In this document: positions 1 through 64,000 of the stretch, piece by piece | Position numbering within the stretch: position 1 is the stretch's first letter | How the letters are laid out: each line of letters opens with the position of its first letter | NCBI RefSeq assembly: GCF_008017535.1 | Contig: NZ_VRUA01000012.1 | Span: 62,001 to 126,000 of the forward strand | Direction: 5' to 3' | DNA from: Ottowia flava | Lineage (GTDB): Bacteria; Pseudomonadota; Gammaproteobacteria; Burkholderiales; Burkholderiaceae_C | Length of the DNA stretch: 64,000 bases | The notes under the pieces: model-generated | What the model was told of the DNA's origin: nothing | The model's input: the letters and a program-made list of their open reading frames with translations, nothing else | Databases searched by the model: none | Position numbers and translations under genes: made by a program

Positions 1-1
1 G

Positions 2-433
2 CTGCACATCGAAGGTGTGGCGCAGCCGGTGACGGCGACCGTGGCGCGCATCAACCCCAGCGCCCAGGCCGGCAGCCGCAGCGTGCTGGTCTACCTGACA
101 GTGGCGCCGCAGCCCGGCCTGCGTCAGGGCCTGTTCGCGCAGGGCGAATTGGCCACCGCGCGCCTGCAGGCGCTGGCCGTGCCGCTGGACGCCGTGCGCA
201 CCGACAAGCCCACGCCCTACGTACAGGTGGCGCAGGCCGGCCACATCGCCCACGTGCCGGTGCGCACCGGCGTGCGCGGCGAAGTGGACGGGGCACTTTG
301 GGTGGCCGTGGAAGGCGTGGCGGGCGGCGCCCAGGTGCTGCGCGGCAGCGCCGGCGCGTTGCGCGAAGGCACGGCGGTGCGCGCGCTCGCCCCCGCCGCA
401 GCGCCGCCTGCGCCCGCATCCGCGGCGGGTTGA
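2..433 (+). CDS. RND efflux periplasmic adaptor (MFP), C-terminal part
   Basis: The reading frame is open at the left edge, so only the last 143 or so codons are present. The segment reads as the end of an AcrA/HlyD-type membrane fusion protein: a beta-barrel strand region with PQPGLRQGLFAQGEL, then the typical 'ALAVPLDAV' strand and a membrane-proximal domain (HVPVRTGVRGEVDGALWV) ending in a flexible Ala/Pro tail. Such adaptors link an inner-membrane RND pump to a TolC-type channel. The RND permease gene starts 106 bp downstream on the same strand, and a TolC-family gene follows further on, which supports the role. The substrate cannot be deduced. The N-terminal half, with the signal peptide and hairpin, lies outside the window. 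Confidence 0.88.
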   Translation: MHIEGVAQPVTATVARINPSAQAGSRSVLVYLTVAPQPGLRQGLFAQGELATARLQALAVPLDAVRTDKPTPYVQVAQAGHIAHVPVRTGVRGEVDGALWVAVEGVAGGAQVLRGSAGALREGTAVRALAPAAAPPAPASAAG

Positions 434-460
434 ATAGGTCATGACCCTCTCAATCACTCT

Positions 461-509
461 GTTTTTGATAGCTGCTCGCGCAATTGGCTTTGGCGCTGCA
501 GACCAATTT
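461..509 (-). repeat. Dispersed hairpin repeat, copy 1
   Basis: This copy lies between the adaptor and pump genes. It has TTTTTGATAGCTGCT, then CGCGCAATTGGC and GGCGCTGCAGACCAA. It is in reverse orientation relative to the family form that begins GGCC..CTACAACC. Confidence 0.6.
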
Positions 510-539
510 CATCCATAAATCCGAGCACGCGCCGCCACC

Positions 540-3500
540 ATGTGGTTCACCAAGGTCAGCCTGAACAACCCGGTCTTCGCCACCATGGTGATGCTGGCGT
601 TCGTGGTGCTGGGCCTGTTTTCGCTGCAGCGGTTGCAGGTCGACCAGTTTCCGAACATCGACTTTCCGGTGGTCGTGATCACCACCGAATACCCCGGCGC
701 GGCGCCCGCCATCGTTGAAAGCGAAGTCACCAAAAAGGTAGAGGAAGCCGTCAACTCGATCGCCGGCATCAACTCGCTGTACTCGCGCAGCTACGAGGGG
801 ATGTCGGTGGTGATCATCGAATTCCAGCTGCACATCGAAGGCCGCAAGGCCGCCGACGACGTGCGCGAAAAGATCGGCCAGGTGCGTCCGCTGCTGCGCG
901 ACGAGGTGAAAGAGCCGCGCGTGCTGCGCTTCGACCCGGCCAGCCGTGCGGTGTGGTCGCTGGCCGTCTTGCCGGATGCGAAAGAGGGCCAGAAGGCACC
1001 CACCCAGATTGAGCTGACGAACTGGGCCGATCAGGTTCTCAAAAAGCGCCTCGAAAACGTGCGCGGCGTGGGCGCCGTCAACCTGGTGGGCGGCGCCAAG
1101 CGTGAGATCCACATCTACCTGAACCCGACCGCGCTGGAGGCGCTGGCGGTGACGCCCGAGCAGGTGATGGCGGCGGTGCGCAGCGAGAACCAGGACCAGC
1201 CGCTTGGCCCCGTGCGCACCGGCGCGCAGGAGCTGACGGTGCAGTTGGAAGGCCGGCTGACGCGGCCAGAGGACTTTGGCCGCATCATCGTCGCGCGGCG
1301 CGGCGGCAGCGCCATCACGCTGGACCAGGTCGCCACCGTGCACGACGGCGCCCAGGAGCTGGAGACACTGGCCCACTTCAATGGCCAGCGGATGCTGCTG
1401 GTGGCGGTGCAGAAGGCGCAGGACGAAAACACGATCGAGGTGGTGGACGGGCTGAACGCCGCCATCGCGCAGCTGAAGGCCGAGCTGCCCCCGGGCGTGA
1501 AGCTGGAGCCGGTGGTCGACCAGTCGCGCCAGATCCGCGTGGCGGTGAAGAACGTGCGCCAGACGCTGATCGAGGGCGCGCTGCTGACGGTGCTGATCGT
1601 CTTCCTGTTCCTGAACAGCTGGCGCAGCACGGTGATCACCGGGCTGACGCTGCCGATCTCGATCATCGGCACCTTCTTTTTCATGCAGGCCTTCGGCTTC
1701 ACCATCAACATGATCACGCTGATGGCGCTGAGCCTGTGCGTGGGCCTGCTGATCGACGACGCGATCGTGGTGCGCGAGAACATCGTGCGCCACGCGCAGA
1801 TGGGCAAGGCGCCGTGGCCGGCGGCGATGCAGGGCACGCAGGAGATCGGCCTGGCGGTGCTGGCGACCACGCTGTCGATCGTCGCGGTGTTCCTGCCGAT
1901 CGGCTTCATGCAGGGGATCATCGGCAAGTTCTTCCACGAATTCGGCATCACCATCGTGGCCGCGGTGCTGATTTCGATGTTCGTCGCCTTCACGCTGGAC
2001 CCGATGCTGTCGTCGGTGTGGGAAGACCCGGCCATGCACGCGCACGGCCAGCGCGGGCAGCAGCCAGCAACGCTGTACGACCGCACGCTGGGCCGCGTGA
2101 CCGGCTGGTTTGACCGCGCCACCGAAGCGCTGGCAGGCGCCTACCAGCGCCTGCTGGCCTGGTCGCTGGCGCACAAGGCGCTGACCCTGCTGGTGGCGGC
2201 GGCGATCTTCGCGGCCAGCGTGTTCATGGTGCGCCTGCTGGGCACGGAATTCGTGCCGAAGGCGGACTTTTCCGAAACCACGGTGGCCTTCTACACGCCG
2301 CAAGGCTCGTCGCTGGAGGCGACCGAGGCCAAGGCGCGCCAGGTGGACGCCATCCTGCGCAGCTACCCCGAGGTGCGCTACACCGTGACCACCATCAACA
2401 CCGGCGCGGCGCAGGGCAAGACCAACGCCAGCCTGTACGTGCGCCTGACCGACCGCGAAGGGCGCACCCGCAGCGCCGAGGTGCTGGCCGCCGACTTCCG
2501 CCAGCGCCTGGCCGCCGTGCCCGGCATCACGGTGACGCAGTCGGGCGTGATGGAGCCGGTGGGCGGACAAAAGCAGATCGAGTTTTCGCTGCAGGGGCCC
2601 GACCAGGCGGAGCTGGAGCGCCTGGCGCGCCCGCTGCTGGAACGCCTGCAGGCGATTCCTGGCCTGGTCGATCTCGACTCCAGCAGCAAGCCGGACAAGC
2701 CGACGGTGCAGGTCACCGTCAAGCGCGAAGCGGCGTCGGAGCTGGGCCTGTCCAGCGCGCAGGTGGCGGCGCCGCTGCGCACCCTGGTGGCCGGCACCAC
2801 GGTGGGCAACTGGCGCGCGCCGGACGACCAGACCTACGACGTGATCGTGCGGCTGGCGCCCGCGGCGCGCACCACCATGCAGGACCTGGAACGCCTGCCG
2901 CTCACGGCCGGCGCCAACGCCGATGGCACGCCGCGCATCGTGCGCCTGAACCAGGTGGCCACGCTGAGCGAAGCCACCGGCACCAACCAGATCAACCGCC
3001 GTGCCATGCTGCGCGAGATCCAGATCACGGCCAACGTGGCGGGCCGCAGCACGGGCGAGGTGTCGGGCGACATCCGTGCGCTGCTGAACGACATGGCGAT
3101 CCCGCCCGGCTACACCACCACCTTTGGCGGCGCCACCAAGAACATGCAGGAATCGTTCGCCTACGCGCTGCAGGCGCTGGCCATGGCGATCATCTTCATC
3201 TACATGATCCTCGCCAGCCAGTTCAAGAGCTTTTTGCAGCCGCTGGCGCTGATGACCTCGCTGCCGCTCACGCTGATCGGCGTGGTGCTCGCGCTGCTGC
3301 TGTTCGGCTCCAGCATGTCGATGTTCTCGATCATCGGCATCGTCATGCTGATGGGCCTGGTGACCAAGAACGCCATCCTGCTGGTCGACTTTGCCATTCG
3401 CGCGCGCGAGGGCCGCGTGGGCGACGGCGAACACACCGAGCCGCTGCCGCGCGATCAGGCGCTGTTGCTGGCCGCACGGGTGCGCCTGCGCCCCATCCTG

Positions 3501-3755
3501 ATGACCACGCTGGCCATGGTGTTCGGCATGGTGCCGCTGGCCTTTGCCGTGAGCGAGGGCAGCGAGCAGCGCGCACCCATGGGCCAGGCGGTGATCGGCG
3601 GGGTGATCACCTCGTCCCTGCTGACCCTGGTGGTGGTGCCGGTGGTGTACTGCTACCTGGACGATCTCGCCAATTGGGCGCGGCGGCGCTGGCGGCGCGC
3701 GCCGGAAACGGCTGCGCCCGCCCAAGCCGATAAAATGAAGGGTTATCCCGAATGA
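540..3755 (+). CDS. RND family efflux pump permease (HAE1 type)
   Basis: This 1071-residue protein has the length and architecture of AcrB-like proton-driven drug exporters. There is one N-terminal membrane helix (about residues 10-30), a first porter loop, a helix cluster at about 345-480, a helix near 545, a second porter loop, and a last helix cluster at about 880-1040. The paired acidic residues of helix 4 (GLLIDDAIVVREN, near residue 405), needed for proton translocation in this family, are intact. The ATG at 540 is followed by MWFTKVSLNNPVFATMV, the usual start of this subgroup. It sits directly after an adaptor gene, so the two likely form one pump. The TolC-family gene at 4872 is a plausible outer-membrane partner, though two unrelated genes lie between. 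Confidence 0.95.
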   Translation: MWFTKVSLNNPVFATMVMLAFVVLGLFSLQRLQVDQFPNIDFPVVVITTEYPGAAPAIVESEVTKKVEEAVNSIAGINSLYSRSYEGMSVVIIEFQLHIEGRKAADDVREKIGQVRPLLRDEVKEPRVLRFDPASRAVWSLAVLPDAKEGQKAPTQIELTNWADQVLKKRLENVRGVGAVNLVGGAKREIHIYLNPTALEALAVTPEQVMAAVRSENQDQPLGPVRTGAQELTVQLEGRLTRPEDFGRIIVARRGGSAITLDQVATVHDGAQELETLAHFNGQRMLLVAVQKAQDENTIEVVDGLNAAIAQLKAELPPGVKLEPVVDQSRQIRVAVKNVRQTLIEGALLTVLIVFLFLNSWRSTVITGLTLPISIIGTFFFMQAFGFTINMITLMALSLCVGLLIDDAIVVRENIVRHAQMGKAPWPAAMQGTQEIGLAVLATTLSIVAVFLPIGFMQGIIGKFFHEFGITIVAAVLISMFVAFTLDPMLSSVWEDPAMHAHGQRGQQPATLYDRTLGRVTGWFDRATEALAGAYQRLLAWSLAHKALTLLVAAAIFAASVFMVRLLGTEFVPKADFSETTVAFYTPQGSSLEATEAKARQVDAILRSYPEVRYTVTTINTGAAQGKTNASLYVRLTDREGRTRSAEVLAADFRQRLAAVPGITVTQSGVMEPVGGQKQIEFSLQGPDQAELERLARPLLERLQAIPGLVDLDSSSKPDKPTVQVTVKREAASELGLSSAQVAAPLRTLVAGTTVGNWRAPDDQTYDVIVRLAPAARTTMQDLERLPLTAGANADGTPRIVRLNQVATLSEATGTNQINRRAMLREIQITANVAGRSTGEVSGDIRALLNDMAIPPGYTTTFGGATKNMQESFAYALQALAMAIIFIYMILASQFKSFLQPLALMTSLPLTLIGVVLALLLFGSSMSMFSIIGIVMLMGLVTKNAILLVDFAIRAREGRVGDGEHTEPLPRDQALLLAARVRLRPILMTTLAMVFGMVPLAFAVSEGSEQRAPMGQAVIGGVITSSLLTLVVVPVVYCYLDDLANWARRRWRRAPETAAPAQADKMKGYPE

Positions 3756-3783
3756 CACCGACTTTTCGCCTGGAGGGCGCAGC

Positions 3784-4458
3784 ATGAACGTCGAACAAGC
3801 CCGCTTCAACATGATCGAGCAGCAGATTCGTCCGTGGGACGTGCTCGACACGCATGTGCTGGAACTGCTGGCCGTGGTCAAGCGCGAAGACTTCGTGCCC
3901 CCCGCGTTCCGCGCCCTGGCGTTTGCCGACATGCAGATCCCGCTGGCGGACACCGAAGCGGGCATCGCCATGGGCCAGGTCATGCTGGAGCCGCGCATCG
4001 AAGCGCGCATCCTGCAGGACCTGCAGGTCGCCAAGCATGAAAAGGTGCTGGAAATCGGCACCGGCTCCGGCTTCATGGCCGCCCTGCTCGGCCACCGCGC
4101 CCAGCGGGTGCTGACACTGGAACTCGACAACGGGCTGGCCGCCTTTGCCCACGCCAACCTGCAGCGCGCCGGCGTGCTGAACGTGGAAGTGCGCGTGGCC
4201 GATGGCGCCACGGCCGACCTGTCGGCCGACGGCCCGTTTGACGTGATCGCGCTGTCCGGCTCGGTCGGCCAATTGCCAGAGCGGCTGATGGGCCTGCTGA
4301 AACCCGGAGGTCGCCTGATGGCGATCGTGGGCGAAGACCCGATCATGCGCGCCACGCTGGCGCAGCAGGCCCAGACCGGCGCCATGGTGACCCAGCCGTG
4401 GGACGAGAACATCCCGCGCCTGCTGAACTTCCCCGAGCCGTCGCGCTTCAAATTTTGA
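3784..4458 (+). CDS. Protein-L-isoaspartate O-methyltransferase family protein
   Basis: This 224-residue Rossmann-type methyltransferase carries the SAM-binding motif EIGTGSGF near residue 90, followed by an acidic strand end (VLTLEL). The N-terminal segment and overall order fit the PCMT family, which repairs isoaspartyl residues. The segment that in classical PCMTs reads like IGxGQTIS is here IAMGQVMLEP, so substrate recognition may differ and repair activity is uncertain. The ATG at 3784 follows GGAGGGC at 3773-3779, a good ribosome-binding site. It is followed after 33 bp by a rhodanese gene and then by a TolC-family gene, all on the same strand, so co-transcription is likely. Confidence 0.85.
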   Translation: MNVEQARFNMIEQQIRPWDVLDTHVLELLAVVKREDFVPPAFRALAFADMQIPLADTEAGIAMGQVMLEPRIEARILQDLQVAKHEKVLEIGTGSGFMAALLGHRAQRVLTLELDNGLAAFAHANLQRAGVLNVEVRVADGATADLSADGPFDVIALSGSVGQLPERLMGLLKPGGRLMAIVGEDPIMRATLAQQAQTGAMVTQPWDENIPRLLNFPEPSRFKF

Positions 4459-4491
4459 AGCTGTCTGCGCATATTGGGAGCGGGTTAGAGC

Positions 4492-4833
4492 ATGATTGAG
4501 CAAGTCACTCCGGGCCAACTGCCCGCTTGGTTCGAGGCCGCGTCCGCGGACGGCGCGCCGCTGCTGCTGGACGTGCGCGAGCCGGCCGAATGGCAAGCCG
4601 CCAGCGTGCGCCCGGCCGGCGCCGAGCTGCTTCAGATGTCGATGCAGACCCTGCCCGCGCGCCTGGCCGAGCTGGACCCGGACCGCCCCGTGGCCGTGCT
4701 GTGCCACCACGGTGGTCGCAGCATGCAGGTGGCGATGTTCCTGGCCCAGCATGGCTTCGAGCGCGTCGCCAACGTGGCCGGCGGCATCGACGCCTGGGCG
4801 CTGCCGGTCGACCCCAGCGTGCCGCGCTACTGA
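4492..4833 (+). CDS. Rhodanese-like domain protein
   Basis: This is a single-domain 113-residue rhodanese. The active-site loop CHHGGRS at about residues 70-76 supplies the catalytic cysteine, and LLLDVREPAEW near the N-terminus is the typical first motif. Such proteins carry sulfur as a cysteine persulfide, but the acceptor here is unknown. A GGGAG stretch at 4476-4480 precedes the ATG. No signal peptide is seen, so it is probably cytoplasmic. It lies between a methyltransferase gene and a TolC-family gene on the same strand. Confidence 0.9.
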   Translation: MIEQVTPGQLPAWFEAASADGAPLLLDVREPAEWQAASVRPAGAELLQMSMQTLPARLAELDPDRPVAVLCHHGGRSMQVAMFLAQHGFERVANVAGGIDAWALPVDPSVPRY

Positions 4834-4871
4834 CGCGCCCTGCCCTGACCGACCGACCTATCGCTGCTGCC

Positions 4872-6230
4872 ATGGCGCCCTTGCGATCAGCGGTTTGGCA
4901 GGTGCTTGGCACGGCCTGTGTGGCCGCGCTGCTCGGGGCGCCCGCGCCGGCGGCGGCGCAGTCGCTGTTGCAGCTCTACCAGACCGCGCACGGTTACGAC
5001 GCGCCCTACCAATCCGCCCTGGCCAATGCGCAGGCCAGCCAGGCCCGCGCCGACCAAGCCCGCGCCGGCCTGCTGCCGCAGGTCGGCCTGCAATTGGGCG
5101 CGCAGCGCAACTGGGCCGACACGCAGGTCGGCGGCATGGGCGGCAGCGTGTCGTTCAACACACTGAACGGCTCGATCGTCGGCTCGCAGCCGCTGTACCG
5201 GCCAGCCAACCGAATCAACTGGGACCAGGGCAAGAAAAGCGCCGAGCTGGCGCAGGTGCAGGTCAGCGGCACTGAGCAGGACCTGATCGTGCGCCTGGCG
5301 CAGGCGTACTTCGATGTGCTGGCGGCCGAGGACGCCCTGGGCTTTGTGCGTGCGCTGAAGGCCGCCGTGGCCGAGCAGTTGGCGTCAGCCCAGCGCAATT
5401 TCGAGGTCGGCAACGCGACCATCACCGACAGCCGCGAGGCACAGGCACGATTTGACTTGGCCACGGCGCAGGAAATCGCCGCCGACAACGATCTGCGCGT
5501 CAAGCGCCTCGCGCTGGACCAGTTGGTCGGCCTCACCGGCGTGCAGCCACGGCCCCTGGTGCAGCCCGTGACCCTGCCGCGCCCGCAGCCTGACGACGTG
5601 AATGTTTGGGTCGAGCAGGCACAGGCCCAGCATCCCGCGGTGCTGCAGGCGCGCATGGCGCAGGAACTGGCGCGTCTGGAAACCGCCAAGGCCAAGACTG
5701 GTCACCTGCCGACCGTCGACCTGCAGGCCAGCGTGGGGCAAAACCGCTACCCCGACGGCAACCCCGCGTTTGCGGCGGCGCCAGGGTCACGCTACCGCAG
5801 CACCAACGCTGGCATTGGCGTGGTGCTCAACTGGCCGCTGTTCGCCGGCTTTGCAGTGCAGAACCGGGTGCGCGAAACCCTGTCGCTGGAAGACAAGGCG
5901 CAAGCCGATCTTGACAACGCGCGGCGTAACGTCGCCCAAGCCACCCGCGCCGCTTACTTCGGCGTGCAGTCCGGCCACGGGCAGGTCGCCGCGCTGGAAG
6001 CGGCCGAGCAGTCCAGCCTGACGGCGCTCGAAGCCAACCGCCTGGGCTACCAAGTCGGCGTGCGCATCAACATCGATGTACTGAACGCGCAAAGCCAGCT
6101 CTACCAGACGCGGCGCGACTTGGCGCGGGCGCGCTACGACGTGCTGGTCGGCATGCTGCGCCTCAAGCAGGCCAGCGGTGTGTTGTCTGCCAACGACTTG
6201 GCGCCGATCGAGCAGCTACTGGTGCAGTAA
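4872..6230 (+). CDS. TolC-family outer membrane channel protein
   Basis: A 452-residue protein begins at the ATG at 4872. The frame is open further upstream, but this start gives a clear signal peptide (residues about 7-29, cleavage after APAAAQ). The mature protein shows the two repeated helical halves of outer-membrane efflux proteins, with conserved segments such as LAQAYFDVLAAEDAL and the second-half LNWPLFAGF and VGVRINIDVLNAQSQLY. It would form a trimeric channel with a periplasmic tunnel for type I secretion or RND export. The RND genes upstream are candidate partners. It ends 36 bp before a convergent gene. Confidence 0.93.
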   Translation: MAPLRSAVWQVLGTACVAALLGAPAPAAAQSLLQLYQTAHGYDAPYQSALANAQASQARADQARAGLLPQVGLQLGAQRNWADTQVGGMGGSVSFNTLNGSIVGSQPLYRPANRINWDQGKKSAELAQVQVSGTEQDLIVRLAQAYFDVLAAEDALGFVRALKAAVAEQLASAQRNFEVGNATITDSREAQARFDLATAQEIAADNDLRVKRLALDQLVGLTGVQPRPLVQPVTLPRPQPDDVNVWVEQAQAQHPAVLQARMAQELARLETAKAKTGHLPTVDLQASVGQNRYPDGNPAFAAAPGSRYRSTNAGIGVVLNWPLFAGFAVQNRVRETLSLEDKAQADLDNARRNVAQATRAAYFGVQSGHGQVAALEAAEQSSLTALEANRLGYQVGVRINIDVLNAQSQLYQTRRDLARARYDVLVGMLRLKQASGVLSANDLAPIEQLLVQ

Positions 6231-6265
6231 GCGTCAGCCACCGATGGCTGCACGGGCTCAGGCGA

Positions 6266-6922
6266 TCAGGCCTGCGGCTCCTTCACCGCGACGTCGTGCT
6301 GGGCTGAAGCTTTCTTTTCCCCAGGCCCCTCCAGCGCCGCTTCCAGCCACAGCGCGGCTACGAAGCGCTTGTTGAACAGAAGCCACAGCAGGATGGGCAG
6401 CATCGGCGTCATCATCAGGACACTGAACTGATGGCCGTAGAGGATGGCGTTGGCCTGAAAGCGCGACACACCCAGATAGTCGATGGCGGCCGGGCCGATC
6501 GACACCACCAGGTTCTTCAGCCAGACGAAGCAGATCCCGATCGCCTGCGAAACGAACAAAATTGCCGTCGCAGCCAGCCCCTTCAACCACCAGCGCGGCG
6601 TCCGCGACGCGATGAGCATCGCCCAGATCAGCGCAACGCCATAGCCCAGGATGGGGTACGGCGCCGATGGTGTGGCCTCGACGAACACGTCGCCCGACGG
6701 CCCGCGCATGCGCACCTGGACCGAGGTGTACAAAATGGACGTGGCGGCCTTCAGGTCGAAGCCCTTGACCCAGGGAAACAGCGCCTCCATGGCCTTGCCG
6801 GCCAGCCAGGTCGGGGGCCGGGCAAACAGCGGCGCCGCCATGTACCACAGCGGGATCAGCACGATCAGGCCGAGGACCGACAGCAGCAGGAACCGCCCGA
6901 TCAGCGTGGCACGGCGATCCAT
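6266..6922 (-). CDS. Exosortase H-associated membrane protein
   Basis: This is a 218-residue membrane protein lying immediately downstream of the exosortase gene. The start is taken as the ATG at 6922, preceded by AGGCGG, which avoids overlap with the upstream gene. A GTG at 6973 would add 17 residues and overlap it by 35 bp. It has an N-terminal helix (IGRFLLLSVLGLIVLIPLWYM), a loop domain of about 80 residues, and three further helices (around VALIWAMLIA, ATAILFVSQAIGICFVWL and LMMTPMLPILLWLL), with a charged C-terminal tail. Pairing of a protein of this type with exosortase H is known in Proteobacteria. Its exact function is not established. Confidence 0.75.
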   Translation of the reverse strand: MDRRATLIGRFLLLSVLGLIVLIPLWYMAAPLFARPPTWLAGKAMEALFPWVKGFDLKAATSILYTSVQVRMRGPSGDVFVEATPSAPYPILGYGVALIWAMLIASRTPRWWLKGLAATAILFVSQAIGICFVWLKNLVVSIGPAAIDYLGVSRFQANAILYGHQFSVLMMTPMLPILLWLLFNKRFVAALWLEAALEGPGEKKASAQHDVAVKEPQA

Positions 6923-6938
6923 GCGCAACCGCCTGCTT

Positions 6939-7454
6939 TCAGGCCGCCGCCGTGGCGGGGGTGTCGCGGACACCGTCGTGCTTGGCGACGTAGCGCATCC
7001 ACAGCAACCACACCACGAGCACGTCGAGCATGATCAGCGCCTGCCACATGTAGAGGTGCGCAAACTCGAACACCTGAATGTTCCACTGGCCGAGGAAGAA
7101 CAGGCTGACAACGCGGATCAGGTTGACAGCCTGCACCGCGATGAAGCCCACGCCTATGCCCCAGAGCTTCATTTTCCAACTGGATGGAAACGCCACGATG
7201 GCTGCGATCAGCACCACAGCCGCCTCGATGCCATTACAGCCCGGCTCGATCGACACGCCAAACCCGGTCTGCGAGCTCTGCAGCACGCGGCCCTGGGAGA
7301 TCACGCTCGGATCGAACACGTGGACGATCAGCGCGCTGGCCTTGGCGACCCAGCTGGTCCAGGGCTGCACCACCGCCGCCTGAACGACCGTCAGCATTTC
7401 GACGCCAAAAAGCACCGCCTGAATGGTCAGGAACAACAGAAAAAATCGGATCAC
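6939..7454 (-). CDS. xrtH: Exosortase H (XrtH)
   Basis: This 171-residue integral membrane protein carries the three invariant exosortase residues in order: Cys73 in PGCNGIEA, Arg114 in NLIRVVSL and His133 in FAHLYMWQ. Exosortases are membrane cysteine transpeptidases that process proteins with a C-terminal sorting signal. The short length and motif style match the XrtH group, which is associated with IPTL-type C-terminal signals. The start is a GTG at 7454; no in-frame ATG gives a better N-terminus. It is followed by its partner membrane-protein gene. No protein in this window ends with an IPTL-type sorting signal, so the substrates must be elsewhere. Confidence 0.85.
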   Translation of the reverse strand: MIRFFLLFLTIQAVLFGVEMLTVVQAAVVQPWTSWVAKASALIVHVFDPSVISQGRVLQSSQTGFGVSIEPGCNGIEAAVVLIAAIVAFPSSWKMKLWGIGVGFIAVQAVNLIRVVSLFFLGQWNIQVFEFAHLYMWQALIMLDVLVVWLLWMRYVAKHDGVRDTPATAAA

Positions 7455-7795
7455 GGCATCAATGAAAGATCGGCGCCAGACCGTCCCGCGCCACTATGCT
7501 GCACTGTATCAGGACGTGACCGACTGTCCATACCCCAGGGAGATGATGGAGCTGTCCGCATGCGGTCGTTTGCCCGGTGTTGATACTTGCACCGGTGGAT
7601 GGCGCGCAGAAGGGATCGGCACCATGCTTACAGCCCCGGTGCCATCGGCGCTATTTGCTCCGCAAGGGCTCGTGCTGGCAGCGAGGTGAACTCGATGATC
7701 GACAGGCCTGGAGCCGCCTCAGGTGACATCACAGAGCGAGCGACTGGGCGCAACGACTCTCCAGGTTGCACGATGCGCTTCCAAATCAATAGCCC
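7455..7795. other. Gene-free stretch upstream of exosortase gene
   Basis: About 340 bp between the exosortase start and the hairpins behind dctP hold only short frames without recognisable protein similarity. The exosortase promoter should lie in its left part, but no clear hexamers were identified. Confidence 0.4.
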
Positions 7796-7820
7796 CCTGC
7801 CCTTTTCTGACAAGGGCAGG
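7796..7820. other. Inverted repeat (9-bp arms)
   Basis: CCTGCCCTT and AAGGGCAGG are perfect inverted arms around a 7-nt loop. It lies just beyond the dctP terminator on the minus strand and could be a second transcript end. No T-run follows on either side. Confidence 0.45.
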
Positions 7821-7836
7821 CGACCTATTTGGCCAT

Positions 7837-7863
7837 AAAAAAGCCGCTGCGCCAGCAGCGGCT
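7837..7863 (-). terminator. Rho-independent terminator of the TRAP operon
   Basis: An 8-bp stem (AGCCGCTG with CAGCGGCT) is followed on the minus strand by six T residues. It lies 45 bp behind the dctP stop codon. Confidence 0.85.
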
Positions 7864-7907
7864 CCTCCCTCAGCGCGCGGGGCAGCAGCCGGTCGCGCCT
7901 TCCTCCA

Positions 7908-8945
7908 TTACTTGGTCGGTGCGTACTTTTTCAGCAGGGCCTTGGCCTCATCGATCAGCTTCTTGCCGTCGTAGCCCTTGGCCTGGGCGTCCTTCAGCCA
8001 GATCTCATCGACATTGGCCGTGGCCTTTTCCCAGCGCGCCAACTCGGCCGGCTCGATCACCGAGATGGTGTTGCCGCGGTCGCGTGCGAGCTTGGAATAC
8101 GGCGCGACGATGTTGTCGAAGCCTTCCTCGCCCGCCCAAGCCGACGCAGCCAGGCCCGAGTTGTCGTCGATCACCTTCTTGAGCTTGGGCGACAGGCTGT
8201 CGTACTTGGCCTGGTTCATGCCGAAGATGAAGATGGTGTTGGCAAAGCGCGGCGAGCCGATCGGCGCGTCCAGGTGGTACTTCACGATCTCGTGCAGCTT
8301 GGTGGCGGGAATCGCTTCCCACGGCACCAGCACGCCATCCACCACACCTTTGGACAGCGCGTCCGGCACCTGCGGCAGCGGCATCTGCACTGGCGTGCCA
8401 CCCATCGCGGCCATCATGCGCGCCGAGATGCGCGTGGCCGTGCGGATCTTCTTGCCCTTCATGTCCTCCAGCTTGTGGATGGGCTTGTTGCTGTGCAGCA
8501 CGTAGCCTTCGGTCGTGTGCATGAACAGCGGCTTGATGCCCTTGTACTCATCCAGCGCGTTCTTCTGCACGTAATCCCACAGCGCCTGCGAGCCCTGCTT
8601 GGCGTTGATCGCCATGAAGGGCAGCTCGAACACTTCCGACTTGGTGTAGCGGCCGGCCGAGTAGGTCGGCACCGACCACACGATGTCCGCCACGCCGTCG
8701 CGCACCTGGTCCAGCAGCTGCGGCGGCGTGCCGCCCAGTTGCATGGCGGGGTAGATCTGGCACTTCAGCTCGCCACCGGATTCCTTCTCGATCTTGGCGC
8801 ACCAGGGCGCGATGATCTTCTGGTGCGAGCTTGAGCCCGAAGGCAGGAAGTGGTGCACCTTGAGCACCGTTTCCGCGTGCGCGGCGCCACCGGCCGCCAA
8901 GGCCAGCGCGGCGGCAGCAATGAGTCGATTGAGGGGTGAAGCCAT
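7908..8945 (-). CDS. dctP: TRAP transporter substrate-binding protein (DctP type)
   Basis: A 345-residue periplasmic binding protein with a signal peptide (residues 1-24, cleavage after AAHA). The mature part has the DctP-family features: LKVHHFLPSGSS at the start, VRDGVADIVWSVPTY, the hinge segment KGKKIRTATRISARMM and PDALSKGVVDGVL. It captures an organic acid and delivers it to the DctQM membrane complex. The ligand is unknown, since no catabolic genes are adjacent. A strong AAGGAGA site precedes the ATG. It is the last gene of the operon dctQ-dctM-dctP, which is transcribed on the minus strand, and lies 26 bp after dctM. Confidence 0.93.
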   Translation of the reverse strand: MASPLNRLIAAAALALAAGGAAHAETVLKVHHFLPSGSSSHQKIIAPWCAKIEKESGGELKCQIYPAMQLGGTPPQLLDQVRDGVADIVWSVPTYSAGRYTKSEVFELPFMAINAKQGSQALWDYVQKNALDEYKGIKPLFMHTTEGYVLHSNKPIHKLEDMKGKKIRTATRISARMMAAMGGTPVQMPLPQVPDALSKGVVDGVLVPWEAIPATKLHEIVKYHLDAPIGSPRFANTIFIFGMNQAKYDSLSPKLKKVIDDNSGLAASAWAGEEGFDNIVAPYSKLARDRGNTISVIEPAELARWEKATANVDEIWLKDAQAKGYDGKKLIDEAKALLKKYAPTK

Positions 8946-8970
8946 GGCGTTGTCTCCTTGAAAAAATCGG

Positions 8971-10293
8971 TCAGGTCAGCAGGTGCACCAACCACAGGGT
9001 GATGCCGGGGAACAGGATCAGCAGGGCCAGGCGGATGAAGTCCCAGGCCAGGAAGATGAACACGCCCTTGTAGGTCTCGACCATGGGCACGTCCTTGGCC
9101 AAGCCGTTCATGACATAAACGTTCAATCCCACTGGCGGGAAGATCATGCCGATGGCACAAACAGTAAGAATGAGTATCCCGAACCACAGCGCCTTGTCGG
9201 ACGTGTCCAGCCCGTAGAAGTCCATGCCCATGATGACCGGGAACACCACCGGCACCGTCAGCAGGATCATCGACATCTCGTCCATCACGCAGCCCAGCAC
9301 GACGTAGAACATCATGATCACCGCCATCACCACCACCGGCGGGATCTGGGCGTGGGCAATCATGTCGGCCATCTGGTTGGGCAGCTGCGACAGCGCCAGC
9401 GAGGCGTTCATCATGTCCGCGCCGATGAAGATCATGAAAATCATGCCGGACGTCACCGCCGTGGTGCGGATCGACTCGATCGCCTTCTTCAGCGTCAGCT
9501 GACGCTGGATCAGCGTGATGACGAAGGTCAGCGTGGCGCCGATGGCCGCGCCCTCGGTCGGCGTGAAAATGCCGCCGTAAATGCCGCCAAACACCGCCAG
9601 GAAGATCAGCGCGATCGGCCAGACCTTGGCGCCGGCCTGCATCACCTCCGCACCGCTGGCGGCGCGCGCCTCGGGCGCCTGGTCGGGCCGCAGGCGCACG
9701 TAAATGGCAATGACCACCAAGTAACCCAGCGCAGCCAGGATGGCCGGCACGTAGGCGGCCAGGAAGGTCTTGGTGATGTTCTGCTCGGTCAGGATGGCGT
9801 AGACCATCAGGGTGACCGAAGGCGGCAGCAGCACGCCCATGGTGCCGCCGGTGGCCAGGGCCGCGGTGGCCAGCCGGCCTGAGTAGTTGATGCGCCGCAT
9901 CTCCGGGTAGGCCACTTGAGCGATGGTCGCCGTGGTCGCCACCGTGGAGCCCGAAATCGCCCCGAACGCCGCGCAGGCTAGGATGCCGGCCATCGCCATG
10001 CCGCCCTTGAAGCGACCGAGCAGCGAGTTGGCGAAGTCGAACAGCGCCTTGGACAGCCCGCCGTTGACGGCAAAGCCCCCCATCAGCATGAACAGCGGAA
10101 TCACCGACAGGTCGTACACCGACACGCGGCCGTACACCGCGCCGCGCAAGTGCGCCATCAGCGGGTCCCAGCCCGACAGCATCACATAACCGATGGCGCC
10201 GGGCACGAACATAGCCACGGCGATCGGCACGCGGATGGCCATCAGCAGCAACATGGCCACAAACAGCATCAGGCCGATGGTCAAGGTGCTCAT
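8971..10293 (-). CDS. dctM: TRAP transporter large permease (DctM type)
   Basis: This 440-residue protein has about 12 membrane segments and typical DctM motifs such as PLFMLMGGFAVNGGLS, GTMGVLLPPSVTLMVYAI and TPTEGAAIGATLTF. It is the sodium-driven translocation subunit. The ATG at 10293 is preceded by GGAGGGA. The frame stays open 44 codons further upstream, but that extension is made of an intergenic tandem repeat and is unlikely to be translated. It lies between dctQ and dctP in one operon. Confidence 0.95.
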   Translation of the reverse strand: MSTLTIGLMLFVAMLLLMAIRVPIAVAMFVPGAIGYVMLSGWDPLMAHLRGAVYGRVSVYDLSVIPLFMLMGGFAVNGGLSKALFDFANSLLGRFKGGMAMAGILACAAFGAISGSTVATTATIAQVAYPEMRRINYSGRLATAALATGGTMGVLLPPSVTLMVYAILTEQNITKTFLAAYVPAILAALGYLVVIAIYVRLRPDQAPEARAASGAEVMQAGAKVWPIALIFLAVFGGIYGGIFTPTEGAAIGATLTFVITLIQRQLTLKKAIESIRTTAVTSGMIFMIFIGADMMNASLALSQLPNQMADMIAHAQIPPVVVMAVIMMFYVVLGCVMDEMSMILLTVPVVFPVIMGMDFYGLDTSDKALWFGILILTVCAIGMIFPPVGLNVYVMNGLAKDVPMVETYKGVFIFLAWDFIRLALLILFPGITLWLVHLLT

Positions 10294-10300
10294 CGAACGT

Positions 10301-10414
10301 CCCTCCGCGCTGTGCGCTGCGGAATGAGCGCTTGGGAACGGCCCGGCGCGCGACCGGGGCAACCCCTCCGTACTGCGCACTGCGGGGTACGCGCTTGGGA
10401 ACGGCCCGGCGCGC
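10301..10414. repeat. Imperfect tandem repeat, 63-bp period, between dctQ and dctM
   Basis: Two units begin with CCCTCCG at 10301 and 10364. Each carries the block GCGCTTGGGAACGGCCCG at the same offset. The second unit runs up to the dctQ stop codon. The 63-bp period equals 21 codons, so both copies stay open in the dctM frame. Confidence 0.85.
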
Positions 10415-10942
10415 TCATGACGCACTCACCTGTTCATCGGCCGGTTGCGTCCAGTAGATGAACGCCTGGTACAGGCCCACCAGGGTGCACAGCACGAGGC
10501 CGGGCACCATTAGCATGTAAGGAATCCACAGCGGCAGGTTCATCAGCATGGACGCTTCCTGGTTCTCCTGGCTCATCACGCCGCCGGCGTACACGCGCCA
10601 GGCGATCAGCGCGGTCATGCCGGCGTAGAGCAGGCAACCCAGGCCGTCCATCCAGCGCTGGCTGCGCAGCGAAGCCTTGGCGGTGAAGAAGTCGACGATG
10701 ATGTTGGCGCTGCGAAACTGCGTGTAAGGCAGGAAGGTCGCCACGCAGACCGCCAGACCCAGTTGCACCAGTTCGACGTCGCCCAGGATAGGGCTGTCGA
10801 AGAAAGTGCGCCCGATCACGCTGACCACGGTCATGGCGGCCATGGCGATCAGCACGGCGCCGCCGATCACGGCGCAGACGTCGCACAGCACGTGCAGTGC
10901 GCGCCCTACAGGGCCTTCACGCATTCGTTGCTCGGTGGTCAT
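10415..10942 (-). CDS. dctQ: TRAP transporter small permease (DctQ type)
   Basis: This 175-residue protein has four predicted membrane helices (about AVIGGAVLIAMAAMTVV, LVQLGLAVCVATFLPY, GCLLYAGMTALIAW and PYMLMVPGLVLCTLVGLYQAF), as in DctQ subunits. It is the small subunit of the TRAP membrane complex. The ATG at 10942 starts the operon. About 120 bp separate it from dctM, and that gap is filled by a tandem repeat, which is longer than usual for this gene pair. Confidence 0.92.
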   Translation of the reverse strand: MTTEQRMREGPVGRALHVLCDVCAVIGGAVLIAMAAMTVVSVIGRTFFDSPILGDVELVQLGLAVCVATFLPYTQFRSANIIVDFFTAKASLRSQRWMDGLGCLLYAGMTALIAWRVYAGGVMSQENQEASMLMNLPLWIPYMLMVPGLVLCTLVGLYQAFIYWTQPADEQVSAS

Positions 10943-11202
10943 GCAGCACCGCTCTCCTCTCGTTGTTCATGATCCCGGGCGTCACGGCCGCCAGGCTGGC
11001 ACATACGCACACGTTTTCGGGCCGGCTAGTCTACCTACCGGGTGCGCAGCGCGATCTCGGGGCTCCCCTAGGCGCGACGGGTTGCAACGTTTAATGTATT
11101 AAATAAATTGCGCAATGCCTAGCGCGCATCCCCGACTTGACACGCCCCGGTCATATGGGGTGTGTTTTCACGCCTGTCATGTGAGGCAGGCACAATGGCT
11201 GC

Positions 11203-11616
11203 ATGAGACTTCTCCACACCATGCTGCGCGTGGGCGATCTGCAGCGCTCCATCGACTTCTACACCCAGGTGTTGGGCATGCAGCTGCTGCGCACCTCCGA
11301 AAACCCCGAATACAAGTACTCGCTCGCCTTCGTCGGCTACGACGGCGGCAACCCCGGCCAAGCCGAAATCGAGCTGACCTACAACTGGGGCACCGACAGC
11401 TACGACATGGGCACCGCGTACGGCCACATCGCACTGGCTGTGCCCGACGCCTACGCTGCGTGCGAGAAGATCAAGGCCGCTGGCGGCAACGTCACACGCG
11501 AAGCGGGCCCGGTCAAGGGCGGCACGACCGTGATCGCCTTCGTCACCGACCCCGACGGCTACAAGGTCGAGCTGATCCAGCGCGCCGAGGGCGACGCAGG
11601 CGGTGGTCTGCGCTGA
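11203..11616 (+). CDS. gloA: Lactoylglutathione lyase (glyoxalase I)
   Basis: A 137-residue enzyme converts the methylglyoxal-glutathione hemithioacetal into S-lactoylglutathione. The sequence closely follows the E. coli GloA pattern from the first residue ([20 protein letters not shown]). The four metal ligands expected for the nickel-type enzyme are visible as His5, Glu57, His75 and Glu123. It stands alone between a divergent TRAP operon and a CYTH-CHAD gene. The 260 bp upstream contain no other gene. Confidence 0.97.
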
Positions 11617-11661
11617 GCCACCGGAGGTCACCGCATTGCCGCCCAGATCGCGAGCCCATAG

Positions 11662-11716
11662 AGCGCTATGTTTTAAGTAGCTACCTGCGCCGATGGTTGT
11701 AGCGCCACAGACCTTT
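11662..11716 (-). repeat. Dispersed hairpin repeat, copy 2
   Basis: Reverse-orientation copy behind gloA. It shows CTATGTTTTAAGTAGCTA as the AT-rich hairpin, then CCTGCGCCGATGG and TTGTAGCGCCACAGACC. Confidence 0.75.
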
Positions 11717-11733
11717 TTCTTTCATACTTGACC

Positions 11734-13338
11734 ATGAGCCGACGCACCCCTTCCTCTCCTCCGGCGTCGGCAGCCGACGGCCCGGCGCAGCCCCAGGAAA
11801 CCGAGCTCAAGCTCGCGCTGCCAGGCGCCGACCCTGCGCGCATCGGCGAGCAATTGGCCGCGCTGCCGGGCCTCGCCGGCGTTCGGGTCAGTGAGCAGCG
11901 CCTCACCAACACCTACTTCGACACCCCCGACCAGGCCCTGCACCGCGCACGCGCGGCGCTGCGCATCCGCCGGCTCGAAACCGACGGCGCCCCCGTGCGC
12001 TGGCTGCAAACGCTCAAGACCGCCGACGGCGCCTCGGGCGGCCTCAGCCAGCGCGGCGAATGGGAGACGCCACTGGCAGACCATGCGCTGGACCGCACCG
12101 CCCTGCAGGCGACACCGCCCTGGGCCGCGCTTGACGCCGACGGTGCGCTCTGGCCGCAGCTGGCGCCTGCCTTCGCCACCGAAGCCACGCGCACCCTGCG
12201 CGCGCTGCCAGGCGCCGACGGCAGCCGGATCGAGCTGGTACTGGACATCGGCCGCGTGCGGGCTCCGGCAGCGACGTCCGTCGACGGCGCGTCCGCCGAA
12301 CTCTCCGTCGATCTGTGTGAACTCGAGCTCGAACTGCTCGAAGGCCAGCCCGACGCGCTGTTTGCGCTGGCCGACCAGATCGCGCAACACATCCCCGTGC
12401 TGCCCGCCAGCCTGAGCAAGGCCGAGCGTGGCTGGCGTCTGCTGGCCGGCACCAGCCACGCGCCACGCCGCGCCCGCACACCGCCGCTCACTCGCCAGAT
12501 GACCGTCACCGCCGCCGCCCAAGCCGTGCTGGGCGAGGCGCTGGGTCAGTTCCTGGACAACCTGGGCGGCATCCTGCACGCCGACGGGTCTGAGCTGGTG
12601 CACCAGGCGCGCGTCGGCTGGCGCCGCTGGCGCAGCGCGTTGTGGCTGTTCAAACCCCTGCTAGGGGCGCATCCGCTGCCCCACGGCGCCGCGCTGGGCC
12701 CGCTGCTCAAGGCGCTGGGCAGCACGCGCGATCTGGACGTGGCCGGTCTGGAAAGCCTGCCCCTCTGGTCCGACGCCTATGTCGATGGCGACCCCGAACG
12801 CGCCGAGCAATGGCAGGCCATGGAAGCGGCGGTGCTGGCCGAGCGCCGCATCCGCCGCGCCGGGCTGCTGGCCGTGCTGCAGACCCCGCCCACCGGCCGT
12901 GCGCTGCTGCAACTGGAGCGCTGGCTGCACGCCCTGCCGCAGGCCGTCGCGCAGACCGAGGGCGCGCAAGCACCGCTGGCGCAGTGGGCGCGCGAGCGCA
13001 CCCAGCGCCTGCACCGCCGCCTGAAGCACGAAGTGCGCGAGCTCGACACCTCCGCCAATGCACCCGAAGCACCGGGCGCCAACGACCACGCCAGCGAACA
13101 CCAGCACCGCGTGCGCCTGCTGGCCAAGCGCACGCGCTACGTGCTGCAAGGGCTGGCCGAAGTGCTGCCCGAGCGCCGCACGCGCCGCTGGGCAGAGCAG
13201 GCCACCGAACTGCAAACCCGCATCGGCGCCGCGCGCGACCTGATGCTGCTGGCCACGCTGCTGGAGCCGATCGGCGTCGACCGCGCGATCCTGGGTTTTC
13301 TGCGCGGCGTGGCGGCTGGTCGACTGGCGGACGGCTGA
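11734..13338 (+). CDS. CYTH and CHAD domain-containing protein
   Basis: A 534-residue two-domain protein. The N-terminal CYTH domain (about residues 20-215) carries the signature ExExK as E22-T-E24-L-K26 and rows of basic and acidic residues for a triphosphate tunnel. The C-terminal CHAD domain (about 250-534) has the conserved LVHQARVGWRRWRSAL and a second histidine-rich helix EHQHRVRLLAKRTRYVL. CYTH domains bind triphosphates or polyphosphate, and CHAD domains bind polyphosphate. A role in polyphosphate metabolism is likely, but the substrate is not known. The ATG at 11734 was chosen over a TTG two codons upstream. Confidence 0.93.
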   Translation: MSRRTPSSPPASAADGPAQPQETELKLALPGADPARIGEQLAALPGLAGVRVSEQRLTNTYFDTPDQALHRARAALRIRRLETDGAPVRWLQTLKTADGASGGLSQRGEWETPLADHALDRTALQATPPWAALDADGALWPQLAPAFATEATRTLRALPGADGSRIELVLDIGRVRAPAATSVDGASAELSVDLCELELELLEGQPDALFALADQIAQHIPVLPASLSKAERGWRLLAGTSHAPRRARTPPLTRQMTVTAAAQAVLGEALGQFLDNLGGILHADGSELVHQARVGWRRWRSALWLFKPLLGAHPLPHGAALGPLLKALGSTRDLDVAGLESLPLWSDAYVDGDPERAEQWQAMEAAVLAERRIRRAGLLAVLQTPPTGRALLQLERWLHALPQAVAQTEGAQAPLAQWARERTQRLHRRLKHEVRELDTSANAPEAPGANDHASEHQHRVRLLAKRTRYVLQGLAEVLPERRTRRWAEQATELQTRIGAARDLMLLATLLEPIGVDRAILGFLRGVAAGRLADG

Positions 13339-13424
13339 GACCGACGAGCCCTCGGCTCCGTCTGCGGCGCAGCCTCGACGTATGTGCCTCGGCACACCTG
13401 GATCGGCTCGGCACTCAGGATTTC

Positions 13425-13489
13425 AAGCCAAATCGATCCCAAACCCTACAACCGTCAGCGCAAGTAGCTTCTATTTTAATAGCAAAACG
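13425..13489 (+). repeat. Dispersed hairpin repeat, copy 3
   Basis: Forward copy between two convergent genes. CCCTACAACCGTCAGCGC is followed by AGTAGCTTCTATTTTAATAG. The hairpin arms CTATT and AATAG are complementary. Confidence 0.75.
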
Positions 13490-13545
13490 CTTGAATACGC
13501 CGCGCTGATGGCAAACCCGCCAATCCCCGCCTCTTGAAACAGGCA

Positions 13546-13573
13546 TAAAAAACCCGGCCGAAGCCGGGCTCTT
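13546..13573 (-). terminator. Rho-independent terminator behind the OmpA-family gene
   Basis: The stem AGCCCGGC/GCCGGG.T with a TTCG-type loop is followed on the minus strand by six T residues. It lies 23 bp behind the stop codon. Confidence 0.85.
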
Positions 13574-13595
13574 GCACCAAAGCAGGTCGGCGCGC

Positions 13596-14231
13596 TTACT
13601 GCAGCGACACTTCCACGCGGCGCGCTTCGGCGTTCGAGCCGGTGGCGGTGGTGACTTCGGGCTTTTTCAAGTCCATCTTGTCTTCGCCGATGCCCAGGGC
13701 AGCCAGGGCGTCGCGCACGGCGAAGGCGCGCTGCTTGGCCAGCTCTTCGTTCTTGGCGGGGTCACCGGTGACGTCGTGGAAACCGCTGATCACGGCCTTC
13801 TGGCCGGCGGCCACGCCCTTGACCACGTCACCCAGCGCCTCGGCGGCACCCGGTGCCAGCGCCGCGCTAGCGCTGGCGAAGTAAAACTTCACCACGCCGT
13901 TTTCCACGCGGATGCTGGCCACGTCGGCCGATGCGCTGGTCATGTCGGCGGTGCTGCCGGGCGCGGTGCCGGCGGGCATGCCAGCGGCAGCGGGCTCGCT
14001 GGCGACCACGGTCGGGCTGGTCGACGCCGTCGCGGCGCCAGCCGCCGCGCTGCCGGCGCCTGCGGCCGCAGCACCAGCCGACGAGGCGCTGACCGCGCCC
14101 GCGCCACCCGCAGCGGCCTTGCCGGTGCGGTACAGGCCCATGCCCACGGCCAGGCTGATGGCCAGCAGAATCACGCCAATCAGGATGGCCCACACCACGC
14201 CTTGGTTGTCGTCGTTGTCGTCGTTTGTCAT
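13596..14231 (-). CDS. OmpA family protein with N-terminal membrane anchor
   Basis: A 211-residue protein with a cytoplasmic acidic N-terminus (MTNDDNDDNQG), one membrane helix (about residues 12-31), an Ala/Ser/Thr/Gly-rich linker of about 60 residues, and a C-terminal OmpA-like domain (about 105-211: VVKFYFASASAAL, AVISGFHD, KQRAFAVRDAL, EARRVEVSL). OmpA-like domains bind peptidoglycan, so it probably sits in the inner membrane and reaches the wall. The frame is open far upstream, but the ATG at 14231 fits the membrane anchor. The ChaC-like gene diverges 45 bp away. Confidence 0.85.
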   Translation of the reverse strand: MTNDDNDDNQGVVWAILIGVILLAISLAVGMGLYRTGKAAAGGAGAVSASSAGAAAAGAGSAAAGAATASTSPTVVASEPAAAGMPAGTAPGSTADMTSASADVASIRVENGVVKFYFASASAALAPGAAEALGDVVKGVAAGQKAVISGFHDVTGDPAKNEELAKQRAFAVRDALAALGIGEDKMDLKKPEVTTATGSNAEARRVEVSLQ

Positions 14232-14276
14232 TGAGGTCGCTCCAGAAAAGTTGGGGCGATTGTATAAAGTCTGACC

Positions 14277-14921
14277 ATGCAGCCTGGTGACACCACCGCT
14301 TACGCACCCTACGCCCACCTGCGCCAGCCGGGCCGCGACCCGCTGGACATGCTGGCCGCAGCGCGCCGGCAGTGGCACGCCGTCGCGGGGGCCCAGCCGG
14401 ATCTGTGGGTGTTCGGCTACGCCTCGCTGATCTGGCGCCCCGACTTCGACTTTGCCGAGCGCCACGCCACGCGCGTGCACGGCTGGCACCGCGCGCTGGC
14501 GATGTGGAGCCGCGTCAACCGCGGCACGCCCGAGGTGCCGGGCCTCGTATTTGCGCTGCTGCCCGGCGGCAGCTGCCAGGGCGTGGTGTTCCGCATTCCC
14601 CGCGAAACCGCCGAAGCGGTGTTCGACACGCTGTGGGCGCGCGAAATGCCCAGCGGCGTGTACGACCCGCGCTGGCTGCCCTGCGCCACGCCGCACGGCA
14701 CGGTGCCGGCGCTGGCCTTCACCCTGTCGCGCCGCAGCCCCTCACACACCGGCGAGCTGACGGCCGAACAGTACCGCCACATCTTCCGCCACGCCACCGG
14801 CCGCTACGGCAGCACGCTCGACTACGCGCGCCAGACCCAGGGCAGCCTGCGCTCACACGGCGTGACCGACCGGCGCCTGGACGCGCTGCTGCGCCACGCT
14901 GAAGCCGACGACGCCCGCTGA
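14277..14921 (+). CDS. Gamma-glutamylcyclotransferase (ChaC-like)
   Basis: A 214-residue protein with the ChaC-family glycine/tyrosine signature WVFGYASLIWRP near residue 45 and the downstream segment AREMPSGVYDPRWL, whose glutamate is the likely catalytic acid. ChaC enzymes release 5-oxoproline from glutathione. It begins 45 bp from the divergent OmpA-family gene, so promoters for both must lie in that short interval. pdxH follows 45 bp downstream on the same strand. Confidence 0.9.
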   Translation: MQPGDTTAYAPYAHLRQPGRDPLDMLAAARRQWHAVAGAQPDLWVFGYASLIWRPDFDFAERHATRVHGWHRALAMWSRVNRGTPEVPGLVFALLPGGSCQGVVFRIPRETAEAVFDTLWAREMPSGVYDPRWLPCATPHGTVPALAFTLSRRSPSHTGELTAEQYRHIFRHATGRYGSTLDYARQTQGSLRSHGVTDRRLDALLRHAEADDAR

Positions 14922-14966
14922 GCGCGGCCCGCCCTGCCGCACCCCACCCTGCCTATACTGCCGCGC

Positions 14967-15602
14967 ATGTCCGACATCGCCCATCTGCGCAAGAGTTACG
15001 AGCGCGCCGAACTGTCCGAAGACGCCTCGCACGCCGACCCGATGGCGCAGTTCGGCCAGTGGTTCGAGGAAGCGCGCCGCAGTGAAGTGCTTGAGCCCAA
15101 CGCCATGACCCTGGCCACCGTCGGCAGCGACCTGCGGCCCAGCACGCGCATCGTGCTGATCAAGGGCTACGACGCGCAGGGCATCGTCTGGTTCACCAAC
15201 TACCAGGGCCGCAAGGGGCAGGAGCTGGCGGGCAACCCGTTCGCCGCACTGCAGTTCCACTGGGTCGAGCTGGAGCGCGTGGTGCGCGTCGAAGGCCGGG
15301 TGGACAAGGTCAGCGACGCCGAAAGCGACGCCTACTACGCCAGCCGCCCGCTGGACAGCCGCCTGGGCGCCTGGGCCAGCCCGCAAAGCCAGGTCATCCC
15401 CAGCCGCGCCTGGCTGGCGGCCGAGGCGGCCAAGGTCGGCGCCAGGTTCTTGCTCAACCCGCCACGCCCCCCGCACTGGGGCGGCTACCGCCTGGTGCCC
15501 GACCGCTGGGAGTTCTGGCAAGGCCGCAAAAGCCGCCTGCACGACCGCCTGCAGTACCGGCGCGAAGGCGATGCCTGGGTGCGCGAGCGACTGGCACCTT
15601 GA
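14967..15602 (+). CDS. pdxH: Pyridoxamine 5'-phosphate oxidase
   Basis: A 211-residue FMN-dependent oxidase that makes pyridoxal 5'-phosphate from the pyridoxine or pyridoxamine phosphates. Family motifs are present in order: [21 protein letters not shown] (FMN site), [12 protein letters not shown], and the C-terminal [20 protein letters not shown] followed by LHDRLQYRR. The length matches other PdxH proteins. No other vitamin B6 gene is adjacent. Confidence 0.97.
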
Positions 15603-15603
15603 A

Positions 15604-15662
15604 GAAAAATCGGGCATCAGCCCTACAACCCACTGCGCAACCAGCTATGGTTTAGATAGCGC
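15604..15662 (+). repeat. Dispersed hairpin repeat, copy 4
   Basis: Forward copy in the pdxH-acyltransferase gap. AGCCCTACAACCCACTGCGC is followed by the hairpin GCTATGGTTTAGATAGC, with perfect 5-bp arms. Confidence 0.85.
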
Positions 15663-15676
15663 ACGCGACCCGTTTC

Positions 15677-16558
15677 ATGATCCGCACCCCGCAACAAGAA
15701 CGCATCTACCGCCTGGCCAGCAAGCTGCCCGGCCGCTGGCCCTGGCGCCTGGCGCCCTGGCTGTACCGCCGCACGCACGCCGCAGAAGCCCGCTCGACCG
15801 AGGACGCCGTGCACGCCCTGTTCCGCCAGCACTTTCCGGATGCGGGCGAGGCCACGGTGCAGGCCTGGGCGCGCCAGCACGTCAACCTGGTCGCTTATGA
15901 ATTGATGGACGCCATCGCCCTGCGCCGCGTGGGCCGCGGCGGCGACATCCCGCTCAAGATCGAGGGCATCGAGAAGCTTCAGCGGGGCCTGCAAGCCGGG
16001 CACGGCGCCATCATCATCCTGACGCACTTCGACCGCATCCTGACGGGCCCGATCGCGGTGGCGCAGGCCGGCATTCCGGTGAGCTCGCTGACGATGGAAA
16101 TCGACGAGAACAACCAGTTGTCCGAGCTGGAAAAGGCGTACTTCCACCGCAAGATCAGCACGTTCGACGACATGACCGGCGGCACCTCGGTCAAGCGCAA
16201 CCGCTCGGTCAAGAAGATTTACGACAGCCTGGGCCTGGGCAACACCTGGACCATCCTGGCCGACGCCTGGCACCCGGAAGCCAAGGCCAAGCGCGGCCAC
16301 CCGTTTCTGGGCAAGACGCTGTATCTGGCAACGGGGATCGAGCGCATCGCCGCGCACACGCAGGCAGCGCTGCTGCACGTGACCTCGTTCACCGAGCCCG
16401 ACGGCCATGTCCGCGTTCGCATCCGCGAGCTGGACGGCGACCCTGGGCGCGCGGTCGACCAGGTGATCGAGCAGCTGGAGCGCGACGTGCGCGAGCGCCC
16501 TTGGGCCTGGTGGAACTGGGGCCTGCTGGACGAGATGACGAAGCCGCCGGCGGCTTGA
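15677..16558 (+). CDS. Lysophospholipid / lipid A-type acyltransferase family protein
   Basis: A 293-residue protein of the LpxL/HtrB-like acyltransferase fold. It has an N-terminal helix region, the segment GAIIILTHFDRILTGPI at about residue 110, a central NTWTILADAWHPEA, and RPWAWWNWGLLDE at the C-terminus (compare the PEQYLW-type ending of LpxL). The usual HX4D/E catalytic pair is not perfect: the residue four positions after the loop histidine is not acidic, and an aspartate lies two residues after it instead. The substrate could therefore be other than lipid A. It stands between pdxH and a convergent transporter gene. Confidence 0.78.
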   Translation: MIRTPQQERIYRLASKLPGRWPWRLAPWLYRRTHAAEARSTEDAVHALFRQHFPDAGEATVQAWARQHVNLVAYELMDAIALRRVGRGGDIPLKIEGIEKLQRGLQAGHGAIIILTHFDRILTGPIAVAQAGIPVSSLTMEIDENNQLSELEKAYFHRKISTFDDMTGGTSVKRNRSVKKIYDSLGLGNTWTILADAWHPEAKAKRGHPFLGKTLYLATGIERIAAHTQAALLHVTSFTEPDGHVRVRIRELDGDPGRAVDQVIEQLERDVRERPWAWWNWGLLDEMTKPPAA

Positions 16559-16572
16559 GCCGGTCGCACCCC

Positions 16573-17529
16573 TCAGTTCCAGCGCGCCAGCAACGCCATG
16601 GTGATCGAGATGGTCACCACTGCCATCGCGGTGGACACCGCCACCGACGCGGTCACCAGCTCTTCGGCCTTGTGGTAGCGCTGCGAGAACAGGAACACGT
16701 TGGCGCCCACCGGCAGCGCGGCCGCCACCACCATCACCGACAAGGCCAGGCCCGACAGGCCGAACGCCCAGCCCGCCAGCGCCATCAGGATCGGGTGAAC
16801 CACGCACTTCAGCACCGACACGCGCAGCGCGCCACGCAGCTGGCTGCCGATGGCCGTTTGCGCCAGCGTCACGCCGACCAGCACCAGCGCGACCGGACCG
16901 AAGGCATCGCCCAACAGCTTTAGAGGCCGCTCGACCACCGGGTGCAGCCCCCAGCCTGTCAGCGAATACAGAAAGCCCGCAATGATCGGCAGCGGCACCG
17001 GGTGCAGGATGGCGTTCTTGATGGCCAGACCCACCGTCGCCGCCAAATGGCGCTGTGGCGCCTGGCCGCTGGCCGCCTGCTCGCGCGCCACCAGCAGCTC
17101 GATCACGATGGTCGCCAGCGTCAGCAGCACCAGGGCGTGCATGGAGATCAGCGTGAACAGGTTGACCAGCCCAGCCTGCCCGTAGGCCAGCTGCACCAGC
17201 GGCACGCCGATCATCAGCGTGTTGCTGAAAATCGCGGCCAGCGCCACGACGGCCGACCGGCTGTTCAGGCCCTGGATGAACAGCAGCACGAAAAACATCG
17301 CCCCGGCCACGATGTAGTACAGCGCGACCGAGCGCAAATCCAGCCGCTCCAGGTGCGCGGTGGCCATGGTGCGAAACAGCAGCGCCTGCACCAGCACGAG
17401 GAACACCAGGTTGGACAGGTCGCGCACCGCCTCGCCGCGGATCAGCTTCAGGCGCCCGGCCGCAAAACCGATGGCGATCAGCAGCACCACGGGCAGCAGC
17501 GAGGAAAGGACAGGGTGGTCGAGCGACAT
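16573..17529 (-). CDS. AEC family transporter (auxin efflux carrier type)
   Basis: A 318-residue inner-membrane protein with about ten hydrophobic helices arranged as two halves around a central loop with charged residues (about 170-190). Conserved features include the N-terminal LLPVVLLIAIGFAAGRLKLI and AIFSNTLMIGVPLVQLAYG, typical of the family. AEC proteins carry organic anions such as malonate or malate. The specific substrate is not visible. It is convergent with the acyltransferase gene, leaving only 14 bp between stop codons. Confidence 0.9.
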   Translation of the reverse strand: MSLDHPVLSSLLPVVLLIAIGFAAGRLKLIRGEAVRDLSNLVFLVLVQALLFRTMATAHLERLDLRSVALYYIVAGAMFFVLLFIQGLNSRSAVVALAAIFSNTLMIGVPLVQLAYGQAGLVNLFTLISMHALVLLTLATIVIELLVAREQAASGQAPQRHLAATVGLAIKNAILHPVPLPIIAGFLYSLTGWGLHPVVERPLKLLGDAFGPVALVLVGVTLAQTAIGSQLRGALRVSVLKCVVHPILMALAGWAFGLSGLALSVMVVAAALPVGANVFLFSQRYHKAEELVTASVAVSTAMAVVTISITMALLARWN

Positions 17530-17581
17530 GGGTCAGGCGGTCAAAGTGCGGGATTTATAAGCGAAATCGCCCATTCATGAT

Positions 17582-17619
17582 GACTGGTCTGCGCAACCAG
17601 CTATTGTTTTACTAGCGAA
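17582..17619 (+). repeat. Dispersed hairpin repeat, copy 5 (left-truncated)
   Basis: Only the core and hairpin remain: TCTGCGCAACCAGCTATTG and TTTTACTAGC. It lies in the leader region of ribBA. Confidence 0.75.
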
Positions 17620-17783
17620 CAGCTTGATGGCCCCGTCAGGCCACATGCCCTCCCCTGCCCGGCCAGGGTGCCAAAGGGCGGATAATGGCGGACTTGCCTG
17701 CCGACGCCGCACCGCGACGCGCCGGCCAACGCGCACCGCGCCACCCGCTGGCACCCGCTGGCACCCGCCTGCTGAACACCGCC

Positions 17784-18923
17784 ATGAACTCCCCTCTTGC
17801 CTCCGCTGACCCCGCAGTAGCCGGCATTTCGCCCGTGGAAGACATCGTTGCCGAGCTGCGCGCCGGCCGCATGGTCATTCTGGTCGACGAGGAAGACCGC
17901 GAGAACGAAGGCGATTTGATCCTGGCCGCCGACCACGTCACACCCGAAGCCATCAACTTCATGGCGCGCTTTGGCCGCGGCCTCGTGTGCCTGACGCTGT
18001 CGCGCGAGCGCTGCGAGCGCCTGAACCTGCCGCCCATGGTGGCCCGCAACGGCACCAAGATGGGCACGGCCTTCACCGTGTCGATCGAGGCGGCCGAAGG
18101 CGTGACCACCGGCATCTCGGCCGCCGACCGGGCCCGCACTGTGCAGGCCGCCGTGGCCGCCAACGCCAAGCCCACCGACCTGGTGCAACCCGGCCACATC
18201 TTCCCGCTGCAGGCGGTGGATGGCGGCGTGCTCATGCGCGCCGGCCATACTGAAGCCGGCTGCGATCTGGCGGCCATGGCCGGGTGCGAGCCCGCCGCCG
18301 TGATCTGCGAGATCATGAAGGACGACGGCACGATGGCCCGCCTGCCCGATCTGCAGGTGTTCGCCGCCGAACACGGTCTGAAGATCGGCACGATTGCCGA
18401 CCTCATCGAATACCGCAGCCGCACCGAATCGCTGGTCGAGAAAGTGGCGTCACGCCCCATCCGCACGGCGCACGGTGAATTCGTCGCCCACGCCTACCGC
18501 GACCAGCCCAGTGGCAGCCTGCACCTGGCCCTGGTGCTCGGCCAGTGGGCGCCCGACGAGCCGGTACCCGTGCGCGTGCACGAACCGCTCTCGGTGCTCG
18601 ACGCGCTGGAACTGGACCGAGGCATGCATTCCTGGAGCCTGGACGCCGCACTGCAGCGCATCCAGCAGGAAGGCCGCGGCGTGGTGGTGCTGCTGAACTG
18701 CGGCGAAACGGCCGAGCAGCTGTTGGCGCAGTTCCAGGGCACGGCGCGCTCGTCGCACGCACCGGAGCGTGGCCGCATGGACTTGCGCAGCTACGGCATC
18801 GGTGCGCAGATCCTGCGCGACTGCGGCGTGCAGCGCATGCTGCTGCTGGGCACCCCGCGCCGCCTGCCCAGCATGGCCGGTGGCTACGGACTGGATGTGG
18901 CCGGCCACATCACCAAGGACTGA
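17784..18923 (+). CDS. ribBA: 3,4-dihydroxy-2-butanone-4-phosphate synthase with degenerate GTP cyclohydrolase II domain
   Basis: A 379-residue fusion. The N-terminal domain (about residues 12-215) has intact DHBP synthase motifs: [10 protein letters not shown], and [14 protein letters not shown] with the downstream HTEAGCDLA, so it should make the four-carbon riboflavin precursor. The C-terminal domain (about 220-379) follows the GTP cyclohydrolase II pattern ([24 protein letters not shown]), but the zinc-binding cysteines expected after 'VRVH' are missing; the sequence reads [20 protein letters not shown]. It is probably inactive as a cyclohydrolase. The ATG at 17784 gives the usual N-terminus. 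ribH and nusB follow on the same strand. Confidence 0.93.
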
Positions 18924-18941
18924 ACGGATCAAAGGACGGCC

Positions 18942-19412
18942 ATGCTTGGCGCTGACAAAGGACAAACCCAGGCCCTCGACGGCCAACACCTGCGCATCGG
19001 CGTGGTGCAGGCGCGCTTCAACGAAGGCGTGACCAACGCGCTGCGCGACGCCTGCCTGGCCGAGCTGGCCGTGCTGGGCGTCAAACCCGAACAGATCGTG
19101 CACGTCACAGTCCCGGGTGCGCTGGAAGTGCCGCTGGCGCTGCAGGCGATGGCGCGCAGCGGCGACGGGCAGTTCGATGCGCTCATCGCGCTGGGCTGCA
19201 TCGTGCGCGGCGAGACCTACCACTTCGAGCTGGTCGCCAACGAGTCCGGCGCGGGCGTGACGCGCGTGTCGCTGGACAACGCCGTGCCGATCGCCAACGC
19301 CATCCTGACGACCGAAAACATGCCCCAGGCCGTGGTCCGCCAGGTGGAAAAGGGCCGCGACGCCGCCCGCGTGGCGGTGGAAATGGCCCTGCTGCAGGAG
19401 CGCCTGGCATGA
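18942..19412 (+). CDS. ribH: 6,7-dimethyl-8-ribityllumazine synthase
   Basis: A 156-residue enzyme condenses the RibB product with the pyrimidine intermediate to give the direct riboflavin precursor. Family motifs are [48 protein letters not shown] and [11 protein letters not shown]. It begins 18 bp after ribBA and its last codons overlap the nusB start by 4 bp, which indicates one operon. Confidence 0.98.
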
Positions 19413-19933
19413 GCACCGCACCGGCTTCCCGCCCGCCGCGCGCTGCAACGCCTGCCAATGGCACCCGCAAGTCCTCCGCCAAGTCGGCTCGTTCGCGCGC
19501 GCGCGAATTTGCGCTGCAAGGCCTCTACCAGCATTTCGTGGGCGGCAGCGACGTCGCCGTGATCGACGCCTTCACGCGCGAGTTGCAGGGCTTCAGCAAG
19601 GCCGATTCGGTGCATTACGACGCCCTGCTGCGCGGCTGCATTGAGCTGAAAGACGACCTGGACGCGCTGATCGTGCCCAAGCTCGACCGCGAACTGGGCC
19701 AGATCTCGCCGATCGAGCACGGCTGCATGTGGATTGGCGCTTACGAATTCCTGCGCTGCCCCGACGTGCCCTGGCGCGTGGTGCTGAACGAATGCATCGA
19801 GCTGGCCAAGGACTTCGGCGGCACGGACGGCCACAAGTACGTCAATGCGGTGCTGAACGGCATCGCGCCGCAGCTGCGTCCAGCCGAGGTGGCTGCCGAC
19901 CGCGGCGCCAGCCAGCCCCGCCCCAACGCCTGA
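19409..19933 (+). CDS. nusB: Transcription antitermination factor NusB
   Basis: A 174-residue RNA-binding protein of the lambda N/rRNA antitermination complex. The N-terminal 30 residues are a basic, Ala/Ser-rich extension ([19 protein letters not shown]). After that comes the NusB helical fold, with [13 protein letters not shown] and the C-terminal [28 protein letters not shown]. The ATG overlaps the ribH stop as ATGA. The ribH-nusB pairing is common in proteobacteria. Confidence 0.97.
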
Positions 19934-19937
19934 CACC

Positions 19938-21791
19938 ATGCGCCGCGCGCTGATCGGCCTGGTGGCCGCTGTCGCGCTGGTGTTGGGCGGCCTGATCGTA
20001 TCGCGCCTGCTCGACCCCGCTGTGCGCATACCGGGGGTCGCGGGACCGTCAGCCATCACGCCCCTGCCCGCAGCACCGGCCGCAGCCTTGCCTGATGCCT
20101 TTCCCGCCAGCGGCGGAACTTCTGCACTGGCCCTATGGGTCACCGACCCCGACAGCGACTGGTTGAGCCTGGCGTTCGGCCTGCGCAGCATCGGCGTGCC
20201 CTTGGTCGTCACCACCGAGGCCGCCCGCGCCACCCAGCACACCGTTGTCCTCGCCTATCCGCGCGTGTCGGGTCGAACAGTCTCCGCCGCAGCGTCGATG
20301 GCCTTGCGCCAGCATGTGCAGGCGGGTGGCACGGTGATCGGCTTCGAGGTGCTGGGTGCCGGCCTCGCGGACGTGTTCGGACTGACGTCCGTGCAGGAAG
20401 GCGCCGAGCGGCGGCAACTGCGCTTCGAGTCGCCTGGCGCGCAGCGTTGGGGCTTTGACGCACCGCAAGAGCGCGAGATCCGCTTGGGCACCGCCCAGGC
20501 ACCGCTGCGTGGCGTTGGCCTGCAAGCCGCGCCGGCTGCGCGCGTGCTGGCGACATTCGAAGACGCCAGTCCGGCCCTGCTGGAGCACCGCCACGGCAAA
20601 GGTCGTGCCTACACCTTGGCTTTCGACGCGGGCGCCTTCATCGCCGGCGCGCAGCAAGGTCGGCGCGCGCTGTGGCAGGAATACATCAACAGCTACGAGC
20701 CCGCGGTTGATGTCCTGCTGCGCTGGCTGAAAGCCGTTTACCGGGAAGGGCAGCCCTCCGCCGTGACGCTGGCCACCGCGCCGGAAGGCCGCGCCCTGTC
20801 GGTCGTGCTGTCGCACGATGTGGATTTCAGCGGATCAATGCGCAACGCTCTGGACTACGCGCGCAGCGAAGCCCGCCAGAAAGTGCGGTCTACCTTCTTC
20901 GTGCAGACTAAGTACGTGAAGGACTGGAGCGATGAGCGCTTCTTTGACGCTAATGGCTTGGCGCTGGCGCGCGAGCTGCAGGCGTTAGGCGGTGAACTGG
21001 CCAGCCATTCGGTGGCCCACACGCCCGTGTTTGCGACGGTACCGGTGGGCACCGGCGAAGAAATTTATTCTGACTACACACCCTATGTGCAGTCCAAGGA
21101 AAAGACGCGCGGCGCCACGGTGCTGGGCGAGTTGCGCATCAGCCAGATGCTGCTTGAACAGGCCTCGGGCGGCCGCAAGGTGGACAGCTTCCGGCCCGGT
21201 CATCTGGCCTATCCGAAGTCCTTACCCGAAGCGCTACAGGCGACAGGCTACCGTTTCAGCTCGTCCGTGTCATCCGGCATGGCGCTGAGCCACCTTCCGT
21301 TCCAGTTGAGCCACCAGCGCGAGGGGCGTGCACCCGTCGCGGTTTTCGAGTTCCCGATCACGCTGGAGGACGAGCGTGTGCGCCCCATGGACACAGTGCT
21401 GTTGCCGCAGGCGATCAAGGTGGCGGACCGGTTGGCGCGCTACGGCGGCCTTTGCCTCGTGCTGATCCACCCCAACGTGCTGGACGACAAGCTGCGCTTT
21501 CAGGAAGCGTTTGTCACCGCCATGCGCGAGCGTGGCGCATGGTTCGGCACGGTTGGTGAATTCGGCGCTTGGTGGCGGGCACGCGATGCTGTTCAGATCG
21601 ACGTCACGCCTGGAGACTCCACGAGCGCGCCGCACCTGCGAATTCACGCGCCGGAGGCGATTCGCGGCCTGGCTCTGCAATTGCCTGAAGGTTGGCGCGC
21701 ACCCTTGGCCAGCGGCCGCAATGCAGCCCATGGCTGGGTGATGGACTTGCCCGCCGGGCCAACACAGATTGTCTTGGAACGCGCCCACTGA
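19938..21791 (+). CDS. Membrane-anchored polysaccharide deacetylase family protein
   Basis: A 617-residue protein anchored by one N-terminal helix (residues 4-24). It then has about 250 residues of unassigned periplasmic domain, and a NodB-like deacetylase domain at about 285-540. The metal and catalytic motifs are visible: SHDVDFSGS near residue 292 and ELASHSVAHTP near 355, which match the D-D and H-x3-H motifs. The family removes acetyl groups from surface polysaccharides or peptidoglycan. The substrate is unknown. It begins 4 bp after nusB, so it is probably co-transcribed with the rib-nusB genes. Confidence 0.82.
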   Translation: MRRALIGLVAAVALVLGGLIVSRLLDPAVRIPGVAGPSAITPLPAAPAAALPDAFPASGGTSALALWVTDPDSDWLSLAFGLRSIGVPLVVTTEAARATQHTVVLAYPRVSGRTVSAAASMALRQHVQAGGTVIGFEVLGAGLADVFGLTSVQEGAERRQLRFESPGAQRWGFDAPQEREIRLGTAQAPLRGVGLQAAPAARVLATFEDASPALLEHRHGKGRAYTLAFDAGAFIAGAQQGRRALWQEYINSYEPAVDVLLRWLKAVYREGQPSAVTLATAPEGRALSVVLSHDVDFSGSMRNALDYARSEARQKVRSTFFVQTKYVKDWSDERFFDANGLALARELQALGGELASHSVAHTPVFATVPVGTGEEIYSDYTPYVQSKEKTRGATVLGELRISQMLLEQASGGRKVDSFRPGHLAYPKSLPEALQATGYRFSSSVSSGMALSHLPFQLSHQREGRAPVAVFEFPITLEDERVRPMDTVLLPQAIKVADRLARYGGLCLVLIHPNVLDDKLRFQEAFVTAMRERGAWFGTVGEFGAWWRARDAVQIDVTPGDSTSAPHLRIHAPEAIRGLALQLPEGWRAPLASGRNAAHGWVMDLPAGPTQIVLERAH

Positions 21792-21825
21792 ATGCCTGCC
21801 AGTCGCGCAGTGCTCTAATCGCCGC

Positions 21826-23043
21826 ATGAGAATTTCCGCCCGCGCCCAGCGCATTGAGCCGTTTTACGTGATGGAGATGGCCAAGTCGGCCAACGCCATT
21901 GCCCGCGAAGCTGCCGGCAGCGACCGGCCCATGATCTACCTGAACATCGGCGAGCCCGATTTCACCGCGCCGCCGCTGGTGCGCGAGGCGGCTGAACGCG
22001 CCATTCGCGACGGGCGCACGCAGTACACGCAAGCCACTGGCCTGATGCCGCTGCGCGAGCGCATCAGCGACTGGTACGCGCAGCGCTTCGGCTTGCAAGT
22101 GCCGGCGCGCCGCATCGTGGTGACCGCAGGCGCTTCTGCGGCCCTGCAACTGGCCTGCCTGGCGCTGATCGACGCCGGCGACGAAATCCTAATGCCGGAC
22201 CCCAGCTATCCGTGCAACCGGCAGTTCGTCAGCGCCGCCGAAGGCCGCGCCGTGTTGCTGCCTGCGACGGCGGCGGAGCGCTTTCAGCTCAGCGCCGAGA
22301 AGGTCGCCGACGCCTGGGGAGCGCGTACGCGGGGCGTGATGCTGGCGTCGCCCTCCAACCCGACCGGCACCTCGATCCATCCCGACGAGCTGCGCCGCAT
22401 CCACGACGTCGTGACCGAACGCGGTGGCATCACCCTGGTCGACGAGATCTACCTGGGCCTGAGTTACGAAGACACCTACAGCCACAGCGCGCTGGGCCTG
22501 TCGGACGACATCATCAGCATCAACAGCTTCAGCAAATACTTCAACATGACCGGCTGGCGCCTCGGCTGGCTGGTGGTGCCGGACGCGCTGGTCGACGTGG
22601 TCGAGCAGATCGCCCAGCACCTGTTCATCTGCGCCAGCACGGTGTCGCAGTACGCCGCGCTGGCCTGCTTTGAACCCGACAGCCTGGCCGAGTACGAGCG
22701 CCGCCGCGCCGAATTCAAGGCGCGCCGCGACTGGTTCGTTCCCGCACTGCGCGAGCTGGGCCTGGATGTGCCGGTGACCCCCGACGGCGCCTTCTACGCC
22801 TGGGCCGATTGCAGCCGCGCATGTGACAAACTGTTCGCCTCTCGCTCCGAATACAATAGCGGCATGCAGACAGCAGGCAGCTGGGAATTCGCGTTTGAGC
22901 TGATGAAGCGTGCGCATCTGGCGGTGACGCCGGGGCGCGACTTCGGCCATGCCGACACGGCGCGCTACATCCGCTTTTCCACCGCCAATGCCATGCCGCA
23001 GCTGGAAGCCGCGGTGGCCCGTCTGCGCGAGGTGCTGGCGTAA
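21826..23043 (+). CDS. PLP-dependent aminotransferase, class I/II fold
   Basis: A 405-residue fold-type I aminotransferase. Motifs in order: MIYLNIGEPDFTAPPLVREA, YTQATGLMPLRERISDWY, LASPSNPTGTSI, the PLP-binding segment NSFSKYFNMTGWRLGW with the Schiff-base lysine near residue 237, and RYIRFSTANAMPQLEAA. The amino acid specificity cannot be read from the sequence; aspartate- and alanine-type enzymes share these motifs. The ATG at 21826 is preferred to one 57 bp upstream, as it gives the usual start. ybgC begins 14 bp downstream. Confidence 0.92.
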   Translation: MRISARAQRIEPFYVMEMAKSANAIAREAAGSDRPMIYLNIGEPDFTAPPLVREAAERAIRDGRTQYTQATGLMPLRERISDWYAQRFGLQVPARRIVVTAGASAALQLACLALIDAGDEILMPDPSYPCNRQFVSAAEGRAVLLPATAAERFQLSAEKVADAWGARTRGVMLASPSNPTGTSIHPDELRRIHDVVTERGGITLVDEIYLGLSYEDTYSHSALGLSDDIISINSFSKYFNMTGWRLGWLVVPDALVDVVEQIAQHLFICASTVSQYAALACFEPDSLAEYERRRAEFKARRDWFVPALRELGLDVPVTPDGAFYAWADCSRACDKLFASRSEYNSGMQTAGSWEFAFELMKRAHLAVTPGRDFGHADTARYIRFSTANAMPQLEAAVARLREVLA

Positions 23044-23056
23044 GGGACCGGGGCCG

Positions 23057-23482
23057 ATGGCTTTTGAGTTGCCCATCCGCGTCTACTGGGAAGACACCGA
23101 TGCCGGTGGCATCGTCTTCTACGCCAATTACCTGAAGTACTTTGAGCGCGCCCGCACCGAATGGCTGCGTGCGCTGGGCATCGGCCAGTGGGCGCTGCGC
23201 GAGGAAGCCGGCGGCATGTTCGTCGTGGCGGACGCGGCTCTCAAATACCGGCGGCCCGCCCGCCTGGACGATGAACTTCTGGTCACCGCCCAACTCCAAT
23301 CCAGCGGCCGGACGGCCCTAGTGGTCCAGCAGCAGGCTTGGTTGAAGCCCGGCACGGTAGCGGCCGACGCCGCGCAACCTGCCCTGCTGTGCGAAGGCAG
23401 CATCCGCATCGGCTGGGTTGAAGCCGAATCCATGAAGCCGGCGCGCATCCCGTCCGCCATCCTAGAAAAGTTAAATCCATGA
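23057..23482 (+). CDS. ybgC: Tol-Pal system-associated acyl-CoA thioesterase
   Basis: A 141-residue hotdog-fold thioesterase. The catalytic segment is YWEDTDAGGIVFYANYLKYF, with its aspartate near residue 13, followed by ERARTEWLRALG. YbgC acts on acyl-CoA or acyl-ACP and is encoded next to tolQRA in many Gram-negative bacteria. The stop codon overlaps the tolQ start (ATGA at 23479), so the genes form one unit. Confidence 0.95.
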   Translation: MAFELPIRVYWEDTDAGGIVFYANYLKYFERARTEWLRALGIGQWALREEAGGMFVVADAALKYRRPARLDDELLVTAQLQSSGRTALVVQQQAWLKPGTVAADAAQPALLCEGSIRIGWVEAESMKPARIPSAILEKLNP

Positions 23483-24198
23483 ACCAGGACATGTCCATCC
23501 TCCAGCTGGTCTTGCACGCCAGCTTCACCGTGCAGTTGGTGATGCTGGTGCTGCTGATCGGCTCCATCGCCAGCTGGGCCGCGATCTTCCGCAAGCTGCG
23601 CTCGCTGAAGGAAATCAAGGCGCAGAACGACGAATTCGAGCGCGAGTTCTGGTCCGGCACCAGCCTGAACGACCTGTACGCCGCCGCCGCGCAGAACGCG
23701 CGCCAGGGCGGCCCGATGGAACGCATCTTCGCCAGCGGTATGCGCGAATACCAGAAGCTACGCGAACGCCGCATCGCCGACCCCGGCACCCTGCTCGACG
23801 GTGCGCGCCGCGCCATGCGCGCGAGCTTTCAACGCGAGATGGACGCCACCGAATCCAACCTGTCCTTCCTGGCCTCGGTCGGCTCCATCAGCCCTTACGT
23901 CGGCCTGTTCGGTACCGTGTGGGGAATCATGCACGCCTTCACCGGCCTGGCCGGTCTGCAGCAGGTGACGCTGGCGACGGTGGCGCCGGGCATTGCCGAG
24001 GCTCTAGTGGCGACGGCGCTCGGCCTGTTCGCCGCCATCCCGGCGGTCGTGGCATACAACCGCTTCGCGCGCGACATCGACCGCATTTCGATCAAGCAGG
24101 AAACCTTCATCGAAGAGTTCTCCAACATCCTGCAGCGCAACCTCGGCGTGCACACGCCGCCAGCCGGCCCGGCCACGGGCTCGCCCACCGGATACTGA
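23479..24198 (+). CDS. tolQ: Tol-Pal system protein TolQ
   Basis: A 239-residue inner-membrane protein with three helices: residues about 14-36, 130-155 (SPYVGLFGTVWGIMHAF) and 165-190 (ATVAPGIAEALVATALGLFAAIPAVVAYN). TolQ with TolR forms a proton-driven motor that energises TolA during envelope constriction. The large cytoplasmic loop lies between helices 1 and 2. It starts inside the ybgC stop codon and is followed 4 bp later by tolR. Confidence 0.97.
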   Translation: MNQDMSILQLVLHASFTVQLVMLVLLIGSIASWAAIFRKLRSLKEIKAQNDEFEREFWSGTSLNDLYAAAAQNARQGGPMERIFASGMREYQKLRERRIADPGTLLDGARRAMRASFQREMDATESNLSFLASVGSISPYVGLFGTVWGIMHAFTGLAGLQQVTLATVAPGIAEALVATALGLFAAIPAVVAYNRFARDIDRISIKQETFIEEFSNILQRNLGVHTPPAGPATGSPTGY

Positions 24199-24202
24199 GG
24201 CC

Positions 24203-24613
<411 letters not shown>

Positions 24614-24623
24614 GGCGCCGCCC

Positions 24624-25820
24624 GTGAACGCCAGCACCGCCGAGCGCAACGAATTCGCCCCACCGCCCCAGCGCGGCATTGGCCGTGCGCTCACGCTGGC
24701 GTTGATCGCCCACCTGCTGCTGATCCTGGCGCTGACCTGGGGCCTGAACTGGAAGCACGAAGCCACCGAAGACGCGGTGGAGGCCGAGCTGTGGTCCCCG
24801 ACCGCGCAGTCCGCTTCGGCCAAGGCAGCGCCCAAAGCGCCCCCCCCTCCGCCGCCACCGGTCGAGCGCGCGGTGCCTCCCCCGCCGCCACCCAAGCCCG
24901 ATCCCAAGCCGGAAGTGAAGGCCCCCGCCCCCAAACCGACACCACCGCCGAAGCCCGAGGTGGACGAAGCGCGCGACGCCGAGATCGCCCTCGCCCAGAA
25001 GAAGAAAAAAGAGGACGAAGCGCGCAAGCTGGCGCTGGCCAAGAAAGAAGCCGAGCGCAAGCGCGAGGAAGAAAAAGAGCGCCGCGAGGAAGAGAAGGAG
25101 AGGCGCGAGCGCGAAAAGGAGAAGGCCGAGGAAAAACGCGAACTGGCGCAGAAGAAAGCGGCCGAAGAGAAGAAGCGCAAGGACGAAGAGCAGCGCAAGC
25201 AGGCCGCTGCTGAAAAGAAAAAGGAAGAAGAAGCCGAGCGCCGCGAAGCCGCGGCCGAAGCCAAGAAGAAAGCCGAAGCGGAAAAGCAAGCCAAGGCCAA
25301 AGCCGAGGCCGCCGAGAAGGCGAAGGCAGAAGCCAAGGCCGAGGCCGCCGAAAAAGCCCAGGCCGCCGCCGACGCCAAGAAGGCCAAGGCCGAAGCCGCG
25401 GCGCGCGACGCCAAGGAATCGGACGCCCGTCGCAAAGCCGAACTGGCGCGCATGGCCAAGATGGCCGGCAGCGCGGATTCGGATGGCGGAACGGCCGCTG
25501 GCAAAGGCAAGGGCGGTGGCAACACCGGCGGTCAGGACGAACGCGACGCAGGTCCCTCGGCGGGCTATGCGGGCCGTATCCGCGCCGCGGTGCGCCCGAA
25601 CATCGTGTTCACGGACGACGTGCCCGGCAACCCGCGCACCGTGGTGGAAGTACGCACGGGGCCGACCGGCACCATCATCAGCGCCCGCGTTGTGAAATCC
25701 AGCGGCGTGAAGTCCTGGGACGACGCCGTGCTGCGCGCCTTGGACCGTACCGAAAAGCTGCCGTCAGACGGCGGTCGCTACTACAACCCGCTCGAAATCG
25801 CATTCAACCGGCGCGACTGA
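24624..25820 (+). CDS. tolA: Cell envelope integrity protein TolA
   Basis: A 398-residue protein starting with GTG at 24624. It has one N-terminal helix (about residues 15-35), a proline-rich spacer with PPPPPP runs (about 70-105), a very long Lys/Glu/Ala-rich helix (about 115-290), a glycine-rich hinge, and a C-terminal domain (about 310-398, AGYAGRIRAAVRPNIVF and SSGVKSWDDAVLRAL) of the TonB-like type that contacts Pal or TolB. It spans the periplasm. tolB and pal are not found downstream in this window. Confidence 0.95.
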   Translation: MNASTAERNEFAPPPQRGIGRALTLALIAHLLLILALTWGLNWKHEATEDAVEAELWSPTAQSASAKAAPKAPPPPPPPVERAVPPPPPPKPDPKPEVKAPAPKPTPPPKPEVDEARDAEIALAQKKKKEDEARKLALAKKEAERKREEEKERREEEKERREREKEKAEEKRELAQKKAAEEKKRKDEEQRKQAAAEKKKEEEAERREAAAEAKKKAEAEKQAKAKAEAAEKAKAEAKAEAAEKAQAAADAKKAKAEAAARDAKESDARRKAELARMAKMAGSADSDGGTAAGKGKGGGNTGGQDERDAGPSAGYAGRIRAAVRPNIVFTDDVPGNPRTVVEVRTGPTGTIISARVVKSSGVKSWDDAVLRALDRTEKLPSDGGRYYNPLEIAFNRRD

Positions 25821-26044
25821 GGCCTTGGGCGAATGCCCGAGTGGCGCGCTCACGCACCTCTTGCCGCAGCCTGTTTGGGCGGAACTTCGGCGCCGACCGG
25901 GGACCTTACGGAACGCGAGGCGCGGCTAACGACAAGGCGTCGGGGCATCACCCTTGTGTGCACACGACCGGCTCGAACGGTTACGGCTGCGGACTCGCGC
26001 CAACGCCAACGCCACCGCAGCCAGCGCCCTCCCCGAAACCCACG

Positions 26045-26608
26045 ATGACCGCCGCTTCCCCCCTTCCCAGCTCTCCGCCGCGCGCGGGCCTTGCCGCCCG
26101 CATGCGCCGCTGGCTCCCCAACCTGCTGATGGCCTTGGCCATCCTGGTCGGCTTTCAATGGTGGCAGACGCGCCACGTGCCCAGCGGGCCGGCGCCGGAC
26201 TTTGACGCGCTGGCGGTCAGCACCCAGCCTGGTGTGACGATGTCGTTGGCGCAATGGCGTGCAGCGCACCCGGGCCGGCCGGTGGCGCTGCACTTCTGGG
26301 CGGAATGGTGCGGTATCTGCCGCATGGAAGAAGGCAACGTCAGCCGCGTGGCGGCCGACTGGCCGGTACTGACCGTCGCGATGAGCTCCGGCGACGTCGC
26401 CAACGTCGGCCGCGTGATGGCTCAGCGCGGCCTCGACTGGGCCACCGTGATCGACCCGCGCGCCGACATCGCACGCCGCTACGGCCTGGGCGCCGTGCCA
26501 GCGCTGGTGGTGGTCGCGCCGGACGGCCGCATCAGCAGCACCAGCGTCGGCTACACGACCACGCTGGGCATGCGCGCGCGGCTGTGGTGGGCAGCCTGGC
26601 GGGCTTGA
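26045..26608 (+). CDS. Membrane-anchored thioredoxin-like protein (ScsD/TlpA type)
   Basis: A 187-residue protein with an N-terminal helix (about 20-39) and a periplasmic thioredoxin fold. The redox motif WCGIC lies at about residues 88-92, followed by the cis-proline segment GAVPALVVVAPDGRI. It fits the TlpA/ScsD group of disulfide reductases that act on periplasmic cysteines, but the partner is unknown. The frame is open upstream to 25841, but the ATG at 26045 gives a clean membrane anchor. It occupies the place where tolB would often be found. Confidence 0.85.
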   Translation: MTAASPLPSSPPRAGLAARMRRWLPNLLMALAILVGFQWWQTRHVPSGPAPDFDALAVSTQPGVTMSLAQWRAAHPGRPVALHFWAEWCGICRMEEGNVSRVAADWPVLTVAMSSGDVANVGRVMAQRGLDWATVIDPRADIARRYGLGAVPALVVVAPDGRISSTSVGYTTTLGMRARLWWAAWRA

Positions 26609-26992
26609 AGATCAGGCTGGCATCGACCGTCATATCTTAAGAAAATAGCCATTCGGCCCTACAACCACTTGCGCAAGCAGCTTCCAGATCGATAGCAATT
26701 AACTTTCCGATATCGCTCGCAACCGGTTGTCGGTCGAGGCAGTTGCGGGCGAACCTCTGATCCGCGCCGACTTCTCCATGGGAAAAAAACACGCAACGCT
26801 GATGCGAGGCGTCTGCCTCGCTGCCTGCCATCCCAACGCTAATGTGGCGCTACCCAATCCGGTCATGGAAGGACCATCACACGCCAAGGACTGTTCGAAC
26901 CAGCCCTTGCCTCGTCGGTTCTTCTGGGAAAACCCATCTAACCACCGCGAAAAAAACGCCCCCGACTGCGCTGCAGAGAGCGCATCAAGCGA
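26609..26992. other. Gene-free stretch between thioredoxin-like gene and sbcB
   Basis: About 380 bp between convergent genes. Its left end holds repeat copy 6. The rest shows no recognisable gene, RNA or terminator; short frames here have no protein similarity that I recognise. Confidence 0.5.
26643..26698 (+). repeat. Dispersed hairpin repeat, copy 6
   Basis: A near-complete forward copy: TTCGGCCCTACAACCACT, TGCGCAAGCAGCTT and CCAGATCGATAGC. The hairpin arms are degraded here. Confidence 0.85.
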
Positions 26993-28438
26993 TCACGCGT
27001 CGGGCGCCGATGCCTCGCCCCATTCATACAGCGCTTCCAGAATACTGTGGGTGCGCTCATCGTCGGCCGATTCGGCCAGGGCGTCGATGCGGTCAAACAA
27101 TGCCTGCACCGTGAGTGCTCCGCCTTCGCCCTCCAGCAGACGCGCAACGCGGTGCGCTTGCCAGCGCTCGGCGTCGGCTTCATTCAACGTGTCCGGGAAA
27201 TTGCGGGCGCGGTAGCGGAACACCAGCTCGGCCAGGCGCGGGTCGTCAAAGCCGGTGCGGTCGCGCGCCAGTTCATCGGGCGACAGCCCGAGCAGCGTCT
27301 CCAGCCGGCGGCGGTCGTTGTTGCCGACGAAGCCGCCGTACAGGTCTTCGTCGACGTCCAGCGGCTCGCCACGCGGGCGCTCAAACACGGCGGGCCACAG
27401 CGCACTCAGGTCGGGCAACGCGCGCAGCGTGTCGGCGTGGTGCGCGGCCTGAGCCATGTCGATGCCCCAGCGTTCGGCCAACTCGGGCCGCAGCGTCTTC
27501 AGGCTGCTGACGACGATGGGCGATTTGTTCAGGTGCACGCCCTTGATGGGCAGGCGCGTCACGCCCTCCGGCAGCTCGGCGTTGGGCGTAAACAGGCGCT
27601 CGCGCACTTGGTCGGGTTGCAGATCGGCCAGTTCGGCGGGGTCGGCGGACAGGTCCCAGGCCAGCAATTCGTTCTTGTTGGTCGGGTGCATGGCCAGCGG
27701 CCACATCACGGCAACGCAGCCGCGCGCGGCGCCGAACATGCCGCTGATGTGCAGGAAGGGCCGCGCGTCGCGCAGCGTGCTGGGCAGGCCCAGCTCCTGC
27801 GCGACGCGCTCTTTCTTTCGCAGTGACAGGCAGAAGTCAAACAGCTTGGGCTGGCGCTCGCGCAGCAGGCGGGCCAGTGCGATGGTGGCGCGCACGTCGG
27901 ACAGCGCGTCGTGCGCCGCCTCGTGCAGCAAGCCATTGGCGGCGCTGAGCTTTTCCAGGCGGAAGCTGGTCTGGCCGTCGTCGCCGACCGGCCATTCGAT
28001 GCCCTCCGGGCGCAGCGCGTGGGCGGCGCGCACGACGTCCAGCAGGTCCCAGCGTCCGCAATCGTTCTGCCACTCGCGCGCGTAGGGGTCGCGCAGGTTG
28101 CGCCACAGCAAGAAGCGCGTGACCTCGTCGTCAAAGCGGATCGAGTTGTAGCCGACGCCGATGGTGCCGGGCTCGGCCAACAGGGCCTGAATCCGGCGAG
28201 CAAATTCGTGTTCGGGTACGCCTTTGGCCGCGCATTCCTGCGGCGTGATGCCGGTGATCAGGCAGGACTCGGGTTCGGGCAATGCGTCGCTGGCGGGCTG
28301 GCAGTACAGCATCACCGGCTCGCCGATTTCGTTCAGTTCGGCGTCGGTCCGGATGGCGGCGAACTGCGCGGGCCGGTCGCGCCGCGGGTTGGCACCGAAG
28401 GTCTCGTAGTCGTGCCAGAGGAAAGTGGGCGTGCTCAT
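26993..28438 (-). CDS. sbcB: Exodeoxyribonuclease I
   Basis: A 481-residue 3'-5' single-strand DNA exonuclease. The DEDD exonuclease motif I is seen as LWHDYETFGANPRRDRPAQF near the N-terminus, motif II around GYNSIRFDDE and motif III at LLHEAAHDALSDVRATI. The C-terminal part contains the SH3-like and helical regions of SbcB. The ATG at 28438 gives the family N-terminus; the frame is open 20 codons more. It acts in recombination and mismatch repair. Confidence 0.95.
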   Translation of the reverse strand: MSTPTFLWHDYETFGANPRRDRPAQFAAIRTDAELNEIGEPVMLYCQPASDALPEPESCLITGITPQECAAKGVPEHEFARRIQALLAEPGTIGVGYNSIRFDDEVTRFLLWRNLRDPYAREWQNDCGRWDLLDVVRAAHALRPEGIEWPVGDDGQTSFRLEKLSAANGLLHEAAHDALSDVRATIALARLLRERQPKLFDFCLSLRKKERVAQELGLPSTLRDARPFLHISGMFGAARGCVAVMWPLAMHPTNKNELLAWDLSADPAELADLQPDQVRERLFTPNAELPEGVTRLPIKGVHLNKSPIVVSSLKTLRPELAERWGIDMAQAAHHADTLRALPDLSALWPAVFERPRGEPLDVDEDLYGGFVGNNDRRRLETLLGLSPDELARDRTGFDDPRLAELVFRYRARNFPDTLNEADAERWQAHRVARLLEGEGGALTVQALFDRIDALAESADDERTHSILEALYEWGEASAPDA

Positions 28439-28496
28439 GGTGGCGCGAGCATAACCGCCGACCACAGGCGAGCGCAGCGTTGGCGCCAAGGACTGC

Positions 28497-28545
28497 ACTT
28501 TTGATAGCTGCTCGCGCAGATGGCACCGGCGCTGGAGCCCGATAT
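28497..28545 (-). repeat. Dispersed hairpin repeat, copy 7
   Basis: Reverse copy with CTTTTGATAGCTGCTCGCGC, AGATGGCACC and GGCGCTGGAGCCCGAT. It resembles copy 1 closely in its left half. Confidence 0.65.
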
Positions 28546-28701
28546 TACCCAGAATAGGCTAACGCATTGTGACGGTACCCCGGCGGTGGCACGCACTGTC
28601 ACGCCACCTGGCGCTACGCGGGGTGATGACGGGCCATGTCGAGCAGGTGTTTGTGCCATGCCGCGAACGTTCTTCCATGTGTTTTTCCGAAACAAATCAA
28701 G

Positions 28702-28749
28702 CTGCAGCGATTGCCCCGCCGGCGTAGGTAGCTATGTTTGGTGTAGCAA
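28702..28749 (+). repeat. Dispersed hairpin repeat, copy 8 (degenerate)
   Basis: The core is poorly kept (GCCGGCGTAGG), but the hairpin TAGCTATGTTTGGTGTAGC is recognisable. Confidence 0.5.
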
Positions 28750-28831
28750 AATGCATACTATATGCAGTAATAGATTGCACCCAGGGCGACGTTCGCGCGA
28801 TCCCGCGCCGCGGCGTCGCCCAAGCTCCGCC

Positions 28832-30397
28832 ATGCCCACCGCCTTGTCCGAACAGCCTGCCCCGCCCCCCTGCGGCGGCGCGGGCGTGCGCTGGACGTCG
28901 CCGCTGACCTGGTTGCTGGCGTGGGCCACCGCCGCCACCGTCGCGCGGGTGCTGCTGTCGTCTGCCGTGATGTGGGACCAGGCGGAACAGCTGGTCTGGG
29001 CGCAGTCGTTGGCCTGGGGCTATGGCCCGCAACCGCCGCTCTACACCTGGCTGCAGTGGGGCGTGAACGCGCTGCTGGGCCCCAGTGTGCTGGCGCTTGC
29101 CGTGGTCAAGCACGCGCTGATGGTGCTGACCTTCGTCTTCCTCTACGCGGCAGCACGCCAGATCATGCCGCGAAGCAGCGCCTGGCTGTCGGCGCTCGGC
29201 ATCGTCTGGTTGCCGGGCATGGGCTGGGAGGTGTTGCGCGATCTGACGCACACGGTGCTGGTCACCTGCACGGTGGCCGCCACCTGGTGGTTGCTCTTGC
29301 GCCAGGTACAGCGGCCCACGCGCGCCGGGTTCGCCTGGTTGGGCCTGGCAATGGGCGTGGGGGTGCTGTGCAAGTACAGCTACGTGCTGATCGCGGGCGC
29401 TGCGGTGCTGGCCGCCTTGAGCCTGCCCACGCCGCGCCGCGCGCTGCTGGGCCGCGGGTGGTGGCTGGTGCCGCTGGTGGCGGCGCTGCTGGTGGCCCCG
29501 CACGCGCAATGGGTGCTGGCGCATTGGGACGACGCCACGCGCAGCACCGTCGACAAGCTGCGCCCGCCCGACATGGGCGTTGGCTGGTCGGCCCTGCTCG
29601 GCGGTCTGGGCGACTTCTTCAAGGTCTTCGTGCTGGGCGCTCTACCCTGGGCAGCGATGGCGGCATGGGCCTTTGGCGCGCCTGCTTGGGCAGGGCGTGC
29701 CGACGCCGAAGCGCCAGCAGCGCACGCCGCTCCCTGGGCACCGCAGCTGTTGCTGCGCTACCTGCTGCTGATCGGCGCCGCCCTGCTGGGCATGGTGCTG
29801 CTTGCCGGCGTGACCAAGCTGGACGGCCGCTGGATCCATCCGATGGTGCTGGTGCTGCCGATGGCCGCGTTCGCCTGGCGCCCTGGGCTGGGCGCGCAAC
29901 CGCGCGGCGAGCGCCGCTACCTGATCGCCGTCGCTGGGATGGGCTTGCTGGTCTGGACGATGAGCCTGCTCGACCCGCTCATCGACGCTCGGCGCGGCCG
30001 GGAAGACCGACACAACTGGCCCGTGTCCACGCTGGAGGCCCAGCTGCGCGCCGCCGGCTACGACGGCCACAGCCCCATCATCGCCAGCCGCCACATCGCG
30101 GGCGGCCTGCTGCGCAGCCGCTTTCCCCAAGCGCCGGTGACCGTGTGCGATATCGAGTTGTGGGGCGCCGAGCTGTGCGTGCTGGACGCCGTGCGCGCGC
30201 TGCGCCAGGAGGGCACCGGCTGGTGGATGATCGCCATCGAGGACGCGGGGCCCCGCGCCTGGTGGCGGACCACGACCCGCGCGATGGACTTTCCGACCCA
30301 GCCCCCAACGGTGCGCCTGCCGTTTCGCTGGGCCCGCCAGGGACAGCCGACCTTGCTTGTGCAGTACCTGCCGGTGGCTGCAAAAGGCGGACCGTGA
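28832..30397 (+). CDS. Glycosyltransferase family 39-like integral membrane protein
   Basis: A 521-residue protein with about ten membrane helices. The first periplasmic loop has the acidic motif SSAVMWDQAEQLVWAQ (Asp49, Glu52) and, shortly after, YGPQPPLYTWLQ, both characteristic of ArnT/RgtA-type enzymes that use polyprenyl-phosphate-linked sugars. The C-terminal periplasmic domain (about 400-521) is small. The acceptor may be lipid A, a glycan or a protein; the sequence does not say. The ATG at 28832 is the first that keeps the family start. Confidence 0.82.
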   Translation: MPTALSEQPAPPPCGGAGVRWTSPLTWLLAWATAATVARVLLSSAVMWDQAEQLVWAQSLAWGYGPQPPLYTWLQWGVNALLGPSVLALAVVKHALMVLTFVFLYAAARQIMPRSSAWLSALGIVWLPGMGWEVLRDLTHTVLVTCTVAATWWLLLRQVQRPTRAGFAWLGLAMGVGVLCKYSYVLIAGAAVLAALSLPTPRRALLGRGWWLVPLVAALLVAPHAQWVLAHWDDATRSTVDKLRPPDMGVGWSALLGGLGDFFKVFVLGALPWAAMAAWAFGAPAWAGRADAEAPAAHAAPWAPQLLLRYLLLIGAALLGMVLLAGVTKLDGRWIHPMVLVLPMAAFAWRPGLGAQPRGERRYLIAVAGMGLLVWTMSLLDPLIDARRGREDRHNWPVSTLEAQLRAAGYDGHSPIIASRHIAGGLLRSRFPQAPVTVCDIELWGAELCVLDAVRALRQEGTGWWMIAIEDAGPRAWWRTTTRAMDFPTQPPTVRLPFRWARQGQPTLLVQYLPVAAKGGP

Positions 30398-30494
30398 CTT
30401 AGGCGCCCCCCGCCGGGGATTCCGCCGCATGGCAGTGCTTGCGCTCGCGAAAACACGAAATCCTTCTCTCTCGAGTTGACGCCGCCACTTCCAC

Positions 30495-30527
30495 AAAAAA
30501 GCCAGCGAGCCCTCCGGCCCGCTGGCT
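30495..30527 (-). terminator. Rho-independent terminator of clpS-clpA
   Basis: A stem of about 10 bp (AGCCAGCGGGC with GCTCGCTGGCT on the minus strand) is followed by six T residues. It lies 36 bp behind the clpA stop. Confidence 0.85.
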
Positions 30528-30562
30528 GATCTGTGCCGCATTTGGCGCGGCCGACCTGACGG

Positions 30563-32905
<2,343 letters not shown>

Positions 32906-33005
32906 GATGGTATTTCCTTTGCGCCTACAGCTTACGACGTTCTGCAGGTTTCGACAGTCTCAGTTGGGGGAAGTTCGGTCATATTCAACAGGCCGCCCCG
33001 CGGCC

Positions 33006-33374
33006 TCACTCGACCGGCTCGCTCACGCATTGCAGCGGGTGGCCGGCATCGCGCGCCGCACCCATGACCTGATCGACCTTGGTGGCCGCCACGTCGCGTG
33101 AATACACGCCGCAGACGCCCTTACCGTCCAGATGAATCTTCAGCATGATCTGCGTCGCGCTCTCACGGTCCTTGCCAAAGAACTCCTGAATCACCAGCAC
33201 CACGAATTCCATCGGCGTGAAGTCGTCGTTGAGCATGACGACCTGGTGCATCTGCGGCGGCTGGACTTTCTGCGGCACGCGCTCCAGCACGACGGCATCG
33301 CCGCCATCCGGTTGGCGGGCGGGGGTCACGCTGGGCGGAGCAGGAACGGGATTTTTGGGGTTGCGGGTCGCCAT
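33006..33374 (-). CDS. clpS: ATP-dependent Clp protease adapter protein ClpS
   Basis: A 122-residue adaptor that binds N-degrons and hands them to ClpA. The core is typical: [42 protein letters not shown]. The N-terminal 35 residues are a flexible Pro/Arg-rich arm. The ATG at 33374 was chosen because the longer open frame adds 48 unrelated residues. clpA follows after 100 bp. Confidence 0.96.
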
Positions 33375-33556
33375 GAAAATCATTCTATCGGTGCGCTCGC
33401 ACACGCATCGAACCTGCATATGCGGCCGCCAACCACCAGCACAAGTGCAGCGCTGAGCCTCCGCAGTTCGCACAGGTGACTCCTTTCGGTTGACAAGTGA
33501 GAACTTGTTACAGCACACTCGCTTCGCAGGATGGAAGTAAGCAAAGGAGACGTGCC

Positions 33557-33829
33557 ATGCCAGTAGGGAAAGTCAAATGGTTCAACGATTTGAAGGGCTT
33601 CGGGTTCATTGAACCGGACGACGGTGGTCCAGATGTGTTCGCTCACTTTTCGGCTATCGACATGGACGGCTTCAAGACCCTCAAAGAGGGCAGCCGCGTC
33701 AGCTACGAAGTGAACGAGGGCCCCAAGGGCCTGTTGGCCATGCACATTCGCACGGAATCCGCTGCGCCGCTGCCAGGTGAAATGTCGCTGAGCAACCCCG
33801 GGGACATCCAACCACCGATGCTGTCCTGA
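33557..33829 (+). CDS. Cold-shock domain protein (CspA family)
   Basis: A 90-residue protein with the RNA-binding cold-shock fold: [20 protein letters not shown] (RNP1), VFAHFSAID (RNP2) and [12 protein letters not shown]. It is longer than the usual 67-70 residues because of a tail of about 22 residues ([14 protein letters not shown]...). The AAGGAGA site at 33543-33549 fixes the ATG at 33557. It is divergent from clpS and has its own terminator. Confidence 0.93.
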
Positions 33830-33857
33830 GCGGCGTCAGCCCACGCACCCAGGAAAG

Positions 33858-33883
33858 AAAGCCCGGTCCAGCCGGGCTTTTTT
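33858..33883 (+). terminator. Rho-independent terminator behind the cold-shock gene
   Basis: AAAGCCCGGT and the complementary GCCGGGCTTTTTT form a GC-rich stem followed by six T residues. It lies about 30 bp past the stop codon, between convergent genes, and may also serve icd. Confidence 0.88.
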
Positions 33884-33919
33884 GCGTCAGCGCCACGCCG
33901 CCTTGGGCGGCATTTCTGC

Positions 33920-35179
<1,260 letters not shown>

Positions 35180-35458
35180 GGCAGTCTCCACAAACTGAAA
35201 GGGGCAATCGGACCGCGCGTCGCCATCGCCGATGGCTCGCGCCGCTCGCAAGGATTCTAGGCGGAGACTTCGGCCATTCGGGCGGCACGCACGAGCCGAT
35301 GCAAGCGCCCATAGGGTTGGGCGGATCGGTCGCGCTAAGCCGTGCGGACTCGGCGTATCTGAAAGAGCGGCATGGGGCCACGTAGCGCAGAATGTGGCCC
35401 GCGCCCTCCGCCGCTCCAAGCGGCCTTGGCCCTGTCCTTTACTTCCGAACATGCTGCC

Positions 35459-35968
35459 ATGGCTTTTTCTGCGCTTTTTTCCGGTGCCAACGCCGTTCCC
35501 TGCCCTGCGCTGCGCCGTACCGCCTGGGCTGGCGCGCTGTCCCTGCTTGGGGCCACGGCGCACGCCCAGCTGACGCCGGCCGGCCAGCCGCAACTCAACC
35601 TGCCGCGCACGACCATCACGGCTGGCATGCACCGCATCGATGCGCAGGTGGCGGGCAACAACCAGCAGCGCCAGATCGGCCTGATGCACCGCCAGGACAT
35701 GCCCCAGCACGAAGGCATGGTGTTCGTGTTCGAGCAACCGGCCGTGCAGTGTTTCTGGATGAAGAACACGCTGATCCCGCTGACGGCGGCCTTCGTCACC
35801 GACGACGGCACCATTGCCAACCTGGCCGACATGAAGCCGCAGGACGAAACCAGCCACTGCTCCAAAGGCCCGGTGCGCTACGTGCTGGAGATGAACCAGG
35901 GCTGGTTCGACGCCAAGCACATCAAGGCCGGCCACAAGCTGGGCGGCGAGCTGTTCCGCCGCCACTGA
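35459..35968 (+). CDS. DUF192 family periplasmic protein
   Basis: A 169-residue protein with a signal peptide (about residues 1-35, cleavage after AHA). The mature part matches DUF192: [69 protein letters not shown]. The biochemical function of this family is not established. The ATG at 35459 starts the signal peptide. Confidence 0.88.
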
Positions 35969-36011
35969 GCCTCACCTGTGGGCGCCTCCGCTGCGCCTGA
36001 CGATGGCGAAA

Positions 36012-36066
36012 ATACTATTGTTTCAATAGCTGCCTGCGCAGATGGTTGTAGGGCTATAGGCCAAAA
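36012..36066 (-). repeat. Dispersed hairpin repeat, copy 9
   Basis: A well-preserved reverse copy upstream of the bd oxidase genes. CTATTGTTTCAATAGCTGC is followed by CTGCGCAGATGGTTGTAGGG and CTATAGGCC. The arms CTATTG and CAATAG are a perfect inverted repeat. Confidence 0.9.
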
Positions 36067-36165
36067 TCCCTTAAAAACAGCCTTTTGCCCCGCCTGCAGG
36101 CCGTGCACCGCCACGCAGCATCCCGAAGCTGCCGGTCATACCGACATGTCACCTGGGGTTTTCCC

Positions 36166-36179
36166 TTGATTCGGATCAA
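36166..36179 (+). promoter_or_regulatory. FNR/Anr-type binding site upstream of the bd oxidase
   Basis: TTGAT-TCGG-ATCAA is a perfect match to the FNR/Anr consensus TTGATnnnnATCAA. Its centre lies 41.5 bp before a predicted start near 36214, and a TACAAC element at 36202-36207 fits a -10 box. This is the class II activation geometry. It suggests low-oxygen induction of the oxidase. Confidence 0.8.
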
Positions 36180-36259
36180 GCTCCGGCGCACACTCGCTGG
36201 GTACAACTTGTCGGGGTCTGCCTACATCCGAGGATGGCGGTGTTTCCCAGAATGTCGCC

Positions 36260-37678
36260 ATGGACGTCCTGCTGCTTTCGCGCATCCAGTTCGGGTTTGT
36301 GATCTCGTTTCACATCCTGTTCCCGGCCTTCACGATCGGACTGGCCAGCTGGTTGATGTTCCTGGAATGGCGCTGGCTGCGCACGCGCGACGACAGCTGG
36401 ATGGACCTGTACCGCTTCTGGGCCAAGGTGTTCGCTATCTCCTTCGGCATGGGCGTGGTTTCGGGCATCGTGATGAGCTTCCAGTTCGGCACGAACTGGG
36501 CCGAGTTGTCCACCCGCGCCGGCAACGTCCTGGGGCCCCTGCTCAGCTACGAGGTGCTCACCGCCTTCTTCTTGGAGGCAGGCTTTCTCGGCGTCATGCT
36601 GTTCGGCCAGAACCGCGTCAAACCGGCCGTGCATTTCTTTTGCACCTGCATGGTGGCGCTGGGCACGCTGATCTCCACTTTCTGGATCATCGCGGCCATC
36701 AGCTGGATGCACACACCGCAAGGCCACGTGCTGGTGGACGGCATCTTCGTGCCCGAAAGCTGGCCGGCGATCATCTTCAACCCCTCCTTCTTCTACCGCC
36801 TTCCGCACATGGTGCTGGCCGCCTTCATCACCACCTGCCTGGTGATCGGCGGCGTGGCGGGCTGGTACCTGCGGCGTGGCGTGCACGTGGCCGCCGCCAC
36901 CCGTATGTTGAAGCTGTCCGTGGCGTTCGGCGCGATCGCGGTGCCGCTGCAGGTGATGGTGGGCGACCAGCACGGTCTGAACACGCTGGAGCACCAGCCG
37001 ATCAAGGTCGCTGCGATGGAAGCGCACTGGCATTCCGAGCCACCCGGCACCGGCGTGCCGCTGATCCTGTTCGCGTGGCCCGACCAGGCCAACGAGCGCA
37101 ACCTGTACGAGATCGCCCTGCCGCACCTGGGCAGCGTGATCCTCACGCACTCGTGGGATGGCGACATCCCGCCACTGACCTCGGTGGCGCCGGAAGACCG
37201 GCCACCGGTCGCGCCGGTGTTCTTCGCGTTCCGCGTGATGGTCGGCCTGGGCTTCATGATGCTGGCGCTCATGGCGGTGTCGGCCTGGGCATGGTGGCGC
37301 GGCTGGCTGACGCGGTCGCACTGGCTGCTAAACAGCTGGCGCTGGATGGCGCCCACCGGCTTCGTGGCCCTGTTGGCCGGCTGGTACGTGACTGAGATCG
37401 GCCGCCAGCCCTGGGTCGTGTACGGCCTGCTGCGCACGCGCGACGCGGTCAGCCCCCACCTGACGAGCACGCAGGTCGCCACGTCGCTGGCTGGCTTCGT
37501 CCTCGTGTACGCCATCATCTTCGGGGCCGGCATCTGGTATTTGCTGCGCCTGTTGCGCAAGGGGCCTCAGTCGCAAGAGGCGGCGCCGCAGCAACACGGC
37601 TCAGGCGTGACCAAGACGCCTGCGCGGCCACTGTCCGCCGCCGACGCGGAAGACATCGACGAAAGGAGAACGCCATGA
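36260..37678 (+). CDS. cioA: Cytochrome bd ubiquinol oxidase subunit I, cyanide-insensitive type
   Basis: A 472-residue membrane protein with about nine helices. Conserved items include the haem b595 region SRIQFGFVISFHILFPAFTIG with His18, and the GRQPW motif in GWYVTEIGRQPWVVYG near residue 380. The Q-loop is short, as in CIO-type oxidases rather than the E. coli CydA. It reduces oxygen with ubiquinol and tolerates low oxygen and cyanide. The ATG is at 36260. It is co-transcribed with subunit II, whose start overlaps its stop by 4 bp. Confidence 0.95.
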   Translation: MDVLLLSRIQFGFVISFHILFPAFTIGLASWLMFLEWRWLRTRDDSWMDLYRFWAKVFAISFGMGVVSGIVMSFQFGTNWAELSTRAGNVLGPLLSYEVLTAFFLEAGFLGVMLFGQNRVKPAVHFFCTCMVALGTLISTFWIIAAISWMHTPQGHVLVDGIFVPESWPAIIFNPSFFYRLPHMVLAAFITTCLVIGGVAGWYLRRGVHVAAATRMLKLSVAFGAIAVPLQVMVGDQHGLNTLEHQPIKVAAMEAHWHSEPPGTGVPLILFAWPDQANERNLYEIALPHLGSVILTHSWDGDIPPLTSVAPEDRPPVAPVFFAFRVMVGLGFMMLALMAVSAWAWWRGWLTRSHWLLNSWRWMAPTGFVALLAGWYVTEIGRQPWVVYGLLRTRDAVSPHLTSTQVATSLAGFVLVYAIIFGAGIWYLLRLLRKGPQSQEAAPQQHGSGVTKTPARPLSAADAEDIDERRTP

Positions 37679-38712
37679 ACGCCAGCACCTGGCTTCCGGT
37701 GGCGTGGTTCGGCGTCATCGGTTTTGGCGTGCTGATGTACGTGCTGCTCGACGGCTTCGTGCTCGGCTTGGGCATTCTGGCGCCCGCGGCCCGCGACGGC
37801 GATCAGCTCGACCACATGATGAACACCGCCGCCCCCATCTGGGACGGCAACGAAACCTGGCTGGTGCTCGGTGGTGCCGGCCTCATGGCAGCGTTTCCGC
37901 GCGCCTATGCGGTGGTGCTGTCGGCCCTGTACCTGCCGGTGATCCTGATGCTGCTGGCCCTGGTGTTTCGCGGCGTCGCGTTCGAATTCCGCTTCAAGGG
38001 CTACGGCGCGGCGCGGCGCGCCTGGGGCGCGGCATTCAGCCTGGGCTCCATCGTGGCAGCGTTCTTCCAGGGCGTGATCCTGGGTGCGCTGGTGCAGGGC
38101 CTACCGCTGAACAACAGCGGCTACTACGACGGGGGCCCATTCGGCTGGCTCAGCCCGTTCGCGCTGCTGACCGGGGTGGCGCTGGTGATCGGCTACGCCC
38201 TGCTGGGCGCGGGCTGGCTGATCCTGAAAACCGAGGGCGCGCTGCACGCCCGGGCACGCCAGTTGGCGCGCCCGCTGGTGCTGGCGGTGCTGGTGGCCAT
38301 GCTGGCGGTGAGCGTCAGCCTGCCCTTCCTTGAATCGCGGCTGATGGCGCGCTGGTTCTCCGGCTACAACTTCCTGTGGCTGTCGCCGGTGCCGATCGTC
38401 ACGCTGGGGGTCGCGTGGCTGCTGTGGCGCGACGCCGCACTGGCCACGCCCGAACGGCCTGCCGCCCACGACGCTCGGCCGTTCCTCTGGACGCTGGCGC
38501 TGTTTGGCCTGGGTTTCATCGGGCTGGTGCTGGGCATGTGGCCGCTGATCGTGCCGCCCGCGCTCTCGATCTGGGACGCCGCCTCACCGCCGGAATCGCA
38601 GGGCTTTGTGCTGTGGGGTCTGGTCGTGCTGGTGCCGCTGATCCTGGGCTACACCGGCTGGTCGTACAGCGTGTTCCGGGGCAAGGTGGCGGCGGACGCG
38701 GGCTACCACTGA
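37675..38712 (+). CDS. cioB: Cytochrome bd ubiquinol oxidase subunit II, cyanide-insensitive type
   Basis: A 345-residue membrane protein. The N-terminal motif is WFGVIGFGVLMYVLLDGFVLGLGIL, and WDGNETWLVLGGAGLMAAFPRAYAVVLSALYLPV is typical of CydB/CioB. It forms the heterodimer with subunit I. The start overlaps the cioA stop (ATGA), so translation is coupled. No cydX-type small subunit gene was seen directly downstream. Confidence 0.95.
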   Translation: MNASTWLPVAWFGVIGFGVLMYVLLDGFVLGLGILAPAARDGDQLDHMMNTAAPIWDGNETWLVLGGAGLMAAFPRAYAVVLSALYLPVILMLLALVFRGVAFEFRFKGYGAARRAWGAAFSLGSIVAAFFQGVILGALVQGLPLNNSGYYDGGPFGWLSPFALLTGVALVIGYALLGAGWLILKTEGALHARARQLARPLVLAVLVAMLAVSVSLPFLESRLMARWFSGYNFLWLSPVPIVTLGVAWLLWRDAALATPERPAAHDARPFLWTLALFGLGFIGLVLGMWPLIVPPALSIWDAASPPESQGFVLWGLVVLVPLILGYTGWSYSVFRGKVAADAGYH

Positions 38713-38762
38713 GCGGTACGCCACCCCCGTGCGACGTTTTTTCTGCAGGCAGCGAACCTTCT

Positions 38763-38818
38763 CCGCTATCAATTAAGAAGCTGCCTGCGCTGGTGGCTGT
38801 AGGGCTGCAGGCCAAAAA
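38763..38818 (-). repeat. Dispersed hairpin repeat, copy 10
   Basis: Reverse copy: GCTATCAATTAAGAAGCTGC, CTGCGCTGGTGGCTGTAGG and GCTGCAGGCC. It lies just before a bidirectional terminator. Confidence 0.85.
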
Positions 38819-38825
38819 ACCATAG

Positions 38826-38850
38826 AAAAAGCCACCTCGCGGTGGCTTTT
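38826..38850. terminator. Bidirectional terminator between cioB and monomeric idh
   Basis: AAAAAGCCACC-TCGC-GGTGGCTTTT is a symmetrical stem with T-runs on both strands. It lies between two converging genes. Confidence 0.88.
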
Positions 38851-38884
38851 CCGTGGCGGCCCGCCGCTGCTGGCCGAAGGCGCA

Positions 38885-41119
38885 TCAGCCGAGCTTGGCC
38901 AGCGCGGCGTTCAGCGTGGCGCTGGGGCGCATGACCTGGTCGAGCTTGGCCTCGTCCAGCAGGTAGTAGCCCCCGATGTCGGCCGGCTGGCCTTGCACGG
39001 CGGCGAGCTCTTCGACGATCTTGGCTTCGTTATCGGCCAGTTGCTTGGCGACCGGTGCGAATACCTTGGCCAGTTCGGCGTCTTCCTTCTGCTCGGTCAG
39101 GGCCTGCGCCCAGTACAGTGCCAGGTAGAAGTGGCTGCCGCGGTTGTCGAGCTGGCCGGTCTTGGGGCTTGGGCCCTTGTTGTTGTCCAGCAGCTTGCCG
39201 GTGGCGGCGTCCAGCGCCTTGGCCAGCAGTTTGGCGCGGGCGTTGTTTTCCTTGATGCCCAGCTCTTCCAGGCTGACGGCCAAGGCCAGGAACTCACCCA
39301 GCGAATCCCAGCGCAGGTGGTTTTCCTCGACGAGCTGCTGCACGTGCTTGGGGGCCGAGCCGCCCGCGCCCGTTTCGTACATGCCGCCACCGGCCATCAG
39401 CGGCACGATGGACAGCATCTTGGCGCTGGTGCCCAACTCCATGATCGGGAACAGGTCGGTCAGGTAGTCGCGCAGGATGTTGCCGGTGGCGCTGATGGTG
39501 TCCTGGCCGCGAATCACGCGCTCCAGCGTGTAGCGCATGGCGCGCACCTGGCTCATGATCTGGATGTCCAGGCCGCTGATGTCGTGCTCGTGCAGGTACA
39601 TGCGCACCTTGGTGATCAGCTCCTTCTCGTGCGGGCGGTAGGCGTCCAGCCAGAACACCACCGGCATGCCCGAGTTGCGCGCGCGCGTGACGGCCAGCTT
39701 GACCCAGTCGCGCACGGCGGCGTCCTTGGTCTGGCACATGCGCCAGATGTCGCCGGCTTCCACGTTCTGGCTCATCAGCACTTCGCCCGTGTCCAGGTCG
39801 GTGATGTTGGCCACGCCGTCTTCGGGGATCTCGAAGGTCTTGTCGTGGCTGCCGTATTCCTCGGCCTGCTGGGCCATCAGACCGACGTTGGGCACGGTGC
39901 CCATGGTCTTGGGGTCGAACGCGCCGTGCCACTTGCAGAAGTTGATCATCTCCTGGTAGATGCGGGCGAAGGTCGATTCGGGCATCACGGCCTTGACGTC
40001 CTTCAGGCGGCCGTCGGCGCCGTACATCTTGCCGCTGTTGCGGATCATGGCCGGCATGGACGCGTCCACGATCACGTCGTTGGGCGAATGAAAGTTGGTG
40101 ATGCCCTTGGACGAGTCGACCATGGCCAGTTCGGGCCGGTGCTCGTGGCAGGCGTGCAGGTCGCGCTTGATCTCGTCCTGCTGGCTTTCGGGCAGGTCGG
40201 CGATCTTGTTGTACAGATCGATCATGCCGTTGTTGACGTTCACGCCCAGCTCTTCAAAGGTCTTGGCGTGCTTTTCGAACGCCTCCTTGTAGAAGATGCG
40301 CACGCAGTGGCCGAACACGATGGGGTGCGACACCTTCATCATGGTCGCCTTCACGTGCAGCGAGAACATCACGCCGGTCTTGTACGCGTCGGCGATCTCT
40401 TTCTCGTAGAAGGCCATCAGCGCCTTCTTGCTCATGAACATCGAGTCGATGACTTCGCGGTCCTTCAGCGACACCTTGGGCTTGAGCACGATGGCCTTGC
40501 CACTCTTGGTGATCAGCTCCATCTTGACGTCGCGCGCGCGGTCCAGCGTCATGGACTTTTCGCCGTGGTAGAAGTCGCCGCCGTGCATGTGCGAGACGTG
40601 CGAGCGCGAGGCCTGGCTCCACTCGCCCATGCTGTGCGGGTGCTTGCGCGCGTACTCCTTGACGGCGCGCGGCGCGCGGCGGTCGGAGTTGCCTTCGCGC
40701 AGCACCGGGTTCACGGCCGAGCCGATGCACTTGTTGTAGCGCGCGCGGATGTCCTTTTCCTTGTCGTCCTTGGGGTTCTCAGGAAAGTCGGGCACCTTGT
40801 AGCCCTTGTCCTGCAGCTCCTTGATGGCCGCCTTGAGCTGGGCCACGGACGCGCTGATGTTGGGCAGCTTGATGATGTTGGCTTCGGGCTTGAGCGTCAG
40901 CTTGCCCAGCTCGCTCAGGTTGTCGGGCACACGCTGCGCTTCGGTCAACACTTCGGGGAACTGGCCCAGGATGCGGCCGGCCACCGAGATGTCGCTGGTC
41001 TGCATGTCGATGCCCGCCACCTTGGCGAAGCTGCGCACGATCGGCAGCAGCGAGGCCGTGGCCAGGCGCGGCGCCTCGTCGGTCAGGGTGTAGATGATGG
41101 TGGGTTGCTGGGTGCTCAT
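38885..41119 (-). CDS. Isocitrate dehydrogenase [NADP+], monomeric type
   Basis: A 744-residue protein of the monomeric IDH family, which is unrelated in sequence to dimeric Icd. Recognisable segments: [41 protein letters not shown], and [20 protein letters not shown]. It performs the same NADP+-dependent reaction. The AAGGAGAGA site supports the ATG at 41119. With icd at 33920 the cell carries two different enzymes for one step, 4 kb apart and on the same strand. Confidence 0.97.
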
Positions 41120-41596
41120 CTGTCTCTCCTTGGATGTTGGGATGCCATGCCCGGGCAGGGGCGCAGGCCGGGCGCGTGTGGCGCCGGTCGCCGGTCCGGG
41201 CGGTCATCCCCGATTGTGCGGTGCCCGTGGCGGGCTGAATCTCCAATTACGCAACGATTTCCCACCATGCGGGATTTGACCGAACTATTTTGTTCACCTG
41301 GCGCAAGAAGCGCGCATTTGGGGTACGGCGGCGGCAGTGGCGCGACGACTGCAGCGCGTGCTGGCCACAGCCGGCCTGCTGAACCCTGAAGCCACTGACC
41401 CGCGTCTGACCGCATTCACTTGGTGCTCACCAGCGATCTGGCTGACTTGGAGGCCGCGGCGCGGCGTTGGCGGCTCAATTCGCCGGAATGTGCTGCAACC
41501 GCCCGTTAAGACACATTTTGGCTTGTAGCCCTACAGCCACCTGCGCGGAAAGCTCCTGAATCAGGAGCATTGACCGCGACTGCGATGCAATCTGCC
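41120..41596. other. Gene-free stretch upstream of monomeric idh
   Basis: About 480 bp. It holds repeat copy 11 near its right end. Around 41337-41500 a GC-rich piece stays open in more than one frame, for a few dozen codons, but no similarity is recognisable. The idh promoter should lie near 41140-41300. Confidence 0.5.
41515..41568 (+). repeat. Dispersed hairpin repeat, copy 11 (alternate hairpin)
   Basis: TAGCCCTACAGCCACCTGCG is followed by the hairpin GCTCCTGAATCAGGAGC. Here both arms differ from the GCTAT/ATAGC type but remain complementary. Confidence 0.88.
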
Positions 41597-42220
41597 TCAG
41601 TGCAGATGGCGCGGACGGCGCCCGCTGCCGTGCCCGTTGTTGCCGGAGCCCGGGCTGCGCGGCGGCTTGCCCAGTTCGAGCGAGCTGACCAGCGCGGTGA
41701 AGCGGTCTGAGAAAAGCTTGTCGATCTCGCTGACCACGCCACCCAGCTCGGCGCCGTCAAAGTGGCGCTCCATCAACGCCACTACGTCTTCGACCAGCAG
41801 GTTGCGCTGCGCCTGCATGATGGCCTCAGGCGTCGGGCCGACGAACAGCAGCACGAAATCGTCGCGCGAGTCGCGGCCCTGCTCCTCGTCTTCTTCGTCG
41901 TACTGGGCGTCGTAAAACGTGACTTCGATCTGGGTGCCTTCGGCCGACAGATCGTTCAGGTTCATGCACAGGTCGTCCAGCTGCTGGCGGAAGTCGTCGT
42001 CGCCGCTCACCGTCCAGCACATCTGCAGCAGGTGGTCCTTGGCGTCGAAACGGATGCCGGGCTCGTCCTCGTACAGGCTGGCAGCGCCGTCGGCAAGCGA
42101 GCGGGCGCGTGCGTACTTCCACAAGGGCTTGAGCGCGTCCTGCAGGGCGTCGAAACCGACGTCGGCGCGCAGTTTCACGTCGCCATGCACGTGGATCTCG
42201 AAAGGTGCGTCATCACTCAT
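41597..42220 (-). CDS. Conserved hypothetical acidic protein
   Basis: A 207-residue acidic soluble protein. It has a short N-terminal strand (FEIHVHGDVKLRADVGFDAL), a middle segment with DEEDEEQGRDSRDDF, and a basic Gly/His/Arg-rich tail (NNGHGSGRRPRHLH). No signal peptide or membrane helix is visible. I recognise the pattern as a protein conserved in related betaproteobacteria but cannot assign a function. It precedes the tRNA genes, all on the minus strand. Confidence 0.75.
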   Translation of the reverse strand: MSDDAPFEIHVHGDVKLRADVGFDALQDALKPLWKYARARSLADGAASLYEDEPGIRFDAKDHLLQMCWTVSGDDDFRQQLDDLCMNLNDLSAEGTQIEVTFYDAQYDEEDEEQGRDSRDDFVLLFVGPTPEAIMQAQRNLLVEDVVALMERHFDGAELGGVVSEIDKLFSDRFTALVSSLELGKPPRSPGSGNNGHGSGRRPRHLH

Positions 42221-42237
42221 GGCGTATTCCTCACAAC

Positions 42238-42329
42238 TGGTGCCCCGGGCCGGGATCGAACCGGCACGCGCCCTTTCGGGAAGCGGCGGATTTTAAGTCC
42301 GCTGTGTCTACCAGTTTCACCACCGGGGC
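42238..42329 (-). tRNA. tRNA-Leu (UAA)
   Basis: The acceptor stem GCCCCGG/CCGGGGC, a long variable arm (CGCTTCCCGAAAGGGCG) and the T-loop GGTTCGATCCC are present. The anticodon loop reads CTTAAAA with anticodon TAA. The CCA end is encoded. Confidence 0.95.
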
Positions 42330-42472
42330 CAAACGTGCATTGTCGCACTCAATCCCTGCCTGGGCGCTTCGCACCGGCGCTGGCGGCGTCGTCGAACAAT
42401 CCCTGGCGTACACCATCACGCCCGCGCCTTCCCGCTCAATTCGCGGGTGCGGTCGAACAACCAGGGGGAAGG

Positions 42473-42546
42473 TGGAGGCGCGATCCGGAGTCGAACCGGA
42501 CTAGACGGATTTGCAATCCGTTGCATAACCGCTTTGCTATCGCGCC
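42473..42546 (-). tRNA. tRNA-Cys (GCA), copy 1
   Basis: Acceptor GGCGCGA/TCGCGCC, anticodon loop TTGCAAA (GCA) and T-loop GTTCGACTC are present. The discriminator base is U, as expected for tRNA-Cys. CCA is encoded. Confidence 0.96.
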
Positions 42547-42569
42547 GGGAATGCATGCCCATTCGCCTG

Positions 42570-42601
42570 AAAAAAAAGGAAGCGGATGCTTCCTTTTTTT
42601 T
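42570..42601. terminator. Symmetric hairpin between tRNA-Gly 1 and tRNA-Cys 1
   Basis: An A-run, the stem GGAAGC-GGAT-GCTTCC and a T-run of eight give a perfect bidirectional terminator shape. On the minus strand it lies after tRNA-Gly and before tRNA-Cys. A counterpart is found in the second tRNA pair. Confidence 0.75.
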
Positions 42602-42634
42602 ATAGCACCTGTCAAATGACCGGTGCCGAGCGTT

Positions 42635-42710
42635 TGGAGCGGGAAACGAGGCTCGAACTCGCGACCTCAACCTTGGCAAGGTTGCGCTCTACCAACTGAG
42701 CTATTCCCGC
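42635..42710 (-). tRNA. tRNA-Gly (GCC), copy 1
   Basis: Acceptor GCGGGAA/TTCCCGC, anticodon loop TTGCCAA with GCC, T-loop GTTCGAGTC-type, and encoded CCA. It has the usual 76-nt length. Confidence 0.96.
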
Positions 42711-42831
42711 ATGGAACTCAAAATTATAACCCAAAAACGTGCCCGCTTTTGGCTGCGATGCCCCTCGCGTTAGCACCCTTCACAGCCCCGGCCCGACCGA
42801 CTGCTTTCGATCCGACATGGCACAGGAGAAG

Positions 42832-42905
42832 TGGAGGCGCGATCCGGAGTCGAACCGGACTAGACGGATTTGCAATCCGTTGCATAACCGCTTTGCTATC
42901 GCGCC
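42832..42905 (-). tRNA. tRNA-Cys (GCA), copy 2
   Basis: Its sequence is identical over the tRNA body to copy 1 at 42473-42546. The flanking spacers differ. Confidence 0.96.
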
Positions 42906-42919
42906 GCAGGTACTGCGAC

Positions 42920-42948
42920 AAAAAAGGGAAGCCAGAGCTTCCCTTTTT
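42920..42948. terminator. Symmetric hairpin between tRNA-Gly 2 and tRNA-Cys 2
   Basis: AAAAAAGGGAAGC-CAGA-GCTTCCCTTTTT is the equivalent of the hairpin in the first tRNA pair. The stem is similar but not identical. Confidence 0.75.
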
Positions 42949-42983
42949 GGCTGCTCCCGGCTTGGTGAGCCGGATGCAATGTC

Positions 42984-43059
42984 TGGAGCGGGAAACGAGG
43001 CTCGAACTCGCGACCTCAACCTTGGCAAGGTTGCGCTCTACCAACTGAGCTATTCCCGC
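42984..43059 (-). tRNA. tRNA-Gly (GCC), copy 2
   Basis: Its sequence is identical over the tRNA body to copy 1 at 42635-42710. It is the first tRNA gene in transcription order, about 90 bp behind the lon stop codon. Confidence 0.96.
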
Positions 43060-43151
43060 ACTGCAAGCCTTAGATTCTATACCGGGAATTCATCGTTTCG
43101 ACCCAGTGGCGCGAAAAAATTCTTCGCGCCACCGGTTTCGTGCGCTGCGCC

Positions 43152-45590
43152 TCAGTGCTTCACCGCACCACGGCGCTCGCCCGTCTTCTTGGCGGCGGGC
43201 GATGTGGCGGGGGCAGGTTCAGGCGCAGCAGCGTCGTCGTCCAGCAGCGGCGTCGGCTGGCGCTCGAGCGCGATTTCCAGCACCTTGTCGATCCACCGCA
43301 CGGGCACGATCTTCAGGGCTTCCTTGACGTTCGCCGGGATCTCCTGAAGGTCCTTGACGTTCTCTTCCGGGATCAGTACGGTCTTGATGCCGCCACGCAG
43401 GGCCGCGAGCAGCTTTTCCTTCAGACCGCCGATCGCCGTCACCTCGCCGCGCAGCGTGATCTCGCCGGTCATCGCAACGTCGCTGCGCACGGGGATGCCG
43501 GTCAGCGCCGACACGATGGCTGTCGTCATGGCGGCGCCCGCACTCGGGCCGTCCTTGGGCGTGGCGCCATCGGGCACGTGGATGTGGATGTCCTTCTTCT
43601 CGAACACCTCGTCCTTGATGCCCAGCACGCGTGCACGCGAGCGCACCACGGTGCGCGCCGCCTCGACAGATTCCTTCATCACATCGCCCAGCTGGCCGGT
43701 GCGCTGGATGGCGCCCTTGCCCGGCATGGTGGCGGCTTCAATGGTGAGCAGGTCACCGCCCACTTCCGTCCACGCCAGACCGACCACCTGACCGACCTGG
43801 TTCTGCTGTTCGGCGCGGCCGTAGGTGTACTTGCGCACGCCCAGGAAGTCGTTGAGGTTGTCCGCCGTGACGACTACCTTCGGCGTCATCTGCTTGAGCT
43901 GCAAACCTTTGACCACCTTGCGGCAGATCTTGGACAGCTCGCGCTCCAGCGAACGCACACCGGCTTCGCGTGTGTAGTAGCGCACGATGTCGCGCACCGC
44001 CGCTTCGGTGACGTCCAACTCGTCTTCCTTCACGCCGTTGTTCTTCATCTGCTTGGGCAGCAGGTACTTGACGGCGATGTTGGTCTTCTCGTCCTCGGTG
44101 TAGCCCGACAGGCGGATGACTTCCATCCGGTCCAGCAGCGCCGGCGGGATGTTCATCGAGTTGCTGGTCGCCACGAACATCACGTCCGACAGGTCGAAAT
44201 CGACCTCGACGTAGTGGTCGCCAAAGGTGTGGTTCTGCTCGGGGTCCAACACTTCCAGCAGCGCGCTGGACGGGTCACCGCGGAAGTCCATGCCCAGCTT
44301 GTCGATCTCGTCCAGCAGGAACAGCGGGTTGCGCGTGCCGACCTTGTTCAGGCTTTGCAGCACCTTGCCCGGCATCGCACCGATGTAAGTGCGTCGGTGG
44401 CCGCGGATCTCCGCCTCGTCGCGCATGCCACCCAGCGCCATGCGCACGTACTTGCGCCCCGTGGCCTTGGCGACCGACTGGCCGAGCGAGGTCTTGCCCA
44501 CGCCGGGTGGGCCGACCAGGCACAGGATCGGCGCCTTGACCTTGTCCACGCGCTGCTGCACCGCGAGGTACTCGAGGATGCGGTCCTTGACCTTTTCCAG
44601 ACCGTAGTGGTCTTCGTTCAGCACCGCCTCGGCGTTGGCCAGATCGTGCTTGATCTTGGTCTTCTTCGACCACGGCAGGCCGACCAGCACGTCGATGTAG
44701 TTGCGCACCACGGTGGCCTCGGCCGACATGGGCGACATGAGCTTGAGCTTCTTCAGCTCGCCCTCGGCCTTCTTGCGCGCTTCTTTGGGCATGCGCGCGG
44801 CGCGGATCTTCTTTTCGATCTCTTCGATGTCCGCGCCTTCTTCGCCTTCGCCCAGTTCTTTCTGGATCGCCTTGACCTGCTCGTTCAGGTAGAAGTCGCG
44901 CTGGTTCTTTTCCATCTGGCGCTTCACGCGGCCACGGATCTTCTTGTCGACATTCAGGATGTCGACTTCGCGCTCGATCTGCTCAAACAGGTTTTCCAGG
45001 CGCTCTTTCACGCTGGCCAGGTCCAGCACGTTCTGCTTGCTTTCCAGCTTGAGCGGGAGGTGCGCGGCGATCGTGTCGGCCAGGCGGCCAGGCTCGTCGA
45101 TGCTGGCGATGGAGGTCAGGATCTCGGGCGGGATCTTCTTGTTCAGCTTGACGTACTGGTCGAACTGCTGCATCACCGCACGGCGCAGCGCCTCGACCTC
45201 GGCGTCGTCCTGGTCGGTCGCGGGCTCGATCGGCGTGACGGTGGCGACGAAGTGCGACTCACCATCGTCTTCGATGTGCGTCACGGTGGCGCGCTGCTGG
45301 CCTTCGACCAGCACCTTCACGGTGCCGTCGGGCAGCTTGAGCATCTGCAGGATGGTGGACACGCAGCCGACTTCGAACATGTCGCCCACCGTGGGCTCGT
45401 CCTTGGCGGCGGTCTTTTGCGCCACCAGCATGATGCGGCGGTCGGCCGCCATGGCGGTTTCCAGCGCCTTGATGCTCTTCGGCCGGCCCACGAACAGCGG
45501 GATGACCATGTGGGGAAAGACCACGACGTCGCGCAGCGGCAGCAGCGGCAGGTCGATCGGCGTGGCGGGCAACGGGGTGGTTCCGGACAT
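43152..45590 (-). CDS. lon: ATP-dependent protease Lon
   Basis: An 812-residue serine protease. Domains: N-terminal LON substrate-binding domain (about 1-200, [20 protein letters not shown]), AAA+ module with Walker [12 protein letters not shown] near 358, and a C-terminal peptidase domain with the catalytic serine in [12 protein letters not shown] near 680. It degrades misfolded and regulatory proteins. The ATG at 45590 follows AGGA. A sigma-32-like promoter lies about 27-55 bp upstream of it. clpX is next upstream on the same strand. Confidence 0.98.
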
Positions 45591-45616
45591 GAATGATCCT
45601 TCGGGTGATTCGCCAG

Positions 45617-45645
45617 TAAATGGCTGCTCAGGCGTTATTTTCAAC
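45617..45645 (-). promoter_or_regulatory. Possible heat-shock (sigma-32) promoter of lon
   Basis: On the minus strand GTTGAAA is followed after 12 bp by CAGCCATTTA. This resembles the heat-shock consensus CTTGAAA and CCCCATNTA. The distance to the lon start leaves a short leader of about 20 nt. Confidence 0.55.
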
Positions 45646-45724
45646 CCAGCGGCGCGGCGGCCGCTCGGGGCAGACCCTTGGCGCCGGGCCCTGGCGTGCG
45701 GCGAGGCCATTTGCCGCAACTGAA

Positions 45725-45779
45725 TGCTACATTAATGGTAGCTGGCCGCGCAGATGGCTCTAGGGCCGGGCCGCGAAAT
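45725..45779 (-). repeat. Dispersed hairpin repeat, copy 12
   Basis: Reverse copy between clpX and lon. GCTACATTAATGGTAGC is the hairpin, followed by TGGCCGCGCAGATGGCTC and TAGGGCCGGGCC. Confidence 0.85.
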
Positions 45780-45807
45780 CGTTCCGAATTCGCGGTGCCG
45801 ATGCTGG

Positions 45808-47073
45808 TCAAGCCTTTTTCGCGGCTTCGCGGTACACCAGCAGCGGCGGCTGGTTGTCTTCGATCGTGTTTTCGTCCACCACCACCTTGGCCACGTTGGC
45901 GGTGTGGGGCAGCTCGAACATGGTGTCGATCAGCGCCTGTTCGAGGATCGAACGCAGCCCGCGCGCACCGGTCTTGCGCGCCAGCGCCTTGCGGGCGATG
46001 GCTTTGAGCGCCGACGGGCGGATCTCCAGCTCGACGCCTTCCATTTGCAGCAGGCGGCCGAACTGCTTGACCAGCGCGTTTTTCGGCTCGGTCAGGATCT
46101 GCACCAGCGCGTCTTCGGTCAGCTCGGCCAGCGTGGCCACCACGGGCATGCGGCCCACCAGCTCGGGGATGATGCCGAACTTGATCAGGTCTTCAGGCTC
46201 GACTTCCTGGAACGCCTCGCTGATCGAGCGCTGCTGCTTGCTGCGCACGGTGGCGCCAAAGCCGATGCCGGACGCTTCGGTGCGCGCTTCGATGACCTTT
46301 TCGAGCCCCGCGAACGCGCCACCGCAGATGAACAGGATGTTGGTCGTGTCGATCTGCAGGAAGTCCTGGTTCGGGTGCTTGCGCCCGCCCTGCGGCGGGA
46401 TGCTGGCCATCGTGCCTTCGATCAGCTTGAGCAGCGCCTGCTGCACGCCCTCGCCCGACACGTCGCGCGTGATGCTCGGGTTGTCGGCCTTGCGGCTGAT
46501 CTTGTCGATCTCGTCGATGTAGACGATGCCGCGCTGCGCGCGGTCCACGTCGTAGTTGCAGCTTTGCAGCAGCTTGCTGATGATGTTTTCGACGTCCTCA
46601 CCCACGTAACCGGCCTCGGTCAGCGTGGTGGCGTCGGCCATGACGAAGGGCACGTCCAGTTGGCGCGCCAGCGTCTGGGCCAGCAGCGTCTTGCCCGACC
46701 CCGTGGGGCCGATCAGCAGGATGTTGCTCTTGGCGAGTTCGACCTCGCCCGCCTTGGCGTCTTCCTTGTGCTTGAGGCGCTTGTAGTGGTTGTAGACCGC
46801 CACGGCCAGCGTGCGCTTGGCCTTTTCCTGGCCGATGACGTAGTTGTCGAGGTTGGTCTTGATGTCCGACGGCGTCGGCAGTTCGGCCTTGGCCTCGCCC
46901 GGCGCGGCATCCGCGGGCACTTCCTCACGGATGATGTCGTTGCACAGGTCGATGCACTCGTCGCAGATGAACACCGAGGGGCCGGCGATCAGCTTCTTGA
47001 CCTCGTGCTGGCTCTTGCCGCAGAACGAGCAATAGAGCGATTTCTCGCTGGAAGAGCCTTTCTTATCGGCCAT
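45808..47073 (-). CDS. clpX: ATP-dependent Clp protease ATP-binding subunit ClpX
   Basis: A 421-residue AAA+ unfoldase. The N-terminal zinc-binding domain has Cys15, Cys18, Cys37 and Cys40 ([18 protein letters not shown]). The Walker A motif is [13 protein letters not shown], and [17 protein letters not shown] is the Walker B region. It unfolds substrates for ClpP. It lies downstream of clpP in the usual order tig-clpP-clpX-lon, with about 157 bp between clpP and clpX. Confidence 0.98.
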
Positions 47074-47230
47074 TGAATGTCAGTTTCGTGTTGAAGCGAC
47101 CCATGATAACCAAATCATGCACCGCGCCAGAAAACCCCGTTGCCCACAGGCAACGGGGGTGAAACGGCCTTGCAAACCGCGCCGTCAGCGCGCGGGCCGT
47201 GCAGGCCCACCGCGCCTCGGCGCGCGCCGG

Positions 47231-47842
47231 TCACGGCCGGTTGGCAATGACCTGGTCGACGATGCCGTAGTCCTTGGCTTCGTCGGCGGTCATGAAGTAG
47301 TCGCGCTCGGTGTCGCGCTGGACTTTTTCCAGCGGCTGACCGGTGCGCTCGGCCAGGATGCGGTTCATCTGGTCCTTGGTGCGCAGGATGTCGCGGGCGT
47401 GGATCTCGATGTCGGTCGCCTGGCCGCGCGCGCCGCCCAGCACCTGGTGGATCATGATCTTGCTGTTGGGCAGGCTGTAGCGCTTGCCCTTGGCGCCGGC
47501 GGCCAGCAGGAAGGCGCCCATGCTGGCCGCAAAGCCCAGGCACATGGTGGACACGTCGGGTTTGATGAACTGCATGGTGTCGTAGATCGACATGCCGGCC
47601 GTGACGCTGCCGCCCGGCGAGTTGATGTACAGGGAAATATCCTTGTCCGGGTTCTCGCTCTCCAGGAACAGCAGTTGGGCCACCACCAGGTTGGCGGTCT
47701 GGTCGTTCACTTCGCCCACCAGAAACACGACGCGCTCGCGCAGCAGGCGCGAATAGATGTCGTAGGAGCGTTCGCCGCGGCCGGACTGCTCGATCACCAT
47801 CGGAATCAGGCCGAGGTTTTGCTGGGTGTCGTACTCGCTCAT
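47231..47842 (-). CDS. clpP: ATP-dependent Clp protease proteolytic subunit
   Basis: A 203-residue serine peptidase. The catalytic serine is Ser107 in [14 protein letters not shown] and the histidine is His132 in [13 protein letters not shown]; the aspartate lies in the ERDYFM region. [15 protein letters not shown] is the usual N-terminal strand. It forms the barrel used by ClpX and ClpA. Confidence 0.98.
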
Positions 47843-47943
47843 GAAAACTCCAAGTTAGGTCTGGTCAAGCAAATGGGGCCGGAACCCACCGATTCCAAGC
47901 CCCACGCATGGGGCGCGTGCCGTCACCCCCCCCGTTGCAAACG

Positions 47944-47994
47944 ATTTCGCCCTCTGGCCCTACAACCACCTGCGCGGCCAGCTATCAAAATCGC
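47944..47994 (+). repeat. Dispersed hairpin repeat, copy 13
   Basis: Forward copy: TCTGGCCCTACAACCACC, TGCGCGGCCAGCTATC and AAAATCGC. The hairpin right arm is reduced. Confidence 0.85.
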
Positions 47995-48070
47995 AGTATC
48001 CGGTATTCATCACTTCAAACGAGAAGCCTGTCGCCAGCGCCTTCGCCACCTCCACCAGCAGACACCGCGG

Positions 48071-48166
48071 AGCGGGCTCCGCCCGGCCGCCGGTGTCGTC
48101 CCCCTGCCCGCCGCACGCCGTGCGGCGAGAGCGGGGGGAAGCCGCACCAGCGGCTCAGGGGGGTGT
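48071..48166. repeat. GC-rich palindromic block downstream of tig
   Basis: It has several nested inverted repeats: CCGCCGCAC/GTGCGGCG, CCCCCTGC with GCGGGGGG, and GCCGCACCAGCGGC. It resembles REP-like intergenic repeats of GC-rich betaproteobacteria. It lies 7 bp behind the tig stop. Confidence 0.6.
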
Positions 48167-48172
48167 ACCGAA

Positions 48173-49486
48173 TTACGCCTGTTGGCCCATCAGCTCGTCA
48201 AAGGCCAGCTTCTTGTCGGTGACCTTGGCCTTGCCCAGCACGAAGTCGGCCACGTTGTTCTCGGTGGCGATGGCCTGCACTTCGGCCAGGCGGTTGGCGT
48301 CGGCGAAATAGTAGCGCACGACCTCTTCCGGGCGTTCGTAGCTGGCGGCCATGTTCTCCACCTGGGCCTTCACCTGGTCGGGCGTGGCCTGCAGTTCGTT
48401 CTTGCTGACCAGCTCGGCCACCACCAGGCCGGTGCGCACGCGGCGCTCGGCTTCGGGACGGAAGGTGTCTTCGGGGATCGGCAACTTCTCGACGTCCTTG
48501 ATGCCACGCTGCTTCAGGTCGGCACGGGCGTTGTCGATCATGCGGTCGACCTCGCCCTTGACCAGAGCGTTGGGCACGTCCAGCTCGGCGGCGCCGACCA
48601 GGGCCTGCATGGCGGCCTGCTTGTTGCGCTGGGTCACGCGGAAGCTGACTTCACGCTCCAGGTTCTTGCGGATGTCGGCGCGCAGCGCGTCCACGGTGCC
48701 TTCCTTCACGCCCAGCGACTTGGCCAGCTGGTCGTTCACTTCGGGCAGGTGCGCGGCTTCGATGTTCTTCACGGTCACCAGGAAGTCGGCGGTCTTGCCC
48801 GCGACGTCAGCGCCGTGGTAGTCGGCCGGGAAGGCCAGCGGGAAGGTCTTGGATTCGCCGACCTTCATGCCGCGCACGGCGTCTTCGAATTCCTTCAGCA
48901 TCTGGCCTTCGGCGATGACGAACTGGAAGTCTTCCGCCTTGCCACCTTCGAACGGCTCGCCGTCGATCTTGCCGGCAAAGTCCACGGTCACGCGGTCGCC
49001 GTCTTCGGCGGGACTGCCCTGGGCGCGCTGCGCGAAGCTGCGGCGCTGCTTGCGCAGGATGTCCAGCGTGCGCTCGATGGCCTCGTCGCCGACGTCGACC
49101 GACACCTTTTCCACCTCAGCAGCGGCCAAATCGCCCAGCTTGACTTCGGGGAACACCTCGAACACGGCGTCGAACGTCATCTGGCCTTCGGGCGCGCCCT
49201 CTTTTTCCGAGATGGACGGCTGGCCGGCCACGCGCAGCTTGGCTTCGTTGGCGGCGTTGTAGAAGGCTTCACCGACTTTGTCGTTCATCACCTCGTACTG
49301 CACCGAATAGCCGTAGCGCTGGGCCACGACACCCATCGGCACCTTGCCGGGACGAAAGCCGTCCATCTTGACGGTGCGCGACAGCTTGCGCAGGCGGGCG
49401 TCGACCTCGTTCTTGATCACGTCCAGCGGCAGGGTGAGCGTCATCTTGCGCTCGAGCTTGTCCAGGGTTTCCACGTTCACGGCCAT
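48173..49486 (-). CDS. tig: Trigger factor
   Basis: A 437-residue ribosome-associated chaperone with prolyl isomerase activity. The ribosome-binding part includes VKMDGFRPGKVPMGVVAQRYG; the PPIase domain lies at about 160-245 (DGDRVTVDFAGKIDGEPFEGG); the rest is the C-terminal substrate cradle. It is the first gene of the tig-clpP-clpX-lon series, as in many proteobacteria. Confidence 0.97.
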   Translation of the reverse strand: MAVNVETLDKLERKMTLTLPLDVIKNEVDARLRKLSRTVKMDGFRPGKVPMGVVAQRYGYSVQYEVMNDKVGEAFYNAANEAKLRVAGQPSISEKEGAPEGQMTFDAVFEVFPEVKLGDLAAAEVEKVSVDVGDEAIERTLDILRKQRRSFAQRAQGSPAEDGDRVTVDFAGKIDGEPFEGGKAEDFQFVIAEGQMLKEFEDAVRGMKVGESKTFPLAFPADYHGADVAGKTADFLVTVKNIEAAHLPEVNDQLAKSLGVKEGTVDALRADIRKNLEREVSFRVTQRNKQAAMQALVGAAELDVPNALVKGEVDRMIDNARADLKQRGIKDVEKLPIPEDTFRPEAERRVRTGLVVAELVSKNELQATPDQVKAQVENMAASYERPEEVVRYYFADANRLAEVQAIATENNVADFVLGKAKVTDKKLAFDELMGQQA

Positions 49487-49854
49487 GGTGCATTTCTCTC
49501 AAGGTTGAAGTTGCGGTGCGCGGGCCGTGCGGCGCCGGCCCTTGCTTGTTGAGCTGACGGCCGCGCGTCCTGCGCGGGAATTCGGTTCTTGCCACCCCGT
49601 TTTATGCGCGGCAAAACCCAATATTTTAACGGCTGCGGATGATCCTGCTAGATGCGCCCCATACGGCGTCGCTGGCAAAGCGCGTACCGTAGAGGCATCA
49701 GACGCCTACAGCAGGCGCCCGGCCGGCGGCCTTGCACGCTCTGACAACACACGGATTCAGCGACTTGCGTCACGGGCCTCTGGCGGTCCAGTCCAGAAGC
49801 CCCGCTGACTGAAAACCGGCCAAAGTTGCGCGCACAGCACCCCATCCGGGTGCA

Positions 49855-50008
49855 GCCCACGATGTTACGTACCTTCTCGACGAAAAGCGGATCGGTGGAG
49901 AGCTTGAACGTCTGCTGGCGATGCGGCTGCTGGCCGAATGCGCAACAGGTGCGTGAGACAGCTGTTTGCGACAGCCCCCATCTCCCTGGCCATGGTTCGA
50001 GAAGGCAT
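49855..50008 (-). pseudogene. IS630-family transposase remnant
   Basis: On the minus strand the text MPSRTMAREMG continues after a one-base shift as LSQTAVSRTCCAFGQQPH and TFKLSTDPLFVEKVRNIVG. This is the N-terminal region of IS630-type transposases, ending before the catalytic DDE part. The frame is broken and both ends are missing. No inverted repeats were found. It is a decayed fragment. Confidence 0.85.
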
Positions 50009-50084
50009 GAGTCGAGTAGTCCCTTTAACGCTGCCCAGTGACGTGGCGCCAGTCCGCGACCGACGCGTTGGATTGCGCTGACAT

Positions 50085-50111
50085 GAAAAAAGCCACCCGA
50101 AGGTGGCTTTT
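50085..50111 (-). terminator. Rho-independent terminator of sodB
   Basis: The stem AAAGCCACC-TTCG-GGTGGCTTT is followed by T residues on the minus strand. It lies about 20 bp behind the sodB stop. Confidence 0.88.
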
Positions 50112-50131
50112 AGCAGCGTGATCGACGGCGA

Positions 50132-50713
50132 TCAGCCGAAGTTCTTGGCCGCGAAGTCCCAGTTGGCCAGCTTGTCGAGGTAGGTCTCGACGAACTTCTG
50201 GCGCAGGTTGCGGTAGTCGATGTAGTAGGCGTGCTCCCACACGTCCACGGTGAACACGGGCGTGTCGCCGGTGGTCAGCGGGGTGCCGGCGGCGCCCATG
50301 TTGACGATGTCGACGCTGCCGTCAGCCTTCTTGACCAGCCAGGTCCAGCCTGAGCCGAAGTTGCCCACGGCGCTGGTGACGAAAGCCTTTTTGAAGTCGG
50401 CGTAGCTGCCCCACTTCTTGTTGATGGCGTCGGCCAAGGCGCCGGTGGGCTCACCGCCGCCGTTGGGCTTCATGCAATTCCAGAAGAAGGTGTGGTTCCA
50501 GATCTGGGCGGCCTGGTTGTAGATGCCGCCGCTGGACTTCTTGATCACGTCTTCGAGTTCCATGTTCTCGAACTCGGTGCCTTTTTGCAGCTCGTTGAGC
50601 TTGTCCACGTAGGCCTTGTGGTGCTTGTCGTGGTGGTATTCCAGCGTTTCCTTGCTGCAGGCCGGGGCCAGAGCATCGTGGGGATACGGCAGCGGTGGCA
50701 GAGTGCGTTCCAT
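50132..50713 (-). CDS. sodB: Superoxide dismutase [Fe]
   Basis: A 193-residue enzyme. Metal ligands fit His27 in LEYHHDKHHKAYVD, a histidine in IWNHTFFWNCM, and Asp/His in VDVWEHAYYIDYRN. The segment AAQIWNHTFFWNCMKPNGGG suggests the iron form rather than the manganese form. It starts at the ATG at 50713, preceded by AAGGATC. It removes superoxide in the cytoplasm. Confidence 0.96.
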   Translation of the reverse strand: MERTLPPLPYPHDALAPACSKETLEYHHDKHHKAYVDKLNELQKGTEFENMELEDVIKKSSGGIYNQAAQIWNHTFFWNCMKPNGGGEPTGALADAINKKWGSYADFKKAFVTSAVGNFGSGWTWLVKKADGSVDIVNMGAAGTPLTTGDTPVFTVDVWEHAYYIDYRNLRQKFVETYLDKLANWDFAAKNFG

Positions 50714-50793
50714 CGTGAGGATCCTTTTCTCGTGGTTGTTGATCGGCGAAGCGGCCATCATAGGTCGCCCCTCGTGCAATCGATTGTAGGAAG

Positions 50794-52212
50794 TCAGCGC
50801 GGCCGCGGTGTGACGACGCTGAGATCAACCTTGCCATCCGCAAGGGTGGCGGTCAGCGCCTGCCCGATGTGCGTGTCGGCGGCGTGCGTCACGGCTTGGC
50901 CGTCGGCGGTTTGCAGCCAGGCGTAGCCGCGCTCCAGCACGCGCTGAGGGTCCAACGCGGCCAGGCGCAGCGCGGCGAGCGCCAGGCGCTCGTGCGCGGC
51001 GGCGCCCTGGCGCGCGACGGCGTCGGGCAGGCGTTCGCCCAGGCGCGCCAGCCGCAGCTGCTCGGCCGCCAGGCGCGGCGCCAGCGGGCGCGGCAGGCGG
51101 TCCCGCAACTGAGCGAGGCGTGCACTTTCGCGCTCCAGCCGCAGTGCCAGCGCGTGGCGCAGGCGCTGGGCCTGGCGGTCTAGGCGCAGGCGTTCGGCGG
51201 CCACGGCGTCGGACGGGCGGCTGAGGCGCCCGGCCAGCCAGTCGAGGCGCTGGCTTTCGGCGTCGACGCGGCGGCGCAGGGCGCGCGCCAGTCGTTCGGC
51301 CAGCGCGTCGACGTCGGCCAGGCGCTGGGCGCGCGGCACGCTGGCCAGCTCGGCCGCGGCGGTCGGCGTGGGTGCGCGCAGGTCGGCCACGAAGTCGGCG
51401 ATGGTGAAGTCGGTCTCATGCCCCACCCCGCTGATCAGCGGCACCGGGCTCACGGCGATGGTGCGGGCCAGGCGCTCGTCGTTGAAGGCCCACAGGTCCT
51501 CGATCGAGCCACCGCCGCGCACCAGCAGGATGACGTCGATGGGCGGCGCGCCGTCCGCTGCGACTTTTTGAGCCAAATCGGCCTCCAGCCCTACTCCCAC
51601 CTGCGCAAGAAGATACAACTTTGATAGCGCACGGCGCAACTCTTCAGGCGCCCCCGCGCCCTGCACCGCCGCCGGCACGACGACCACCGGGATGTGCGGC
51701 ACGCGCCGCGCCAGCGCCGTCAGCACGTCGTGCAGCGCCGCCGCCGCCAGCGAGGTGACCACGCCGATGGCGCGCGGCGTCTCGGGCAGCGGGCGCTTGC
51801 GTTCGGCGTGGAACAGGCCTTCGGCCTCCAGTTGGGCCTTCAGGCGCAGAAACTGCTCGAACAGCGCGCCCTGCCCGGCGCGCTGCATGGATTCGACCAC
51901 CAGCTGCAAATCGCCGCGCGGCTCGTACACCGCCACGCGCCCGCGCACCTCGACCTGGTCGCCCTCGCGCGGGTTGAAGTTCAGCAGCCCCGCGGCGCGC
52001 CGGAACATGGCGCAGCGCAGCTGGCCGGCCTCGTCCTTGAGTGAAAAGTAGCAGTGCCCGCTGGCCGCGCGGGTGAAGCCCGAAATCTCGCCGCGCACCG
52101 CCACGGGATTGAAGCGCGCCTCCAGCGCGTCAGCAATGGCGCGGGTCAGCGCGCCAACCGCCCAGATACGCGGCGCACTGGCGGGCGGTTGAACGAAAAA
52201 GTCAGATTCCAT
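50794..52212 (-). CDS. xseA: Exodeoxyribonuclease VII large subunit
   Basis: A 472-residue nuclease subunit. It has an N-terminal OB-fold (about 10-115, WAVGALTRAIADALEARF, VRGEISGFTRAASGHCYFSLKD) and the catalytic region with VPLISGVGHETDFTIADFVADLRAPTP near 265, then a long coiled-coil domain (about 290-440). Positions 51573-51629 inside the gene match the dispersed repeat and add a peptide (ALSKLYLLAQVGVGLEADLAQK) that interrupts the usual VQG...DVILLVRGGG stretch. The frame stays open. xseB is not adjacent. The ATG at 52212 gives the family start. Confidence 0.94.
   Translation of the reverse strand: MESDFFVQPPASAPRIWAVGALTRAIADALEARFNPVAVRGEISGFTRAASGHCYFSLKDEAGQLRCAMFRRAAGLLNFNPREGDQVEVRGRVAVYEPRGDLQLVVESMQRAGQGALFEQFLRLKAQLEAEGLFHAERKRPLPETPRAIGVVTSLAAAALHDVLTALARRVPHIPVVVVPAAVQGAGAPEELRRALSKLYLLAQVGVGLEADLAQKVAADGAPPIDVILLVRGGGSIEDLWAFNDERLARTIAVSPVPLISGVGHETDFTIADFVADLRAPTPTAAAELASVPRAQRLADVDALAERLARALRRRVDAESQRLDWLAGRLSRPSDAVAAERLRLDRQAQRLRHALALRLERESARLAQLRDRLPRPLAPRLAAEQLRLARLGERLPDAVARQGAAAHERLALAALRLAALDPQRVLERGYAWLQTADGQAVTHAADTHIGQALTATLADGKVDLSVVTPRPR
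51573..51629 (+). repeat. Dispersed hairpin repeat, copy 14, within xseA
   Basis: This copy matches the family from AATCGGCCTCCAGCCCTACT through CCCACCTGCGC to ACTTTGATAGC. It lies inside the xseA reading frame on the opposite strand and is translated. Confidence 0.9.
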
Positions 52213-52621
52213 GCGGTTTTCCGGCCCTTTTGGGCGTTCAGGCCGCGCCACTACTCCACAGCGGACGGCAGGCGGGGTTGCGACACCCCGCGCGGACTGG
52301 AAACGCCCAGCACTTGGTGCAACTCGTTGATTTCATTGGATTTTTTTGTGCTTAATCGTTCATCAATCTGTCAAAAACGGCGCTGCAGCGTCCTTTCAGG
52401 CCCGCGACAAGCGCTTTTTGCACAAAGTTATCCACAGAAATGGTGGGCAGCGACCTGTTGTCGGCCCCGGTGCGCATGTGATGGCCGCCCAACGCCCCGG
52501 CTGTGCGTACCGCAGAGGCAGCGGGCAGCAACAGGTGCTGGGTCATAATCGCCCGCATTCCAGATGTAAATGGCGCGGCGCCCGAGGGACCTTGAACCGC
52601 TGCGCCGGCGGAGAACCACCC
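52213..52621. other. Gene-free stretch between divergent xseA and exbB
   Basis: About 410 bp. It contains an AT-richer piece (52320-52380) and a perfect DnaA box. Promoters of both genes must lie here. No other gene is visible. Confidence 0.55.
52428..52436 (+). promoter_or_regulatory. DnaA box (TTATCCACA)
   Basis: TTATCCACA is a perfect match to the DnaA consensus. It is a single box near 52432 in the xseA-exbB interval. No cluster of boxes is seen, so an origin is unlikely. Confidence 0.6.
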
Positions 52622-53281
52622 TTGCTTTCGATCATACAAGCCGCTGGCTGGCCGATCTGGCCGCTGATCCTGTGTTCCATCCTGGCGCTGGCCTTCGTCA
52701 TCGAGCGCTTCGTCAAGCTCAAATCCAGCCGCGTCATCACGCCCGGCCTGCTGGACGAAGCCATCGGCGTGTCGCGCGACAGCGTGCCGGGCCCCGACAC
52801 CGTCAACCAGCTGGCCCAGCACTCGGCCCTGGGTGAGGTGCTAGCCTCCGGCTGGCGCGCCATCAACAACAACCCGCGCTGCACGCCCGACGAAATGCGC
52901 GCCGCCATGGAAGCGGCCGGCCGCAAGGTCGCGCACCGGCTGGAGCGCTTTCTGCCCGCGCTGGCCACCATCGCCTCGGCCGCGCCGCTGCTGGGCCTGC
53001 TCGGCACGGTGATCGGCATGATCGAGATCTTCGGCGCGCAGGCGCCCAGCGGCTCGCTGTCCGGCGGCAACCCGGCGCAGCTGGCGCACGGCATCTCGGT
53101 CGCGCTGTACAACACCGCGTTCGGCCTGATCGTGGCGATCCCGGCGCTGATCTTCTGGCGCTACTTCCGCGCGCGCGTCGACGGCTACATCCTCGAGCTG
53201 GAACTGGCGGCCGAGCATTTCGCGCGCCACCTGGACCCGCTGTGCCCCGGCGGCGAGCACGCCAAGGGAGCCAAGCGGTGA
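52622..53281 (+). CDS. exbB: MotA/TolQ/ExbB proton channel family protein
   Basis: A 219-residue three-helix membrane protein: about residues 12-32 (WPIWPLILCSILALAFVIERF), 115-140 (AAPLLGLLGTVIGMIEIF) and 160-185 (ISVALYNTAFGLIVAIPALIFW). It is the proton-channel partner of ExbD. The start is a TTG at 52622, preceded by GGAG 9 nt away; there is no ATG or GTG that would fit better. The tail ends with AKGAKR. exbD overlaps its stop codon. Confidence 0.9.
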   Translation: MLSIIQAAGWPIWPLILCSILALAFVIERFVKLKSSRVITPGLLDEAIGVSRDSVPGPDTVNQLAQHSALGEVLASGWRAINNNPRCTPDEMRAAMEAAGRKVAHRLERFLPALATIASAAPLLGLLGTVIGMIEIFGAQAPSGSLSGGNPAQLAHGISVALYNTAFGLIVAIPALIFWRYFRARVDGYILELELAAEHFARHLDPLCPGGEHAKGAKR

Positions 53282-53688
53282 AGTTCCGCCCCCACCCGCC
53301 CGAAGAGCCGGAGATCAACCTGATCCCGTTCATCGACGTGCTGCTGGTGATCCTGATCTTCCTGATGCTGACGACCACGTACAGCAAGTTCACCGAGCTG
53401 CAGGTCACCCTGCCCACCGCCAACGCCGACGCCTCCCGCGACCGCCCCAAGGAAATCGTCGTCGCGGTGGCCGCCGACGGCCGCTACGCCGTCAACAAGC
53501 AGCCGCTGGACGTGCGCGACGTCGAATCCGTCGCCCGCGCCCTGCGCGGCGTGGCCGCCAAGGACAGCATCCTGATCATCAGCGCCGACGCCACCGCGCC
53601 GGTGCAGTCGGTGGTCACCGTGATGGACGCCGCCCGCCGCGAAGGCCTGACGCAGATCACGTTTGCGGCGCAGTCGGGAGCGAAGTAA
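53278..53688 (+). CDS. exbD: ExbD/TolR family biopolymer transport protein
   Basis: A 136-residue protein that starts with GTG, sharing bases with the exbB stop (GTGA). The N-terminal helix follows EINLIPFIDVLLVILIFLML, with the conserved aspartate, and the periplasmic domain ends in DAARREGLTQITFAAQSG. With ExbB it would energise a TonB-type protein. No tonB gene is seen in the window. It lies just before lpxK, as in many betaproteobacteria. Confidence 0.93.
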   Translation: MKFRPHPPEEPEINLIPFIDVLLVILIFLMLTTTYSKFTELQVTLPTANADASRDRPKEIVVAVAADGRYAVNKQPLDVRDVESVARALRGVAAKDSILIISADATAPVQSVVTVMDAARREGLTQITFAAQSGAK

Positions 53689-53735
53689 GCCGGCGAGGGC
53701 GCGCCTTGGGCCGGCTCTGACGCCCCCGTTGACCA

Positions 53736-53790
53736 AGAAATCGGCCCGCAGCCCTACAGCCACCTGCGCAGGCAGCTCCTGATTCAGGAG
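53736..53790 (+). repeat. Dispersed hairpin repeat, copy 15 (alternate hairpin)
   Basis: CAGCCCTACAGCCACCTGCG is followed by GCTCCTGATTCAGGAG. It carries the same alternate arms as copy 11. Confidence 0.9.
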
Positions 53791-53861
53791 TGAAATGGGC
53801 GTCGGACCTGGGCGCTTCACGGCCTGAGCACCTCCGCCGACGTACGCATCGCACGGGGAAG

Positions 53862-53919
53862 CGCCCATCGGGCCCGAGTCCTACAACCACGTGCGCTATC
53901 AGCTCCTTTTCTGATAGCG
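53862..53919 (+). repeat. Dispersed hairpin repeat, copy 16
   Basis: GAGTCCTACAACCACGTGCG is followed by CTATCAGCTCC and TTTTCTGATAGC. Arms GCTATCAG and CTGATAGC form the longest hairpin of the family in this window. Confidence 0.9.
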
Positions 53920-54126
53920 CTGCGGGCTGCGCACGCAACACCGCTGACGTTCCCACCTGGCTTCGACAGGGGTGAAGGCAGCGCCCTGGCAGCGCGCCGT
54001 GCGACCACGACGCCTCCCGCAAGCCCGCAAGCCCCCTTGCCCGCGCCCGGCCGCGTGGCACACTGCGCCCGCACCGCAGCGCCTTGCCCTGCCTGGCATC
54101 ACCGCGCCGGTGCCGCGTTGCACCCT

Positions 54127-55176
54127 ATGCCCGAAAGCCTGTCGCTCGAACACCGCCTGCGCGCCGCCTGGCAGCGCCGTGGGCCGCTGGCGTGCGTGCT
54201 GTGGCCGCTCTCGCTGCTGTACGGCGCGGTGGCGACGTGGCAGCGGCGGCGCGGGCTGGCGCGCGCGGAGCGGCTGCCGGTGCCGGTCGTGGTCGTCGGC
54301 AACGTGGTGGCCGGCGGCGCGGGCAAAACGCCGACCACGCTGGCCGTGGTGCGCCACCTGCAGGCGCGCGGCTGGCGGCCGGGCATCGTGTCGCGCGGCT
54401 ACGGGCGCACCCGGTTCGACCCCGCCGCGCCGGATGCGCCGGTGCCCGTCACGCCCCAGTCAGACCCGTTCGCGGTGGGCGACGAAGCGCTGCTGCTGCG
54501 CCAGCGCGCGGGCGTGCCCGTCTTCGTTGCCCGCCAGCGCGCCGACGCCGGCCGCGCCCTGCTGGCGGCGCACCCCGACTGCGACATCCTGGTCTGCGAC
54601 GACGGCCTGCAACACTGGGCGCTGGCGCACGACGTGGCCATCTGCGTGTTCGACGCGCGCGGCGTGGGCAACGGCTGGCGGCTGCCCGCCGGCCCGCTGC
54701 GCGAAGCCTGGCCCCGCCCGGTCGACCTGGTGCTGCGCACCGAACCAGGGCCGGACTTGCCCCTGCCGCCGGGCGCGGAGGCCTTCAGCGCCGCGCGCCG
54801 CCTGGCCGACCACGCCGTGCGCGCTGACGGCAGCACGGTCGCGCTGGCCGACTTGCGCGGTGCGGCCAAAACACGGGTCGCCGTGGCCGGCATCGCCCGG
54901 CCCGAGGCCTTTTTCGACATGCTGCGCGCCGCCGGATTGACCTTGCACGAGACCATCGCGCTGCCCGATCACTACGATTTCAGTAGCTGGCCGCGCAAAT
55001 CTGGCGCTGGCGAGACGGTGATTTGCACCGAAAAAGACGCCGTCAAACTGTGGCACCACGCGCCGCACGCCCTGGCGGTGCCGCTGCAGCTGGAGGTGCC
55101 CACAGCGTTCTTCGACGCGCTGGATCGGCGGCTGGCAGCGCGGGGCTATCATCCCCGCACGCCGGCCGCGCCTTAG
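54127..55176 (+). CDS. lpxK: Tetraacyldisaccharide 4'-kinase
   Basis: A 349-residue inner-membrane kinase that phosphorylates the lipid A disaccharide. It has an N-terminal membrane helix (about residues 20-37), the P-loop VVAGGAGKTPT near 61-71, the segment CDILVCDDGLQHWALAHD, and the C-terminal ICTEKDAVKLW. The ATG at 54127 gives the usual start. Positions 54978-55012 within the gene resemble the dispersed repeat (FSSWPRKSGAGE). Confidence 0.96.
   Translation: MPESLSLEHRLRAAWQRRGPLACVLWPLSLLYGAVATWQRRRGLARAERLPVPVVVVGNVVAGGAGKTPTTLAVVRHLQARGWRPGIVSRGYGRTRFDPAAPDAPVPVTPQSDPFAVGDEALLLRQRAGVPVFVARQRADAGRALLAAHPDCDILVCDDGLQHWALAHDVAICVFDARGVGNGWRLPAGPLREAWPRPVDLVLRTEPGPDLPLPPGAEAFSAARRLADHAVRADGSTVALADLRGAAKTRVAVAGIARPEAFFDMLRAAGLTLHETIALPDHYDFSSWPRKSGAGETVICTEKDAVKLWHHAPHALAVPLQLEVPTAFFDALDRRLAARGYHPRTPAAP
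54978..55012 (-). repeat. Partial dispersed repeat within lpxK
   Basis: TTTCAGTAGCTGGCCGCGC and AAATCTGGCGCTGGCG match the core of copy 12 in reverse orientation. No hairpin arm is visible. It lies in the lpxK reading frame. Confidence 0.55.
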
Positions 55177-55212
55177 CCCTCGTTTTGGCGCCCCCCGTCG
55201 CGCCATTCGCCC

Positions 55213-55545
55213 ATGTCCGCCTACCTCTACCTGTTGATCGCCATCGTGGCCGAAGTGGTCGGCACCAGTGCGCTCAAGGCCAGCGAAGGCTTCACGCGGC
55301 TGGGGCCGACGGCGGTCGTGGTGGTCGGCTACGGGCTGGCGTTCTGGCTGCTGTCGCTGACGCTGCGCACCATCCCTGTGGGCATCGCCTACGCCACCTG
55401 GTCGGGCCTGGGCATCGTGCTGATCGCCGCCGTGGGCTGGGTCGCCTTCGGGCAAAAGCTGGACGTGTGGGCGATGCTGGGCATGGTGCTGATCATCGCC
55501 GGCGTCCTGATCATGAACCTGCTGTCGACATCGGCAGCGCACTGA
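55213..55545 (+). CDS. SMR family multidrug transporter
   Basis: A 110-residue protein with four helices and the invariant membrane glutamate in [16 protein letters not shown] near residue 14. SMR proteins export quaternary ammonium compounds or related cations as dimers, and some act on guanidinium. The exact substrate is not known. It lies between lpxK and trm112 on the same strand, where this family is not usual. Confidence 0.9.
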
Positions 55546-55558
55546 CCGAAACACCGCC

Positions 55559-55768
55559 ATGGACCCCAAACTGCTGGAACTGCTGGTCTGCCCCGTCACC
55601 AAGGGCCCGCTGGACTTTGACCGCGAGAAGCAGGAGCTGATCTCGCGCTCGGCCCGCCTGGCCTACCCGGTGCGCGACGGCATCCCGGTCATGCTGGAAG
55701 GCGAGGCGCGCACCCTGTCCGACGCCGAGCTGGAAGCGCTGCCGCCGCGCACGCCGACCGTGGGCTGA
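55559..55768 (+). CDS. Trm112 family protein
   Basis: A 69-residue protein of the YcaR/Trm112 type: [20 protein letters not shown], then [20 protein letters not shown]. Family members are small activators of methyltransferases, but the partner in bacteria is uncertain. It is commonly placed between lpxK and kdsB. Here a carboxylesterase gene separates it from kdsB. Confidence 0.92.
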
Positions 55769-55870
55769 CGCTCGCTGGCGCGCGCCCCGGGGCGGTGTCG
55801 CGACCACGACGCGTTGCAGGCGCGCTGCGCGTACGATGGGTGCGCACCTGCAACGAACCGGAGACAAGCC

Positions 55871-57652
55871 ATGCCCTTTTCCCGCCCGATGCGGCGCGGC
55901 GCCCTGCTCGCCTTGGCCGCCGTCAGCGTCTTGATCACCGCCTGCGGAGGCAGCGACGATTCCATGAACCCCGAAAACACTTCCACCCGCTACGGCGCCG
56001 TGCAAGGCGTGAACGACAGCGCGCGGTCGGGCACGTATTTCTGGAAGGGCATCCCGTTTGCCCAGGCGCCGGTGGGCGCACTGCGCTGGAAGGCGCCGCG
56101 CCCGCCCGTCGCCTGGACCGGCACGCGCGACGCGCGCAGCTTTGGCGCGTCGTGCATCCAGAACCCGCGCCTGTACAGCCCGGGCAACGCCAACACCTTT
56201 GACGCCAGCGTGGGCGACAACCTGGTCACGGGCCACACGCCGGGCAGCGAAGACTGCCTGTCGCTGAACATCTGGCGCCCGGCCACGGGCGAAAAGAACC
56301 TGCCGGTGATCGTCTTCATCCACGGCGGCAGCAACATCACCGGCTACAGCGCCGACCCGATGTACGACGGCGCGGCGCTGGCCAAGAAGGCCAATGCGGT
56401 GGTGGTCACCGCCAATTACCGCCTGGGGCAGCTGGGCTTTTTCCGCCACCCGGCGCTACGCGACACCGCGGTGGACCCCACGCTCACAGCCGATGACCAG
56501 TCCGGCAACTACGCGGTGCTGGACATCGTGCAGGCGCTGCGTTTCGTGCAGGAAACGATTGGCGACTTCGGCGGTGACGCTAAGAACGTGACCCTGACCG
56601 GCCAGTCGGCCGGCGCCATCAACATCCTGGCCGTGGCCACCGCGCCGGGCCAGCGCGCGGCGGGGTTGTTCCACAAGCTGGCGCCGCTGTCCGGTGGCAT
56701 CTCGGTGGCGACCAGCCCGGGCTTTCCGCAGCCGGCCAACAACCTGGCGGGCAACAACGGGTACATCCCCGCGCTGAACCCGGTGGCCACGTACGAGGCG
56801 CTGTCCAACGTGCTGCTGGCCAAGCTGCTGATCGACGATGGCACCGCCGCCGACGCCGCGGGCGCCACCGCCTGGATCCAGGGCCACAGCAGCGCCGACA
56901 TCGCCGCCTACCTGCGCGGCAAGCCCGCCAGCACGGTGCTGAAAGTGGGCGTGCGCACGGTGGGCGGGCTGCCCAACAGCACCGGTTCCGGCCCGATTCC
57001 GGAAGGCACGGTGGTGGCCACCGACCCGATCGCCGCCATCCTGGCGGGCAACTACGTCAAGACGCCGCTGCTGGCGGGCATGACCCGCTCTGAGGGCAAG
57101 CTGCTGTCGACCTTCCTGCCGCTGGTGGGGCATCCGGTGGGCATCAAGCTGCCGGACGCGCAGCTGTTCCCGATCCTGTTCGACGCCGCCAAGGCCAAGG
57201 CCGCGACGTTTGGCGACATCATCAACCCGGCCTACCCGGACGGCGCCGCCTACGACCCGGCCATTGCCGCGCTGGACGCCAAGTTCTTCGTTGCGCTGCG
57301 CGACAACATGCTGAACGCCTTCATCACGCAGACGCCGGACAAGGTCTGGTCCTACCGCTTCGACTGGAAGCAGGAGGCCGCGCCCTGGAACGACGTGTAT
57401 GGCGCGGCGCACGCGTTCGACCTGCCCTTCCTGCTGGGCAACTTCGGGCCGGCGCTGTACACCAACGTGATCGTCAACGACGCCAACCGCGGCGGGCGCG
57501 AGGCCTTGTCCGGCGCGATGATGGCCTCGCTGGCCGCCTTCGCGCGCACCGGCAACCCGAACGACGCGGCGCTGGGCACAAAATGGCCGACTTGGCCGAA
57601 CAAGCTGGTGCTGGACGCTTCGCCCACCGCCGCGAAAATCTCGGTGGAGTAA
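55871..57652 (+). CDS. Carboxylesterase/lipase family lipoprotein
   Basis: A 593-residue alpha/beta-hydrolase of the carboxylesterase type B family. A lipoprotein signal (VSVLITACGGS, cysteine near 25) anchors it in the envelope. The nucleophile motif is GQSAGAIN, and EDCLSLNIWRPA and PVIVFIHGGSNITGYS are the usual preceding blocks. It hydrolyses esters, with unknown substrates. The ATG at 55871 follows a GGAG site. It is inserted between trm112 and kdsB on the same strand. Confidence 0.93.
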   Translation: MPFSRPMRRGALLALAAVSVLITACGGSDDSMNPENTSTRYGAVQGVNDSARSGTYFWKGIPFAQAPVGALRWKAPRPPVAWTGTRDARSFGASCIQNPRLYSPGNANTFDASVGDNLVTGHTPGSEDCLSLNIWRPATGEKNLPVIVFIHGGSNITGYSADPMYDGAALAKKANAVVVTANYRLGQLGFFRHPALRDTAVDPTLTADDQSGNYAVLDIVQALRFVQETIGDFGGDAKNVTLTGQSAGAINILAVATAPGQRAAGLFHKLAPLSGGISVATSPGFPQPANNLAGNNGYIPALNPVATYEALSNVLLAKLLIDDGTAADAAGATAWIQGHSSADIAAYLRGKPASTVLKVGVRTVGGLPNSTGSGPIPEGTVVATDPIAAILAGNYVKTPLLAGMTRSEGKLLSTFLPLVGHPVGIKLPDAQLFPILFDAAKAKAATFGDIINPAYPDGAAYDPAIAALDAKFFVALRDNMLNAFITQTPDKVWSYRFDWKQEAAPWNDVYGAAHAFDLPFLLGNFGPALYTNVIVNDANRGGREALSGAMMASLAAFARTGNPNDAALGTKWPTWPNKLVLDASPTAAKISVE

Positions 57653-57739
57653 GCACCGGGGGCGAACCGGCGCGGGGCCCGCGGGCTTGACCAGGCCTTG
57701 CCAGGCCTGCCGCCGGAGGGCGGCGCGTCGATTTCCATT

Positions 57740-57795
57740 CAAATCAGCCTCCAGCGCGCTCCCAGTCTGCGCAGACAGCTATCAAAACAGAAGCG
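57740..57795 (+). repeat. Dispersed hairpin repeat, copy 17
   Basis: Forward copy in the esterase-kdsB interval: AAATCAGCCTCCAGCGCGCT, CCCAGTCTGCGCAGACAGC and TATCAAAACAG. The right arm is reduced. Confidence 0.8.
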
Positions 57796-57928
57796 ATCAC
57801 CGTTTGAACATCGGGTACCCTGTGCGAGCAGCGCGGCGGTCGCAGCGCCATCGGCGCCGTACCGCAGCCGCACCGGCCCTTCGACGGGCCGATACACCTC
57901 TTCCCAGCGTCCGAGCACCTCTTTGCCC

Positions 57929-58702
57929 ATGAGCTTCACCGTCCTCATCCCCGCGCGCCTGGCCTCCACGCGCCTGCCCAACAAGCCGCTGGCCGACATC
58001 GCCGGCGAGCCGATGGTGGTGCGCGTGGCCGAACGGGCCGAGCGCTCGGCCGCGGCCCAAGTGCTGGTGGCGACGGACGCGCCCGAGATCGTCGCCGCCT
58101 GTTCGGCCCACGGCGTGCGCGCGCTGCTGACACGCGCCGACCACGCCAGCGGCAGCGACCGCCTGGCCGAGGCCTGCGAACAGCTCGGTCTGGCGGGCGA
58201 CGACGTGGTGGTCAACGTGCAAGGGGACGAGCCGCTGATCGATCCGGCGCTGATCGACGCCGTCGCCGGTTTGCTGCCAAAAAAGCCTGCAGCGCAGATG
58301 GGAACTGCGGCGCACGCTATCGAAAGCATTGCAGAATTCACCAACCCGAACGTGGTGAAGGTGGTGACCGATGCGCAAGGCCTGGCGCTGACCTTCAGCC
58401 GGGCGCCCCTGCCCTGGTGGCGCGACGGCTTTGCCGGCGGCATCACCCAACTGCCCACGGCGCCCGCGCCGCTGCGCCACATCGGCATCTACAGCTACCG
58501 CGCGGCCTTCCTGCGCGCCTTCCCCGCCCTGCCGCCCGCGCCGCTGGAGCAGTGTGAGGCGCTGGAACAGCTGCGCGCGCTGTGGCACGGCCACCGCATC
58601 GCGGTCCACGTGACCGACACGGCACCGGGCCCGGGCGTCGATACCCCCGAAGATCTGGCGCGCGTGCAGCGCCTCTGGACCCAGGGTCGCAAAGGCGCCT
58701 GA
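57929..58702 (+). CDS. kdsB: 3-deoxy-manno-octulosonate cytidylyltransferase
   Basis: A 257-residue enzyme that activates Kdo as CMP-Kdo for lipopolysaccharide synthesis. Motifs: [54 protein letters not shown] and [11 protein letters not shown]. The ATG at 57929 starts the family sequence; the frame is open upstream through the repeat region. A repeat-like stretch lies near 58280-58330. Confidence 0.96.
58278..58329 (+). repeat. Possible repeat-derived stretch within kdsB
   Basis: CAAAAAAGCCTGCAGCGCAG, then CTGCGGCGCACGCTATCG and AAAGC resemble a forward copy. The encoded peptide [10 protein letters not shown] is close to normal for KdsB, so it may be coincidence. Confidence 0.3.
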
Positions 58703-58781
58703 ACGTCAGCCAAGCGTGGGCTTTCGCGTGCTATTCTTGATCGGAAAACCCCGCGCGCGGCGCCTTCGCCGCTGCGCATGA

Positions 58782-59513
<732 letters not shown>

Positions 59514-59565
59514 CCACTGAACGACACCCCGCCTGGGCCGCGCGCATCCACGCCGCTCAAGGGTC

Positions 59566-59601
59566 AAAAAAGGGCACAGACCGAACGGTCTGCGCCCTTT
59601 A
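59566..59601 (+). terminator. Rho-independent terminator of adk
   Basis: AAAGGGCACAGACCG and CGGTCTGCGCCCTTTAT form a long stem (about 13 bp), followed by a T-rich tail. It lies about 55 bp behind the stop codon. Confidence 0.88.
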
Positions 59602-59641
59602 TTTATGGGCCACCCGCGGCGGTCGGCGCCTTTTGGACCGC

Positions 59642-60526
59642 TCAGCGCGGCTTGCCGAAGTCCAGCGTCCAGTAATAGCCATACGTGGTGCCCCGGCGCG
59701 CGACGCAGCTGGCACCAATCTGGGTCCAGGCCGCGCTCATCATGGCGTCGCAATGGCCGCTCGTGCTGGTGCGCCACTGGTCGAAGGTGCCGCGCGCATC
59801 GGACGAGCCGGCTGCGATGTTCTCGGCCCAGGAAGAGAAGCTGTAACCGGCCGCCGCGATCCGCGCCCCGGGGTTGCTGCCGTCGCTGCCCGTGTGGCTG
59901 AAGAAGTTGTTGACCGCCATGTCGCCCGAATGGCGCGCGGCGGCGTTGGCCAGTGCCCCATTCCACGCAAAGGGCGGCGCGGCGGACAGACTTCTGCCGC
60001 TGCACAGTTGGGGTTGTGAGCGGAACTGGTTGATCAGCGCCAGCAGTTCGTTCATGTCGCCGCACAGCTGCGTATTGGCAGGCGCGGGCGCCGGTGTCGG
60101 GCTCGGTGCGGGCGTGGGTACCGGCGCAGGTGTGGGTGCAGGGGCTGGTCCGGGCGCGGGCGCAGGGCTCGGGGCAGGTGCCGGGGTCGGCGCGGGCGCA
60201 GGGGCAGGCCCCGGTGCGGGCGCTGGCGCGGGGCCAGGCGCTGGTGCAGGCCCCGGTGCGGGCGCAGGAGCTGGCCCAGGGGCCGGTGCTGGCGCGGGTC
60301 CGGGCGCCGGTGCGGGCGCAGGGCCAGGCGCTGGCGCTGGGGCAGGCGTTGGCGCTGGGGCAGGCGTTGGGCTGGGCGCCGGCGCATCGTCCGATCCGCC
60401 GCCACACGCGGTCACAGAGGCCACAGCGGCCCACAGCGTGGCGACGACCAAGCGGCGCGGCCAACGGAGATCGCTCTGGCGCGTTGCGTGCGATCGGCCT
60501 TCCGGCACGCCGTGCGGTGCTTGCAT
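59642..60526 (-). CDS. CAP-domain lipoprotein with Ala/Pro-rich linker
   Basis: A 294-residue protein. A lipoprotein signal ends at [10 protein letters not shown] (lipobox cysteine near 41). Residues about 48-150 are almost only Ala, Pro and Gly in short PAPAPGP-type repeats. The C-terminal domain (about 155-294) matches the CAP/SCP family: [46 protein letters not shown] and [13 protein letters not shown]. The function of bacterial CAP proteins is mostly unknown. No C-terminal sorting signal is present. It is convergent with adk. Confidence 0.88.
60070..60375. repeat. Low-complexity GC-rich repeat coding the Ala/Pro linker
   Basis: This stretch consists of short units such as GGCGCTGGCGCGGG and GGTGCGGGCGCAGG. 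It encodes the Ala/Pro/Gly linker of the CAP-domain lipoprotein. Copy number may vary between strains. Confidence 0.85.
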
Positions 60527-60667
60527 GTCCTCTTCCTCGGTGTTGTTGTCGGTCTCTGGGGCGCCATTATCGGGTCAGCCCGTCAGCGTATCCGCGCGCG
60601 ATTCCAGCGCCTTCGTCGCGCGAAAGCCGCATTTGGAAGACCAGTCCCACTTGCGCTTTGCAAATAA

Positions 60668-60683
60668 CTGGTTAAAAATACAG
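60668..60683 (+). promoter_or_regulatory. LexA box 1 upstream of lexA
   Basis: CTGGTTAAAAATACAG fits the SOS-box pattern CTG-N10-CAG. It lies 58 bp upstream of the lexA start codon. Confidence 0.85.
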
Positions 60684-60686
60684 GCA

Positions 60687-60702
60687 CTGGATATCAATAC
60701 AG
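60687..60702 (+). promoter_or_regulatory. LexA box 2 upstream of lexA
   Basis: CTGGATATCAATACAG is a second SOS box, 19 bp from the first (centre to centre). Two boxes in tandem suggest strong self-repression. Confidence 0.85.
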
Positions 60703-60740
60703 GTGTCGGGCGCCCGCGAGGCCCCCGGCCGGAGACCTCC

Positions 60741-61409
60741 ATGACCGACAACCCCAAGCTCACCGCCCGCCAGCAACAGATCCTGCAACTGGTGCAACAC
60801 GCCATCGCGCGCACCGGCGCGCCGCCCACGCGCGCCGAAATCGCGTCGCAGCTGGGCTTCAAGTCCGCCAACGCGGCCGAAGAGCACCTGCAGGCGCTGG
60901 CGCGCAAAGGCGTCATTGAGTTGGTGAGCGGCACCTCGCGCGGCATCCGCCTCAAGGGCGCAGGCCGCAGCACGGGTGCGCGGGCCGATCTGTCCAGCCT
61001 CACCCTGCCCGGCATGGCGCAACTGGCCCTGCCGCTGGTGGGCCGCGTCGCGGCGGGCTCGCCCATCCTGGCGCAGGAACATGTAGACCAGACTTACCAC
61101 ATCGAACCCAGCCTGTTCGTGCACCGGCCCGACTACCTGCTGCGCGTGCGCGGCATGTCCATGCGCGACGCCGGCATCATGGACGGCGACCTGCTGGCCG
61201 TGCAGTCCACCCGCGAAGCGCGCAACGGCCAGATCGTGGTGGCCCGCCTGGGAGACGACGTCACCGTCAAGCGCTTTCACCGCCAGAAGAATCAGATCGA
61301 GCTGCACGCCGAAAACCCCGACTACCCGACCATCGTCGTGCAGCCGGGCGAGCCGTTTGAAATCGAAGGCCTCGCCGTTGGCCTGATCCGCAACAGCATG
61401 CTGCTCTAG
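60741..61409 (+). CDS. lexA: LexA repressor
   Basis: A 222-residue SOS repressor. The N-terminal winged-helix domain carries [30 protein letters not shown]. The self-cleavage site is Ala105-Gly106 in GRVAAGSPI. The catalytic pair is Ser140 ([10 protein letters not shown]) and Lys177 (DDVTVKRFH). Two LexA boxes lie upstream. The frame is open back to 59874 on the plus strand, but that part is antisense to the CAP gene and is not part of lexA. GGAGA precedes the ATG at 60741. Confidence 0.98.
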
Positions 61410-61584
61410 CGCAGCGTGGGCTCGCGCCGCTGCAGGTGGCGGGCGTGCAGACAAGCCGGCGGTGGCGCACAGTGTCACCGGCCCTTGTCCACACCCTACG
61501 GCGGCGCGAACTGGGCAAGGCCCCCTTGGCCTGCCCACAGCAATCTCGCCTGTGTCCAACCTCGCAATGCCTGAAAGGTTTTAC

Positions 61585-61965
61585 ATGGGTACCAACGTCA
61601 TCTACTTGGGCGACCTGGCCTCGGCCTCGTCCGTTCCCGCTTTCCGCCGCGCGCGCCCGCGCGCAGCTGCGGCTGCTTGCGCCACCAGTGCCACAGGTCC
61701 GGTGTGCGCGCCCTCTCCGGCGTCCTGGGCTGCGGCAGCGCAGCGGCGTGCCGCACTGCGTCTCGCGTCGGCGCCCGCTGCCGATCCGGCGGGCGCCAGC
61801 TTGCCCCGTCAATCCGTTCTGCCTGTTGATCAGGTCACAGCGAAACCAGTGGGCGGTCGCATCGGCGCGTTGCGCTTGACCGGCCGCCTGATTGATGTGT
61901 GTGCCGAACTGGAACGGCTGGCACAGGCCGAAGCCCTAGCCGACGCCATGGCGCGCCGCGCCTGA
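61585..61965 (+). CDS. Small hypothetical protein downstream of lexA
   Basis: A 126-residue predicted protein beginning MGTNVIYLGDLASASSVPAF, with a middle region rich in Ala, Arg and Pro and a C-terminal helix ICAELERLAQAEALADAMAR-like. GAAAGG 6-10 nt upstream supports the ATG at 61585; an earlier ATG at 61567 is possible. I do not recognise a family. Its place 175 bp behind lexA on the same strand may mean it is SOS-linked, but no LexA box was found directly before it. Confidence 0.5.
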   Translation: MGTNVIYLGDLASASSVPAFRRARPRAAAAACATSATGPVCAPSPASWAAAAQRRAALRLASAPAADPAGASLPRQSVLPVDQVTAKPVGGRIGALRLTGRLIDVCAELERLAQAEALADAMARRA

Positions 61966-62190
61966 GGCCCACGCCTTTTTGCCTTCTGGCAGCGTTACCG
62001 CGCCGGCGCCGCTCAGACCTCAGGGCGAGCCGGTTGAACTCGTCGCAGACGCCACCCTGGACCGATAGACGTCGGTCGTTGGTCTGAAGCCACCGACCCT
62101 GTCGTCTGCAAATGGCGCTTACGGCGATACGGCCAGCCTGCCTGCTCGGGCGCGGTGCCGACAGACCCGCGCCAGCGGCACAATGGCGGG

Positions 62191-63198
62191 ATGAACATCG
62201 TGATCCTCGACGACTATCAGGACGCCGTGCGCAAGCTGGCTGCGGCATCCAAGCTCGAGTCCTACCCGGCCAAGGTCTACACCAACACCGTGAAGGGCCT
62301 GGGCCAGTTGTCGGTGCGCCTGCGCGACGCCGAGGTCCTGGTGCTGATCCGCGAGCGCACCCAGATCACGCGCCCGCTGATCGAAAAGCTGCCCAGGCTG
62401 CGCATGATCTCGCAAACCGGTCGGGTCGGCAGCCACGTCGACGTGACCGCCTGCACCGAGCGCGGCATCGCGGTGGCCGAGGGCGTCGGCTCGCCGGTGG
62501 CACCGGCCGAGCTGACCTGGGCGCTGATCATGGCCGCCGTTCGGCGGCTGCCGCAGTACGTCGGCAACCTCAAACACGGCGCCTGGCAGCAGTCGGGCAT
62601 GAAAGCCGCGTCGATGCCCGCCAACTTCGGCCTGGGCACGGTGCTGCGCGGGCGCACGCTGGGCATCTGGGGTTACGGCAAGATCGGCCAGTTGGTGGCC
62701 GGCTACGGCCGCGCGTTCGGCATGCAGGTCCTGGTGTGGGGCTCGCCCGAATCCATGGCGCGCGCGCGCAGCGACGGTTACGCCACTGCGCCCACACGCA
62801 ACGATTTCTTTGCTGCTGCCGATGTCCTGTCGCTGCACCTGCGTTTGACCGACAGCACGCGGCACCTGATCCGCCTGGCCGACCTGGGCCTGATGAAGCC
62901 AACGGCGCTGCTGGTCAACACCTCGCGCGCTGAACTGATCGAGCCCGACGCCCTGGTCAGCGCACTCAACCGCGGCCGGCCCGGCATGGCGGCTGTGGAC
63001 GTGTTCGAAAGCGAGCCCATCCTGCAAGGCCACGCCCTGCTGCGGCTGGAAAACTGCATCTGCACGCCGCACATCGGCTACGTCGAGCAAGACAGCTACG
63101 AGATGTACTTTGGTGCCGCCTTCGACAACGTGCTGAACTACCTGCGCGGCACACCGACCAACATCGTCAACCCCGGCGCGCTGCAAGTGCGGCGCTGA
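62191..63198 (+). CDS. D-2-hydroxyacid dehydrogenase family protein
   Basis: A 335-residue NAD-dependent oxidoreductase. The Rossmann motif is LGIWGYGKIGQLVAGYGRAF near residue 160. The catalytic residues fit the family: Arg in VNTSRAELI, Glu in AVDVFESEPI, and His in CTPHIGYVEQ. The substrate (glycerate, phosphoglycerate or other 2-hydroxyacids) cannot be named. The ATG at 62191 gives the family start. It stands alone on the plus strand. Confidence 0.92.
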   Translation: MNIVILDDYQDAVRKLAAASKLESYPAKVYTNTVKGLGQLSVRLRDAEVLVLIRERTQITRPLIEKLPRLRMISQTGRVGSHVDVTACTERGIAVAEGVGSPVAPAELTWALIMAAVRRLPQYVGNLKHGAWQQSGMKAASMPANFGLGTVLRGRTLGIWGYGKIGQLVAGYGRAFGMQVLVWGSPESMARARSDGYATAPTRNDFFAAADVLSLHLRLTDSTRHLIRLADLGLMKPTALLVNTSRAELIEPDALVSALNRGRPGMAAVDVFESEPILQGHALLRLENCICTPHIGYVEQDSYEMYFGAAFDNVLNYLRGTPTNIVNPGALQVRR

Positions 63199-63231
63199 GG
63201 CCAACCAAAGCCCAAACCGCTGACCCGGGCC

Positions 63232-63278
63232 TTCGCCACTGCGGGATAAGCGTAGTCAGCTATTGTTGTTGTAGCATC
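63232..63278 (+). repeat. Dispersed hairpin repeat, copy 18 (degenerate)
   Basis: CACTGCGGGATAAGCG is followed by the hairpin CAGCTATTGTTGTTGTAGC. Only the hairpin part is clear. It lies between two convergent genes. Confidence 0.5.
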
Positions 63279-63309
63279 CAAGACGGCCAGTGATCCTCTA
63301 TGCGGAGCA

Positions 63310-64000
63310 TCAGGATGACCGTTCTGGTATCTGCGCCAACACCACCCCCACGATCGCGGTTGCGGCAACAGCAAACAGCAGGCGCCCTAGCAGCACCGAC
63401 GTGACATCGGCACCCAGCGAGACCACGATCAGAGTGTCTTCAATCAGGCTGTGCGCGAACCCCATAAAAATGCAGGACAGCAGTACCTGACGCTTGGCGA
63501 TGTGTCCCTCCCGGGCTTCCCGAATCAGTAGTCCGCCGCCATACGAAATGCCCAGAAACAAGCCCACTGCGGTCAAGTGCACGGCGTCACCACGAATGCC
63601 GGCCAGCCTCAGCAGCGGCCCCATCGCCCGTTGCAGGCCCGCCATCAACCCGGAAGCCTTCGCCAGGTCCAGCAGGCACATTAGCGTGGCGAGAATCACG
63701 AACATCATGAGCAGGGTCTCGCCCAAGCCCAGAAAAAACCCGCCCCACCCCACACTTTCCGGTGCAGGCTGCCAGCGCGGCGCCACAGGCTCAGCCAACC
63801 AGCCTGTGGTGTTGAGTAGGGCGTGCAAGCCCGCTGCATAAATCAGTCCGCCGCCCACTCGAAGTGCCGTGGTAAGCAGCAGCGGCGGCCCAGCACGACG
63901 GATGATCTGCTGCTCGATGGGTAGCGCGTGCGCGAACAGAAGCAAAGCGGAAAAGACCGTGACGTCAGCAATGCTCAGTGCCGACGGCGGCACCAACACG
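63310..64000 (-). CDS. Nucleoside-recognition (Gate) domain membrane protein, partial
   Basis: At least 230 residues with several membrane helices. The 5' end lies beyond the right edge of the window. The segment AVHLTAVGLFLGISYGGGLL followed by IREAREGHIAK is typical of the Gate domain, found in nucleoside transporters and spore-maturation-like proteins. The C-terminus reads AATAIVGVVLAQIPERSS. Function and substrate are unknown. It is convergent with the hydroxyacid dehydrogenase gene. Confidence 0.78.
   Translation of the reverse strand, partial: VLVPPSALSIADVTVFSALLLFAHALPIEQQIIRRAGPPLLLTTALRVGGGLIYAAGLHALLNTTGWLAEPVAPRWQPAPESVGWGGFFLGLGETLLMMFVILATLMCLLDLAKASGLMAGLQRAMGPLLRLAGIRGDAVHLTAVGLFLGISYGGGLLIREAREGHIAKRQVLLSCIFMGFAHSLIEDTLIVVSLGADVTSVLLGRLLFAVAATAIVGVVLAQIPERSS

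Follow-up and report, generated by a model that had tools for sequence, protein, structure and literature searches.

The repeat copy in xseA

The window analysed here, a stretch of 64,000 nucleotides on contig C4 of genome G000 (G-numbers denote genomes and L-numbers fetched loci or alignment rows), carries on the minus strand, at 50794–52212, the gene xseA for the large subunit of exonuclease VII (472 residues; Pfam Exonuc_VII_L, E 1.5e-99). Iterated profile searches placed a repeat copy at 51566–51629, on the plus strand with respect to the profile and opposite to the strand from which xseA is read. The copy lies wholly within the gene and in frame, and codons 195–214 (51571–51630, minus strand) translate into the repeat-derived peptide ALSKLYLLAQVGVGLEADLA. 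A sequence-only reading of this DNA had pointed to a repeat match at 51573–51629 and to a peptide encoded by it on the opposite strand as part of XseA, and both observations held. A profile that had seen nothing but the other contigs of G000 recovered the copy at 51575–51628 with 35.6 bits (E 4.9e-10), which ranked it tenth among the 18 copies found in the window at E < 1e-3, and when the window was shuffled 20 times with its dinucleotides preserved, no match reached this threshold (best score, 12.4 bits). When the xseA stretch was searched by BLAST against the whole genome at least 40 matches were returned, the best 40 of 218 candidates, once scored, all proved to match (40/40), and the best foreign match had an E value of 7.1e-11. 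The stretch 51566–51629 is confirmed as a genuine copy of a degenerate dispersed repeat of about 50–64 nt, whose profile measured 51–64 nt and whose copies, as measured on 73 from G000, had a mean length of 50 nt and a GC content of 0.549 (0.43–0.69).

Elsewhere in the window, intergenic copies were located by profile at 26643–26696 (+), 28494–28545 (−), 36015–36067 (−), 41515–41568 (+), 45726–45779 (−) and 47943–47996 (+). Genome G011 had a copy at the matching place for those at 458–510 (−, in the same orientation), 11665–11718 (−), 13429–13483 (+) and 57741–57794 (+), and both G011 and G014 had one for that at 38765–38815 (−). The G011 gap corresponding to the copy at 15607–15660 (+) was devoid of it, and none was found in the gaps of G011, G014 and G023 corresponding to 53737–53790 (+). 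A second genic copy, at 54972–55025 (−), lies in the plus-strand gene 54127–55176, a putative lpxK to judge from a motif; G011, G014 and G023 have copies at the matching place. Above the gathering score, Rfam 15 matched only five tRNAs in the window and no RNA family at the repeat. Two tRNA genes of the window are duplicated about 350 bases apart (42472–42547/42831–42906 and 42632–42711/42981–43060), the copies being 99–100% identical.

The insert in XseA across relatives

The alignment drew on XseA sequences of 60 relatives, of which 58 matched and 30 had their locus returned, together with those of 80 GTDB loci. The segment VVVVPAAVQG..DVILLVRGGG, which spans 60 residues in the window protein, measured 40–44 residues, mostly 40, in the outgroups Roseateles, Pelomonas, Ideonella, Leptothrix, Aquabacterium and Methylibium, 41–44 in Variovorax and 40–43 in Polaromonas. 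It reached up to 66 in the genus of the window and in rows of Rhodoferax, Acidovorax, Extensimonas and Comamonas, where the repeat peptide was recognisable, and the insert-bearing relatives encoded a repeat-like peptide in identical codon phase, typically as GCG CTA TCA AAA CTG TAT CTG CTT GCG CAG. The sequence-only reading had given the site as short in the Escherichia coli enzyme and, indeed, pairwise alignment with the one matching PDB sequence, the E. coli XseA structure 8txr, showed about 20 residues absent there. No comparable peptide of equal length was seen in distant groups: it is missing from E. coli, and the 24 genomes examined from other families of the order had at most one marginal match to the repeat each. 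The proposal that XseA carries an in-frame coding insert of repeat origin, made in the sequence-only reading, was upheld.

On a quick tree of 107 XseA rows built with the insert columns removed, 39 rows carried the insert, 40 were short and 28 had none, and the insert states needed at least seven changes (short rows uncounted). "Insert" was defined here by a repeat score of at least 8, taken from a profile that included the xseA copy of the window, or by a length of at least 53 residues (L080 and L108, for example, by length alone); the duplicate query as well as L001, the fragments L031 and L101, and L020, which has an internal stop, were left out. Since the codon phase is shared between genera, a single ancestral insertion followed by several losses is the simplest reading, and the alignment supports an apparently old insert, common to several genera and lost or eroded in others; its patchy presence could also mean several gains. 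The xseA frames of L020 (G008) and L031 (G017) have an internal stop or are in two pieces, and in these draft genomes either error or decay may be the cause. In L064 (match 2001–3488) the loop extends to 111 residues and the first insert is followed by a second, different repeat-like stretch, PHPHPLPKGEGE ... GRGRGEGP, so that the XseA site seems tolerant of repeated insertion.

Read in the xseA frame, the G000 repeat consensus has TGA TAG where xseA has TTG TAT and tmk has TTG GAG, and the coding copies depart from the consensus at its conserved ATAG. The conserved TAG is therefore an in-frame stop of the consensus and the repeat is not ready-made coding DNA. Over 13 genomes of the genus, dN/dS (point estimates) was 0.21 for the first half of the peptide (LSKLYLLAQ), 0.59 for the second half and 0.40 for the ten codons preceding the insert, values which show the first half to be under what appears to be a stronger protein constraint than the second within the genus.

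A structure model, proposed earlier as a way to look for a surface loop, was predicted from 35 sequences (mean pLDDT 85.8), with E. coli ExoVII as the best Foldseek match in the PDB. A helix at residues 188–204 spans the first half of the peptide, and beyond it the insert was modelled as a loop and then a short helix, in blocks that average 73 and 52; the added residues thus form the end of a helix and a low-confidence loop. This fits a predicted lengthening of the helix that leads into a flexible loop at the surface.

Copies in other genes and genomes

The repeat is not confined to xseA among genes. The window's contig provides an unbiased figure of 42 copies in 124 kb, five of them in genes, which by extrapolation would amount to about 1,400 copies in the 4.12 Mb genome; counts that include loci L140–L149 are biased, because these loci were chosen near BLAST matches of the xseA copy. 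In 264 kb of G000, part of it picked for its nearness to BLAST matches, we counted 62 intergenic copies and 19 lying wholly in predicted genes, and over the stretches of four genomes 58 of 222 copies fell in predicted genes, the gene calls being those of our own script and the Pfam check covering xseA and ten other proteins. These ten hosts of genic copies had clear Pfam assignments: PurL, a UvrD-type helicase-nuclease, SelO, an HI0933-like protein, a TrmB-like methyltransferase, a GCV_T protein, thymidylate kinase, MiaA, an FGGY kinase and MutL. The coding insert in XseA is one of many genic copies (tmk, miaA, mutL and purL among them). Intergenic copies were scarce between divergent genes (5 of 60 copies with both neighbours known vs. 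34 of the 160 gaps that measured 50 bases or more), and in tandem gaps they showed no preferred orientation (21 same, 20 opposite).

In tmk the corresponding segment measured 43 residues in 11 of 12 rows from other families and 47 in the remaining one, whereas the 17 rows of the genus had 48–69, as a rule 55, and judging from these lengths tmk is a probable insertion event of the same kind as xseA. A net gain of about three residues occurred at the repeat in miaA and a repeat-like stretch of SelO left the length unchanged in 15 of 15 rows, which implies that genic copies are not all clean insertions. The SelO stretch would also suit the idea that no repeat is involved and that a variable host loop resembles it by chance, as would the motif "AL..LY.L", present upstream in rows devoid of the insert such as those of Variovorax. 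Against the score that the xseA copy reached with an independent profile, its absence from all shuffles and the similar tmk insert, however, chance likeness has a negligible probability, and we proceed with a true repeat copy.

A model using sequence alone (44 copies from four genomes), with per-genome counts of up to at least 98, matched 25 of 29 genomes of the genus, four of seven other genomes of the family and one of 24 from other families of the order, where the match was marginal and the only one. A generic query found repeats in six of nine genomes and none in those tested of Variovorax, Limnohabitans and Brachymonas. Local absence occurred as well, G007 having 25 matches genome-wide and none in a stretch of 71 kb. 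Of the 58 genomes in which XseA matched, the 30 whose loci had been returned were scored after removal of two xseA copies from the 44-row profile. The xseA segment was recognisable (at least 8 bits) in 13 of the 18 that had 50 or more repeat matches and in none of the 12 with fewer (Fisher p 9e-5, a value that ignores kinship). In repeat-poor genomes the segment was often still 49–60 residues long, as if the loop had persisted while its likeness to the repeat faded.

Inherited sites and genome dialects

On the common frame A GCT .. GCGC .. GCGC the repeat consensus differed between genomes, reading CTGCCTGCGCAGGTGGTTGTAGGGCTGGAGGCC in G000 and CTGCCAGCGCTGGTGCCACCAGCGCTGGAGGC in G011, and we refer to these genome-specific forms as dialects. 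They were compared in four genomes (median ortholog identity 74–85%) with profiles whose training regions were kept apart from the test regions, and copies were paired if they lay between orthologous neighbour genes or occupied equivalent positions within orthologous genes. For each pair the score with the own dialect minus that with the other was summed over both copies, and in this contrast unequal profiles and unequal copies cancel out. Both copies pointed the same way in 21 of 23 intergenic and 29 of 29 genic pairs (50/52 in total). The summed contrast was positive in all 21 intergenic (mean 22.0 bits) and all 29 genic pairs (mean 23.2 bits); the two intergenic pairs of opposite orientation, left out of this sign count, were positive too. 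These pairs overlap and are not independent, and G000 vs. G011 alone gave 24 of 24.

The contrast for xseA was +28.1 (G000–G011), +34.3 (G000–G014) and +22.7 bits (G011–G014), and with separately trained profiles tmk and miaA gave +31.4 and +38.4 between G000 and G011. In 23 of the 52 pairs one of the two one-sided differences did not exceed zero, the G014 side of xseA (−3.5) being an example, which reflects, at least in part, unequal profiles. In raw scores the own dialect fitted xseA best in two (G000 and G016) of the 13 genomes with a dialect profile, and the insert of L043, from another genus, resembled that of G000 (34.9 bits). The xseA copy alone is equivocal with respect to dialect and may have kept ancestral letters; our claim is drawn from all sites together. 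A permutation test (1 of 3000) was biased, its G000 profile including the tmk and miaA copies of that genome, and a stricter synteny test with fewer regions gave seven of eight positive pairs (p 0.07).

Orthologous copies were 0.668 identical vs. 0.587 when re-paired, with none of 1000 re-pairings as high, and random pairs of copies were 0.626 identical within G000 vs. 0.574 across genomes, the other two genome pairs being similar. The greater likeness of orthologous copies, taken with the fit of each genome to its own dialect, indicates sites of common descent whose letters have shifted toward the genome-wide form: the sites are inherited, and their letters and encoded peptides apparently drift with the repeat family of the genome.

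Two other histories of these sites were weighed against this picture. One is a single old insertion that decayed by descent only, the fit of xseA to its own dialect being kept ancestry or chance. The raw scores of xseA would agree with it, as would the string GGGCT(G/A)GAG that L043, L041, L049 and G025 share with G000. The contrast was nonetheless positive at every same-orientation genic and intergenic pair with independently trained profiles, and the tmk and miaA inserts of G000 also fit the G000 motif best, which makes decay alone improbable. The other, independent insertion at targeted sites repeatedly in each lineage, would account for the presence of each genome's own dialect at shared sites; given the agreement in orientation, the 29 genic pairs whose copies occupy the same place in their genes and the residual similarity of orthologs, we regard it as very improbable.

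The copies of a genome were far from uniform. Near-identical copies were absent (best nearest-neighbour identity 0.917 in G000), and the mean nearest-neighbour identity was 0.789 vs. 0.750 after column shuffling, so that the copies look almost as if each had been drawn independently from one motif. The 8-mer ATAGCTGC, the best conserved in the consensus, was found outside elements in 1 of 30 cases in G000, 3 of 55 in G011, 10 of 56 in G014 and 4 of 19 in G023. In the G011 stretches, some 9-mers, TACGCGGCA among them (43 times vs. 13.6 expected), were over-represented outside the repeat and perhaps belong to another repeat or a tandem array.

Maintenance of the dialects

The explanation that we consider probable is that of an old in-frame copy at one of many inherited sites, in which the copies present in a genome have in part overwritten one another. 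A Comamonadaceae-like ancestor would have taken one copy into the loop after the "AL..LY" helix of XseA, with the in-frame TAG being, or turning into, a sense codon, and the loop would have been tolerated because, we propose, it is distant in sequence from the conserved catalytic motifs. Copies, genic ones included, would then have been partly overwritten by others of the same genome, most likely via short-tract gene conversion or annealing of single-stranded repeats at replication forks. The XseA loop sequence would consequently track the repeat dialect of its genome, and would turn ordinary in lineages where the repeat family died out. Overwriting explains the common sites, their orientation, the residual orthology and the dialects together. 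A bolder form, which we hold only tentatively and with some doubt, is that about 1000 sites of about 50 nt per genome undergo concerted evolution in place, persisting over the lifetime of genera and being overwritten all the while by their fellow copies, in housekeeping genes as well, and that the XseA, Tmk and MiaA loops change together whenever the dialect shifts.

Selection could alternatively hold the dialect, if a protein or RNA read the motif and all sites followed a change of the reader, as in DNA uptake sequences (DUS). The near independence of the copies and the lack of near-identical pairs speak for such a reader and count against overwriting, and one account (PMC3630211) reports for DUS species dialects, intragenic positions and the reader ComP. 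Yet ATAGCTGC does not behave like a free short signal, being almost limited in G000 to whole elements, and selection would need to work on hundreds of weak sites, some of them in enzyme genes. ComEC turned up in every one of the 17 genomes tested, whether rich or poor in repeats, and is uninformative on this point. We consider selection rather unlikely, though it is the main rival, and overwriting is our tentative first choice over a reader.

Should inherited coding copies indeed follow the dialect of their genome, unlinked proteins could change together neither by point mutation gene by gene nor by gene transfer, and trees or dates based on alignments of such loops would be misleading. With many sites in close species, the repeat family would offer a natural system for measuring the homogenisation of short dispersed repeats.

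Relation to known repeat families

In-frame repeats within genes are already known from Rickettsia and from some REPs. In the open-access literature we did not find described sites that are fixed and inherited yet follow a genome-wide dialect, coding copies included. Rickettsia palindromic elements (RPE), of about 150 bp, insert in frame into many unrelated genes according to PMC10969869, and the repeat described here is likewise found in frame in coding genes (xseA, tmk; about a quarter of copies genic). It differs in its length of about 50–64 nt, in the several frames used and in its occurrence in a betaproteobacterial family, and is set apart by description. The parallel with the Rickettsia elements drawn in the sequence-only reading thus stands for the way of working and fails for membership, on grounds of length and host.

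Conserved base pairing in the repeat was not supported by covariation in the alignment. Stem cells paired in 74.0% of cases vs. 25.8–47.4% in slid versions, with shuffles as high in 86 of 500, no covariation excess was found in the stems (140 of 500 shuffles as high), and the second stem was mostly unpaired in G000. Consensus strings and window copies folded no better than shuffles (z from 0.03 to 1.68, one at −0.43), and no stable RNA structure is therefore claimed.

Among Bordetella repeats, the full-length BRE measures 75–91 bp with a mean GC of 69.0% and, in Hot et al. (2011; PMC3110155), is reported in betaproteobacteria including Comamonadaceae, partly in coding sequences. The repeat here is also betaproteobacterial with some copies in coding sequences, and identity with BRE was rejected on length and GC alone (mean 50 nt and 54.9%) and not on sequence. 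DUS, of 10–12 nt and acting in transformation, are genus-wide in the account cited above (PMC3630211); they share with our repeat the species dialects and genic copies, and differ from an element of about 50 nt. A DUS-like short core was unsupported, since ATAGCTGC stood outside elements in only the one G000 case.

REPs tagged with GTAG or CGTC that occur in ORFs are 20–40 bp long, often linked to a transposase, and mostly intergenic with repair genes among the hosts, as described by Di Nocera et al. (2013; PMC3733652). The repeat here is similarly short, mostly intergenic and in some cases wholly genic, repair genes included; the tag and the transposase link are theirs, and neither is established for it. 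REPINs consist, according to PMC3116915 and PMC8049555, of two inverted REPs, extragenic and with highly conserved ends. REPIN–RAYT systems resemble our case as a within-genome population of repeats with a most common form and a single-copy tyrosine transposase gene. In contrast, the copies here are degenerate, about one quarter of them are genic, and the transposase also occurs in two repeat-free genomes among those tested; the near-identical master-sequence copies characteristic of REPINs were not seen in G000 (within-genome mean identity 0.626, best neighbour 0.917).

G000 has a single PF01797 (Y1 transposase) gene flanked by two repeats (L119: 691–745 and 2165–2214, the second starting just past the frame), and two repeats in this 3.3 kb locus compare with about one expected from density. 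PF01797 was detected in 17 of 18 genomes, including the repeat-free G064 and G067, and was not found in the repeat-rich draft G016. A RAYT is not favoured as the mover of the repeat, the gene being present also in genomes devoid of repeats. In G014, 20 PF01797 matches, some of them in pieces (for example L200, L217, L222 and L224), were counted vs. one to four in the other matching genomes, an apparent expansion of the transposase family in that genome.
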